Source: Gymnopus androsaceus JB14
Taxonomy: Eukaryota; Basidiomycota; Agaricomycetes; Agaricales; Omphalotaceae
Assembly (NCBI GenBank): GCA_009733575.1
Contig: ML769734.1
Coordinates: 1 to 64,000, forward strand
Length of the DNA: 64,000 bases
Direction of reading: 5' to 3'
Below are positions 1 to 64,000 of this stretch, piece by piece (the first letter of the stretch is position 1; each line of letters opens with the position of its first letter). The notes under the pieces were generated by a model. It was not told the DNA's origin and did no database searches. It was given only the letters and a program-made list of their open reading frames with translations. The position numbers and the translations under genes were made by a program.

Positions 1-80
1 GAGGTCAAGGATGAAGAGGGAGGAGTAAAGTGAGCATTTTTCCACACAAATCTGCTATCTCGCTGATATATACTCACTAG

Positions 81-1405
81 ATGGAGTACGGCACTGGAAG
101 AGGCACTCCTACAGGAGCTCACTGACAATCCTGAGATAAAGCAGGGGCTTTACCCGGGTCCAGGGACTGTTGGAAGGGATGCAGAAGGACTGCCATCATG
201 AAGTCTAATTCAAAGACCAAGATCAAGTACCAATACATGCTGGCACAGGCCCTCTTCACTAACAACGAATGGGGCTACAAAAGGCTCTTCGAGAACAATA
301 TCAAGGAAGTTAGTGGACAAGCATGGTGGGCCAATAAGATCAAACTCAAGCTTGAGCAGTATGTCATAAAAAGTATTCCATGTAGAGCTGCAACTAACCC
401 GATTACAGTATCAAAGCAAAAGTGCAGAAAGCTATGGCTCAGATGGGAGAGACAGGTGCTGGGCTGACTTCAGAAGAGCAGATTGATATGAGCTTGCAAA
501 ACTCACTCATGACTGCCTGGTGTGAGTAGAGTCAGCTTTGGAATTCAGTTGAAACTCATTGCAACACACCTTCTTACCAGCTAAGATCAAAAAGTCCTGC
601 CCCTGGTACTTCACCTTCCACGCTATCATCGGTGAACGTCCCAATGTCACCCCAGTTGGACTCGGAAACAGTGGCACCGTGATTGACACAGCATTCCTTT
701 CCACTCAAACTCCCTCCAGTGCTTCATCATCTCTGACTACATTCAATGACGATGCTTATAGCTTGGGGATTGATGGTGATGGTTTGAATGAGGATGAGAA
801 GTGTGGAAACAGTGACACGGATGTCATTGATTTCACTGCCGACTCTGATGATGTCCTTATTGCTGTCAAAACCCCTGCTCCAAAGCAAAAGTATGAGGAA
901 TCGGAAGACATCAAGCCAAAGTTGGGTCCGAAGGCTGGTAAGTCGCGCAAAGTGGAAAGCCTGTACCAAAAAGAAGCTCGAACCCGCTGGATTGATTCAT
1001 TGAGATCTCCAAAGAGGAACAGGTTACAGCTCAGACAAAGTTGAAGCTTCAGGAGTCAAAGCTCGCATCGGACAAGGAGATCCAGCTGGAGAAGATTCGG
1101 GTTGCAGGCCAAATGAAGGTTGGGAAGGAGCAGGTGCGCGCAGATGTGAGGTTGAAGGAGATGAAGATGAAGCAGGATCATGAGTACCGCATGATGATGC
1201 TTAGGTATGGTCAGGCGGTCAACAACAACAGCAAAACCTCTTTCCTTTGGGAAGTACCTTCATTGATCAGTTTGGATCTGACATCTATCAAACTCCCAGG
1301 GCAGGGCCATCGACTGATGTTGGCTTTTCTGGAGGTGCATCCACGGTGTCATCCCCAGGATTCTCGTTCGGAGCTGGTAGTGACTTTGGTATGGATGGGA
1401 TGTAG
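81..1405 (+). pseudogene. Harbinger accessory protein (Myb/SANT-like second ORF), frame broken
   Basis: A spliced reading runs from about base 81: an exon with KSNSKTKIKYQYMLAQAL, an intron at about 353-408, an exon ending MSLQNSLMTAW, an intron at about 522-580, then SCPWYFTFHAIIGERPN and an acidic, Ser-rich middle. The C-terminal part is a charged coiled coil rich in Lys/Glu (KLKLQESKLASDKEIQLEK and onward). Proteins of this layout accompany Harbinger transposases in Agaricomycetes and are thought to bind DNA and help import the transposase; I infer the role from position. The frame shifts near base 1000 (before EISKEEQVTAQTK) and again near 1225, where a Gly/Ser-rich tail ending FGMDGM and TAG at 1403-1405 is in another frame. 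These breaks suggest a dead or poorly sequenced copy. Confidence 0.6.
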
Positions 1406-1469
1406 TATAAATACTTGATTCTGTTGATATACACGTTACATGTAAAACAAATTGTACGCAACCAAAGAA

Positions 1470-3178
1470 TCAAACTCGCTGTGCCCTTCTCTCTTGGGCA
1501 TGAAACAGCTTTTCCTTCAACTTGGTGTGCTTTGCTCTCGCTGCCCTAGGTCTAGTCTGCAAGACTCGTTCTCCAGTACGTGGGACCAAATTATCTTCTT
1601 CATCACTAGAGGACTCACTGAGACCTTTCGCAATGAAGGGGTCCAGCATGATGTCCCAGTCATCATTCTTGCGTTCCTCCACTTCCAGCTGAATTGCCAT
1701 GGAATGAACACCAATACATGCTGTAACCAATACGTGGCCATATGATGTGAATCTGCATCTTTGATGTTGACTCGAAGGTTTTTCAGTGACTGAAAGCAAC
1801 CTTTCAAGAATTTGATTGCATGTTCAGACTGGATGCGAAGGTTAGAAACTTGTTGATTGAATACTATGTTGTCAGGTTGATAGCACTCTGGCTTTTTGTA
1901 TGGCGCTACAACCCAAGTCTGCAGCTACAGTATTGGTATCAGTTGTCTTGCCATACGTACAGATAGAAATGAACTTACCGGATATGCAGAGTCTGCCCAT
2001 ACCCATTTGCCGTTGACCAAAATTTGATCATGCTCTGTTGCTATCTTTGTTCCTCCCCATGCAGATGAGTCATGCGTGCTTCCAGTATGTCCATAAGAAA
2101 AATCAATAATTTGAAGATTAGGAAGGTTGATGATCTACGAAAGGAAATGGTGAGTGGTCTGTCCATGATGTGTAGACATCCATACCTGAATGTTCAATGA
2201 ATAATGGCACTTCCTATCAAAGTAGCTTTCCCCGTACCAGTATGGCTTTGCATACAGTGGAATTAGAGTGCCATTGACAAAACACCACTCGTCTCGCCAT
2301 GCATGGCATGAGTGCTTCTCTACCCACTTCTTGGCTTCCTCCTTCTCTGACTCTGTTGGAAGTCTAACTGCCTTATTCATGAACTCTGGTTGCAGCAGAG
2401 CAACCAGAACTCGCTTTGTGTAGGACAAGACTGTATCTTTGCCAATTCCAGCCCAGTTTGCCACACCTTGTAACCCTGCCGCATTCCCATCATGACCAAA
2501 TTGATAGAGAACAATGGCCAGCTGCTCTTCTACTGGTGCCTGTTGAGCAGTCTCGGAGTTATTCTTGTATACAACATCATCCTCTATGGCCAAAACAAGT
2601 TGGTCAAAGGTGTAAGAAGAAACACAGAGAGCATCTCGGAAATGGTCAGGTCTCCCATTTTTCAAGGTCATCAGGATGTGATGGAGATAGGATTCAGACA
2701 CTCGGGGAAGACAATCACGAGGGATTTCATAGCGGTTAGAGTACATCTCCTCAATCTCATTTCTAACCCATCCGCTCATTGAGGTCCCATAATCAAAGGA
2801 CTGGAAGGAGTCCGAATCATCATCAACCACTTCCATGTTGCCATCGGATTCTTCATCATCAGCCATGATAGAGTCGTTGTCATCATCTGAGATGCTTGAG
2901 AGTGATGGGAGAGAGCCTGGGTCCTCCTGGCTGCCACTAGCACTGCTTTGCAGGAAGGATGCTGTATCAGAGCTAGTGTCCAATTCTGTATTGTCCAAAC
3001 GAGCCCGCAGTCGATGAAGGTATGCCTTGAACCCTGGCAAGGGTAGGCCTTCTTCTTGTTCTTGAGCTTTGTGCCATTGACTAAGCTTCTCACGCCAGCC
3101 TTTGAACTTGAAGAAGGTACAGAGAAGGCGCTTTGTGCGCGCAGGACATTGAGCTGCATAGGGCCTGGCTGGTAGCAA
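1470..3178 (-). pseudogene. Harbinger DDE transposase, degraded
   Basis: The long first exon (2188-3178) ends in the family block GTLIPLYAKPYWYGESYF...NIQ. It is joined across an intron (about 2132-2187) to IINLPNLQIIDFSYGHTGS and WVWADSAYP, and across another (about 1919-1979) to TWVVAPYKKP and SEHAIKFLKGCFQSL. These carry the second acidic residue (ADSAYP) and the glutamate (SEHA) of the DDE triad. The position where the family normally has the first aspartate, D-G-T-L, reads N-G-T-L here (codon AAT at about 2275). A one-base loss near 1726-1729 shifts the frame before GVHSMAIQLEVEERKND. Both changes predict an inactive enzyme. The N-terminal third is acidic and Ser-rich. The true start is not clear: the open frame begins at a TTG at 3178. 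Confidence 0.8.
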
Positions 3179-3345
3179 CTCGGAGTGGAATTATGAATTG
3201 AATTTAATAAATTTTCAGCGTGATAGTACCAAATTTTCAAAAAGGTCAGTCAATTGTTTGACCGCTGAAGATGCATTTCAGCGAAATATTTTATTCAATA
3301 AAATCAAATTTCAGCGGAATTTACTTGTCCTACTTTGACCGTCCC

Positions 3346-4330
3346 TAATCTATTGCCTGCATTTTTTTATTTCCAATACAAACAATTTGCGGGTGGCTCC
3401 CACTCACCACAGCTAGCCTCTTATCTCATGCTACTCTCCATTTCACTCCTATTCAACCCACTTCATTCTATTCACCGCATATCCACCCCATTTTGAGCTT
3501 GTATGCTCAGGTTTGCAACTCGGATAGTTGCCTTGCTGTTTTTGGTGGAATGTGAGCTGCACAGTGTAGCTGTGGCAGAGGAAATGTGAATCAGAAAGCT
3601 TAGGGCTTTTATTTTGGGTAATCAGGAATTGTTATCACTGAGCTTGGAATGCTCACTGTTGCTCTGGAGATTGCTAGAGGCTTGTGCAGGCTACCGGAAT
3701 GCCTCACTGTTCATCATATTATCCCTTCCCGACACTTGCTCATTATTTTGTCATTCAACAAACATTCCTCACCCCCCTCACATTGTTGTCACTCCTCATT
3801 TTGACACATCAGTTGTCTATTCACTCAACACACTAATATCCTTGCATATTTGGACTTCGCTAGGTTGCGAGTCATGTTTAGTGCTGTATGCACTATTTGT
3901 CAAGTACTGCATGTACTTATTGTTTGATGCATGCATTGCATCAAGAAGGTTGGTTACCTTCAGTTTTGCTTGGATTGGAATAGTGGTGCTCGGAGTTTAT
4001 TGTGCATTGAGGCACATAGTCTTGGAGGACATATTTGGGTTTACATGGGATTGCTGGCATTTTTCTTGCTGCATCTCAGCTTGAGGGGAAGTGTTGGAAT
4101 TTGGTATCAGCTGGTCAAGCTGGATACGGCAATGGGACATTGGAGTCCCGCCATCGGGGTCCCGTCAATTGGTGATAGGGATATTGTATATGTGTTTTGA
4201 TAGCATGTGATTATCATAGAGTACTTATATAGGCTGTAACTACTTATGTACAGTACTTGTTTGCCTCTGGGCCCAAGAGAGGTCAAACATTCAATCAATC
4301 TATTGCCTGCATTTTATTATTTCCAATACT
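3346..4330 (+). mobile_element. Small LTR retroelement remnant (TRIM-like), 5' LTR truncated by the Harbinger element
   Basis: The sequence CTATTGCCTGCATTTT..TTATTTCCAATAC occurs at 3350-3380 and again at 4297-4329. The second copy ends an LTR-like unit at 4092-4330 that starts TGTTGGAATTTGG and ends TTCCAATACT, with inverted ends TGTTGGAA/TTCCAA. A purine tract TTGAGGGGAAG (4081-4091) abuts the 3' LTR exactly. The internal part (3381-4080) is only about 700 bp and encodes nothing I recognise; a 156-codon open frame at 3614-4084 has no protein-like features. The layout fits a non-autonomous LTR element of Copia style whose 5' LTR was cut by the transposon on its left. Confidence 0.65.
4092..4330 (+). 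repeat. 3' long terminal repeat of the TRIM-like element
   Basis: It starts TGTTGGAATTTGGTATC directly after a polypurine tract and ends TTATTTCCAATACT. The last 35 bases match the stub of the 5' LTR at 3346-3380, apart from a few substitutions. Confidence 0.65.
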
Positions 4331-4539
4331 GATGAACTTGAAGGCAAGCAACCTGAGCTTGCATTTTCTGGCCATATGCATGGGAATTACTGCAAGTAGT
4401 AGTGACAACAATTTGGAGAGAGAGTAGTAGCACTGGCAAAAGACCAGACCTGGACATTGTTCTAAGACTTTGATTAATGAAGCAAACAGTTTGAGTGCAT
4501 ATTAGAATCCAGACCTCCCTCATTGCTCCCGGTGCATTG

Positions 4540-4588
4540 AGCATTTATCAATCCCGATGACTTCTAATTCCCTATTATATGAATATTA
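4540..4588. repeat. Dispersed repeat module, split by later insertions
   Basis: A short module with the core ATTTATCAATCCC.A.GACTTCTAAT occurs here, is resumed at 5143-5201 and 5935-6110, and recurs twice in 8281-8560. Removing the two inserted elements at 4589-5142 and 5202-5934 rejoins the module, so it is the older substrate. No coding sense is seen in it. Confidence 0.55.
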
Positions 4589-5142
4589 CAGCACTTTCGG
4601 AAATCCTTGTCAAAATTGAAATTTTGACAGCTCCATCATTTTAAATATATAATTCTCAAAACGGAAATGCCTCGTGTGCCATCAAGTGCTTGCTCTTATC
4701 CTTATCTCAAATAGATAACTGTGTGATTCTTTACAAAACCTTGCAGTAAAGAGCATCACATGCCTCTTGTCTTACCATGCACATTCTCACATTAGGAAAG
4801 ATATTCACCTCTTATAGTTTCTGGTATAGAATCAATTGAGGAAGCACGTCATAGACAGAATTCTTCTTCATCAAAACCGGCAAGAGATATTTCTGACCCT
4901 GGAGAGTGAGCCTCAGGAGCACTGGAAATAAGTGGTTTATAGTTCCAGTCAGAGTCATCTGACTGGTCATTCGTTGCATCCTCATGCATGGTCAGAGCAA
5001 GGAGGAGACTGTGAAGAGAAAAGGCACGCATTGCCAAGGCACTGAGTCCCGACAGGAGGCATTTCCGTTTTAAGAATTATCTTTATTTAAAATGATGGAG
5101 CTGTCAAAATTTCAATTTTGACAAGGATTTCCGAAAGCGCTG
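4589..5142. mobile_element. Tc1/mariner-type MITE with about 80-bp inverted repeats
   Basis: The ends are CAGCACTTTCGGAAATCC on the left and its near-perfect complement on the right (CAGCGCTTTCGGAAATCC read from 5142 inward). Complementarity extends over about 80 bases on each side, to AAAACGGAAATGCCTC. The dinucleotide TA flanks both ends (4587-4588 and 5143-5144), as expected for Tc1/mariner. The interior has no credible gene; a 62-codon frame at 4849-5037 is unremarkable. Confidence 0.8.
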
Positions 5143-5201
5143 TAATGAATTTTGCATAGACCTCAAGCTCCTTCATTGCTCCTGCATTTAGTATTTATCA
5201 A

Positions 5202-5934
5202 CACAATGGAAAGTAACAAAAATCTGCTTGGCAGATTTTTGGACTGATACATAAACAATTGGTCCATGTTTCAATGACACCAAAAGCCAGACTGAAATGC
5301 AGATTTTCAGCCAGGTGGAAACTCTGACTGAAAAGGGATGATTTGGCCCACAATTCAGGACAGATGATATGACTCCTGAAAATCTAAAGTTCAAGGGGCT
5401 TGATTCACATACTGAATGTAGTATTTTCTTCTATATAATAAATATGATTGAAATTACATGTTTCACTATAGATGAATATGCAGATGTTTACAGAAAACTC
5501 AGTCTTGTTAATTATGCTACTGAAGTACCAGAAATTAGTAAGTAATTCAATATCTATGAAAGTTGGGCTGAAAAATAGGTTTTCAATGCAACTGAAAAGC
5601 TGCTAGAGTAGAGTAATTGACAGGACTGATTATTCATTATTCATCTGTCCAATCATCCAAAGTAAGATATCTGATTTCAATCATATTAATTGTACAGATG
5701 AAAATACTAAAATCAGTACAAGAATCAGGCCCCCTGAACTGTAGACTTTCGGGAGTCATATCATCTTGATTGAATGGTTGCCCAAATCACCCCTTGTCAG
5801 CCAGAATTTCAGCCTGGGCTGAAAACAATTGTTTTGGTCTGACTTTCAGTCTCATTGAAACATGAACTCAGAACTGATTGTTTTATTATCAGTCTAACAA
5901 TCTGCTGAGCAGATTTTTGTTACTTTCCAGTGTG
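5202..5934. mobile_element. Foldback-like element with about 200-bp inverted arms, 3-bp target duplication
   Basis: The left end CACAATGGAAAGTAACAAAA and the right end, read inward, CACACTGGAAAGTAACAAAA, begin arms that stay complementary for about 200 bases (5202-5405 against 5722-5934, including GATGATATGACTCC). CAA flanks both ends (5199-5201, 5935-5937). CAC-type ends with a 3-bp duplication point to a CACTA-like origin, but this is inference. The core (5406-5721) holds no gene. Confidence 0.75.
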
Positions 5935-6433
5935 CAATCCCAATGACTTCTAATCTAATCTCCAAGACTCCGAGTACCTACATGAATGAGTTTTGTTTGC
6001 ATAGACCAAGGTGTAGACCACCTTCATTACTCCCGTATTATATGCATTTAGCAATCCCAACTCCCAACTCCCAAGTATATATGAATTTTGCGTGCGTTCT
6101 CTGCTGATTTTAGTTTTGAAAAGATGTAGCAGAAGGTCATAAGAAGGGTCGGAGGAACGAATGCACTCAAAAGCTAGCTTCTCCAAATAGCTAAGATCGC
6201 AGGCTTAAGCGGACGACTTTAAGTGGCCGCCACACAGACTCAAGCTCGTGCAGATCCTCACATTAGGCCCTCAGAGTGAATCGTTGGAAAGATGGAAGTA
6301 GGGAAAGACATCGATGAATGGTAGGGCCGACGAACAATCTATCCAGGTACAAAACGGAGAAGATGGTTTACAAGTGCAACTCCAATTTAATCATATAATC
6401 ATCGGCAATGGAGTAAAAAGAGAATAAGTATAA

Positions 6434-7530
6434 CTACGTTCGAATATTTTCTTCGAGTTGCCAGACTTGACTGGCGCTACAATAGTTTAAGCGGCATTCA
6501 CAGCCAAGATCCACCTCCAGAATCCACGAAATACTGTGTTTGTGAAAAGGTGACGGAAATCTGACGATTGTCGTCGCCTGCGTCATAGGTTTCTGCTCAA
6601 TGAAGACAACCCATCCCTGAGAATGCGCCACCTTGGCGCCTTCGGGAACTTCAACGCTCGGGTAGACTAGAGAATCGCAAACCTTGAGAAGCTCTCTGAG
6701 ATAAGTGGCCCCCAATGGATGTTGCTTGAGGCGCTCGTCATCTGGGAGACCGCGTATGAAAGAAGGTTCCATGGCACAATGTTCAATAGCTTCGCATGGA
6801 TGGGAAAAGCTCCTGAAGAAATCAAGCAATGATAATTTATCTGTTCTTGGCTGGAGAATGTGTTGGTAAGTGCAATATCCTAATACTCATGCATAGTATC
6901 ATACCTTGACCCACTTGATACCAAGAAGTATACTGAGTACAGCACCAATATGACCTCCAGAGATGCCAAAGGCCCAGTTTCGTAAATCATCCGCGAGAAT
7001 TGGGATATCAATGTCCGACTGTTGTCGAAGGTCGACGAGTTCATCAAACTCAGTACGAAGAAGGCATAAGCCTGGAATGTGGTAGAGTTCTCCTTCCACC
7101 GGCCAAAAGTTCATCCTTTGGTGAGGCGGAATAGGATTTCGATTCCCCACGTTCCTCTTCCGCTCCTTCATACATTGGCTTCCATAGTAAGCGAAAAGGA
7201 CAATTACCACATCATGACCAGGATCTTTGAGCAAGACATTCCAGAGTAGGTCATCTTCATAGCTTTCTTGAGCTTCGTCAAAGAGGAGCCAGCGACGTTT
7301 GCCATCTCCAATGTCAGCAAACTCGAACCCGGGATAGCGTTCCTCGCGAGAGTGGTTAAAGGACTCCTGCATAGTGTTCCTGCGCTGCCACCGTCTCACT
7401 ATCTGAGCAGAAGCGTGACTTTCTTTTTCGAGAACATAATTGTAAAGAAGATGGCATAGGGTGGTCTTGCCGCAACCGGGCGGCCCTTGGACCTGTGAAG
7501 TTCGGAGAGCGGATAAGAATCGTTGTCCTG
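6434..7530 (-). CDS. CRN (crinkler)-like P-loop NTPase
   Basis: The first exon carries a Walker A motif, VQGPPGCGKTT (about 7460-7490), then RRWLLFDEAQESYEDDLLWN, a Walker B with the D-E-A-Q of the CRN NTPase family, and the family's closing block GISGGHIGAVLSIL. An intron (about 6840-6903) leads to a second exon containing FIRGLPDDERLKQHP and FPSPFHKHSISWILEVDLG, again as in CRN proteins of Agaricomycetes and Mucoromycota. CRN proteins were first known as oomycete effectors; in free-living fungi their role is unsettled. The N-terminal exons are unclear: an upstream stretch reads LQRDDLVSSLYSLAAAHKFFF but only joins through an implausibly short intron. The two clear exons do not join in phase, so one frame break is likely. 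Start not assigned. Confidence 0.7.
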
Positions 7531-7712
7531 AAAAAGATAGTGAAGTAGCTAGCTCACAAAGAAGAATTTGTGAGCAGCGGCCAGAGAATATAGCGAGGAG
7601 ACTAAGTCATCTCTTTGAAGGATGTCTAGTAAAGATGGTTAGCCATTGAAACAGTCGCAGAGCCATCCTCTGTGCGCACCATTACTGAATGAAATTTTTC
7701 GCTGGCGGTATG

Positions 7713-8120
7713 CTACAGGTACCCGTCATAAATTGAGCTTTCCATAGACAACGAACCCCTACAGTCGGCAGAATCGGAACCAGGACCATGAGGGTTGTAA
7801 GCATTTGGCGGAGGAGAAGCATGTTGAGCAGGATGCTCCCATGTCGTTACTGGAGGACTGGCTCTCTCATTCACATAGAACCTGACAGCGATTTCCATTC
7901 CCAATAAATCACAAGCTCCCCAGCGTACATATCCGTAACAATACGTACCAAGCTCTATAGCTGTTAAACGAAAGCAGTGAGTCAGTCAGAATTCTCAATT
8001 GATTGGCATCGATAAAGCGAGATTTGAATACACGCACTTGCTATCATACTGAGTGATCCAGCCAGGAGGCAGCGGTCGTTTATCAGGATTCTTGTTCGGT
8101 GGATAAGGCGGAGGGTTCAT
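7713..8120 (-). CDS. Tiny WW-domain protein
   Basis: Exon 1 (8038-8120) starts at ATG and encodes MNPPPYPPNKNPDKRPLPPG, then WITQYDS. Exon 2 (7713-7881) continues FYVNERASPPVTTWEHPAQ and stops after SIYDGYL. Together they form one complete WW domain (first Trp in PPGW, second Trp in TTWEHP), which binds proline-rich ligands. The joined protein is about 83 residues, with a Pro-rich N-terminus and no other domain. The intron (7882-8037, 156 nt) is longer than its neighbours but the splice keeps the domain in frame. It lies just upstream of, and on the same strand as, the CRN-like gene. It may be the 5' part of a longer protein that lost its tail. Confidence 0.6.
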
Positions 8121-8280
8121 GAGCGGAAGAGAAAGAAACCAATAGGGGCTAAATTCTGACAAATAATAAAATAATAATATCCGAGCCGGATGCGCTGATT
8201 TACTTATAGGAAGGCTATCCCCTCGAGAAGCTTTCCTGAGAGGACGTTTGCCAGTGAGGGTCTCTACGATCTTTTCGGTC

Positions 8281-8560
8281 TATCGGTAGCACTTGAAGGC
8301 GAGCATTTTCCGGCCATAGCGCTTATTAAATTCCACTGCTCCCGCCGCATTGAGTATGCATTTATCAATCCCAACGACTTCTAATTCCCTAGTACATTAA
8401 GTAGACATTAATGGATTTTACATAGACCTCAAGCCTTCATTGCTCCCGCATTCAAGTGCATTTAGCATTTATCAAATCCCAATGACTTTTAATCTAATCT
8501 CCGAGTTTTGCTATTGTATCAGTAGAGTATGCATTTAGCAACTTCTAATTCGATGGAATG
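8281..8560. repeat. Second locus of the dispersed module, two tandem units
   Basis: The units share TTCATTGCTCCCGCATT, ATTTATCAA and CCCAA.GACTT.TAAT with the module at 4540-6110. Between 8561 and 9379 I see only purine-rich low-complexity DNA (AGAGAG at 8739-8750, 8804-8815) and short frames without protein character. Confidence 0.5.
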
Positions 8561-9379
8561 AATTCAAAAATTTCGCAAGTACATGCATTTGCTTCATGCA
8601 CGAGTTGAAACGTCCATCGAGCTACTTACATCGAAGGGAAGGAAGCAATCGGCAATTGGAATCGGGTTACACTTACATACATTATATATACGTGCGTACG
8701 TGCATACACATACAAAAAAAATGGTGTCCGACAAAGAGAGAGAGAGCGCTGCCAATGGCCGTATCTAAAGTATAACAGTATGTATATACTTAACAGTATA
8801 ATGAAAGAGAGAGAGCGAACGATAACCGTAGCGTTAAAGATAACAACAACAACAATCTAACTATGTAAACGAACTAACAAAAAATGGATATGATAGTAAT
8901 GTACAAGTACAACTGCAATGTATTTAATCGATATCGCCAGTAAAAAGAGAAATAAGTAAGTTAAGTAAACTACAACGATGAGGTATTATAAAGAGTCTGG
9001 GGTTTGGGAAGGAAGGAAGAAAGGAAGGGATACAGGTGCTCGAAAAGAGAGACTCGACTCGGGAACAAGCTTTGTCCGTTTCGTCGGCGACAACAGGTCG
9101 GATTCGGGATTCGCCCACAGTACCCACAAACCACGGACCGACCCAAGGGAGGAAGGGATGTATGTCTCCCGAAAGCCGGACCGCAGCTAGCCGCCACGCC
9201 ATGACTCTTCTGCTCCGAGACGACCTGGCGAATGGCATTTGATAGATTACTACACTGAATTCGGATTGGTTGGAGGGAGGTAGGTAGGCACAGAGCGATG
9301 CGGTGTGTGTGGAGGAGTTCCAAATCATAATATCAGGGTCATGATGCATCACGATTTGAAACGAATGAGGATGGGTTTT

Positions 9380-10141
9380 TCACCGTTCGAAAGCAACCGA
9401 CGTCGCTGCAAACATATTGTGTGTATCAAGAGAAATGGAAGACGGTGAAAAGCCATGCGTTTGTTGTTGAAGGAACGGAGACTGCTGTGCAGGTCTACCC
9501 AACTGCGAAAAAGCAGATGGACTGTGGGTCTGCATAGCTTGTAGCTGTGCAAGATAAAAAGGATCGGTTGAAGTGAAGGATGATGATGATGATGGATCAC
9601 TGGAAGACACAGGAGACGAAGCGAAGCGGTGAATCGATTATTATGAATCTGATGCCCTCCTCTGCTCTGTGATCTCGGCGAGGACTGCTGTTGAAAAACA
9701 AACGGCGCAGAGAACCCAGCTGACGCAGGCGACGATGATGAAGGAATCAGAATTTCTTCAACCATCCGTTCATCTTCCGCATCGTCTATCATCATATTTA
9801 TATCATCATTGTTCCGACGCGAAAGGCGCTGTTGAACATCTATCACTTGGCCCCAGCTGAAACTCGAAGATGGGGTTCGTCCTGTGGGGGTGTTGCAAGG
9901 CTGGTTGAAGGAATCTAAGGAGGGATCGCTAGATGATGATGAGGAGGAGGAGAGAGGAAGAGGCAATGGGTTGTGAAAATAGCGTTTGAGCTAGCTGAGC
10001 CTGTAAATTAAATTAATTAGATCATAGGCTCGAGAAGAAGAGAAAAGGATATCTAACATGCAAGGCAGCTAGATCCATGGCCTCTTGGCCAATATGGCTC
10101 GAGGATAAAGACGAGACGAGGTCTTCCACTGATAGAGACAT
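9380..10141 (-). CDS. Ser/Gln-rich hypothetical protein
   Basis: Exon 1 (10058-10141) starts at ATG and encodes SLSVEDLVSSLSSSHIGQEA followed by MDLAALH. An intron leads to a Ser-run exon (PLPLSSSSSSSS) with GQVIDVQQRLSRRNNDD and an acidic stretch, then a C-terminal part with SSFTSTDPFYLAQLQAMQ and HNMFAATSVAFER. Two acceptors are possible: ctag at 9991-9994 keeps the frame, while cag at 10001-10003 does not. The middle and the C-terminal part are in different frames, separated at about 9617-9627 by a tandem pentamer (cgaag twice) whose removal would restore one frame. I do not recognise the family. Its composition suggests an intrinsically disordered regulatory protein, but no function is assigned. 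Confidence 0.5.
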
Positions 10142-10572
10142 GAGAGAGAAGAGACAAACAAAAATGGGTTGGCAGCGGAAGATCAAATCAAAGGGTGCTA
10201 ACTTAAATAAGAGACAACGACTTATCCGGGTCAAATATACTTTTCGATCCGGAGGGTTCGGCAATTTTTCCTTTTTCCGTCCGCGTTCTGCATCCCTGGA
10301 GTCTTGGAGGCTTGTGAATGATTTCCATTCTCTCGAACGCCGTATCAAATTCAAATGCATCTGGACCATAGAATTACTGTAGATAATGTATGTGCTCATT
10401 GCCAATCCACGAATCAAACCATTCCAAGGTCTTTTCCAGACCAAAGCGACGCATGCGCTTTACATGCTTCTCGTTGTCGATGCGATGGTAAATCAGGGGG
10501 CCAGGCTGGGAATCGGTGAAAAGGGCCGGCTCTCCGCACTACTAGGCAGAACTAGGCAAGACCGCGCCAAAA

Positions 10573-12166
10573 CTATAGTACAATCCCGGCCACCAAACCT
10601 TGGAACATATCGTGGTCCTCTTTGAGGAGCTGCGAGAACTCCACCTATGATGATATGAGTCAATTCCTGTACCGAAAAGCTAAACTCACCTCGATGATGC
10701 TAGGACACGCTCGAGCCAAGACCTCACATGAGGATCGCAGATGCTTTTCCAGCTCCTTTCGCCAGGCTAAGAATGAAACTCATTAATGAGATATTTATAA
10801 CGTTAACGACGCTGTAAGCTGCTCACGACTGTCGTCAATGGACGAGGTATCTGCTAAATGCACCCAGCAACGACTGATGGCGTTTATGATAGTGCCTTTC
10901 CACAGAGGCATTCGATGTGAACATTCTTGGATAACTATAGTGAGAGCATTCAGGGAATGTATTTGCAGTTGCACCGGGGTAGATCTGAAAGCGACCGGAA
11001 GCAGGGGGTGTGTTAGCTGGGGAATCAGTGCCTGGAATGCCGGAGGTGATTATCCATCGACGAAACTATTTCAAAGACTTGGAGGTAGGTCACCTTGAGA
11101 TACCTCGTGCATCCTAAGCCCAAAGCACGCAATAACGGTGGAAGGGCTTCCACGGAGGCCTGTACTACTCCTGGCTTGTCGGAGGAATACAACCATACCA
11201 TACCGATAACTCTTTCTCCTAAAAGCGCGCACAGCTGATCAAAACGCGTCGAAGACTCCGCAGTTGTCGTGAGCAAGGACAATGATAGGGAAGCAGCTAT
11301 AGCCTCGTGTATTAGCTTTGGAGATTCCGGATGGTCTAGCTGCCCTAGGCAGGTGTTGAGAGACTATAATATCATCAGACGGAAAGATATAAACATGAAC
11401 GCGGGAGGAGGTTTACAGTTATAATGAGTCCGTCTACGCCTGTGCGTTTAAGGATATCTCGGGGTACATGCTCGAGGAGCATGTTGACCATTTGAACGCC
11501 AATCAGTTTGTAAGGGACTTGATAGTCGTCTAAAAAGGTCATTATAGGCGGAATGACGAGGTACCAGAGACGATCGTAATCTTGGGTCTGTATACATCAA
11601 CCATCTGCAATCTTATGAAAGAGAGCTTGGTACCTGAATATTTCGCAGGCACCAAAACACGACATTAGATGCTGCAGGATGTTTCTTCCATGCCTGACTT
11701 TCGTAGAAATCGTGTCCGCCCATCGGACCGCCTGCTGGTCTGTCCAGCTTCCTACCAGTGGAGATATTGAGAGATGGATGAGGATTTGAACGGAAGAGAG
11801 GGTTGATGTTGGATTCGAGAAGCTGAGTCATGAGCGGAACACTTGGATCGGAGAAATCTTCGAGGATCTCTGTGGAACTTTCTCAGATAATGAGTAAAGC
11901 TAAGAGCCAATTATCGCACCTTGGCTAGAGCATGAGATTCAGGCGTAATCCATGAATCTTCCCCGTCGAAAGAAGCTGCTGCTGAGATTACATTGGCCTG
12001 ATCTGGGATAGGAAAGATCCTGCCCTTTGAGTAGCTGGCGCAAGTCGCGTAAAACGCGCTCAGCAGCGTCTTTCCACGCATTGAGACGAGAGATGATTTC
12101 TGGAGAATTAATAGACTCGAATTGCGCGTATTCGCTGGGAATTTCGAGGGATTTGAGATCAAGCAT
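10573..12166 (-). CDS. TTI2: TELO2-interacting protein 2 homologue (TTT complex)
   Basis: Exons are 12166-11920, 11867-11634, 11587-11417, 11363-11094, 11031-10827, 10766-10690 and 10644-10573, about 424 residues in all. Characteristic stretches are FRSNPHPSLNISTGRKLDRP, MTFLDDYQVPYKLIG, LLEHVPRDILKRTGVDGL, FDQLCALLGERVIGMVWLY and PPLLRALGLGCTRYLK. TTI2 forms the TTT complex with TEL2 and TTI1, which stabilises newly made PI3K-like kinases (TOR, ATM, ATR) together with HSP90. All junctions are in phase except for one extra base in exon 1 at about 12003-12007 (between LSYP and DQANV), which breaks the frame. The start at 12166 begins MLDLKSLEIPSEY. The gene is transcribed away from SWD1 across a 43-bp gap. 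Confidence 0.8.
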
Positions 12167-12209
12167 CGAATAATCACGTGCAATTCATCTTCTTTTCTTT
12201 CGTCCATGA
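12167..12209. promoter_or_regulatory. 43-bp shared divergent promoter between TTI2 and SWD1, with a CACGTG box
   Basis: The proposed ATG codons of TTI2 (12166, minus) and SWD1 (12210, plus) are 43 bp apart. The gap contains the palindrome CACGTG at 12175-12180, a bHLH (E-box/Cbf1-type) site, and a pyrimidine run TCTTCTTTTCTTTC at 12188-12201 on the SWD1 side. The spacing leaves almost no 5' UTR if both starts are right, so transcripts probably overlap the opposite gene's 5' end. Confidence 0.5.
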
Positions 12210-14016
12210 ATGAATCCTAATCAGTAAGTAGAAGCACACATATTCTACAAACTCTGCCAACACTTTTACTTTCAGGCCCATTCAATTTCACGCATCCAAC
12301 CGCCGTCCAAACTTCCCTTTACGCCCTCGGTTCTTTCGCCCGTTTCGACCCTTCAGGTAGATTCGTCGGCGTAGGCAGATTCGATGGTCTGGCAACAATC
12401 TGGGACTTGGACACAAAAGCCGCCATACGCTTCCTAGACGGCCATGTCAAAGGTGTGACTAGCTTGGAGTACGTATAATTCGGTATCCTCGTGAGTATCA
12501 CTTTCTCAAAATCCTTTCAGTTGGTCAAGACATTCTCGTTATGTGCTCACTTCCTCAAAAGATTGGAATGTCATTGTTTGGGATCTTTCCGAAGTTTGTG
12601 ACCCTCCTCAGCGATATGCAACAATTCGGTTTGATGCACCGGTTTCTTCAGCTTCGTTTCATCCGCGGAACAGGTGGGTATGGTCTTTCTCAACATTAGA
12701 GACCATGTTCATGCTTTTTTAGTCAAATAATTCTATCTCTTCTAAACACTGGCGAAGTCTATCTCACCGACTTGCGAAAGAACCATCGATCACGGACGGA
12801 ATTGTACGAACCAGATGGTGACGAGGATGGCAATGACGACGCGGGCCAATCAAATAAAAGGTATGCATTACCTGTAAATACACGCGCGCCTCTCATTCTT
12901 ATCCAAGATACGCAATGTCCGTCGCGCGTTTCGATCCCTCCGGTAAATACGTCTTTGTCGGCACATCTGGTGGATACATATTAGTTTTCCATACCAGGAC
13001 AAAAACAGTGCGTTCTACATCCTCTCCCTACACACACCCTGTCTCATTAGAATTCAACAGCTGGTAGCGCGACACAGAATAGCTGGTGGTGCTGGAACGA
13101 TCAAAGGATTGGATTTCGCAAAGAATGGCCGGCGCCTCGTAACCAACTCATCCGACCGAACCCTCCGCCAATTCATAGTCCCACCTTATCCTCCACCCAA
13201 CGACAACAACCCCAACGACTTTCTCGACCAAGAACTCGAGCCCACACATCGGTTCAACGACCCGATTAACAAGACTGCTTGGCATGCTGTTTCGTATAGT
13301 CCAGATGGGGAATGGCTTGCTGGTGGTGAGTTGCTAGCATAGTCCGCGGGTTTAGTGATGCTCGGCTCATGCACCACTCCTTTAAAGGCGCTGCTGATGC
13401 GGCTGCACATAAAATATACATCTGGGATATCTCAAACGACGGGCAGTTTGCTAGCACGTTGGATGGAGGAAGAGAGCCGTTGGCGCATTTACATGTTAGT
13501 TCCGGTTTTTTTAGTCTATTCTATTCTACGTATATCTCTGATTCACATTCTAGTGGCATCCATCAAAAGCATCAATAGCATCTACTACTAACCAAGGCAA
13601 CATCCTCATTTGGCATAGTCCGAATGCTGAGAGATGGGGCGCGTTTGCGGGTGGGTTCGAGGAGGTTGATGAGAATGTGGAGTATGAGGAGCGGGAGGAC
13701 GAGTTTGATATTGTGAGTGTTTTATTCATTTTGTTTCGCACCAGCATTTTCTAACCTTTGCTGTTTGTAGGAAGATGAAGCTGAAATCCTACGACGTAAA
13801 AAAGAAGCGGAGCAAGAGGATGTGGATATTGATACTATCGAAGGGGGCGACGGGCCACCACCTTCCATGCGCGATGCGGTTATGGTGAATGGTAGTGGTG
13901 GTAATGGTAATGGTAATGGTGCTGGTGTTGGGATCGATGAAGATTGGGCAGACGAGGATGCGGATGATGATCTTGTGTTTTGGAAGACGAGGATTAGTAT
14001 GGATGATGATATGTGA
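12210..14016 (+). CDS. SWD1: COMPASS subunit Swd1 (RbBP5 homologue), WD40 protein
   Basis: Exons: 12210-12223, 12276-12468, 12521-12673, 12723-12860, 12908-13007, 13061-13325, 13388-13494, 13554-13712 and 13771-14016, about 457 residues. Recognisable WD40 stretches are FDPSGRFVGVGRFDGLATIW, WSRHSRYVLTSSKDWNVIVW, FDPSGKYVFVGTSGGYILVF, HRFNDPINKTAWHAVSYSPD and TTNQGNILIWHSPNAERW. The last is followed by EEVDENVEYEEREDEFDI, the acidic hinge typical of Swd1/RbBP5. It scaffolds Set1C/COMPASS, which methylates histone H3 lysine 4. Exons 2-9 join in perfect phase. The short first exon (MNPN) joins with a one-base phase discrepancy, so the start or one base there is wrong. The tail is Gly/Asn-rich then acidic and ends MDDDM. 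Confidence 0.85.
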
Positions 14017-14189
14017 TATGTGATATGTACAAGTCGGGACTTGGAGAGATCTGTTGTATATATTTATATTATTCTATTGTAGTAATACTAATATTCGAAC
14101 TGGATCTTGGACTTTTTTCGAGTGAGAGTGTTTTCGAGTTTTATAATTTATTGATACATACTTCATAATTTATATCTTCCAATCCGACG

Positions 14190-17100
14190 TTAATTTACAG
14201 ATTGCGCCCCCGGGCGCGGATGTCTTGCACGATACTCGTTCCATATTGACCGTAAGACTGGATTATCCCATGGCAGCCCACCTCCTTGCTCCTGTCTTTG
14301 CATTGAGGTGCCATGGAGAGGATCATCTTGAAAAGCAAATTCTAAGGAATGTATGTACATCGTTAGGGAGAAGTTCATTTTTACCAAGGTTCAAGACAAG
14401 CTTACCGTCCAGTTCTTCTTCTTCATATCCATATTCTTCAAATAGTACGCGTTTATCCGAATAACCGTCGTTTCTCGGCTGCATCTGTTTCATGGGCTGT
14501 GGTATTACGCGCCCATTTAGACCGTGGTTCGTCTCCTGCATCATCTCTGGCCGCTCAAAAGTTGACTCTGAACTAGAGGAGACTGATGATCTCCGAATGC
14601 TACCAGTGATTGAAGATTCGGCTGATAGAGGCGGAGAAGGAACGACTGTGAGGTTGAAGCTGGTGGAAGAGCTCGAGATAGGACTTTGCGGGTGAGAACT
14701 GGAAAAGAAGTTGGACACCATATATGTACTGTAACTGGACAGGGGACAGGGGACTTACGGATAGTTCATCATGCGTCTTGAGCTCATCATGGACATGGAT
14801 GCTCCGCTCTTCACGGGTGCGTACCACGTTTTCGGAGGCCCGGGATCGAGATATACCGCACCTGGCACGCCACCCATAGTGTCGCGCTCGCGCTCAGTAC
14901 TATTTGAGCTGTCTACGTCTCGGCGATATGGAGATACGGCCTGTATACCCTGCGATCAAAGGTGTTTTTCTGAGAAAAAACTAGTTCACATTCGAAGGGA
15001 TGAATAACACCTACCGTATCCACATTCCCATTTGAGGGAGTGATATATTTGTCGTAGAGGCTGGAGGACTGAGGGGTAACGGGGGCAACAGGCACGCCCG
15101 AAACTAGAGGATTGAGGAGATTGGAAAAGGAAGGGCTTCTAGCGGAGGGAGTGGTGGTTGTAGGATTAGTCGAAGGACGTCGGATATGACTGGCCTGTGG
15201 ATTTAATCGATATCCCGAGCCCGGTGCAGAGCCACCATCATTGGGCGAAGCACTATCGCTAAAATAATACAACTGCGACTGCCCAGGCGTTGGTAAATGA
15301 GGACTGAGGTAACCTCCATCACTCGAGTACATGGTCTGGTTACCGCCCTGATTCGAGAATGGGTTGCCAGAAAGAGATGGTGGCGCGGACAATGGATCAG
15401 AGGAACTCATATTATACGACTGTTGCATCGAGTTCGGGTGGATGTTCATATTACGGCCTCCCTGAGGAGTGCCAGGCATCTGAAGGTGATAGGAGCTGCT
15501 TGGTGGAACGTCATGCATGCTGGAGCTAATATAATCGGGCGGATGAGCGCCTGGCACCATGGAGGGAAGGGTCGTTGGATAGTAGAGGTTGAAAGAGTCG
15601 GGTGCGGCGGGTGAAGACGCACGCCGAGTTAGAGGATCGAGAAGCCCGGAAGGAGATGCGCTTCTACCGGAGGGCGGAAAGAGAGTAGTAGTAGTAGAAT
15701 TACTCGAGGGACGTGCAGGAGCAAGGATACGACGTCTAGCCTGTAGGGACTGTTAGAAAGCAACGTATCAGTGGGAGATCGATACCGCTCACGTTGATCA
15801 TCCAATTCGACACTTGCCTCATGGAGAGACCGGTAGCACGGGAGAGCTGCTTCGCCTCATCCTCACTGGGATAAGGATGATCAGAGTGACGATGAAGCCA
15901 GGCCTTTAAAAAGTCAACGGTCTCCTGCGAAAGCTTCCTTTTACGCAAAGCTGGTCGATCTACCAGAGTAAACAGATCGGAGGGTCGAGATGTGGATGAT
16001 CCAGCGGGTGGAGGCTGAGAATACCGAGGGACACCAGCGGGATTCAAGTATGAATCATGGTATAAATCTGTCGATAGCCTTGCTCGATTCTGGTCCTCGT
16101 CTGCGCTTGGCGGCGGTGGAAGTCTATAGCTGCTGAGTGCAGACTGATTAACGGGAGCATCGGACCGCCGATGAGGAGAGGGATAGGGCGAATGCCTCAC
16201 ACCCAAATTGAGCAATGAAGCAGGCCGGAACTCCTTTGCTGGATGCCTCCCAGACTCGTCCTCGACTGTCGTGAAAATCGAAGGCAATCGGACCTTGTCG
16301 GATTCGCCAGAGCCCAAGAAATCCCGCTCTGGCCTTGATGCGGACCCCAACTGGGAGATAAAGTCTGAGGCAAAGCTCATTGGCCTTTTAGAGGGAACGC
16401 TGCTGTCTGAAGTTGCAGAGTTGGACATAAAGCGAGAATCGTAGCCGAGATTTGTGGGACTGCATTATGAAAAGAAAAAGTCAGAGATTAGCTTTTTGTG
16501 CAAGATTGGAAAGATGAGCGAACATCAGCAGCGGTGAAGCGTCGTCTAAAGGTGGGTATAAAGCCAACGAAGGGTCCGGTACAGCACTAATCAAATTTAA
16601 TTCACTATTCCAGTTATTCGATACATAAGCAGATACCTTGGCCTCGGGTCCGAGACAATTTGCTCATCCTCGCCACTGCCGCGGTGGCCAGCATGCCATT
16701 CCTTGGCAAAGAGTTCCTCCTGAGGACCCAGAGATTGCAGAGAGGTAGATTGCGTTTCGGTAGCAACCTTGGCGTGATCCGCACCGGTGTTGAAACCAGT
16801 GTGGAATTGATCTTCAGCTGTGAGTTTGTTCAGATGGGGAGGGGAAGTTTGACCGGAGGAAGAGTAAAATGGATGCGGTGTGTCTGCACCATAGCCGTTA
16901 GCGAGAGATGCGTCCAAACTTGGTGAAGCACTGATGAAAGGTTGTCCAGTATTGCAATTGAGAGAACATAAAACAGAACAAATACCTTCGCCTTGGGTCC
17001 CAAACAATCTGATCATCCTCTTCATGGCCTCTATGAGTCCTTGGAGATTTAGTCATTGGATTAGCCAAAGGCAGGCCAGGGGTAAGCCGAGCCCGAGATT

Positions 17101-18749
17101 CTGGTTGTATCTCAGAGATCATCGCAGCTCTGATAGCAAAAGGGAGTCCGTTGGGTGCTGCACCGTTCGAAGATGTGTCGCCGACGACCGTTTTGAACGC
17201 ATTGCTACCACAGTTTTCGGAAAGCAGTTGTGTGCTGAAATCGCTATTACAGCCAATATAATCATAGAGTGGGATGCGCGATAACGAACCTGGCCAACTC
17301 AGGTCCATTGAGCATTGGCGATGTTCCCTAAAGAATACTGATGAACACATTTTGGGACGGATGCATTGATTAAAAATGTCTTACCAACTCTCGCTCTGGA
17401 AAGTGCAAGAGGTTCTGTACATGTTTCAGGAGATGCAGTAATCTTTGTGCATCGGGTCTGTGTGTGATTTCTTCAGCCCAACATGAGTCCAACATTGCGC
17501 GGATCGACATGAAAACATCTTCCTTGGGAATAACAGTTGGGGGAAGAACAGGTCTAACCCCTTTCAAAACATCTATTGCAACGCTAATGTCGAGGTTGTG
17601 GTGAGAGAACGGCGGTCGGCCAGTCAAAATCTGGAAGATAGGTAAATGTGGGTTCTGATGAATCGCATAACTGGAGACGCTTACCTCAAACACAGTACAT
17701 CCGAATGCATAGATATCTCTGGAAGTCAGCCTTCCTTCGGTAGGCACTGGAGTGGGATTGATGAATTCCGGCGCTAGCCAGCGAAGAGAGCCTTGAACGG
17801 TGGCGGTATGCGTGAGGTTCATTGATTGTGTATCCAAAACTGAGAGCCCGAAATCAGCCACACAACAGCGACGATCATCCGAAATTAAGATGTTCGCCTG
17901 GTAGCAAGTTGATTAGTTAAAAGATGGGAATTATGATGATGAGTACTGACCCCTTTGATATCGCCATGCACGACAGGCGGATCGAGCTCATGCAAGTAAA
18001 AGAGGCCTTCAGCAATTTGGATAGTCTGAAAAAGCATAAGAAGAGTGAGGATGGATGGGTTGAGTAGGCTCACATGCTCCAACTTCGTGCTCAGGTCTAA
18101 AGAACTGTTTTTCGCATATGATATGATATTGCCGTTAGACATCCAGGGAGAGACAATGCAGAAGCTCGGTGAAAATAGTTCAATATTGATACCAAGGAAG
18201 GGAAGGATGTTTGGGTGATTGAGCTGTCTCCACAAAAGCACCTCTTTGCTCAATGCCTTTAACAACGTCTCTCTGTCTGATCCCTCCTGGAAGAATCGCA
18301 AGACCTTAATACAAACACGCTGTCTGTCCAAACGACCAATCCAGATGTCCTGAAATTCGTGCCAATGACTCGGAATTCAGCCAGCTTTTGAAAGGATAGT
18401 CTCGTACTTACTGCAAATCCTCCTCCCGTAATTGCGGTCTCGCTTTCCCGAACCAAGCCCGTTAGAAACATGGAAGAAGGCAGGACGCTGTGTACACGAT
18501 TCAAATGGCGAATCGACTTCAAGTATTTCCTCCTTCGAGTGTCCTTCCGGGTACGTATACGGTCAAGTTCCTTTCCAATGTTCAAATATACTGTCAGGAA
18601 TCATAGGGAAACCGAGATCATACCGTCTGTAAAACTTCTATCATAATAGATGCTTCATTCGGCGCGAACTGTTTTTCGTGGAAATCATCTGCTGCTGCAA
18701 GGGAGAGAATTTGGGGTGTAGTCAACATGTAAGGCTCTGCTGAGCGCAT
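14190..18749 (-). CDS. Protein kinase fused to a TALE homeodomain (15-exon model)
   Basis: Exons, 5' to 3': 18749-18624, 18570-18412, 18349-18074, 18025-17951, 17897-17685, 17630-17385, 17327-17290, 17243-16986, 16930-16637, 16586-16524, 16459-15793, 15740-15015, 14940-14759, 14698-14406, 14341-14190. All junctions are GT-AG and in phase, giving 1255 residues. The kinase (about 88-360) has the glycine loop ITGGGFADIWIG, the lysine in CIKV, HGDIKGANIL, VADFGLS and LAPEF, and looks TKL-like. A Ser/Pro-rich linker follows. The homeodomain (about 750-812) has the TALE insertion RHSDHPYPSEDE and helix 3 VSNWMINARRR, with Trp48, Asn51 and Arg53 present. The tail is long and low in complexity. Retaining the intron at 17328-17384 would end the protein after the kinase (stop in the intron), so a kinase-only product and a separate homeodomain transcript remain possible. 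The start may instead be the ATG at 18728. Confidence 0.7.
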
Positions 18750-18989
18750 CGGGCCCGACAGGCTCTTGGAAGATTGCAGTGAAGGAACAGCATTACCATC
18801 GCAGGTCGGAAAGTTGTGCAAATGTATTGCCACTGATAAGGTTCAGATCTCGGGTCAAGAAAAGTCTTTACGCGATACCACCGTCCGAGAAAGACTATTT
18901 TTATGTTTTGTGGCTGCCATTTCCAAGGAAATAGTATCGCGAGCTTTGGTCGTCTGCAATCAAGCGCCGTACCTTAGGTTTAGGGTTTC

Positions 18990-19231
18990 CAATTTCGGAA
19001 ACTGAATCGAACGGCCCCAAACAAGTTACACCCTCTGCCAAAATGCAAAAGCCATCCTCAAAAGACCGAAAAGTGGCCAGCAGATCTGAAAAGACTGCTT
19101 TTTCTACGTTTTCGAGATGGAAGTACACCATAATGATACTGTAATCTAGGCGAATTTATTCTCTCGAGGGGATCGTGTGGCTATTGGAGCATCTGGAGGA
19201 AAAGGTGCGTATCTGTATGCGCTAATCCCTT
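18990..19231 (+). pseudogene. Truncated duplicate of the NCS6 5' end
   Basis: It matches 22369-22632 (upstream region, exon 1 and the start of intron 1 of NCS6): CTCTGCCAAAATGCAAAAGC, AAGACTGCTTTTTCTACG and GGAGCATCTGGAGGAAAAGG are shared. The ATG region and the reading frame are damaged. It stops at the duplication junction, CTAATCCCTTGATGATG. It keeps a canonical GTGCGT donor where intact NCS6 reads GCGGGT. Confidence 0.75.
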
Positions 19232-19400
19232 GATGATGATCTTGTATTTTCGAAGACGAGGATAATCATGGATGACGATGCTGAGTTAGGACTGGGAGGA
19301 AGTATACTGGAGTTTGGTCGCGAAGGAGGTATAAAGAGATCTGATGCAAATATTATGTACTGTAGCATACTATTAGAATCGTAATAATACTCGAGCTCGT
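19232..19400 (+). pseudogene. Truncated duplicate of the SWD1 3' end
   Basis: GATGATGATCTTGT.TTT.G and AAGACGAGGAT, followed by ATGGATGA.GAT, match SWD1 at 13966-14012. The following UTR-like DNA (GAGATCTG, TAATA.TA) also aligns with 14046-14095. It begins exactly where the NCS6 fragment ends. From 19401 to 19766 I see only diverged spacer. Confidence 0.65.
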
Positions 19401-19766
19401 GAACATCCTCTAGCTATTTCCGAGTTAGGGATACGAATCGACAAAAGGAAGGAAGGTTTATTACATGGTATCTGCATAGTCCAAGTGCTGGTTCCAGGAC
19501 ATGACTCGACTTTTCAATGCCCCGAATTTTGTGAGACAAATTGAACGATTTGGTTAAGCCCAGGTAGATAATAAATTTTACTATCTCTTCCATTTCATAT
19601 AATCCATGATCTGCGAAATGAAGTATCGCATCCGCTACCGAGCTTACCCACTGGGAGCTTTATGGTTCAATGGTCCTGCAATTTATGTCGTGGGTTCGTG
19701 CGTGTATATACGCGCCGCTCAAACGTACCCGGGAGTAATCAGCTTTCTTGTCCCCATTATTTTACG

Positions 19767-19870
19767 CAACCCGATGTCTTGCACGATAATCGTCCCATAT
19801 TAACCGCAAGACTGGATTATCCCATGGTAGCCCACCTCCAGGACTTTTCGGTCTTTGCATTGAAGTAGTG
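19767..19870 (-). pseudogene. Relic of the homeodomain gene's last exon in the duplicated copy
   Basis: GATGTCTTGCACGATA.TCG, AAGACTGGATTATCCCATGG and AGCCCACCTCC repeat 14220-14300 (the last exon of the kinase-homeodomain gene) with substitutions. The frame is not maintained. The homeodomain itself is missing between here and 20330. Confidence 0.7.
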
Positions 19871-20045
19871 GCCTCGATTTGATTGAAACCTCTAGAGCGA
19901 GGGGATGCTATATTTTGATAGGAAACTATGTACAAAAGATATCATGCTGTTAGCGAATTCATTTTTACTCAACTTTGGAGCTTACAGCCGGATTTCTTTT
20001 CTTCTAAGTGCATGGACTCCGGTAGGGCTGGGACGCTTTTTTCCC

Positions 20046-20335
20046 AATTTGGAGTGCTGCTTCCACCAAAAGCGTGTGTTAATTGTGTCTGACTCAGGCT
20101 AGGCGTAGTGCTTGGAGTTGAAGCCCCAAACGAAAACAGTCCTGTGGAGGGAACGATGGAGCCGGGATCAATAATTGAAGAGGACGTCGAGTTTAGCCTG
20201 TTGGGTGCTGCTTCCACCAAAAGCGTGCGTTGATCGTGTCTGACTAGGTGTAGTGCTTGAAGTCGAAGCCCCAAATGAAAACAGTCCTGGGGAGGAAACG
20301 ATGGAGCCAGGATCAATAATTGAAGGACGTGTAGG
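20046..20335. repeat. Two tandem units of about 148 bp in the tail of the duplicated kinase
   Basis: Both units contain GCTGCTTCCACCAAAAGCGT, GAAGCCCCAAA.GAAAACAG and GGATCAATAATTGAAG, at about 20058-20180 and 20207-20327. The distal unit is still in frame with the kinase copy; the proximal unit lies mostly beyond its stop codon. Confidence 0.65.
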
Positions 20336-22106
20336 AGCAAGGATACGGGGTTTAGCCTGTTGGATTCAGTAAGCAAGGCTTGAATGTATCAGTTAGATAT
20401 CAATACAACTCACGTTGTCCTCTTGGCTTCTAGTGCGAGCCCGGAGAGATTCAAACTTATCCCAGGGTACAAGAGGTTTCGGTGGTATCTCAGAGATCAT
20501 TGCAGCTCTGCTAGAAAATGAGAGACCACCGGATGCTCCGGATCCATCATTCATTTTGAGCGCATTGCTACCACAGTTTCCCAAAAGCTGCTGTGTGCTA
20601 GAAGCGACATTATGACCAAAGAAGGACTTCCTTATGTCGATGAATTAATTAAATTGAACACAGGTCATTAGAGTGCAGTGGGATGAGTGGTAACGAACCT
20701 GGCATTTGATCCCTAAGGAAGACTGGTAAACACATTTTGGTATAGATACATTGATTAAAATGCCTTACCGACTCTTGCTCTGGCAAGCGCAGGAGGTTCT
20801 GCGTATGTTTCATGAAATCTAGTATGCCTTGTGCATCAGGCCTGCGCATGATTTCTTCAGCCCAACATGAGTCCAACATCGTACGGAGAGACTTGAAAAC
20901 ATCTTCTTTGGGAACGACAGACTGGGGGAAGAACAGGTCTAACCCCTTTCAAAACATCTATCGCAACGCTGATGTCGAGGTTATGATGAGAGAACGGCGG
21001 TCGGCCAGTCAAAATCTAGCAGATAGATTATTTCGGGTTCTCGTTATGCGCACAGCCGAAGAAGCTTACCTCAAACACAGTGCACCCGAACGCATAGATG
21101 TCTCTCGACGTCAACCTTCCTGCATTAGGCAATGGAGTGGGATTGATGAATTCCGGCGCTAGCCAGCGAAGAGAGCCTTGAACGCTGGCAGTATGCGTTG
21201 GGTTCATTGATTGTGTATCCAAAACTGAGAGCCCGAAATCAGCCAAACAGCAGCGACGGTCATCCGAGATCAAGATGTTTGCCTAGTGTCAAGTTAATTA
21301 GTTAAAAGATGGGAGATACGATAGGGTACTGACCCCTTTGATATCACCATGCACGACAGGTGGATCAAGTTCATGCAAGTAAAAGAGGCCTTCAGCAATT
21401 TGAATAGTCTAAAAAGTATAAGAAGAGTTAGGATGGATGGGTTGACTAAGCTCACATGCTCCAACTTCGTGCTCAGATTTAAAGAACTGTTTTTGGCATA
21501 TGAGACGATATCTCCATTAGACATCCAGGGAGAGACAATGCAGAAGCTCGGTGAAAATAGTTCAGTGTTGATACCAAGGAAGGGAAGAACGTTTGCATGA
21601 TCGAGCTGTCTCCACAAAAGCACTTCTTTGCTCATTGTCTTTAACAACGTCTCTCTGTCTGATCCCTGCTGGAAGAATCGCAAGACCTTAATACAAACAC
21701 GCTGTTTGTCCAAACGCCCAATCCAGATGTCCTGAAATCGTGTCCGAAATCAGAGTTCACTAGCGGTTGAAAGGATAGTCTCGTACTTACTGCAAATCCT
21801 CCTACCCGCAACTGCGGTCTCGCTTTCGCGAATCAAGCCTGTTAAACACATGGAAGGAGGCAGGATTCCGTGAACGCGATTCAAATGGCGAATCGACTTC
21901 AAGTACTTCCTCCTTCGAATGTCCTTCTGGGTACGTATACGGTCAAGTTCCTATTCCATGTTCAATTATACTGTCAGGAGTAATGAAAACCAAGATCCTA
22001 CCGTCTGTAAGACTTCTATTATAACGGATGCTTCATTCGGTGCGAGCTGTTTTTCGTGGAAATCATCTGCTGCTGCAAGTGAGAGAATTTGTGATGTGGT
22101 CCACAT
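20168..22106 (-). pseudogene. Second copy of the kinase, homeodomain deleted
   Basis: It aligns exon by exon with the kinase at 17290-18749: CIKVLRFFQQGSDRETLL, VVHGDIKG-type catalytic loop, LADFGLSVLDTQSMNPTHTA, LRWLAPEFINPTPLP. After the linker block SRAAMISEIPP an exon ends RARTRSQEDN and splices onto AKPRILAPTRPS, the counterpart of ARRRILAPARPS that follows the homeodomain in copy 1. The homeodomain and about 1.9 kb are thus deleted, and the tail stops at 20168. Two extra bases relative to copy 1 break the frame: one in the glycine loop (about 21795, giving a stop) and one near 20921. Because one-base insertions also hit essential genes in this window, these two may be assembly errors and the copy might still encode a homeodomain-less kinase. 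Confidence 0.7.
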
Positions 22107-22422
22107 GTAAGGCTCTGCTGAGCGAATTGTTCCCAACAAACTCGGCTTTGCAGTGCTATCGGCCGGAAAGTTGTGCGCCCTTGAGTTTAGATCTCGTGTA
22201 ACTACCCGCACGCAACGTCATTGCCTGAAAAGACTATTTTTTACTAACAAGTATTTTTCAGCTTCCAGGGAGATAACATAGAGTCTCGCAGCCGCGAATT
22301 TTTAACGAAAGATTCAAAGACGAGCGCTGCAATTAAGCGCTATGCTTTAGGTTTAGGGTTTCCAATTTTGGAGACTGAATTGAACGCTTTGACTCACTAC
22401 TCCTTCTCTCCGACCATCCATC

Positions 22423-23815
22423 ATGGCCCCAAAAGCTTGTGCGCTCTGCCAAAATGCAAAGGCCATCCTCAAAAGACCGAAAACTGGCCAGCAGATCTGC
22501 AAAGACTGCTTTTTCTACGTTTTCGAGACGGAGATACATAATACTATAATGCAGGCCAATTTGTTTTCTCGAGGGGATCGTGTGGCCATTGGAGCATCTG
22601 GAGGAAAAGGCGGGTATCTGTGTGCACTAATCCCTTGATATACATTGAAAAAGCTTCCGTAGACTCAACTGTACTTGCATATGTTCTCAAGACATTAAAT
22701 GAACGATATGATTACGGTCTAGATCTCTTTCTTCTCTCGATAGATGAGGGTATAACTGGATACCGGGATGACTCTCTAGAGGTGCCTACATCCTTCCCTG
22801 ATCGTATCCCTCCTAACTAACCTTAAAAATCAATAACTAGACTGTCAAGCGAAATCAACAGCAATATTCCATGCCTCTCAAAATCCTATCTTACGACGAG
22901 CTCTACGGCTGGACAATGGATCGGATAGTCTCGCAAATCGGGAAAAAGAACAACTGCACTTTTTGTGGTGTTTTTAGACGGCAGGCACTGGATAGAGGCG
23001 CAGCGATGCTTCAATGTCGACCATATTGTTACTGGTCATAATGCAGACGATATTGCGGAGACGGTTTTGATGAATAGTGCGTTTCCTACATACTCCTGAT
23101 TCCAGCTTGTTGATTATGCAGTTATGAGAGGTGATATCGCTCGCCTAGGCCGTTGCACGTCTATAGTGACCCAGGGAGAAGATACAATCAAACGCTCCAA
23201 GCCGTTCAAGTATGCATACGAGAAGGAGATTGTTATGTCCGTATCACATCGCTTTATTCGCTGAAATCCTTCTCATCGTCCACAGGTACGCTTACTTCAA
23301 AAAACTCGACTACTTCTCCACCGAATGTATATATTCACCTGACGCATATCGAGGTCATGCACGTACATTCCTCAAAGATCTAGAAGCCGCTCGTCCTAGT
23401 GCTATCATCGACATAATTCATTCTGGAGAGGCATTTGAGGTCCGAGAAGAGATCAAGGCGACGCAAAAGATTCAACGTACGTTTTTGTTTCTGTTTTGTC
23501 TTTTTCATCGGAAGTAATCCCATGCCTTGCTTTAGAAACCTGCAAGCGATGTGGATACATGTCAAGCAACGATCTATGCAAGGCTTGTACTTTGCTGGAA
23601 GGCTTGGAACGGGGAATGGCAGCTTCAGGGATTGTGCGATTACTCTCATCTTCCCGCTCGTATGCATCAACATACTAATAATGAAAACTGTCTAGACCGA
23701 CCGTGCACGCAAGAGATTGGACGCTGAAGGCCCCGCTCCAGAGAACCTCCGCACGATACCGTTTTATCAACCTCCGTCGGGAAGCCCCACAGTCGTCGTT
23801 GAAGCGACTGCTTAG
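22423..23815 (+). CDS. NCS6: Cytoplasmic tRNA 2-thiolation protein 1 (NCS6/CTU1)
   Basis: Exons: 22423-22609, 22663-22781, 22841-23076, 23122-23236, 23286-23476, 23536-23633 and 23696-23815, about 354 residues. The N-terminus has paired cysteines ([18 protein letters not shown]). The PP-loop ATP site is spliced together as ASGGK-DSTVLAY. Later blocks are [40 protein letters not shown] and the C-terminal zinc motif [16 protein letters not shown]. The enzyme adenylates and thiolates wobble uridine 34 of Lys, Glu and Gln tRNAs together with NCS2 and URM1. One extra base at about 23009-23013 breaks exon 3 between AAML and NVDHIVTG. Intron 1 has GC instead of GT at its 5' end (22610-22611). Its 5' part was duplicated to 18990-19231. 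Confidence 0.9.
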
Positions 23816-24267
23816 TTTGTCGTGTATTGATATCTAAAGCTTTTTATTTAGGCATCTGTATCTCTTATTATACTGTACCTCTCGATGTAGCATTAAATAA
23901 TATCAGTCACGAATGAAGCTTGAGGACGCGTTTGTTTTCATGCGCGCTAATTCAGAACCATGCTTTGCAGTGACTTCGAACCGACTTGACCTCCGCGAAT
24001 TTGCTCAGAGACCGCTTGCTGCACTTGTTTATTACGCGTTTTTATCTGCTGAGCGTGTTGCGAGCGAATCATATGCAGGTTTGTCAGATCTAAGCGCCGA
24101 GCGGACCACACCTTGTCCACAGCTCTCTCGACTTCCTGTTGGGTGCTTGGCTCTGGACTCGAACTGACCGATACAAACAGAACACAAAGTTTGTCGGTGA
24201 ATGCCTATGGTTCTCTCACTATAACAATACACTGATCGCTTACTACTTAACTTTATTCAAGTCGCGT

Positions 24268-25822
24268 ATGGATCACTTCAGCGTGTTGCCCAACGAAATT
24301 CTTGATCTCTTCTCCACAGAGATTCAAGAGCGCGGAAGCTTATTTTCTCTGTCCCTCGTATCGAAAAATTGCTACGACCTGTTTAATCGCCGCCTATATG
24401 AATTCGTGTGCGCTGATCGTCAAATCCGTCCTGATCAAATCCGTACTTTTGCTTTGTCGCAAAGCGAAAGAATGCCATTGATTGGACCTCATCCTGCATC
24501 GTTTGTCAAAACACTGAAACTGAAGTTTATTCAGTACGAGGATATGGAGGGTGAGGAGCAGACACCAACTCGATTACAGGGTGACATTGAAGAGGATCTA
24601 TTCAGAACACAGATCATTCCTGCGCTGAAGAACATCGCCGAGCATTCTGGCTTGTATCGTTTAGAGCTCTTCTTCCCCAATGTCTCTCTTGATAAAGGCA
24701 TCAAAGACCAGAGTTCGATTGTGTTTGGTCACCTCAGAGAGATTATTATTGGATGTCCTATTCCGAACAAGAAAAGCTTGGATATCTTTGTGAGTTTTTA
24801 AGCTCTGCTCAGACATATTGTCAATTAATTTTTCGCCTGTATGTACAGGAGTCGATATGTCGTGGCTCTCCATCCTTGAATTACCTGGAACTGAACTGGT
24901 GGAGATTCAACTATATTCGTGAGTGGCAGTCTCGAAAAACATTATTTCTGGAACACCGAGAGCTCTTCTTTACATAGGTGATCCCAATGTCGTCGTGAGA
25001 CTTATGGGAAGCATTCCAAAAGTCTGCCCCAATCTCCGAGAGATCCAGCTGCTTCACCTTAACGATGTCATCTCAGAACAATCTCGCGAAAGCATTCAAC
25101 AGGTCTTTGATGACCCGAATTTCACCTTTCCCTTGCTACAAAAGTTACATTGCGCCCGCTTCATGAGCTGTAACACGTTCTTGGAACGTCACCTTGGAAT
25201 CGAAAACTTGAAATGCAATAATAGTAGTAAATCGGGGTTTATAGGTGCCCTTCCGAACCTCAGACTTTTCCATGGGTCGGTGACAGATTACCTCGCATTG
25301 TGCTCGAAATACCCGCCTCCTGTGGAATACCTCGAATTGGATTTTATATCCACGGTTCCGAGGCTCGGTGCACAAGAGGAGATGCGGTTGATCAATGGAT
25401 TGGCCAAGACAAGAACGCTTCGTAGGTTTGTCTTGAATGAATATCGGATAACTGGAATTTCCTTGGTACTCCTCAATGCCATCACCAACGCATGTCCAAA
25501 CTTAACTCACTTCACATCTAGACTTGGTAAAGAGGTGTCCGCAGAACCTGCAAGTCTATCATTTGGATGTGATTGTTTTGATGAGAGCTGACTTACCACA
25601 CAGGAATTGGTGTACTCAACCGTTCTTCACAATCTCGTTGACCTCGAGCACCTGGATCTAGATTTCAGACACTTATCCGAGCAAAAACCCGACCATTTCT
25701 ATACTTCGCACCTCCAAGGCTTTTCTGGTCATCATTCATTGAAAACAGTACATGTTTGGAACGGTTGGAAAGATTTATACTTCGTAAAAGAGAAAGGTGA
25801 AATGATACAGTTGGTTCCATGA
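24268..25822 (+). CDS. F-box protein with leucine-rich C-terminal part
   Basis: Exons 24268-24789, 24849-24918, 24978-25534 and 25604-25822 join in phase to 455 residues with no frame break. The N-terminus FSVLPNEILDLFSTEIQERG followed by LSLVSKNCYDLFNRRLYEFV is an F-box of the type common in mushrooms. The rest has irregular leucine-rich repeats (LPNLRLFHGSV, PPPVEYLELDF, ACPNLTHFTS, LVDLEHLDLDF). Such proteins usually recruit substrates to SCF ubiquitin ligases; the substrate is unknown. It follows NCS6 on the same strand after a 450-bp spacer with no other gene. From 25823 to 26350 I find no supported feature beyond an AT dinucleotide run at 26268-26283. Confidence 0.8.
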
Positions 25823-26639
25823 AATTTCGAGTTCACTGTACATTCGTGTATCTTATCCACCACTTAATAGCGAACTTTTTTTCTTTCTGAAAAGCAGGAT
25901 GTTCTCCCAGGCGTCCCAAATGGCCCTCCTACGACTGAGCCGTTGTTCTACAGTAGAACTATGTGCCCAACTATTAACGGCCAGTGTGCTTCTCTGTGCG
26001 TGTAGATTCATCTGGAACTCTGGTAAGCTTGACGTGTACTTTGAGTGGAGAATGGGTATTGATTTGGCTGGCTGGGTGAGATCTCGCAGAGATCAAAGTA
26101 CGAGTTCCAGCGAATACAAATTAAAGGAGCAGACGGCTCTCGTTTTGTTTGTGCGCCGGCGATGATTGCTGTTACTACGACACATGAGCCTAGTATCGTC
26201 GTCGAGCGCCACTCCTTGAGATCGCCTCTTCCTTTTTCCCCCAGGATCTCTACTCCCGAAGTGAGTCTATATATATATATATACCACAATTTCATTCAAT
26301 TCGGAGCTCGAACAGCACTCAATCGTCATGAATCCACTGTTACGGATGTTTCAATTTCCTTCCACAGCGCTGGACGCTCGTTTGGAGTGAACTTGTTGTA
26401 ATGAAAGAGCGGCGGGAAAGAAGCTAGAATTCGGGCGAAATTCGAGAGCCTCAAATTTTTCACGCCAGTTGGAATGATCGCCTAAAATCTGACAAGCCAA
26501 AACGTCCATCTTCACTTCAGGCTGCCCCAACTTATATCTTCTTAGTTAGACCAAAGTGTAACAATCCACTATCTAATATGAAGTAAATCCACAGGAAATC
26601 CAGGGCCCTGGATTCCAGGGGCCAGCCTGGAATCCATGG

Positions 26640-27370
26640 TGTGACAGATGTCACACTATATGGAATCCATGGTATGTGGAATCCATGGACTACAAAATAT
26701 TGTAGTCTATGGAGTCCATGGTCTGTGGAATCCACAGACTGCAAAATGTAGTTGTCTATGGAATCCATGGTCTGTGGAATCCATGGACAACTAAAAAATA
26801 TAGTCATGGAATCCATAGTCTATGGAATCCATGGTCTGCGAAATAATATGGTCTATGGAATCCATGGTCTGTGGAATCTATGGACTACAAAATAATATAG
26901 TCTATGGAATCCATGGTCTGTGGAATCCATGGACTACAAAATAATATAGTCTATGGAATCCATGGTCTGTGGAATCCATGGACTAAAAATAATATAGTCT
27001 ATGGAATCCATGGTCTATGGAATCCATGGTCTATGGAATCCATGGTCTGTGGAATCCATGGACTCAAAAATATACTAGTCTATGGAATCCATGGTCTGTG
27101 GAATCCACACACTACAGAATGTAGTAGTCTATGGAAACCATGGTCTGTAGAATCCCAAAGTATAGTAGTCTATGGAATCCATGGTCTGTGGAATCCACAG
27201 ACTACAAAATGTAGTTGTCTATGGAATCCATGGTCTGTGGAATCCATGGACTACAAAATATAGTTGTCTATGGAATCCATGGTCTGTGGAATCCATGGAC
27301 TACACAATGAAGTAGCCACAGACTAATAAATACAGCATAGTGGTGTATTGATTCCACACACTATGAACTA
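26640..27370. repeat. Left minisatellite arm (GGAATCCATGG units)
   Basis: A unit of about 45-50 bases, TCTATGGAATCCATGG then TCTGTGGAATCCATGG then ACTACAAAAT and an AT-rich spacer, repeats about 15 times. TCCATGGA is itself palindromic, so each unit can form a hairpin. The inverse array is at 28330-29760. Confidence 0.85.
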
Positions 27371-27409
27371 TAGTAGTTCATGGAATCCATGTGTTACTAT
27401 AGTTTGTAG

Positions 27410-28200
27410 TGCAGGGGTTCAATTCAATCTGACAATGAAAATTGCTACTGGTTCCATGGGTCATTTATTACATCTTAAAAGATTCAATGCACCCAAAGAT
27501 TCCACTCATTTCAGACAGTTGAAAAGCTTCTAATCACCCAGAATGAATGTATTTAGGAGCAAGACTAGGTGATACCATTCAATCTGATGATAGAAATCAC
27601 TACTGATACCAGTATGGTGGTGGTACTTAGACAGGTCATTTCCTACACCCCAGAATATTCCATACTTATGAAATATTTCCAGTCATGTCAGATGGTTGAA
27701 AGGACTGTTCACTCAACATGCACATATTTTGGAGTAGAAATAAAGAGTACCATGCAATCTGACAATGAAAATCACTACTGACTCCAGTAAGTGGTGGTAC
27801 TTACATCGGTCATTTACTACATCCCAAAATATTCAATGCATCTGACAAATTTCTTGTCATTTCAGAGAGTTGAAACACCTCTACTCACTCAAGATGAATG
27901 AATTTGGGAGAAGGTGTAAGTAATACCATTCAATCCGATGGTAGAAATTACTACTGATTCTAGTATGGTGGTACTTACATGGGACCTTTCCTACACCTGA
28001 GAATATTCAATGCTTGTGAGATATTTCCAGTCATTTGAGATGGCTGAAAGGACTCTGCTCACTTGAGATGAACATATTTTTGAGTAAAATTAAATGGTAC
28101 CATTCAATCTGATGATGAAAATCACTACCGATTCCGGGACAGTGGTGGTACTTATATTAGTCATTTAATACACCCTAAAATACTCATTGCATCGTAAAAA
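27410..28200. repeat. Satellite of about 174 bp, nearly five copies, between the arms
   Basis: The phrase TACCATTCAATCTGATGAT or close variants occurs at about 27573, 27748, 27923 and 28097, with a diverged first copy at about 27414, so spacing is about 175 bp. Each copy also carries TGGTGGTACTTA, TACACC..A.AATATTC and TTTCCAGTCATTT-like phrases. Confidence 0.75.
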
Positions 28201-28329
28201 TTTAGAATAAGTACCTGCAGGTGCATATATACAATGGAACCAGTGAAGAAGCCCTAGATTGGGTTTTTCTCAGGTGCTTGGTTTCCTGAGTGGGACGGAG
28301 CAATAATATTCAGAAAGGGACAGAGAGCT

Positions 28330-29760
28330 CATTCATACACTACTACATGGATTCCATACACTACAATATTTTGTAGTCCATGGATTCCATAGACTATAAC
28401 ATTGAGTAGTTCATGGATTCCAAGACTATGATAATTTCTAGTCCATAGATTCCACACACTACTACATGGATTGCATAGAATACAACATTTTGTAGTCCAT
28501 GGATTCCACAGACCATGGATTCCATAGACAACTACATTCTGTAGTCTGTGGATTCCACAGACCATGGATTCCATAGACTACTGTACTCTTCCGACGAAGT
28601 GTTCACGGGGTGTGACAAGTGACCTACCCTGTTCAGAGTTCTAAGTGTTCACAGATCACAGTGACCTGTGACCAACCTGTGAACTGTTCACTGGGAGTGG
28701 ATTCTGGTGGATTATCTGTACTTATTTCACAATATGATCTTCATTTTACCTTATTTGAAACTATTTCTGGCTTGTTTATATGTAGACTGAGGAAATCTGA
28801 GTTTTTTAAAAGTATCTTTTGAACTATCTTGAGAATTTTATTTTGTTTTGGTTGTCACGGTGTTCACAACCCCAAGTGACCAGTGACACTCTTCTGTGAA
28901 CTGTTCATTTTGGGCTGATGTGACGCGTGACTGAACACTTGGTTGGAAGAGTACAGTACTATATTTTGTAGTCCATGGATTCTACAGACCAAGGATTCCA
29001 TAGACTACTACATTTTGTAGTGTGGATTTCACAGACCATGGATTCCATAGCCTACTATATTTTGTAGTCCATGGATTCCACAGACCATGGATTCCATAGC
29101 CTACTATATTTTGTAGTCCATGGATTCCACAGACCATGGATTCCATAGACTAGCATATTTCATAGTCCATGGATTCCACAGACCATGGATTCCATAGACT
29201 ATATTATTCTGTAGTCCATGGATTCCACAGACCATGGATTCCATAGACTAGTATATTTTTTAGTCCATGGATTCCACAGACCATGGATTCCATAGACTAT
29301 ATTATTTTGTAGTCCATGGATTCCACAGACCTTGGATTCCATAGACAACTACATTTTGTAGTCTGTGGATTCCACAGACCATGGATTCCATAGACTAGTA
29401 TATTTTTTAGTCCATGGATTCCACAGACCATGGATTCCATAGACTATATTATTTTGTAGTCCATGGATTCCACAGACCTTGGATTCCATAGACAACTACA
29501 TTTTGTAGTCCGTGGATTCCACAGACCATGGATTCCATAGACTATATTATTTTGTAGTCCATGGATTCCACAGACCATGGATTCCATAGACTATATTATT
29601 TTGTAGTCCATAGATTCCGCAGACCATGGATTCCGCAGACCATGGATTCCATAGACCATATTATTTCGTAGTCCATGGATTCCACAGACCATGGATTCCA
29701 TAGACTATATTTTTTAGTTGTCCATGGATTCCACAGACCATGGATTCCATATAGTGTGAC
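28330..29760. repeat. Right minisatellite arm, inverted relative to the left one
   Basis: CCATGGATTCCACAGACCATGGATTCCATAGACTA-like units (each part under 20 bases when split at CCATGG) repeat about 20 times. A 376-bp MITE interrupts the array at 28581-28956. Confidence 0.85.
28581..28956. mobile_element. TA-flanked MITE inside the minisatellite arm
   Basis: The ends are CTGTACTCTTCC and the exact complement GGAAGAGTACAG, with TA on both sides (28579-28580, 28957-28958). Removing it restores a normal minisatellite unit (TAGACTACTATATTTTG). Internally it repeats GTGTTCAC/GTGACC words. No coding capacity. Confidence 0.8.
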
Positions 29761-30371
29761 ACCTGTCACACCATGGATTCCAGGCTGGCCCCTGGAATCC
29801 AGGGCCCTGGATTTCCTGTGGATTTACTTCATATTAGATAGTGGATTGTTACACTTTGGTCTAACTAAGAAGATATAAATTGGGGCAGCCTGGAATGCCA
29901 TCTTGGCGTTCGTTGCACTTGGCTCGAAATTCTTCAAGTAAAACCCCGCCACCGTCAAGCTAATCTCAATTGGAATACAAGCCGTCATGACCCAGAATGG
30001 AATACCCATGGCCAGGTGCTGATTGCAATTGTCGCCCTGTCGGTTAGGTCTTCCTTTTCCCATGTACTATCTCAGAACGAATCCCAGGCATTCATTCAAA
30101 ATTATCCTTTCAACGTTAACAATTGCCAATAACTATGCGATAATATGAAAGCGTGTTCAACCTCATACTAATTTACATTACATCTTTATTCCTACTTACA
30201 CTCAAGCGAGCTTACGATTCGGTTCATTCTACCTGTCAAGGGACCTTCTCGTTCGGAAGTTCTTTCCTCTTCCAGTATAGCATTTATCCAATTTCATCCG
30301 ACGGCGATTACACGATTCTATTCTCCTCAACTTAAAATAACTGTTATCAACAGTTCTGCGAGACTTTCCCC

Positions 30372-32352
30372 ATGATGACCTTTCTAGCTCCTTACTTTGC
30401 CATTGTTGTTGGTGGTCTTTTACTTGCGCATATTGTCTTGACAAGGCGTCACACTCGCAAACCTCTCCCTCCGGGACCCAGAGCGGATCCAATCATAGGT
30501 CATTTGCGCAAAATTCCATCTGCGCACCAGCCAGAAGTGTTCCATGAATGGGCAAAGAAATATGGTTTGTCGGTATTTTTGTTCATCAATGAACTTGTAA
30601 CACTGTTCTAGGCGACGTGCTGTACCTTGAAGTACTTGGCAGGAAAATGGTCATCTTAGATAGTCTTGAAGCTGCAAATGACCTTTTAGAAAAGCGAAGC
30701 TCTATCTACAGCTGTCGACCAAAATTGGTGATATTCAACATGATGGGATGGGATCGCAATTTGGTGTTACTTCAGTACGGAAAACGCTTCTTACTGCATC
30801 GAAAGCTGCTTCAGAATTACTTTGGTCGTCAAGAGAGCATGGCGTTCAATCCAATCTCATACGAGGAGTCAATTGTCTTGGTGAAGCGCCTCATGGATAA
30901 TCCTACAGACTATGACAAAATAATTGAACGGTAAGTACGCATACACACTGGCACCACTCCATGCATCTCTCTAAAAATTTAGTTCAGATATATGACATGC
31001 ATTTTCGCCAAGATTGCGTACGGCTACACTATCAGTGATGATAATGATCCCTTCTCCGTTCTTGCTTACAAGGTTGGCAAAATGCTACATAATTCTGGCC
31101 CTCCAGCCAGTACTCCTGTCGATCTGTTTCCTTGGCGTGGGTGTATTTCAAGCATTCTAGCAAAGTATTTCTGATGCTGTACATCTATTCAAGTGGCTAA
31201 TTTCCCTTCATGGTTTCCCGGCACCTACTATGCTGAGTATGCGCGCAAGTGGAGGGGTCTCACTTCCGATTTTATCAATTATCCGTTTGATTTTACGACC
31301 AAGCAATTGGTACGAAAGTTGTACCCCTTCATCCTGTTTTCGCTAATCAAAAGCAAGTCGGAGGGGAAAGCACAACCGTCATTCTTATCAAAATATCTGA
31401 GTGATCTGGAATCCCAGGACATTGAGGACTCGGATCAGGAAGATTATATGGAGGACATAAAGAATGCTGCTTCACAGATTTATGGCGCAGGTGCGGAAAC
31501 CGTAAGCTCCAGCCTCATGACATTGCAATTGAAATTTAGGCCAAGTTTTTTATAACTGCAGTCCTGGGGAACTCTTGTCGTGTTCCTAATAGCCATGGTT
31601 CTTTATCCAGAATATCAAGCAAAAGCACAAGCGGAAATCGATGCAGTTTGCGGTCATGATAGGCTCCCGACTTTTGAGGATTATGAATCCTTGCCCTACA
31701 TTGAATATATAATGCGAGAAGTCATGCGGTGAGTAGTACTTGGGAAGTACATAGAGATGGCCTACTGACCACTGGCATGCTGTCGTAGCTGGCATCCCGC
31801 TGTTCCAATGGGCGTTCCTCACCGGTCTTTGGAGGACGATGTCTACAAGGGCATGTTTATCCCCGCCGGATCCATTGTTTTTGCCAATATAAGAGGGATG
31901 GGATTGCATGAGCACATTTATAAGAATGCAACCGCCTTTTAATCCTGACCGCTTCATTCCCAAGTCTCAAGGGGGTAGGGAGGAGCCATATCTATCACCA
32001 TTCGGATTTGGACGAAGGTGAGTGACGCTGGCAGTTTTGGGTAGATCTTTGATCAATAGGAACCCCAACAGAATATGTCCGGGGAGGTTTTTCGCAGAGT
32101 CTACCATCTGGATTACAATAGCAATGATTTTGGCGACATGTAAGATTGGAAAGGCAAAGAACGCTAGTGGGATGGACATTACGCCAGAGGTTGAATTCGA
32201 TAACGGGTTTTGTGGAGTACGTGAAGTTGATTCTCTTCACTTGGAGCAGTGCTAAATCGTGATATCTTACTAGCCACTTGAAGCCGTTTAGCTTTACCTT
32301 GGTTCCCCGTACGGCAAAAGCCTCCGCAATGGTAGAGGAAGCTCATAGGTAA
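30372..32352 (+). CDS. Cytochrome P450 monooxygenase
   Basis: Exons: 30372-30564, 30612-30930, 30988-31136, 31194-31309, 31358-31501, 31562-31728, 31789-32017, 32072-about 32213 and about 32275-32352. It has an N-terminal membrane anchor (FLAPYFAIVVGGLLLAHIVL), a proline hinge (KPLPPGPRADP), an I-helix region (IYGAGAETSWGTL), the ExxR pair in YIMREVMRWHP, and the haem-cysteine motif FGFGRRICPGRFF. It is a microsomal haem-thiolate oxygenase; the substrate is not predictable. An extra T at about 31937-31940 breaks the frame before NPDRF. The last junction also needs one base less near 32210. Both are one-base gains, as in neighbouring genes. Whether it is active depends on whether those bases are real. 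Confidence 0.85.
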
Positions 32353-32639
32353 AGTGTAATTCATTAATATTTAATCATGAGCAAAGTACAATACAATGTC
32401 AAGGATGGAGGGTAGCACATTATTCGCCAAAGTCTGTCAATCCCTGCTCTGAGTAGAGTTCTGCCTCGTGTGTTATTTCCTACCTTTCCAGATCTTTTCG
32501 GAGTGAAAAATGAGCTGTCGGGACCGATACAGTGGCGCACGGCCGAGGAACTGATGTCCATGGGCGCCTAGAGGCTCGGAATCGGCTCGAGCAATCTCCG
32601 TATTTTGATAAAATGACATCAGCGCATCGTTGTTGCTCC

Positions 32640-35600
32640 AAGGCGGAATCGATTCCGCAACTTGTTCCCATACTTCATTTCCATTGCCCAAAAAGGCTTC
32701 ATGGGCAAGCCAACTATGCTACAGACGCTGCTGGGCAGGCCGTCTCAGTCTTATACATTCCCTCAAGACAAAGACTATCATTCTACAAAGGCCCATATGC
32801 TGAATGTAGCGGACCAACGGATTTCAGAGCCAAATTCCGAGCCTTCTTCCACGCCGGTACGCATGTAATGATACTTTTGAGTTTTCATTGGTTCCTGACT
32901 TGCTTGTCAGACAGTGATGATGGGAACAACAAATGAAGCTCATTCTCTTGAATCGCACGTCATTAGTTCACTTGGCTTTGACAACGAATGTAACAGCTCT
33001 GACGAGGACATCTTCTACACTCCCAATACTACTCCCCGCGAATCTATGGCCTCTCGTTCGGATTTGGCTCGCGAACCGATGATTGCCACCAGAACTCCTC
33101 TCACTTCACGCTCAACCACCACTTCTATGTCTTCCAATTCTCTCGACGGTCATTCTATATTCTCGCTAGATTCCAACCCAATCTCCTGACTCGACTCAGA
33201 TCACGACTCCGAATGTCTCAGATTCTGGTCATTCTCATCGAGCGAAACGGGCTCCTCTGACTTATACTGATGAAGATTGGGCCAAGGATGTACGCTGGCT
33301 TGCGCCGCCTACGTCTTCTACATCCTCCATGAAATCTTCTAAGAAGAAGAAAGCAGCTAGTGCTACATCGACCAGCTATTACATTGCTCAACTGCCTCCC
33401 AAAATCATACCTCAGCTTCCGCCTCCGCCTCATCCACATCCTCGATCTCGGTCTCGAATAAAGCCCAGGTCCAAATCAATGACCAAAGCTAGCCCCAGCA
33501 TCATGGGTGCCCTTCTCGAGGAAGAAGACGAGGATAGGGAATCCGCGCATCGTACAAGCCAGGCAAGTCTACGCTCTTCTGCATCAGCATCAGAGCGACT
33601 CGCCAGGAGCAATTCCTTAAACTCCTCTTCCACGCGTCCACGCACGTCCAACTCATTGAAACGGCAAAACAACACACGGCCACATTTATCCCGCCGAAAG
33701 TCACGATCCTTGGAGGATCTCCAGCACATTCCAGCACGGGCTTATTTGCCCGGATCCGCATCAGCTCCCGGAAGTTCTTTATCCCTCATTCAATTCCAGC
33801 ACATCCTATGCACCCTCCATTCCCTCATCTGGCACTCCAGGATTTACATCTCTGACCCTGCCTCGTGCTCCTCAGCCTGCTTTCACGCCGAATTCTAACA
33901 GTAAACGTGTTAGCGTCATCGGAGGTGCGGATGGAAAGATAGACTTGACGAAAAGTGGGATTGCGCAGACTACGATGGCTACAGTGGAGGTGACGAAAGG
34001 ACTCGCGAGTTCCAAAGGTATCTTTGGATTCGGTTCTATTCTCAGTAGAGCCAGAAGTCGGAGCGTCTCTGCAAAGGTAGTAGGCACCGGTGCTACGTCG
34101 GATGAAGGACCGAGGTCTTTCCGTTCGAGAAAAGCTGGTGCTGATGCAGTTCTGAGCTTTACTAGCTACCGCCGACCACCGGATTATATTCCAAGTCGGT
34201 AGCGTATTGGTGCAAGTGTGGGCTGTAGCAGTTGATGGGGTTGATGCCAAGTTGTCTGGAGTGGTTACTTCGAGAGTAAGAGGAAGAGCTGGGACTGGAT
34301 TTTTCCTCGACACCCCGAGCGAAGTACCAGTGAGAACCATACTACTCGTGTAATCGTCACCCCCTAGCAAACCTGGACTATTTCGGAGCGTTAGCGTCAG
34401 GAGCAAGCACAAACGATCTGAGAGCGATGATTCAGGTCGAAGTTTGAGTGGACAGAGTCGGATAGAGCCTGACGTCGGTTATATACCCGGTCGCTCTTTT
34501 GTTGGCAGGATTTTGGATTGTGGGTGGGATGTTAAAGACGAGGTGGCAAAGAAAGGAGAGTGGGTGGTCGGGTTATTGGACGTTAAAAAGGTGAGAGCCG
34601 TTCTTATTTCTTGACGATAAAACTTATCGACTCTATTCTAGTGTGGTGCCTTGCAAGAGTTCATAGTAGTCGATCGGCACAGGGTTCATACGATCCCTCA
34701 TCCTTCGTCGGGTTTCAGCGCTGGCAGATAGTTCAATATCACCATCTTCTCCTTACAACCAACCCCAGAACTCATATCCATCTCCTCCCAATTCATCATC
34801 TCCCTCTACACCAAATCCCCGCACTCCCTTGCGAGCCAACTCCCTTGCTCGACCAGGTCGTCCAACAAACCTCAACCTCAATCCTCCACTCACACTTGAC
34901 GAATACGCCCTTCTACCCCTTTGTGGTGTATTTGCCTATCGCGCTGTCCGTACTCTCGCCTACGCTTTCGGTAAACCCCTCATCAGCTCCGTCGATCCTT
35001 TTACTCAGGGCCCATCCACCAAACATATCGACGAACACCATGGTTCTCGGAGACGAGCGTTGGTTCTTCGCGGGCACGACGGTGTCGGTGCGATGGCAGT
35101 ACAAATGCTCGTGCATAGGGGATGGAGAGTTTCTGTGCATGCACCTTTGTTGGATCCGGATCTTGAGGAAGGGTCAGAGGAGGAGAGGGTATATATGGAG
35201 AGTGTGGAACGGAGGGTGAGGAGATGGGGTGCGGAGGAGGTGGTTTTTGATGATGGGGGATCTGGGTGTGCGGATGGAGGAGGTGAAGACTCGGAGGGTG
35301 CAGCGCCTGTTGTGAGGGTTATCGAAAGGCTCGTGGGGGATGGAGATGTATTTGATGCGGTTTTAGATACGGTCGGTGGGAAGGAGATATGGGAGGCTTC
35401 GGAGAGGCTCTTGAGGAATACGGGTGTGTCTGCGCCGGATCCGCAGAGTGCTATATCTCGTCCTGGATTGAAGCGTGGGTTGAGTCTACGGAAGAAGAAG
35501 GATCCTGGTGCTGGTGCTGCTGTACAAGGAAACCCTAGTCAAGGAACGGGTCAATTCACTACCCTCATCGGCGATTTCCCTGGTCGCCCTATACCCACAG

Positions 35601-35953
35601 CTGGCGATCATTTCAAAGCAGGGTTGAGGTCGATGAAGAACACGCATACGCAGATAACTGCACAGGACGGGACGGCAGCCGACGACCTTTCCAAGAAAGG
35701 TGGCCATGGAAGAGTGGGGTATGCGTGGGTCAGTATTGGGCAGGATGTCGATTGGGAGGGGGAGGATGTAAGGGATAGCGTGGCTGCTGTTTTAAAGATG
35801 GCGATGAGTGAGGGTGTGCGTCCTTGGGTTGGGGAGAACACAACACACAGTAGGTGTTCTCGAGTTGTTCCATTTGAACGGACACCGCAGATCTTTGTCG
35901 CTGATGGTCCTCTGGGTAATGGAGGCACGGCGGTGGTGAAGCTCGTTGAATGA
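32640..35953 (+). CDS. Long protein with a medium-chain dehydrogenase/reductase-like C-terminal half
   Basis: The N-terminal half is Ser/Pro-rich and disordered (SQSYTFPQDKDYHSTKAHM, DEDIFYTPNTTPRESMASRS, SASERLARSNSLNSSSTRP). The second half carries MDR features: VLVQVWAVAVDGVDAKLSG, GRSFVGRILDCGWDVKDE, GALQEFIVVDRHRVHTIPHP, LTLDEYALLPLCGVFAYRAV and a nucleotide-binding turn LRGHDGVGAMAVQML. An intron at 32857-32910 is clear, another at about 34591-34640. The reading needs at least five one-base corrections (about 33181, 33778, 34198, 34345, 34700). The final 374 codons (34829-35953) are open. The start is uncertain. Catalytic activity is doubtful: I see no zinc ligands, and long low-complexity inserts interrupt the fold. 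Confidence 0.6.
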
Positions 35954-37277
35954 TGTGTTTAGTTTCGGATTTTTTCCTTTGGGTTGTTGGGTGTAATGTT
36001 TTAAGTATACGATATTCACGATGGTATTCCTATTCATATCCCACACACGGTACTACGACGGATCTGCTACTTAATGGACTTTACACAGGCATTTGACTAT
36101 CTATCTACAGTAGTAATTATTTCTTAGACATGTAATGTGATTTTTGTGCTACCTTGAAGAACGAGAAGAAGCACTTGACGACAACTTCCAGGTTCTTGAG
36201 GTGACAGGTCGCGTTAAATGTTACTGTAGAGGTACTAACTTCAGAGGTACTAAGCGTGTGAGGACGCTTCACACGAAGCATGTTTCATCAGCCTTTGCAA
36301 CTCATCTTCACATATTTTTAAAAACCAGAGCACCTGCGTATAAATCTGAATGGCTACATCAAATGTGTCTGCCCCATCAATGTCTCATGAAACTGCTTTG
36401 AAGTTGATTGATAAAATAATCTGATATCATAATGAAAATGACTATAATCATAATCCTTCCTCTTCCATTCCTGTTTTCTCTATGCCCTCTTCTTAGTGGA
36501 GCTATGTTCACTCCCACTTTTTAATGATAAAAAGAAAACTGCTGCCAAGTATCTTGTCAGCCAGACTCTAGAGTATGTTGAGCATCCATGACCTTTGAAG
36601 GTTTGCCACTTTACACCACAACATCAGCAACCCACATTCAGTACTGGCAGTGCACTGTTCTAGACTTGAGCTAGTAGCTTTTTTTACATCTTGATTTATG
36701 TCAACCAACTTGTTGAGTAATAAGCAGGCTCAATCATTACAACCCCAGCAGAGGAGAATCAAGTATCATGATGAATGGGGGCAAGAATAATTAATTGGTA
36801 AATTGTATCTACATACCTCCTATCTGCCTCATAGGAGGTATGTATTGTTGGAATATTCAAAGGTATTTTCATCTATCTATTCATGGAACACTTTCTCATA
36901 GTATCCACTCTGTTTGTATCACCATCCCATGCACTCCACATCATCAGCAAAACCTGTATTTTCGCTGGAGAAAACCAATACATTTGGAGCATCTCTGGAG
37001 CAAGGGTACCAATTCCAGAGAGCTCTGGAGCTCTCTGGAGAAGTTTGACAGCTTGATTGACAGCTGTCAAGCTCTGGAGCTTTCTGGAGATCTTAAGCAA
37101 AAATACAGGTTTTGCTGATGATCTATTGTCTTGCAGTCTCCACCTAGTCTCTTGCTGTATCCACTTACTATCTTGCAATACCCACTTTACCATATGCACA
37201 GTAGCCACAGACTGTTAGAACCATACTTGTTCATGACCTATGGCACTATAGTTTATACTATAGTGATCCAATAATGA
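35954..37277. other. Intergenic, no gene recognised
   Basis: AT-rich spacer. The notable structures are a perfect 13-bp inverted repeat (ACATACCTCCTAT, 36811-36823, against ATAGGAGGTATGT, 36831-36843) and a cluster of CTCTGGAG words at about 36980-37090. Short open frames here show no protein character. Confidence 0.5.
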
Positions 37278-37522
37278 TATACTGTATCAATTCAACCATA
37301 AGTTCCCGTAACTGTAACACCGGCCCCAGGAACTTAGTCATTTTGAGAATCATAATGCATAACTCCACTCTGCTCAAATTTGGTAAAATCGTAACACTAA
37401 AGTCAAAAAAAGTGTTAAAATTTTTCTGTAACACAAATTCTTGCCTCGGGAACTTCATTTTTTCAAGTTCCCACCATAATGCATAACACCCTGGGAACAT
37501 ACAGTTGTATCAATACAGTATA
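37278..37522. mobile_element. Probable MITE with about 30-bp inverted repeats
   Basis: The left end TATACTGTATCAATTCAACC and the right end, read inward, TATACTGTATTGATACAACT, stay similar to GTTCCC. The outermost TA could be the target duplication of a Tc1/mariner-type element. The interior is non-coding. Confidence 0.6.
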
Positions 37523-37707
37523 TTGAAAGTCTATTAATGAATAGACATCAACAAGGGTGTATTGCTGTTGGCAGACCAATTGTTAGGCAACCTATAGGTG
37601 CTGAGTATGCACTATGAGCAAATGAATTCAGTAATAAATATGTTGGGTGATCAAGGCCTTGATTGCTGTAGACAAGATTTATGGGAACAATCTATTGTAT
37701 TGAGATG

Positions 37708-38147
37708 TGTTGAACAGCAAGTGAGACCAAATGGTGAAATCACATTACTAACCAAGTGTAGAGCTTGAGGGATGAAATAGTTGTGAGAGAGCTTAGTATT
37801 GTCAGATGGGACAGTGAAGCAGTAGTATGCAGAGCAATAGGGACTACAGGTAAACTACTACAGCTTATACACTAAACATCTGTAAAACTGTACAGTACCC
37901 TAAATCTAATAATAGGTAGAGTATTGGTAAGTGTCCATGTGGACAATGGTCCCTACAATGTGATGTATGTATATACATCAGCAGTTGATATCCTACCTAT
38001 AATCACATGTACATAAATAGCGAATGACATTAATCAAATGATATCAACACATAGGAATGTGATTTTGGTGATTGGTAAGCCAATGTTGAATGTCACAGTA
38101 CAAAGTACCTGATCATGTGTCCATGATCGCAAGTGTATCTTTCAACA
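37708..38147 (-). repeat. 3' LTR of a Copia element
   Basis: It runs TGTTGAAC...TTTCAACA, with inverted ends TGTTGAA/TTCAACA. On the minus strand it is preceded by the purine tract GCAAGGGGGAG (38148-38158), the expected primer site for plus-strand synthesis. The 5' LTR is not in the window. Confidence 0.65.
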
Positions 38148-39307
38148 CTCCCCCTTGCTAAGATCAATGGATTGGCGGGGATATGTTTTAAGGGATCTTT
38201 AGATGAAAAGAAAAGAAAATCTATGTAAGAAGGGCAACAGGAGCTCTAAGGCCAAATCTACTGAGTATGTAACAAAAGCCGGTCCTGCTATCAAATCTGA
38301 AGCCATTAAAGGCACATGTGATTGGAGGATAGAGACTTCTGTGCTTTGCTACCATACATTGGAGGAACATGAAGTCTGAGGATGGAGAAGCAGTTCACGG
38401 TGGCTGGATCCAAGACCAAACATGAGCTTGGCCTTTGGTGATGTTGCCTGCAACATGTTCTTGACTATTTTGGGCTCAAGGAGCTCAATGATTTTGCTGC
38501 CCGGTCATCTAAAGTCCCTGGATCAGGGTATGTACTTTGTGGAACGTTAATTTCCTGAAGGGTTTGTTTTCTTCGAAGTTAATGCCCAAAAGATTCATAA
38601 ACTTTGCAAATTTAATAAGTGCAAGATTTTTTGTGAGAATATCTGCAATGTTATCTTCAGTGCAAACATAAAACAGTTCAACTTCATTCAATTTGACTCT
38701 CTCCCAAATGTAATGAAAGCATATATCAATATGTTAGGTTCTTCTCTCTTGAATTGGATTCAAAGCAAGAAAGATGGAACCTTGATTTTTGCCCAGTAAT
38801 GGTAAAGATTGAATTGAAATTCCAATCTCATTGAATTGAAATTCCAATCTCATTGAATAGAGATCGGAGCCACATGAGTTGTCAACATGAGTCAGACAGT
38901 GCCATATATTCGGCCTCAGTGGAAGAAAGCGCAATGGTCTTCTGTTTATGGGAAACCCAAGATATTGGACCATTCACTAATTGGATGATCATCCCAGTAT
39001 GGGATTTTTGATCATCAGGATCAGATGCCCAGTCAGAGTCGCAATAGGCTAAAAAACCAGCATCCAAAAGACCATCAAACACAAGTTCATAGTTCCTGGT
39101 ATACAACAGGTAGCGCAGGATATGAAGTGATTTGGCGTAACAATCTTTACTTGGATTTGCAGAGTATTGACTTAGTTTGATAACCGCAAAAGCAACATCA
39201 GGACGTGTGCCTAACATGCACGTACCTATCCATGTACTAACACAATTGTAGTATATCTGTTTTTGTCCATGTTCTAGGTACTTCATATACACAGCTGTTG
39301 ATTCCAT
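38148..39307 (-). pseudogene. Copia polyprotein, 3' part (reverse transcriptase end and RNase H)
   Basis: Reading from 39307 down: GTCMLGTRPDVAFAVIKLSQ, then the RNase H block YCDSDWASDPDDQKSHTG, ISWVSHKQKTIALSSTEAEY and MALSDSC, continuing in another frame with LMWLRSLFNEIG and FYVCTEDNIADILTKNL. These are classic Copia motifs. The frame shifts at about 38880 and again before the last block. Everything upstream (gag, protease, integrase, most of the reverse transcriptase) is absent, so the element is 5'-truncated and dead. A non-coding stretch (38159-38508) separates the stop from the LTR. Confidence 0.85.
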
Positions 39308-39309
39308 TC

Positions 39310-39971
39310 ACATCTGAGGATATATCTGTTTTCATCCATGTTCTAGATCAAGGCCTCTAACATGAGTGATAGGACCAAAGATTTCCAATTCCTTACACCT
39401 GTGCCTATATAAAATGTACTACCAGCCAATGAAAGACTTATTTTCACCATGTAAGTGGTACAATGAGAGCAAGTATAGATATCAGTCAAGGTCTCTAGCA
39501 ACACATCTGCAAAAGTACCCTATTGCCCATGGACACACAAGTAAAACCCAGGTACTCTCAGTGTGCCTGGAACACCCTCTATTAGGGATGCCCACCGTTC
39601 CCATAGCACAGTGAGTACAGGTGACCGCTATGGATACAATCATACAAACCCATACCATTGGGGAATTTGGAGCTCATGCTATGGCACAGGTACAGTATGG
39701 GTAGTCCCCCATACATTCTCTTACTCCAGGGTACAGGCCTAATATGTGAGACTTTATTGGGTTTTATTTGTACCCAGAAGAATACTCTTACAAACCTTTA
39801 TAAGATGGAAATGATTTTCTCCTGGGGCTCTTATTTGGCCTGTTAGTAGGGACTAGCAGGTGATCTTTTCTCTTACATTTTTTTTCTTCTTTTCATTTCT
39901 TTTGTGTCATACATATGGTAGCTACATACTGTAGATATGGTTTATATACAATACTTCATACATACCCTAGC
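39310..39971. other. No gene recognised
   Basis: It contains a partial echo of the Copia fragment (ATATCTGTTTTCATCCATG at 39323 against TATATCTGTTTTTGTCCATG at 39253) and short frames without protein character. Probably transposon-derived. Confidence 0.4.
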
Positions 39972-39973
39972 TA

Positions 39974-40227
39974 CAGTGATGCGCAAATCAAATCCACACC
40001 CCCCGATTTGGAAACTTGGCGCTTAAACTTTTCTTGGATTTTTTTTTGTACACTACACACTGTATAGCATGTCTAGTTTACTCTAAATAGTTATATGTGG
40101 CAATATGAGCTCTTCAAAACCTCAAAATTGGATAATTCTGAGCAGTGGAACAACGAAGCAAGGTTTCTGGGCCAGTGACGTAAGGACTTCCAAATCAGGG
40201 GGTATGGATTTGATTTGCACATCACTG
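39974..40227. mobile_element. Tc1/mariner-type MITE with about 40-bp inverted repeats
   Basis: The ends are CAGTGATGCGCAAATCAAAT and, read inward from 40227, CAGTGATGTGCAAATCAAAT. Pairing extends to GATTTGG. TA flanks both ends (39972-39973, 40228-40229). The CAGTG start is typical of Tc1/mariner. The element is 254 bp and non-coding. From 40228 to 40884 I see only degenerate sequence with frequent stops. Confidence 0.8.
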
Positions 40228-40884
40228 TACATAAAATTATGAGTACATACTGCAATGGTATTATTCGATCCCATCAAAAAGCCCTGAGAAGGCACGGAAA
40301 AGGTACCAGAAGGCTTCCAGCGGAACTACGGGTGATGGGAGCTTGTAATCACTGCCTTAATTGTATGGAGAATCAGTCAAAAAGAAATTGGAGTCTAAAA
40401 TGCATGACCTATGAGCAAGCATTGTTACTACCAAATTAGTGAGCGTTACATTGGTGGCTTCCGACGGCTTTGTCTCTCTCTGATTGAAACTCTTTCCATG
40501 GTTGACAGCCCTTGGTGCATTCTTGAAGAGTGCAGACTTCCCTTTGATGGCAGGAAATCTACGAAAATCTCATTTGGTCTCCAATGGAAGTATGGCCTGG
40601 ACAGAGTCTCTTTGTGCTTCTCTTGTGTACTGGGCTCTATGATTGGTTAGCAAATGGCCTAGGGTGCATTTCTTCTTTGAGATAGGATGATTTCCTGCTG
40701 ATCTTATTGTAGATGACATTGCAACAATGGGAACATGGAAAGTTCTAGTCTACAAGGTGGCAAATGAGTTCAATTTGGCCTTGTTTTGACTTTGGACTTT
40801 GAAGATTTTGAGGTAGCATGAGGTACTTAGAAAATTTGGTATAAAGTCCCTCCAAGCCCAACCATATTGAACTGACAACCCGCT

Positions 40885-42806
40885 ATGCAGGACAGCCTCT
40901 TGTCGAGTCATTCACTGCCATCTCTCGGTCATTACCATCCATACATGCAACGCAAATGTACATTGCGTTCCAAACGTACATTGCATTCCAGCGTCCCCTT
41001 GAACACCTCAATACCCAAGCTTAAATTCATCCCTAAAAAATATAACTCTCGATTGCCCATTAATGACGAGCTTTATGCTACAGATCCTCATCCGGAAGGG
41101 TGTGATCTCTACCTACAGCAAGCCCAGCAGCTCTGGAAGCGTAAGCAGCTTGCCACCCTTGATTGAGGGAGTGAAAGTTACATTCAGTGGAACTGGTAAG
41201 CCTCCCTCGTTCTGTCTTATAGATTCTTATGTCTCATATCAAGTTTTATAGTGGTTCTCTGGGGATGCTCAAACTCAACATTGCTCTCAGAACTGACCAA
41301 CTTGTGGAGCCTGCTTATTGTCACCATGTTATGAACGGTCAGAGGGACCCCTCATGGTGTAAACTCGTCGTTGTTTGGCAACACCCAGAAGACCCAAACC
41401 TTGAAGTTGTCAGGTATATGATGCCACTAATGCATACCTGCATAGCCCGTTAGTTCATTTCTGTTTTTTAACCCGCTATGTCCTAAATAGCTTGAGCTTT
41501 GTAGACCCCATTTATCCCCCGCAACTGCGCATGCAAGGTTGTCAACCTCTCATGGCACCATACATTCCTGAAGATAGTGACCAAGACAATGACAATGAAG
41601 ATGATGACAATTTGGAGTTAGAGAAAAGCTACTCCTCCATTCTGTGCCCAAAACCGCGTATGATTTTGGCTGCTAGCACTGAAGGAGATGTGGAAGAAGG
41701 AGAGTTTGATTGTGCTGCATTGCTGAGCCTCAACCCCAACCTTGTTGTCGGTCAGTAACCCTTGCTTTCTCCTCTCACTATTTGCATCTAATATAAGCTC
41801 GTAGCTAATAACGGCGTTACTTTCAACACCAATCTATTTGTGTATAACCATCTTGATGTCAATATCCTTTCCAGCAACCTCCACACTCAATTCGGTTACA
41901 CTCCCAGCTCAACCTTCAGTTCAACAAGGAGACCATGGGAACAGCTTTCCTCACCTTCTACACCTACAAAAAGGAAGTCATTTTATTCCAAAAAGGACTC
42001 CGAGATCCATAAACTAACAGGTGCGTTAACTCTTCCATGCCAAACATCACTTATTAACCCTCCTATTAGATTCTGTGTTGGTGGAATCAATTCTTGATGC
42101 TGCTGAAGAGGGTTGCTACCACGACAACCCTATCTCTCACCCCTCGTTTAATGTCCAAGAGCCGGAAACAATGCCTGTGTGTCTTCAGGCTTACCATCTG
42201 CCCGGTGCCATCAGCTTTGCATTGAACCAATCAGACTATTCTTGGTGTAGCAATGTCGGAGTGGCTATCTGCCAGCTCAATGGCCTCGTTGGTATTAGTC
42301 TTTTTGAGTTCTGCGAGCTCCGAAAGCGCATTCTCAAGTGTCTCTCTTGCTTGTGCTACTTCTCCCTTTATGGATATCAGCGCCACATTGAGCATACCAT
42401 GGTGTGCTGAAACACCCCTACCATGGAACCTGGTAAGTTGTTCTACCTCCTCTTCTACATTTAATGTTCTGACTTGCTCTGTTTAGCACCTGATCTTACC
42501 GGGATTTTTGATGCAGTACCTTTCAACATCGAACAGCAGTTTCCTGCACACACACCTTGTTTTCACAATGCTTCTGCTACCAACCCGATTGGCGTTGGGT
42601 GGTTGACTTGGAACTCCCCTGCTGGTGTCACTCATGATGTCTGGGTGCAGCTTATTACGAGTTGGTGCAGGTGTTCTGGGGCTTGTGATCATGTTCATAG
42701 CTTCAAGGCCCATATGGATCATCTGCTTGAAGGTCCCTGTGCTGCTTTCGGAGATGAGGCAGTTGGTGTATTCCCTCCCGCAACAGAAGAATCTGCTGCA
42801 GCATAA
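40885..42806 (+). CDS. Multi-exon hypothetical protein in transposon-rich DNA
   Basis: Coherent exon-like blocks, separated by GT-AG introns, read: YNSRLPINDELYATDPHPEG (about 41038), LRTDQLVEPAYCHHVMNGQR (about 41290), LSFVDPIYPPQLRMQGCQPL with a long acidic stretch (41490-41750), NGVTFNTNLFVYNHLDVNIL (about 41808-42020), DSVLVESILDAAEEGCYHDN and FALNQSDYSWCSNVGVAICQ (about 42071-42300), and finally GIFDAVPFNIEQQFPAHTPC and GWLTWNSPAGVTHDVWVQLI, stopping at 42806. I do not recognise the family. Blocks of this kind sit among transposon genes in mushroom genomes, so a mobile origin is likely. Exact exon ends were not resolved. Confidence 0.4.
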
Positions 42807-43121
42807 GTTGTTATTCTGGATGTGGCTGTGCTTTTCATTGTTCATTCAAATTTGTTTGTGTTCTTGCCGCTACATACAGTATGTAGTACAAAATTTGCAG
42901 GTCTTACTTCCATAGTCTCCAAAATATATCCTCTTTTTGAAACTCAAATGCTATTTAATACTTAATGCTTGCATAGCATAGCCATTCCATAAACAACATC
43001 TCAATTTCTGCAGTGGGAAGTATGGCAGGCAAACCTGACGCCAATTGCTCTTCATGCGCGTCGCGCTTGTTTCTTCTGTAACCTTACACATAATATAGTA
43101 TGTACACATTTGTTGGGAAAT

Positions 43122-44579
43122 CTATTCCATTGGAATCTGTGGGCTCGACATAACCAACTCGGAGTCTTCCGTGTCCATTCCAGCTTCGTATGCTCCTACT
43201 CTGAATGCTCCCCGGTTATTTTTGTAGATGTTTCTTGATTCAACGATCCCTCTCAGATCATTCATTTCCATTTCTGTGTTGAACCTATCCAGGTCCTTAT
43301 TGCCATTGCCATTGCCAGGCCCGAGATCGTCCAAGACCTGCATCTCCTCATCCGTGTCCCGCAATTCCTGGCATAAACTACTGCTTGACTCGTCATCAGA
43401 CTGGTTGATTTCAACAGCCTCGCCATCATCAGAGGTAGCAGTACCACGTGAAGGAGGTAACGGAGATGAATGCAAGTGTGAATAAGACGGACGTGGGGGC
43501 AATGACTGAAGTCTCGATTTGTGCCGTGGTTCAGTATGAGCCCGCAATTGGGGGGAGGAAGTTGCTTCAGCAGTGGAGGAATTCAAAAGAGAAGGAGAGT
43601 CAGAGAGCCTAACGGTGGTAGTAGACAAGCCTGCAGATTCTAATCTCAAAGAGCGTCCAGAACCAAGGTGGACAATGAGCGGAGGCTTGAATGGAGGCTG
43701 GTCATCTTCATCATCATCAAACTTATAAGAGTAAGAAGGAGGAGGAGAAGATTTCTCATCCACAGTGAGGTCAATAATTTCCATAGCTTTGTCCAAATCA
43801 TTGACCTCCATTTTGGTGTTGGAGGGAAACTGCGGACTGGTGTTTTGAATCACTTGGGGTAGACATTGTGAAGGTTCAATATTGTCCATGGTGATCAAAT
43901 TGTTCATCACCATCGTCATGGCATTCTCTGTCTCCCCCTCTGTCAATGCTCTCTTCTTGCCCTTGCCCTTCATCTTCAATGTTCCATCGCCGTCCCTATT
44001 AGCTTTCGCAGATGCAGGGTTTTCTCAATCAACACACATCCCATCCATATGCCACAAGATCCTCTTCACCACAAGCCTCTCCGCACAAAGCTCGTTAATA
44101 GCACAATTAGCAAACTCGGCTCGGGCAGTGCGGCAGTGTGGATTTGGTGTCACCTGCTGCGTGGTGGATTGGGAGTCATTACTACTAGAGGAAGAGATGA
44201 TTGTGGGGAATGAGGAGGCGTTGGCGGATGGAACGGAGAAGAGCTTCAGACAGGAGCGTGGAATTGGGTGGTATCATTTCGTGCCAGATGTCAAGCTCAC
44301 AGCGGAAGCGCAATCAGAAGTGGGAACCTCAATGTCAAGTGTTTTGTCTCTAATGGCTGTGGCCGTTGTTGTAGTTGTGGAAGCAACAGCAGCAGTTTGG
44401 GCAGTATTGTCTAAAACAACGGCCAAGTCTGATTCCAGTGAGACAGAAGCGTTTCCAGTGACATTTGACATAGGTTTTGGTGCACTCGAGGATAGGCGAG
44501 GAGAAGAAACATTCCCATGATTGGGAAGGGCATGTCGAGTGCCGAACATGAGGATTTGGGAAGAAATTTTTGGATCCAC
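43122..44579 (-). pseudogene. Ser-rich hypothetical protein, interrupted
   Basis: The 3' part (43122-43979) is an open frame with KGKGKKRALTEGETENAM near its start, a SUMO-interaction-like acidic patch (MEIIDLTVDEK), several Pro/Ser runs and a GNGNGN stretch. Upstream in the same frame lies FANCAINELCAERLVVKRIL, followed by a single TGA before ENPASAKANRDGDG. Another Ser/Thr-rich block (44274-44579) has SQILMFGTRHALPNHGNVSS. The lone TGA could be a mutated CGA. No domain identified. An antisense frame (43882-44520) is open but reads like a shadow. Confidence 0.4.
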
Positions 44580-44794
44580 GCGTACTTGTCCTATGTGACA
44601 GGAATTTCTGCAATATAAAGTTCATAATTAGTGGAATGGAAAGCTCTGGAAGATGTTTTACCCACTCTGTCATTGTTGATGCTATTGCGGGTACCATCGC
44701 CATCAGTCTTGCTTCCACCGGCTTTGTAAACTGTGCCAGTAGAACTAGACTGTACAAATAAGACTGAGCTCATTGAACTAGTAAAAAGTTAGGC

Positions 44795-45800
44795 TACTGA
44801 CTCCAGATCCTCAACAAGCTTTTCAACTTTCTTCGAGCATCTCCCACGAAGAGTCCGACGTGGGGTAGCCAAGGGAATACAATAGTCTGCAGCAGAACTT
44901 GGTCAAGCTTCGCATTCCAATCCGCCACTGCCTTTTGAACTTTGGGCAATATAAGTTGGTCCAGCATGTTGTCCCGAATGAACAGAGGTAAAAAGGTTGA
45001 CCATGCTTCGTACAATTTAAGGGCTGGCTGAGGAGCTTTAGGTGACCACTCATTGTTGATGGCGGTTCGGACTTTCGGAAGCCATACATTCCACAGCAAG
45101 CTTTTGAATAGTGTCATAGGCTTTTGGCTATAGGGAAGCAAAGTCAGTGAAAAGAACCCAACACAGAAGTTACTAGAAGGCATACATCTGAACGGGAGCA
45201 GCAGTTAATGTCTTTGTTCCATAAATATCGACCTGCGTTTCTGGTGGTGTTTCGTCGACATTCACCCTTAGTGCGCATCTCCAATTGCGGAAAGTAGAGA
45301 CAAACACTTTGGGGTCTTCCGGTAGCTGCCACTGGGCTACCATCCGTTGCACCTAACAAAAACATTGTCAAAATCTGAAACACATCTAGTATAAGTGTGA
45401 GCATACCAATGGAGCGATGGCAGCAACAACAACCTCATCCAGCTGATAGCAATCAAACTTGGCCTCAAAATTGGTCGTGAGTTTGTAGAACAGCAATGAG
45501 AAATTGTCAAGCGAAGCATCATAGTCGGAGGAAAACACCTTGACTTTAGCATCAATATCCATCATGACGAGTTGAACTTGTTGAAGACGAGCTATTACTG
45601 TGAAAAGGTTGAGTATTTGCATTGAGGGAGCAGGCTGAGAAACCTCACATTCAGCTTCATCTTCTATTCTCTTTCAAAGACGTAGATCTTCTTGAATGTC
45701 CAATTTCTTCTGCTCCTCTAAAAGTTTAGCTTCCCTCGCTAAGCCATCAAGGTCGGTTTTACATGACTCAGCGATGAGGCGAATATTATGGCAAACTTCT
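44795..45800 (-). pseudogene. TFIP11/Ntr1-like GCFC-domain gene fragment
   Basis: Blocks on the minus strand match the GCF-like middle of the splicing factor TFIP11 (Ntr1): HNIRLIAESCKTDLDGLARE with a coiled coil (about 45690-45795), SLDNFSLLFYKLTTNFEAKF and YQLDEVVVAAIAPL (45386-45622), TFRNWRCALRVNVDETPPET (about 45185-45315) and LLWNVWLPKVRTAINNEWSP, YEAWSTFLPLFIRDNMLDQL, VFPWLPHVGLFVGDARRKLK (about 44815-45125). The G-patch end and the C-terminal half are missing on both sides. Intact TFIP11 disassembles spent spliceosomes; this piece cannot. A captured or retained fragment between transposon genes is the simplest reading. Confidence 0.65.
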
Positions 45801-46215
45801 GGTATTCTTGTAGAGTCCCGCCGATGGAGTCCACGAGTTCATAGAGACATTGGCCAAGGAAGTGACCTCACGAGGCTAGAAACAAATCAAAATGGTTCAA
45901 GGTATGCAAACAAGTCGGGCTCACCACTGCACTTGACAAGAGCTTTGCGTCGCGCTATCAATCATGTGCTGTGCATTTGCCTGCTTTCAACCTCAACTAT
46001 GGCTGGTAAGCCTTCTTTTTTCTTTCTTTCTTTTGCCAATGTTGAGCCGCACAAGCAACCATGCAATGGCTTTGTATTGTGCCATTCAAACATGTTGACT
46101 TGACACTAAGACCCTCAAACAGACCAGGCTCATATACAACGCGTTTGAGTGGCGCAATCCTGAGCTACCCCACTTAACTTTTCCTCTTGATATGGCTTTC
46201 TAACTCCACACATGA

Positions 46216-47845
46216 ATGCTAAAATTACTTTACATAGATTCTCTACCTACAGTCGGAATCAAGATTAACGGGTTCAACCTTGCCGCTGCCATGGAGCGCG
46301 ACAACAAAGCTCAAATGGCCGTCAAAGATGCTGAGGAGGTGCTGGATGAGAGTGAATATGACTATGAGGAGGAAGACCTTTCTGACAATCATCCCCAGGA
46401 GTATGCAAACCTTCCTCTTCATATTTCTCCTCCAATTGCTCTTCCTTCCTGCCATTCCCTGTTGACCCCAACCTCTCGTGACCAGAAGAAGAAGCAGAAC
46501 AAAGCAGCCAAGTCCCACCGCAAACGCGCTTTTAAAGCATCCCAGTGGAATCTTGAAGCAGGCCTGAAGCCCCATGCAATTTCAAACATGCAGGCTGCCT
46601 GTCACGTCGACCTTCCAACCTTCAACCATGCCTCCCTTCCTGTTTCTTCTGCCGGTTGGACTGGCAACCCTCGTGTGAAGCTTTCACCAGGTCTTCAATG
46701 GGTATGGAAGAATTTGGATGAACTCATTGGGTCTGAGGGTTTCAAGTATATTGGCTGGGGTGGCTGGTGCGTTTTTTTCTAGTTTGTTTATTTATGTACT
46801 AAAGCCCTTCTAGTACGCCCACCATTCTTGTCAATGAGAGTGACCGTATCTCTGTAGTCCTTGGCGGTATCCTGCCTGCTGCTAGTGATGCGGAATCTGC
46901 TGCTGGAAAACACTGGCAAGAAGACATCGGGGCTGCTACTAATGCCATCAAGGACTGTAGGGAGAGAAGCACCTTCTCTGCGAGGGAACTGGGTGGCCAA
47001 CGAGGTGAGTTTGCACAGCAAACTGCTGGGTATGGGTATGGGAATGGTCGGCTATGACCACAGAACTATAAGATTGGTGGAAAGAAGGATAACAAGCTTG
47101 CAATGGAAGAGCTTTTGCAAAACTCGAGCATGCGTTGCATTTCTGGCTTTGCAAATTGTACGCTGTTGTTTCCTTCTCTTTGGCTGTCTATCTCATCCTT
47201 CGTATAGCACTTTTCAACTGCTACGCCCACAAAATGTATGCCGAGTACCACGATGCTCACCAAGAACACACCCAACAATGTCCTGATCTCCGACCTGACT
47301 TTCCAAAGACAGTCTTTGCCGCCATAAGCATCAACATGGGTCCTCGCTCGTTCTCTCCTCCCCACATGGATGCAGATAACCTTGCACATGGCTGGTGTAC
47401 TGATACAGCACTAGGACCCTTCGGTCCTGATAAAGGTGGCCAGCTTGTGCTCTGGGACCTCCGAGTGGTTATTCGCTTTCCTCCTGGATCTACTGTCCTC
47501 TTTCCCTCTGCCCTCATTACTCACTCAACTCTCTCCATCCAAGAACATGAAGAACGATATGCCATTATTCAGTACTCCTCCGGTGGCCTTTTCCGCTGGT
47601 ATGACAACGGCTGGTGCTCCAACAAGCATTTCCATGCCAACGCGTCAGCAGAAAAGCTGAGGGAACGGGAAGCTGCTTGCATTTGCCGCTGGCAGGTTAA
47701 TCTGCAGAAGTTCACACATTGGAGTGACCTGGTTCAAGGGGATTGGAAGGGAATGCGGTGAACGGAAGCAGGATTGGATGACCTCAGTGATCTTTCGGAC
47801 ATTTCAGACACAGAGCTTCCACCCGCTAAACTTTCTCGCCGCTGC
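46216..47845 (+). pseudogene. TET/JBP-family 2-oxoglutarate/Fe(II) dioxygenase with two in-frame TGA codons
   Basis: Exons: about 46243-46766, 46814-47157 and 47208-47845. The catalytic core shows the metal ligands HMD in SFSPPHMDADNLAHGWCTDT, the distal histidine in PSALITHSTLSIQ and the 2-oxoglutarate arginine region ERYAIIQYSSGGLFRW. GGQLVLWDLRVVIRFPPGST is the family's strand block. TET/JBP enzymes oxidise 5-methylcytosine, and in mushrooms this family is expanded and linked to transposons (KDZ type). TGA at 47055-47057 (after GYGNGRL) and at 47759-47761 (before an acidic tail ending AKLSRRC) interrupt an otherwise open frame; both could be CGA to TGA changes. The N-terminal part is Lys-rich and acidic. 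An upstream exon at about 45940-46007 (LTRALRRAINHVLC) may belong here. Confidence 0.75.
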
Positions 47846-49260
47846 TAAGCTACTTTCATAGCACTACATTATGTCACATTAATTTTGGTATGACTTCAGT
47901 AGCTATCTAATGATACTCAAAACAATGGTACTACAGCTTCAAAATACATATCACTGCGCTGGTAACACAAGAAACACCTTTCCTGACCCTGTTCCACCTA
48001 AGGCCTCCCCAGCCTTTACCTGCTCCCTGTAGGCTTTCTGAGCCTTCTCTTCTTGCTTCTTTGCTTTCTCGTATGCAGTGATTGCACTCTGGGAAGGCAT
48101 GTAGGCTGAGGAACTTGTGGAAGGATAAAGAAGCTGGTAGTAGCGCTTTAACTGGCTGCAGGAATTTACCCATCTTCCATGCAGTGCCCTGATTCTGGCG
48201 TTATGAGCTTTGATTTTAGCATCTTCCTGGTGCAAGTTCTTTCTCTTTGAGTGAGCTGAGTAATATTTGAGTAGCGTTATAAACGGTAAACTGGATGGAA
48301 TTGAATGAAACTTGAGACTTACCTTTACGCTTCGCATTTTTCATTGCATTTTCATGAGGATGTTTGCTTAGTTGCTACTATAGGACTCTCTGATACCAAA
48401 GTCCTCCCGATTCTACAACATAAATGCTCATAAATAAATCAAACTCCATTGCAGAAGAACAAACGCACCACCAAGAAACATTGTTTCATAAGGTCATAAT
48501 GCCTTCCCTTGTACAAACCACCAATGTGCATACATTTCTTGCCCTCCATATTCACATTTGCATGGACAACTTCAACAATGTTAGACTCCCGAAGGCGCGC
48601 TTTCCATATGTCAATAGGAATAAAGCGTTTTCCCCAACACATTCCTGCAAAGGCAAACTTCGAACTTTCTTTATCCAAGACCCAGCCTGAATAACAATTG
48701 AGATTTTTCAGACATCTGATGCAGTAAAATACATATACTTTCCCCCTCCTTTCCACCCTGCATTTGGATAAACTCAAGGGACCCTTCCCAGTCATCATGC
48801 GTAACACAGATCAAGCTTTGCATTGCACTCTTTACTTCCTCAGAGACTGAGCAGTTTTGTATCTTTCGAAAAAGATGTGTAGTGCAAAGGGTCAGAAAAC
48901 GCTGTAAATGATCATAAGGATCAAGGTTTTGGACGTATTGTCCAGGTTTGTGGAAGTCAAGTTTTGGTGGAATACTCCTTGCAAGGTCTTGAATGTAAAG
49001 ACCAATTCCTAAAAGAGACCATCACATAAATGCATAAGTTGTTATGTGTAAGTGCTACTTGCCCTTTGCTTGACCGCGATGCTGATCCACTACCCAATTC
49101 AAGACAAGCCCTTCATAGTCATTGGCGCTATGTCCATGAAGGTGCCGGAAACAGAGTCCCCTTCCTGTATCTGCAATAAGTATCTTATTGATTTCATTCA
49201 AGACTATACGGTGGGCCTCAGCAGTTTGACGAGTTAGATAGACTTGGCAGAAAGTGAAAC

Positions 49261-49986
49261 TAGAGGTGGGCACGAATACATACTCGAGTATATTCGTTAT
49301 TCGTGGTACGAATATTTGTCACCTCAAATCCACTATTTATACTCGAGTATATACTCGAATATTTGTACAGACATATATTCGCGAATAGATATTCGTGAAT
49401 AACGAGTATTTTAGGACAAATACTCGAGTATACTTGTGATTAATTAACAACATTACAAATAAAGTAAATATAGGCTCGAACATGTAAGTAATAATGTTGA
49501 AGTACTATATTAGTGTTTAATAATAATATAAATACAGTCTGTATACATTTCCGAGTACTATTACATGACACAAAATTGTGGCGGTACTGAGAATTGAACT
49601 CTGCTGGTCAGCTATCACAGGAAGGCCTGACCTTAATCCAGAGTCGGCGCCCATAACCACTAAGCCACACAGATTTTATTACAGTTACATGTCAATAACA
49701 TTATATACATATTCAAACATAGCCAAATTAAGTTATATATTGAATTTTTGCTTAAGTAATGAATACCTCACATGCTCGTGCTAACGAGCACGTGATATCG
49801 GCGAATATTCGCGAATATTCATGAATAAAGTACCACGAATATTTGTGACATCAAAGTGGCTATTTATACTCGAGTAAGTACTCGTGTAACGAATATATTC
49901 GTCACTCGTGACTCATTATTCGCGAGTAACGAATGGCTAAATATTCATGAATACTCATGAATATTTGCTATTTGTGCCCATCTCTA
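49261..49986. mobile_element. hAT-type MITE with an 8-bp target duplication
   Basis: The ends are TAGAGGTGGGCACGAATA and, read inward, TAGAGATGGGCACAAATA. AGTGAAAC flanks both ends (49253-49260 and 49987-49994), the 8-bp duplication typical of hAT elements. The interior is full of CGAATATTCG/CTCGAGTA palindromes. It landed in the first 8 bases of a transposase exon (GTTTCACT on the minus strand), just downstream of a splice acceptor. Confidence 0.85.
49577..49671 (-). other. tRNA-like sequence inside the hAT MITE
   Basis: On the minus strand it reads GTGTGGCTTAGTGGTTATGG (box-A-like TGGCTTAGTGG), then GCCGACTCTGGATTAAGG, a hairpin GGTCAG...CTGACC resembling a long variable arm, and GAGTTCAATTC (box-B-like). 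The ends GTGTGGC and GCCACA pair. The anticodon stem is poorly paired, so this is at best a degenerate tRNA or a SINE-like head. Confidence 0.35.
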
Positions 49987-52145
49987 AGTGAAACCTATGC
50001 ATACAGGTTTAACAAAATAACCATTGAGTTGAAAGGTTGATACGCACTGGTATTGGAATGGCGTTCTAGAGATGCAATTTCAAACTCATAGAACCCCATG
50101 ATACGTTTGAATCCCATATCACTCTGGAGGTATTGGGCCTCTACCAATCGTTTGCTTGCTGCAGATGTCATGCAGATTGCAATCCGCAATGACCTCGCTT
50201 CTAAGGAAAACATCTGGTCTTCTGGAACATCATCCTCATCATTGTTAACTTTGGCATCAGGAATTTCAAGCATGACACGAAGGTATTGATCCATGGGTTC
50301 CAATAAATCATCCTGTTGAGCTTTGAAATGCAAAAGCCCTACAAAGTAGCTGTTAATGTTGATGAAAAAAAGCCAATTTTGACTAGACATACCTTGCCAA
50401 CCAGTTCCTTTCGGAAAATGCGTCTTCTTAGCATGCTCAATATATACTTTGAGGTGACTATGGTTTGAAAGAGAGATATGAAGGTCACTGAGCATAGGAT
50501 TCCGAAGCATAGGGTATCGCGTTGATAAATAGGACTGGAGAATAGGGTGTCGCAGAAACTTTCTGGGTGTCATGTCAGCCAGATCGACCTCAAGCTTCTT
50601 GAACAGTTTGTCCAGCTTGGTTTTGACAAGTCTTGGAGTCTTTTCTGGTAGAGGGATTGGGTGAGAATGGACTCCTCTGCTTGTAATCAGGATGTAGGGG
50701 CAAGAACACTGATACTCTTCTAAAGGGACATATTCACAAAAGGTGCAATGGCATTGGAGTGAGATAAGACGGGGTTGTTTCAAAGTACCATCTGAATTGT
50801 TTCAATGAGTCCTAGCTGCATTATTTATACAAATGGTGTAAGTATATCGTGTTGGTAGCTTAAATTAATCCAACATACGGCAAGTAAGTCTTTGAGCAGC
50901 ATTATTCAATATCGTATGGCAAGCTGTTCTAGGCCCATAGCCTTCAAGCTGAACTTCCAATTCAATGCGTTCAATTTCTTCTTGGTCCTCAGTTAATACA
51001 GCCTCCAGGTATTCAAGGTCAAATCGACCATTTCCAATGGTGTTGTTGAAAAAATGATCTCGATTCAGCCTCAAATGGTGTTCACATCTAAAGGAAAACA
51101 AGACCGAAGTGAAACAGCTTGAGGATATATTGCAGATATGTAACTCACTTGATATAAGGGTTTCCTTCAAAGTTTAGTTCAAAAATCAGACGGCCTGTGC
51201 AACGGTTTGACGATTCTGGATAACCTCGTCTGAAAGCACTCCTCTCTTCCAGATCAACAGCTGCAAGTGAATAAACAGCATCCAATTCGCTAGCTTCAGA
51301 AGTACACCCAACGCGTATCACAGCAGTAAGATATGCAGATGTCTTCTCAAAAACATCCCGTTGTGGTGAGGAGAATTCAATCTGCTGTTCTTTGCTGTGA
51401 TGCATGCACGTTCGGAGCTGCTCTTGCATTGCAGACAAGTGATACTCTGCATCTTCATCAACCTCATAGAAGGGGCATACTTTCACACCTTGGCCTTATA
51501 TTATACCATCAAATTCTTGTCGCAATAAAATATCATTGCACTATATATGTACATGTTGAATGCTTGACTTTACAAGGAACCATTTTCTGAGTTTGAGAAT
51601 CTACAAGTAATGGGCATGTAAGCCCGGAATCTTGCCCTCTAGGTTCCCCTCTCAAGTACGCGAAATCCATCCCTGGGCTATCCCACATGTCTGGCACCAT
51701 CTCAAACAGATGTCCAATCAATCCGTCAGCAGTAACACCCGTCTCTGGATACTCTAAGACGGCACCTGGAGGATACAGGTAGACCTGTGAAAGTGTCATT
51801 TTACAGCTCAATTTATACTCAGAGTGAAGGAGAGTGCATGGCAGCAAGTGGTTCACTGCCTGAGATTCTAGCCATTGGTCTCCAGTCAGCGTAGGAAGCT
51901 GTGATTGCTCTTCTGGAAGGGGATTGAGAAGCATGGAGATGGGGATGGATGGAGCGCTGCAATGAATGGCTTCAGAGTTGAGAAGCATTGAAATTGGGAT
52001 AGAGAGCATGATTGCAGAAATAGTTTTGTTCGGGTTGAGAAGACTATGGATTTCCAGTGGGTGCGGCATGAGTATAGCAGAATGAGCAGAATACTAACAG
52101 CATACCTGGGACGTGCCTGCAGTTATCCAGCGAAGACCGCTTGCA

Positions 52146-52420
52146 AATCTGTTTCCATGGCCCCGAGCTGGTACTTCCGGACTCTTGTGGTTATTGGCCA
52201 CTCAAAATACCGCCAAAATTGCTGGTATATTCTTCTAATTGCAAGCCCGGAATGTCTGAACATTGCTGGATGTACTGCTCCATTGAAACAAATCAAAGGC
52301 AGCTTCTGTTTCCGTGGCCCCGAGCTAGTATCTCTTGATTCTTCAGGTAGCCGTAGTCCAAAATACTGCCAAAATCATTGGCATATTCACTCATTTTGAG
52401 CCTGGAACATACTGGATTCA
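52146..52420. repeat. Two direct repeats of about 157-bp spacing
   Basis: CTGTTTCC.TGGCCCCGAGCT, CAAAATAC.GCCAAAAT and GG.ATATTC recur at about 52149 and 52308. They lie just upstream of the transposase start and may be subterminal repeats of that element. Confidence 0.55.
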
Positions 52421-52570
52421 AAGCACACCTTTGGGATCCACAGAACCAATGCCAGGAGCTGGAATTAGGAAGGAAGGAAGGAAGGAGGATCTATTAGAAC
52501 ACAGGAAATGTGGCAAGTTGCCGTAGATTCAGGCGAAAAAATCGGGTTACAAACGGGTCACAAAACATAA

Positions 52571-52815
52571 CACTGGATGACTTCCCATAAGGCTATTTCC
52601 AAATAAACAGTCCAAGCAAGCCCTCCGATCAACGGAATCCATCAAAAACCGTTTAGAAACGTTTACAGAGGGGTCGGGAGGCCGTTCTAAACTGTTTTTG
52701 ATGGTAATTGCGCGAAGCCGCTGACTCAACAGCCTCGCTTAGCATCTCTCCGCATGGCGCACTCCATTAATTGACCATCCTCTTATTTTCAATTGTTATG
52801 GGAAGTCATCCACTG
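52571..52815. mobile_element. MITE of about 245 bp (family A), complete copy
   Basis: The ends are CACTGGATGACTTCCCATAA and, read inward from the right, CAGTGGATGACTTCCCATAA. The interior carries CATCAAAAACCGTTTAGAAA and TTAGAACGG-type words. An inverted second copy is at 61084-61293 and continues after 63976. No clear target duplication. Confidence 0.65.
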
Positions 52816-55800
52816 GTGACCCTGCATGTGATCCTAAGAATTTTGGCAAAAGTTTTGATTGCTCATACCGGCGGGAAGATGTGGCATGAATGGAACAAGC
52901 GGAATGATGTTTCGAGACTTCGTTCAGACAATCCGGAGGATTCTGGGCCTTATTTGATGGGATCAAATAATACCAGTCCACACGGTCCTCTAAAATTATG
53001 TACTGTTAGTCTGTCTGCATCAGTTCTAGTGTATGTGCTACAGAATCCAGGTTAGTCTTTTGATCGAGTGTGAGCAAAGGAACTTATTTCGCTACCTTAT
53101 CTACCTTATTTCAATATATTCAAGGTACCTTATTTTTCCCACGCTTAGACAAATTACCTTGGCGAAATGTAACTACCTTATGATTGCGTGGCAACCTTAT
53201 TACGGCATTTACATTCTTCCTTCAATGCACCATACATACCGCATACACCTCAAGTAATTACTGTATAGGGCTTGCCACAGTCCCGTAAATGGTCACGACC
53301 ATCAAAAACACGGTTGTAACCATCTCCAAATATCCTGAGACGGTACGGTAGCTCCCGTAACTGTCCTGTATACGGTTTCTTGCACCCTTAATGACCGACA
53401 AGGTCAAAATTTTAATACAATAAATTACCTAGGTGAATTTACAGCTGACGGAATGTGCCTACATCTATTTTAGATCTATTGAAAGTACTATAGAGGCCTG
53501 TAAATGGCCATTACAAGATCATTTTGTACTTACAAAGTAACACCGGAACTTTTCACACGCCCCTAGAGGATACAAATAGCAAAGACTGAGTCTCTCTGTA
53601 CGCTGGAAGCCATTTTGTGAAACATTTCGGTTCAGTGAAGCTCATAGTGTAAGGTGTGCAGAGAATTTTTGTACAAACACTCCATTACACACATATATGT
53701 TCTAATACCCATATTTACAACTGTAACGGGCAAAATGGGTCAGTAAATTATGGACCCTGAAAATCCCAGATGGTACGATCACAGGTACTGTTACAACCAT
53801 CCCGTCTACAGTGTAGTACAGTTATGGTGCCCTACAATTACATTCATTGTTACTATAAAATAATGAGCACACTGTTGGTACTTCCCAAGCATTAGGTAGC
53901 CCCAAGACTCTTGTTCAATTACTCAGTGCCTCTCACTCATATATGTGATATAAGCTCTATACTGGCCATTGTAAATGCACAATGAAACATTGGTACCTTG
54001 TGAGATATCGCCAGTGAGTGCTCTACTAGTACGTATCAGAGTGATAGGATACTGATAGCTTATTGCTGATGTCTGGATTGGTAAATTTGTACCTTATTGC
54101 TGCATCATGGCTGTAAGGCCATTAGTGTTGTGGTTAGCTGTAATTTGAGCATGCTACTGCATGCAAACCATTGACCACTCTGAAACTTTGCTTACACAGT
54201 AGCCAGAAATTTTAACCTACACTATGTAAGCTAAGTAGGAGGTTACATGAGCTGCCTAAAACCAAGTGCAATTGTCTTCCGAGTGTTGCTTCCCAATTGT
54301 AGTGGCTTAACCATCACAGTCTACTTAATTGAGTTCACCTGTTCTTAATACTTTTCAATGCAAACCTAGGAATGGGCAAGGGAGTTTGTGTGTAACTAGT
54401 TATCATTATGTGCTCCATTTCTGCACTTATTGATGTCTCCAATTGCACTAGGCAATATTGAATACACCTAATAAAAAAATACAAAAGTGTGTCACTATAT
54501 GCACAGAAATCTTGACTTATATAGTGGGCATACTGTACTGCAGCATGTTTGAAAAAAGCTACAATTATGAGAGTAGCATGTAAGTATCACTTACTACTCC
54601 AAGTGCTCACCATGCCATGGTCACTGTGAATTTTGGAATTATCATGAAATAAACTTTTCAACATCGGTATGTACATTGAGAGCCATATGTAGGCCTTTAA
54701 GACATTGAATTAAGGCTGAGAGCGTTGAAATAACGATTGTAGACACCATAAGTTCGGCATAAGTTAGCATAAGGTAGTTTGTCGGAAATTCAAACTCCGC
54801 TACCTTATGGTACTTTGCCGAGATTTGCCGTTAAAAATACATTTACAATGTCATTAAAAATGCAAATTTCACAGCTCGAAGGGTCAAAACACCAGTGTCA
54901 TTGATATACAATATACACTATAGCTTTTATGCATTGTTCCAGCCAGTTAAACAAGCATATATGCATGTGCCACCTCAGTGTCGTGGGTTTAACTATCACG
55001 ATATTGAGCAATATTGAGCAGTATTGAGCTTGTGAATCAGTGTCAGAATCCAAGATGGATGTATTAGTACTTACCACAAACTAAATAGAATCTGAAATCT
55101 CTTGGAAATCACTGCCATTCTTGGTTGTTTTGTGGAAATAATTATAAATACCATAGATTGTGGTCACAAGATGACTAGTTATGTTCCTCTTATCTTATTA
55201 GTGCTGTGATGTCCTTTTTACAACATTTCTGAGCTCTCTGGAATATAAAAAATAAGATAAGGTAGAATAAGGTAATAAGGTAGAATAAGGTAGATAAGGT
55301 AACTTGGTCGACCAAGTTAACTTAAGGAACTTAAAGGTATTTTAAGTTAACTTGGTAAGGATAAGGTAAGGATAAGGTAGCGGAGTTTAAAAATCTAAGG
55401 AAAATTGGTAGCCACCCTTTTGATCAGATCCGAATACAATCTTTTTGTAGGGATGCCTCACTATAGATGCCTGTTATAATGCTTTCTTCACTGTTGGTTA
55501 GTCCGAAATTGATCAAAATGCTTTGATGTAAAAAGATTCTCTGGATGACATTCAAATTTTCACTGAAGCACTGTGCATTTCTCACCGGGCCTGCAGAGTC
55601 ATTGGTTGCCTCAGAGGATATGTAATTTTAATTGGTTCATACAACTTGAATAATAATGCAATCTTTTTCAATATATATATAAGTACATCCAACAAATGAA
55701 TTCTGCCATAAGTAATAGAGATCCACTGCACTGGATTTAACTACAGCACCTGGCTTTCCCTCTCGGATCCAACTTCTTCAGATACTCTGAGAGTATCCTA

Positions 55801-55954
55801 TACCAAGAAATTTTCATTGGAACATAGGAAATGTAAGATGCCATTGAAAGCTGGAGAACAAATAGAGCTTACAAATTCAGTTTCATTAATGAATATTTTG
55901 TAAATATCACTTACACTGCTATTTAAATCCCTGCCCATAGGTCAAACATATTGT
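52816..55954. other. Gene-free stretch rich in TACCTTAT/AAGGTA words
   Basis: No credible coding region was found over 3.1 kb. Clusters of CTACCTTAT occur at 53083-53110 and 54790-54815, and of ATAAGGTA at 54770 and 55255-55385. Both orientations are present, suggesting several copies or ends of one element family. Confidence 0.5.
54789..55390. mobile_element. Possible TIR element with an internal AAGGTA array
   Basis: AAACTCCGCTACCTTAT (54790-54806) and its complement ATAAGGTAGCGGAGTTT (55374-55390) face each other 600 bp apart. The last 130 bp before the right end consist of repeated AATAAGGTAG/GGATAAGGTA words. No target duplication was established. Confidence 0.45.
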
Positions 55955-58900
55955 CTATTTATAATTGAACCTTTTGCCCTTGTCCAAATGAACAGCATTA
56001 TTGCCGCCAGATTGTTCCTGGGATCTGCTGAAAGTTGATGTACTAGGAGTTGGAACTCTCTGTCTCTGTGTGGTTCGCAAATGGATTTTTTGCTTTGCAG
56101 CTTCTCTGGCCCTGGCTGCTATACCTTTGGTTGGTGGTGTGGTAGCTTGGCAGGAGCGCAGCACAGTTTTATTTGATGATGGAGAAGAGCTTGGAGGCTG
56201 GACAATATGCCTCTGTGACTGTATGATTGTTTTATGTTCTTCTTGATCATGGTATATTATTGACAAGTTATCCATATAAGTCAATGTGTTTGGATGGTCT
56301 TCTCCTAAGGCTTGCTTTGAAACTTCAAGGAGGGGCTTCTGAAGCTCCAAAGCTTCATTGTACCTTCCTAGTTTACTGTATGTCATTGCCAAGTTATTTG
56401 TGTGAGTCAATGTTTCTGGATGCTCGTCTCCCATGACTTGCTTTGAAACTTCAAGAAGGGGCTTCTGAAGCTTCAAAGCTTCATTGTACCTTCCTAGTCT
56501 ACTGTATGTCATTGCCAAGTCATTCTTGTGAATCAATGTTTCTGGATGCTCTTCTCCTATGACTCGCTTTGAAACTTCAAGGAGGGGCTTCTGAAGCTCC
56601 AAAGCTTCATTGTAACTTCCTAGTTTACTGTATGTCATTGCCAAGTTATTTGTGTGAGTCAATGTTTCTGGATGCTCGTCTCCCATGACTTGCTTTGAAA
56701 CTTCAAGAAGGGGCTTCTGAAGCTTCAAAGCTTCATTGTACCTTCCTAGTCTACTGTATGTCATTGCCAAGTCATTCTTGTGAATCAATGTTTCTGGATG
56801 CTCTTCTCCTATGACTCGCTTTGAAACTTCAAGGAGGGGCTTCTGAAGCTCCAAAGCTTCATTGTAACTTCCTAGTTTACTGTATGTCATTGCCAAGTTA
56901 TTTGTGTGAGTCAATGTTTCTGGATGCTCATCTCCCATGACTTGCTTTGAAACTTCAAGAAGGGGCTTCTGAAGCTTCAAAGCTTCATTGTACCTTCCTA
57001 GTCTACTGTATGTCATTGCCAAGTCATTCTTGTGAATCAATGTTTCTGGATGCTCTTCTCCTATGACTCGCTTTGAAGCTTCAAGGAGGGGCTTCTGAAG
57101 CTCCAAAGCTTCATTGTACCTTCCTAGTTTACTGTATGTCATTGCCAAGTTATTTGTGTGAGTCAATGTTTCTGGATGCTCTTCTCCTATGACTTGCTTT
57201 GAAACTTCAAGAAGGGGCTTCTGAAGCTCAAAAGCTTCATTGTACCTTCCTAGTTTACTGTATGTCATTGCCAAGTTATTTGTGCAAGTCAATGTATATG
57301 GATGCTCTTCTCCCATGACTCGTTTTGAAACTTCAAGGAGGGGCTTCTGAAGCTCCAAAGCTTCATTGTACCTCCCTAGATTACTGTATGTCATTGCCAA
57401 GTTATTTGACCGAGTCAATGTATATGGATGCTCTTCTCCCATGACTTTCTTTGAAACTTCAAGGAGGGGCTTCTGAAGCTCCAAAGCTTCATTGTACCTT
57501 CCTAGTTTACTGTATGTCATTGCCAAGTTATTTGTGCGAGGCAATGTTTCTGGATGCTCTTCTCCCATGACTTGCTTTGAAGCTTCCAGGAGGGGCTTCT
57601 GAAGCTCCAAAGCTTCATTGTACCTTCCTAGATCACTGTATGTCGTTGCCAAGTTATTTGTGCGAGTCAATGTTTCTGGATGCTCTTCTCCCATGACTTG
57701 CTTTGAAACTTCAAGAAGGGGCTTCTGAAGCTCCAAAGCCTCATTGTACCTCCCTAGTCTACTGTATGTCATTGCCAAGTTATTTGTGTGAATCAATATT
57801 TCTGGATGGTCTTCTCCTATGACTTGCTTTGAAACTTCAAGGAGGGGCTTCTGAAGCTCCAAAGCTTCATTGTACCTTCTTAGTTTACTGTATGTCATTG
57901 CCAAGTTATTTGTGCGAGTCAATGTATATGGATGCTCTTCTCCCATGACTCGCTTTGAAACTTCAAGGAGGGGCTTCTGAAGCTTCAAAGCTTCATTGTA
58001 CCTTCCTAGTCTACTGTATGTCATTGCCAAGTCATTCTTGTGAATCAATGTTTCTGGATGCTCTTCTCCTATGACTCGCTTTGAAGCTTCAAGGAGGGGC
58101 TTCTGAAGCTCCAAAGCTTCATTGTAACTTCCTAGTTTACTGTATGTCATTGCCAAGTTATTTGTGTGAGTCAATGTTTCTGGATGCTCGTCTCCCATGA
58201 CTTGCTTTGAAACTTCAAGAAGGGGCTTCTGAAGCTTCAAAGCTTCATTGTACCTTCCTAGTCTACTGTATGTCATTGCCAAGTCATTCTTGTGAATCAA
58301 TGTTTCTGGATGCTCTTCTCCTATGACTCGCTTTGAAACTTCAAGGAGGGGCTTCTGAAGCTCCAAAGCTTCATTGTAACTTCCTAGTTTACTGTATGTC
58401 ATTGCCAAGTTATTTGTGTGAGTCAATGTTTCTGGATGCTCATCTCCCATGACTTGCTTTGAAACTTCAAGAAGGGGCTTCTGAAGCTTCAAAGCTTCAT
58501 TGTACCTTCCTAGTCTACTGTATGTCATTGCCAAGTCATTCTTGTGAATCAATGTTTCTGGATGCTCTTCTCCTATGACTCGCTTTGAAGCTTCAAGGAG
58601 GGGCTTCTGAAGCTCCAAAGCTTCATTGTACCTTCCTAGTTTACTGTATGTCATTGCCAAGTTATTTGTGCAAGTCAATGTTTCTGGATGCTCTTCTCCT
58701 ATGACTTGCTTTGAAACTTCAAGAAGGGGCTCCTGAAGCTCAAAAGCTTCATTGTACCTTCCTAGTTTACTGTATGTCATTGCCAAGTTATTTGTGCAAG
58801 TCAATGTATATGGATGCTCTTCTCCCATGACTCGCTTTGAAACTTCAAGGAGGGGCTTCTGAAGCTTCAAAGCTTCATTGTACCTTCCTAGATTACTGTA

Positions 58901-60739
58901 TGTCATTGCCAAGTTATTTGTGCAAGTCAATGTTTCTGGATGCTCTTCTCCCATGACTTGCTTTGAAACTTCAAGGAGGGGCTTCTGAAGCTCCAAAGCT
59001 TCATTGTACCTTCCTAGTTTACTGTATGTCATTGCCAAGTTATTTGTGCGAGTCAATGTATATGGATGCTCTTCTCCCATGACTCGCTTTGAAACTTCAA
59101 GGAGGGGCTTCTGAAGCTCCAAAGCTTCATTGTACCTTCCTAGATTACTATATGTCCCTGCCAACTCATTTGTCTGAGTCAATGTTTGTGGATGCTCATT
59201 TCCGAAGGCAAGTTTCGTTTCCTCCAGTAAGGGCTTCCAATATGTCAGAGCCCTTGCTCCATAGTGCCCCATTAACCATAACCTGCCAAAGCTCTTTCTG
59301 ATATGTAGTTCATCTATACCATACTTTTCAAGTGCAATGCAGTGTGGTGTCAACAATCTTACAAAGCCAATGTCATCCCATTTAGTACCATTAATTGATG
59401 CTGCCACAATGCCTTGCACTCCTAAGCAAATGTCATTCTTCAAGTTTATGTCCGCTTTACCCATTATCCACTTATGTACCAAGGGATGGAATGAAAATAG
59501 ACCATCCTGGATGACATTCAACAGTGAATAGCTACCAATTTTATATATGATCTCATTAGTTTTCATGATATCCCATTTCATAGACTCTGTTGCCAGCTTG
59601 ACCAGAAATTTCTTGGCATTATTTTTTGATTCACTTGGTTCCAGATCTTCTATGTTCTCAATTGCTCTTTGGAACAATGCATAGGGAATTCTTTCATAAT
59701 GTAGATATGCACAGATGTTTAGCAGAGCTTTGCTTGACTTTTCTAATTTATTCCAGCTCAAATTCCATGTTGAATAAATTGACATTGTATAGTTGTCAAA
59801 ACTCTGTGCAATATCTCTTCTCAGCAATTCAGCTTGTTGAGATTTCAGTAGGTCTAGGTAACTGCTGAGACATTTATGTTGATTTATATATCCACCAGCC
59901 TGAACCAATGCCAATGCAAAATAATGGAGCTCCTTGGCAATGATTCCTGCTAATTTCTTATCTGCAGCTGTCACGTGGCTCCTAATGGCATGCTTCAAAA
60001 GCAGCTGGGTAGCATCCTCAGGTTCCATGTCCTTTATCTCCTCAGATTTCACTGCAATGTGCATGAGATCTGGATTTCTGGATGTGATAATCACATTTCC
60101 ATGATCACAGGAGAGTAAGAATTCACCCAAGCTGAGTTGTGGATCATCAGCATTGTCCATGACAATCAGCCAATTTGTTTCATGTGTTTTAAGCCATCTC
60201 AATCCAGACTCCCATCCTTGCACTGGCATTGAACCATTCCTTATTGCAATGTCATAATAGCTTGCCTTGATGGAGTCTTTAGATTCAGCAGTGATGAAAT
60301 AAATCCCAGTGAAACTACCAGTAAACCTATTCAGTAGAAAATCAAAATGTAATCCTTGAAACATATACCTTTTTTTGAACCTTCTTGCAAATTCCAGTGC
60401 ACATTGGGTTTTTCCTGCACCACCCAACCCATGCAATATGAGTGTTTTAATTCTTCCTGTGTCTTTGGACACCAGATCCTTGATGAAATAATCCTCAAGG
60501 ATTTTCAAAATAGTTTCTCTTCCTGTAAATAATAAAGTAGAGGTGGGACAGTGACTCATTCCCTCAACATATCCTTCCAATAGTTATTAGTTAATTCAGT
60601 ATCAATCTTTGAACACAGTAAATCTGAGAATACCTGGAGGCACATTTACTTGAGGACTGTCTGCATATGTGATGTTCATACTCTGTGCAGTATTAAAATT
60701 TCCTCCGTGAATATTGAAGTGGGATGCATGGGCAAACAT
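55955..60739 (-). CDS. NLR-type receptor: NB-ARC NTPase with 23 nearly identical TPRs
   Basis: Exon 1 (60739-60634) starts MFAHASHFNIHGGNFNTAQS. It splices across 60574-60633 to a long exon ending at 55955: 1574 residues, or 1560 if the in-frame 42-nt GT-AG stretch at 60327-60368 is removed. NB-ARC motifs: FTGRETILKILEDYFI, Walker A LHGLGGAGKTQ, Walker B NWLIVMDNADD, VIITSRNPDL and a winged-helix region (FSFHPLVHKWIMGKADI). Then come 23 TPRs of 42 residues of the kinesin-light-chain type (NNLAMTYSKLGRYNEALELQ), a partial 24th, and a basic Ser/Pro/Gln-rich tail. The opening F-x-I-x-G-G-x-F motif recurs in mushroom NLRs and resembles amyloid-signalling motifs; that reading is inference. Fungal NLRs act in non-self recognition and regulated cell death. 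No separate effector domain is visible. Confidence 0.88.
56279..59176 (-). repeat. Array of 23 TPR-coding 126-bp repeats
   Basis: The unit is exactly 126 bp (42 codons) and phase is never lost. Repeats differ mainly at a few codons: the first two residues (RT/CT/HT/HK), the residue after TYS (K/N/R), G-R versus G-S, E-L versus K-L, and EVSKQ/EVSKR/EASKR. Adjacent units alternate as an 84-residue dimer in repeats 5-10 and 17-22. Repeats 4-9 match 16-21 almost completely, a 12-repeat (1512-bp) offset. This is the signature of recent unequal exchange or gene conversion. Confidence 0.9.
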
Positions 60740-61083
60740 CTGAGTTCTGCCAGTGCAATAATAATAATATTATTATTAGTTATGGTGAGACCGCCTGTGG
60801 GGGCCACCTACGAAGAGCTTATGGTCACAATTGGTATTTATTAAGCAAGTTCTTTCATAAGTAAAAGTAACAACCTACCTGGAGAAGTTTTCTCTCATTC
60901 TTGATATTACACTTCAAAAGCGAGAACGTGAGAAGTGGGCGACAAATGAACTCACTCACTTATATACCCCAGTAGCGCAATGAACGGCAAAGCCCACACA
61001 GCAATACTACAGCATATGGTCATATGGTCGTTCAAAATCAGGTACCGTCAATCTATAATCTTTCCGAGTAGCAGTGTAACACG

Positions 61084-61293
61084 AGTGGATGACTTCCCGT
61101 AACCTTTAAAAATAAGAGGATGGTCAATTAATGGAGTGTGCCATGCGGAGGGATGCTAAGCGAGGCTGCCGAGTCAACGGCTTCGCGCAATTGCCATCAA
61201 AAACTGTTTAGAACGGCCTCCCGAGTCCCGACCCTCTGTAAACGTTTCTAAACGGTTTTTGATGGATTCCGTTGATCGGAGGGCTCGCTTGGT
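61084..61293. mobile_element. MITE family A, inverted copy, interrupted by the next element
   Basis: AGTGGATGACTTCCCGTAAC and CATCAAAAACTGTTTAGAAC, then TGGATTCCGTTGATCGGAGG, match the complete copy at 52571-52815 read in reverse. It breaks off at CGCTTGG and resumes at 63977 with CGCTTGGACTGTTTATT. The region 60740-61083 upstream is NLR 5' flank with no other gene seen. Confidence 0.75.
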
Positions 61294-63976
61294 GACGTAG
61301 GCGGATTGGTCGCAGTTCGTTTCGAACTTTTGATTTTCTTGAAAAGTATTTTTTGATCACGCTCTCAGACCTCACCTGGGCACCATTTCTGTACCTACAT
61401 TTTTGTACTATTAGTGACCCTCTTATCATTGGTATGACTTTGAATCGGAGCCAGATGATATCAGATATGAGATTATATTCCTATTTTCTCTATATACTTT
61501 CAGACTATATACATAGGTATAACAATAGTGGGAATGAGGAGTGCTAAGTATAAAGCACCGAGAATGAATACGAAACTTTGAGTTACACAAGCGAAGCAAG
61601 GTGAGTCACTGCATTTTACTACTATCCAAATAGGCTGCTGGACCAATCATCATCTTGTCCAAGATCGTATGGCCCAGGAGACTGTGGTTGGGAAGGTGAG
61701 AGAGTTGTTAAAAAGGTAACAGGAAGTGTAACGGGACAACAGCTCTTGGTTCTGGTATTCTCAAGGAATGAAACAAGATTGACCCACAATAGATCCATAT
61801 TTGCTTCCAAGAGTCCATTAGATGAAGCACTGCAGCAGTGTTAAATATTTTTTTGTGACGACGGAACATTCCCGACACTAGAAGCTTTACCCCAGAGAAT
61901 GCTGATAGGATTCGGAAGGATTGCTCCTTGAGAGCTGGGCCTTGCGTCAGGATGACCTGAGACATGCCCACCATAAATTCTCAAACGGTAAAATCCTTTG
62001 GCCATTGTCACCAGGGTCTCTGGGATGTGCCAAACGGTGGTGGAGTAGAAATCATACTATGAAGTAGATTTCTCTGATGCGACATCTTCATCAAGGCCAG
62101 GACAATCCGCGATTTGTTGTCCAGCAATTCCAGAAGGAAGTGTGCAATACAGGAGCATACTCGAGAATGGAATGATTCGAGTGGTAGTGATACCATGAAA
62201 TTGTCATTGGCCTGTCATCGCCTCATAAGTGGCAATGAGTGCTGAGGGATCGTCATGCATGACTTGGTTGGCAAACAGATGGCATTGCTCAATGCAGAAG
62301 AGCAGAAATGTGTTGCAGTAAATGGGAATTACAATGGGATTTCCTCCTGGCTGGTATAACATATTAGTAACATGCATCTCCATGTAATCAACTGAAATGC
62401 ACCACATTCCAGATTTTGACCATAACAGTCTTCTTCATCCTCTCCTCTAGAGGAGTGTTCAGAACCTCCATTAAGAAAGTTATGGTTCAGTTTGACAATA
62501 CACGTTCAATGTTTAGACCCTGCATGTCACCATGGATACCACCCACACTGCAGACAAAAATCCAAAGGACCATGATGTTGCATGGGCGCTTCGTTACTTG
62601 ATACGGCATTGGACAATACAAATGACAAAGTTCAAAATGGCATTTGAAAGACAATATGTACAATGAATTAAGTAGCGAGTTAGGTCATTTACTTTATGCA
62701 ATAGTTTGAAGTATACATAAAGTGAAACTAATGTTTGTCTTTTAGGGACAGTGGTATTGGTGACCATGGCATTCAAGGTATTCAAGAATTTGTCGAACAG
62801 CACAAATGCAATCACAAATGTGCTGCATTTGGGCTTAGTCCTCTTTGCTCCATTGAACCCAGGTCAGATGAGGAAGACCAACAGCCACATCGCCATAGTA
62901 GAATTCGTCAACATACTAGTGCCAATAGCCTTGCTAGCAGTATCAGTGGGGAATAGTTCATTCAATATGTCAGCGCAATGCTACAATACAGTATCACAGT
63001 ATGTCTATGTAAATAAATTGGAAATTACAAGCGTTCAATCCCTGAGGATTGAACACTCCCAATATGGTATATCTTATCTTTGAAAAGAAAAGGGGGAATA
63101 GCAGCATTATATCTCTGGTTGCTTCTCTCTTCTTCATCATCTCTGTATCTCTCTCATGCACTAGCCTGGGCAGCCAAAAGCAGCTATGCCATTGTAACAG
63201 CCTGCCTACTTCAATGATGCTCAGCATCAAGCAATGAAAGATGCTGGTCAGATTGCGGGTCTCGACGTTCTTGGCATCATCAACGAGCCCATGGCTGTTG
63301 CATTGGCTTATGGTCTTGACAGAGAGGACAATGCCATTATTGCCATTTATGATGATCTAGGAGGAGGAACTTTCGATATCTCTATCTTGGAGATGCAAAA
63401 AGGTGTGTTCTTAGTTAAGTCTATGAACAGTGACACTCATCTAGGTGGTTAAGATATTGTTCTCGTTGAACATATCCTTGCCAAATTCAGGGCATTGACC
63501 TCAGTGGCGACCGCATGGCCATCCAGCGTATTCGTGAGGCTGCCGAGAAGGCCAAAATTGAACTTTCTTCTACCATGAAGACCGAAATCAACCTTCCACT
63601 GTATGTACATAGTTATAAAAAAATTCAATGATTTCTTGTAGTACGCTCATTGTGGGTGGTCGCTAGTTTAATCATCGCTGAATCGACGCTGAATCGATGC
63701 TTGATCGATTCTGTACATGGTAAGCGCTCGTGGTAATGATTTCTGACAAGGCGCTTAAGTATGTTACCGCAATGACGTGGCACGGATATACCTAAAGCCG
63801 AAATCCGAAACATGCACCCCACAATAGGTGATATTCGGGATTTCTCGGTTATATACCCTGTACTACCTTGCGAGAATGAAAGTAAGAGGCAAGTCGTATG
63901 ACAATCTTACCGCAATGAAACTAAAAATTCAAAAAATCAAAAGTTCGAAACGAACTGCGACCAATCCGCCTACGTC
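61294..63976. mobile_element. TIR element (2.7 kb) carrying an HSP70 gene fragment, 7-bp target duplication
   Basis: The ends are TGACGTAGGCGGATTGGTCG and, read inward from 63976, the same 20 bases. Identity continues to GAACTTTTGATTTT (about 45 bases). CGCTTGG flanks both ends (61287-61293 and 63977-63983), and removing the element rejoins a family-A MITE. Inside are minus-strand frames at about 61622-62407 (FLLFCIEQCHLFANQVMHDD; GPYDLGQDDDWSSSLFG) that I cannot assign, and the HSP70 piece. No transposase is recognised, so it is probably non-autonomous. Superfamily not assigned. Confidence 0.75.
63190..63605 (+). pseudogene. Fragment of a mitochondrial-type HSP70 (SSC1-like) gene
   Basis: Translated blocks are [64 protein letters not shown] in a shifted frame, and [20 protein letters not shown]. 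They match the ATPase domain of mitochondrial HSP70. A TAA follows HLGG, DLGGGT is mutated to DDLGGGT, and part of the following segment is missing. Both ends of the gene are absent. It lies inside the TIR element, so it is a captured host fragment. Confidence 0.85.
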
Positions 63977-64000
63977 ACGCTTGGACTGTTTATTGACGAT

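What the first reader, a model, noticed from the sequence alone, without database searches (positions are those of the whole stretch)
14190..18749. Protein kinase and TALE homeodomain in one 15-exon reading frame
Seen directly: fifteen exons linked by short GT-AG introns stay in phase from a complete kinase (glycine loop, catalytic Lys, HGD, DFG, APE) through a Ser/Pro linker to a complete TALE homeodomain and its tail, 1255 residues without a frame break. The exon just before the homeodomain's first convenient ATG (16428) is itself protein-like and has a good branch point, so that ATG need not be a start. A signalling enzyme fused to a DNA-binding homeodomain would couple a signal directly to transcription; I know of no described case. 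The alternative is two overlapping genes with an internal promoter.
Basis: partly seen in the sequence, partly recalled or inferred. Interest (0 to 1): 0.82.

Follow-up and report, generated by a model that had tools for sequence, protein, structure and literature searches.

The report
Mushroom kinase that captured a homeodomain
In a mushroom genome, a protein-kinase gene has picked up most of a DNA-binding homeodomain gene in its middle and still reads as one protein; sister genes in the same family carry other captured domains at about the same place.

Summary
The 15-exon frame is real: 18749..14190, minus strand, 1258 residues, 14 GT-AG introns. The genome is very probably Gymnopus androsaceus JB14. 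The only public model I saw for this gene is the homeodomain half (P0121, from ATG 16428). Comparison favours one gene. (1) The homeodomain segment (16540-15210) is a genomic copy of part of an intact solo homeodomain gene on C54; it lacks that gene's first exon and stop, and joins in the donor's frame. (2) Near its C-terminus the protein carries a tail found in kinases of this family and in none of the other 117 homeodomain-search proteins. (3) Splice sites after the kinase are shared with paralogues. (4) On C2 the same exon runs into a RhoGEF gene. Kinase-plus-homeodomain models exist in Rhodocollybia and Desarmillaria. So this is one member of a domain-capturing TKL kinase family, by analogy like plant kinase fusion proteins. 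Against: no RNA evidence; no tail in the six annotated kinases of this genome listed; fast change in the captured part; broken sister copies. Function is inferred.

The parts
14190..18749 (-). whole fused gene, 15 exons, 1258 residues
   Evidence: spliced translation without a stop, all introns GT-AG
17415..18426 (-). TKL-type protein kinase domain, about residues 91-355 (exons 2-6)
   Evidence: Pfam; nearest solved kinases TNNI3K, CTR1, Roco4, RAF; dN/dS 0.04-0.26 in 18 comparisons with unbroken paralogue exons, a 19th (C92) gave no valid dS
16541..17327 (-). Ser/Pro-rich linker of the kinase family (exons 7-9 and start of exon 10), ending EDEQIVSDPRP-SAVPDPSLALYPPLDD
   Evidence: pieces match downstream of other kinase copies; shared splice sites at its start; the like exon runs into a RhoGEF gene on C2
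15210..16540 (-). captured segment of the solo homeodomain gene on contig C54 (P0122), both ends sharp
   Evidence: DNA match to C54:130348-132028, 80-82%
16298..16387 (-). about 90-bp stretch inverted relative to the donor, frame still open
   Evidence: opposite-strand match to C54:131758-131848, 89%; divergent stretch of equal length
15678..15918 (-). TALE homeodomain (residues 764-826), with intron 15741-15792; helix 3 NWMINARRR intact
   Evidence: Homeobox_KN 7.3e-19 in P0121; nearest solved Meis1/Meis2
15027..15179 (-). second, more diverged remnant of the same homeodomain gene (residues 993-1043)
   Evidence: BLASTP 52% over 54 columns, E 2e-8, to P0122 residues 375-427; tblastn to C54
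14220..14285 (-). tail GGGLPWDNPVLRSIWNEYRARH (residues 1228-1249; nine residues follow)
   Evidence: tail HMM made without it hits P0121 at 1.7e-9; the like stretch of relative P0244 is a predicted helix, pLDDT about 90
19773..22138 (-). tandem, internally deleted second copy (kinase, linker piece, homeodomain remnant, tail); frameshift in kinase exon 6
   Evidence: self-comparison; exon check

Best explanation
One chimaeric gene. A TKL-type kinase gene with a disordered middle and a C-terminal tail took in a genomic segment of the TALE homeodomain gene that normally sits next to cdc11, in frame, so the product is kinase - linker - homeodomain - tail. The like exon of a sister gene runs into a RhoGEF gene, and others are followed by zinc-finger or homeodomain pieces. 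Mechanism, inferred: the kinase is the conserved working part, the tail a regulatory or docking helix, and the captured domain sets what the kinase meets, here the DNA sites or partners of the homeodomain protein. The homeodomain is either an address that takes the kinase to promoters or a bait that reports interference with the solo homeodomain protein. Shown here: architecture in DNA, frame, donor, tail conservation, recurrence. Inferred: expression as one protein, kinase activity, DNA binding, role. My confidence is for the single-gene, domain-capture part; for the address-or-bait function it is about 0.35.
For: Frame and splicing. Donor C54 gene P0122 (548 aa): homology begins inside its second coding exon and ends four codons before its stop; first exon and upstream DNA are not in the match. 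Length differences in captured coding DNA are 3, 9, 15, 12 and 3 bases, all multiples of three (set aside are the equal-length inverted stretch and a large deletion with a 9-base gap beside it). No stop in 399 captured codons: neutral chance 0.19, 0.045, 0.0095 and 0.0045 at 0.05, 0.10, 0.15 and 0.20 changes per site. Tail profile: 23 of 353 fetched proteins, 22 kinases (11 of them gave the profile its sequences, 11 new) and P0121, new; 1 of 118 in the homeodomain-search set, P0121 itself. Splice signals of intron 6 and the exon 7 donor shared with 4 of 4 paralogues aligned. C2 runs into a RhoGEF gene in the like exon. The tandem copy repeats promoter, kinase, linker piece and tail. Kinase + homeodomain models in two other genera.
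Against: No transcript data. P0121 is the homeodomain half alone; no fused model of this genome is among the 120 best listed (length 692-2201 aa) or (320-1018 aa). None of the six G. androsaceus kinase models listed hits the tail profile, and only 18 of the 115 kinases new do. Fused branch 81 changes, donor branch 5, 14 ambiguous, 281 same (the inverted stretch adds to the 81). dN/dS of the captured parts is 0.36-0.41 by NG86, but 0.52 and 0.69 by YN00 for two of the three parts (no value for the third), and 0.74 (NG86) for the 5' part with the inverted stretch left in. Linker dN/dS 0.72 between two paralogues. Three of eight paralogues are frameshifted in kinase exons, C92 is unclear. P0001's homeodomain stops in helix 3; P0001 and P0298 have no tail hit. 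The window lacks the stretch holding the paralogues' likely intron 7 acceptor, so that splice site is its own. A kinase-only isoform is possible.
Confidence: 0.72

Rival explanations
1. Two genes: a kinase ending near 17380 and a homeodomain gene starting at ATG 16428 with its own promoter in the linker.
For: P0121 (BT96DRAFT_890431, 665 aa) starts at that ATG; stop in intron 6 if it is retained; the ATG matches a Met of the donor; annotated kinases of this genome listed have no tail.
Against: The match to the donor begins inside donor exon 2, so no donor promoter or first exon came along. Exon 10 continues the donor frame upstream of that ATG. The tail of P0121 is of the kinase family. The start of the linker is shared with kinase paralogues.
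Confidence: 0.17
2. A mosaic left by recombination or transposon-style gene capture that is decaying and makes no functional protein.
For: Three of eight sister copies are frameshifted; cassettes are mosaics of fragments from several loci; fast change in the captured part; an inverted stretch.
Against: This copy has 1258 open codons; kinase dN/dS 0.04-0.26; length changes in the captured part are multiples of three; homeodomain contact residues are intact.
Confidence: 0.15
3. Both forms are made: a kinase-only isoform by retention of intron 6 and a full-length fusion by splicing it out. This overlaps with the best explanation.
For: Retention gives a stop 4 codons after exon 6 in the window and 4 to 12 codons after it in 4 of 4 paralogues checked; kinase-only models of 333-450 aa are listed for Lentinula.
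Against: No transcript evidence; intron 6 splice signals are conserved.
Confidence: 0.25

Closest known systems
Triticeae kinase fusion proteins (Sr43, Lr9, Pm4 and others; PMC10260397, passages read)
   Same: A kinase fused to an unrelated domain, a different domain in each gene; proposed there to be integrated decoys.
   Different: Plant genes with shown resistance function; no fixed C-terminal tail is mentioned in the passages read; here no function is known and no homology was tested.
Expanded TKL kinases of Agaricomycetes (Laccaria bicolor, PMC2838846, passages read)
   Same: Same kinase group and fungal class.
   Different: The passages read count TKL kinases and name rare associated domains (such as Fungal_trans, once); they name no homeodomain, capture site or tail.
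Solo TALE homeodomain gene next to cdc11 (P0122; named tos8 in some species)
   Same: Source of the captured segment, 82% DNA identity around the homeodomain.
   Different: 548 aa, ends APGSGYGTPQ, no kinase, no tail; its homeodomain hardly changes among the 20 solo proteins aligned.
Helitron gene capture in Pleurotus ostreatus (PMC4289320, passages read)
   Same: A fungal route by which genes can be carried and expressed.
   Different: [quoted passage not shown] I did not look for Helitron ends here.
Kinase + homeodomain gene models P0001 (Rhodocollybia butyracea) and P0298 (Desarmillaria tabescens)
   Same: TKL-type kinase followed by a homeodomain of the same type in one predicted protein.
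   Different: P0001's homeodomain stops in helix 3; neither hits the tail profile; either may be a merged gene model.

Membership tests
TKL-group protein kinase | Kinase fold with Gly loop, catalytic Lys, H-x-D, DFG, APE; nearest to TKL kinases | tested here: met
   (motifs); nearest TNNI3K, CTR1, Roco4, RAF; on relative P0244: RIPK2, CTR1
TKL-group protein kinase | Catalytic activity | not testable with these tools
   no assay
TALE homeodomain (Homeobox_KN) | Homeobox_KN profile, three-residue loop extension, W48/N51/R53 (numbering recalled) | tested here: met
   7.3e-19; HPYP loop, NWMINARRR; nearest Meis1
TALE homeodomain (Homeobox_KN) | Binds DNA and regulates transcription | not testable with these tools
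   no assay
kinase-plus-tail family of Marasmiineae described here | N-terminal kinase and C-terminal tail of the type W-[DN]-[DN]-x-x-L-x-x-A-W-x-x-Y-x-x-R | tested here: met
   the window has I for A in the tail
plant-type kinase fusion protein with integrated decoy | Kinase with intact motifs joined to an unrelated domain that varies between genes | tested here: met
   architecture in DNA or gene models only:
plant-type kinase fusion protein with integrated decoy | Confers resistance or recognises an effector | not testable with these tools
   analogy only; not filed as a member
Helitron-borne captured gene | RepHel helicase or Helitron ends around the unit | not tested
   no search for them was made

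The most novel reading that the evidence does not exclude
Mushrooms have a fungal counterpart of plant integrated-decoy receptors: a TKL kinase family with a C-terminal tail and a capture site in one linker exon that takes in host regulators (homeodomain more than once, RhoGEF, C2H2 and GATA fingers, CCCH/SAM, Zn-cluster; elsewhere bZIP, bromodomain, G-alpha, ARID) as baits for a self/non-self or defence response. The window's gene is a member whose homeodomain was renewed from the solo gene beside an older remnant.
Probability: 0.2. Interest if true: 0.92.

Novelty: new variant of a known kind. Interest (0 to 1): 0.74.

Why it matters
If the fusion is expressed, one protein holds a signalling kinase and a DNA-binding homeodomain, and sister genes hold other captured regulators. 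That would give fungi a system of swapping domains onto a kinase, comparable to integrated-decoy receptors of plants, and would show where such genes are made: a linker exon. Donor gene, capture borders and tail are defined here, so the idea can be tested with one cDNA experiment and a family-wide survey.

Tried and rejected
Two overlapping genes: weighed against donor borders and the tail, ranked second. A single ancient kinase-homeodomain fusion shared by all: not supported. The tree puts the window's homeodomain next to the same species' solo gene (88/100, not starred by the tool) and leaves the other four open; the bootstrap had not settled and those four rows are partial. Synonymous distances differ (C352-C54 0.43, C337-C54 0.83, C352-C337 1.02). 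Renewal of an old remnant by recombination with C54 was not separated from a new capture. Residues 983-1258 found, beyond the gene itself, tail matches and one weak, stop-bearing match on C64. Helitron ends were not searched. The fusion itself was not folded (1258 aa, above the size limit for one protein); relative P0244 was (mean pLDDT 57), so the tail helix is inferred for the window.

Counts and what was left out. The regular expression gave 22 proteins; the HMM (23 at i-E under 0.05, three of them weaker than 0.002) is the count used. The 353 proteins are the listed best of three capped searches, not all hits. The tree used 18 solo proteins chosen, two (P0004, P0015) and five fused or presumed fused pieces; for C337 the contig starts in the linker, so its kinase is not seen, and for C92 a joint frame of kinase and homeodomain was not shown. 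In one search exons with breaks or odd length were dropped before dN/dS. The polarisation used five outgroup proteins. The stop simulation started from the window's own codons. In one search the script listed CAG acceptors only; the TAG acceptor that joins the C2 linker to SAVSDNALILAN was read by eye, with the open frame.
Full report
What is there. The window is C352:1-64000 of an 83-Mb assembly. Protein P0121 is letter for letter the C-terminal 665 residues of the window's gene, lies on a contig of 66,736 bases like C352, and is BT96DRAFT_890431 of Gymnopus androsaceus JB14, so the genome is very probably that one. Pfam finds kinase and homeodomain. Nearest solved structures by sequence are TNNI3K, CTR1, Roco4 and RAF for the kinase and Meis proteins for the homeodomain.

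Where the homeodomain came from. The kinase and pieces of the linker match kinase genes on C352 (tandem copy), C337, C130, C2, C118 and C92. The homeodomain part matches a gene on C54, annotated as P0122, 548 aa, downstream of leucine-rich-repeat-like frames (by eye). In Collybiopsis, Moniliophthora, Psilocybe, Termitomyces and Arthromyces, models join such repeats and this homeodomain, so C54 looks like the old resident place. The alignment with C54 starts abruptly at window 16540, inside a coding exon of the donor (ASPLL), runs through donor introns, and stops at 15210, four codons before the donor's stop. The donor's first exon, upstream DNA and stop are not in the match. The codon at 16540 is in the donor's frame. 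Against the donor there are a large deletion, a stretch of about 90 bp in opposite orientation, and length changes of 3, 9, 15, 12 and 3 bases. Residues 993-1043 are a second, more diverged remnant of the same gene (52% over 54 columns, E 2e-8).

Why one gene. Near its end the protein has GGGLPWDNPVLRSIWNEYRARH, followed by nine residues. A profile built from thirteen such tails, the window's not among them, hit 23 of 353 fetched proteins: 22 kinases and P0121. Eleven of the 22 kinases had supplied the profile; eleven and P0121 were new. Of the 118 proteins numbered in the homeodomain search only P0121 was hit. The kinases come from Collybiopsis, Rhodocollybia, Lentinula, Marasmius, Moniliophthora and Tetrapyrgos, with kinase and tail in one annotated protein. 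The tail is not general: 18 of the 115 kinases new have it, and none of the six annotated kinases of this genome in that list, though tails lie in the DNA after several of its kinase copies. The splice signals of intron 6 and the exon 7 donor are shared with the four paralogues aligned (C2 has GTATAT at intron 6); the window lacks the stretch with their likely intron 7 acceptor. The tandem copy repeats promoter, kinase, linker piece, homeodomain remnant and tail. In relative P0244 the tail is a confident helix (pLDDT about 90) after about 285 residues of low confidence.

The family captures domains. In C130 and C337 the copies share a 5' module up to the exon end EDDQIVWDPRP or to about 120 bp beyond it, then differ, and several share a 3' part with the tail. 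On C2 the exon after the linker reads SAVSDNALILAN and stays open into DNA 94% identical to C107 over 4.5 kb, where DEP and RhoGEF domains lie in the same sense; its whole splicing was not worked out. In the window the like exon reads SAVPDPSLALYPPLDD and runs into the homeodomain gene. Downstream of the second C130 kinase lie C2H2 and GATA fingers (on pieces joined by guessed splices) and fragments of at least four other loci. On C337 a linker is followed by a homeodomain, CCCH and SAM domains, and another kinase by a Zn-cluster; C118 has a homeodomain fragment and C92 a homeodomain. None of these was shown to be one spliced gene. Outside this genome, at least 13 of 115 kinases scanned have a further non-kinase domain at E 1e-5 or better: 4 of 58 (PH twice, Cation_ATPase_N, PBD) and 9 of 57 (G-alpha, TPR, homeodomain, bromodomain, RRM, VHS, bZIP, SH3, GPIID_WHD; 25 of 29 families were shown). 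The 115 include the six kinases of this genome. Some may be merged neighbours. P0254, on a 3.6-kb contig and so perhaps a transcript, joins this kinase to a second kinase and a weak C1 match below Pfam's cut-off.

Selection. Kinase exons against unbroken paralogue exons have dN/dS 0.04 to 0.26 in 18 comparisons. Captured parts against the donor give 0.36 to 0.41 by NG86 over 111, 77 and 173 codons; YN00 gives 0.52 and 0.69 for two and no value for one; with the inverted stretch the 5' part gives 0.74. Nearly all amino-acid change is on the fused side: 81 against 5, 14 ambiguous. Neutral chance of no stop in 399 codons is 0.19 to 0.0045 for 0.05 to 0.20 changes per site. Of eight paralogues, four are unbroken in the three kinase exons checked, three are frameshifted, C92 is unclear. 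The window keeps NWMINARRR; C337 has D and C92 has H at position 51. So the kinase is held, the captured part drifts, and DNA binding need not be the point in every copy.

How it most likely works. The kinase catalyses; the tail probably docks or regulates; the captured part decides where the kinase goes or what it senses. For this copy two uses fit: an address to DNA or partners of the homeodomain protein, or a bait, as proposed for plant kinase fusion proteins (passages of PMC10260397). These are inferences. Kinase-only transcripts by retention of intron 6 are possible.

Known or new. The listings of ten paper searches (three returned nothing, one search listed 10 of 35) showed no paper on a kinase-homeodomain fusion or on domain capture by these kinases; the library holds open-licence papers only. 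From PMC2838846 (passages) the TKL expansion in Laccaria is known. I rate it a new variant of a known kind.

Noticed in passing
L029 (C54:125000-134999); P0004, P0015, P0016, P0030, P0031, P0157: In several Agaricales one gene model joins leucine-rich repeats (cdc11-type by name in P0015) with this homeodomain; in the window's genome the homeodomain gene P0122 is annotated alone. Either a merge error repeated across species or a real read-through.
   Followed up: no
window 13963-14010 and 19232-19279: The end of the convergent plus-strand neighbour (looks WD-repeat-like; SWD1-like is recalled, not tested) is repeated between the two kinase copies, marking the tandem duplication unit.
   Followed up: partly
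window 26628-27997: Dense internal direct repeats, 73-91% identical, in several registers.
   Followed up: no
C107:7593-9935 and 24502-29058, C689, C200, C229, C556: The RhoGEF gene joined to the kinase on C2 has a near-full match and several partial ones elsewhere in the genome.
   Followed up: no
C130:180700-183100: The stretch after the kinase is a mosaic with pieces 89-95% identical to C26, C94, C18 and C86, and weaker matches elsewhere.
   Followed up: partly
P0007, P0291, P0299, P0312, P0333: Kinases of Marasmius and Paramarasmius are named Homeobox protein tos8 though no Homeobox_KN domain is listed for them (P0291 and P0299 rescanned), as if the name spread from a fused protein.
   Followed up: partly
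window 20319-20417: The tandem copy's homeodomain remnant is closer to C337 (82%) than to C54 (76%) or to the neighbouring gene (75%), hinting at exchange between arrays.
   Followed up: no
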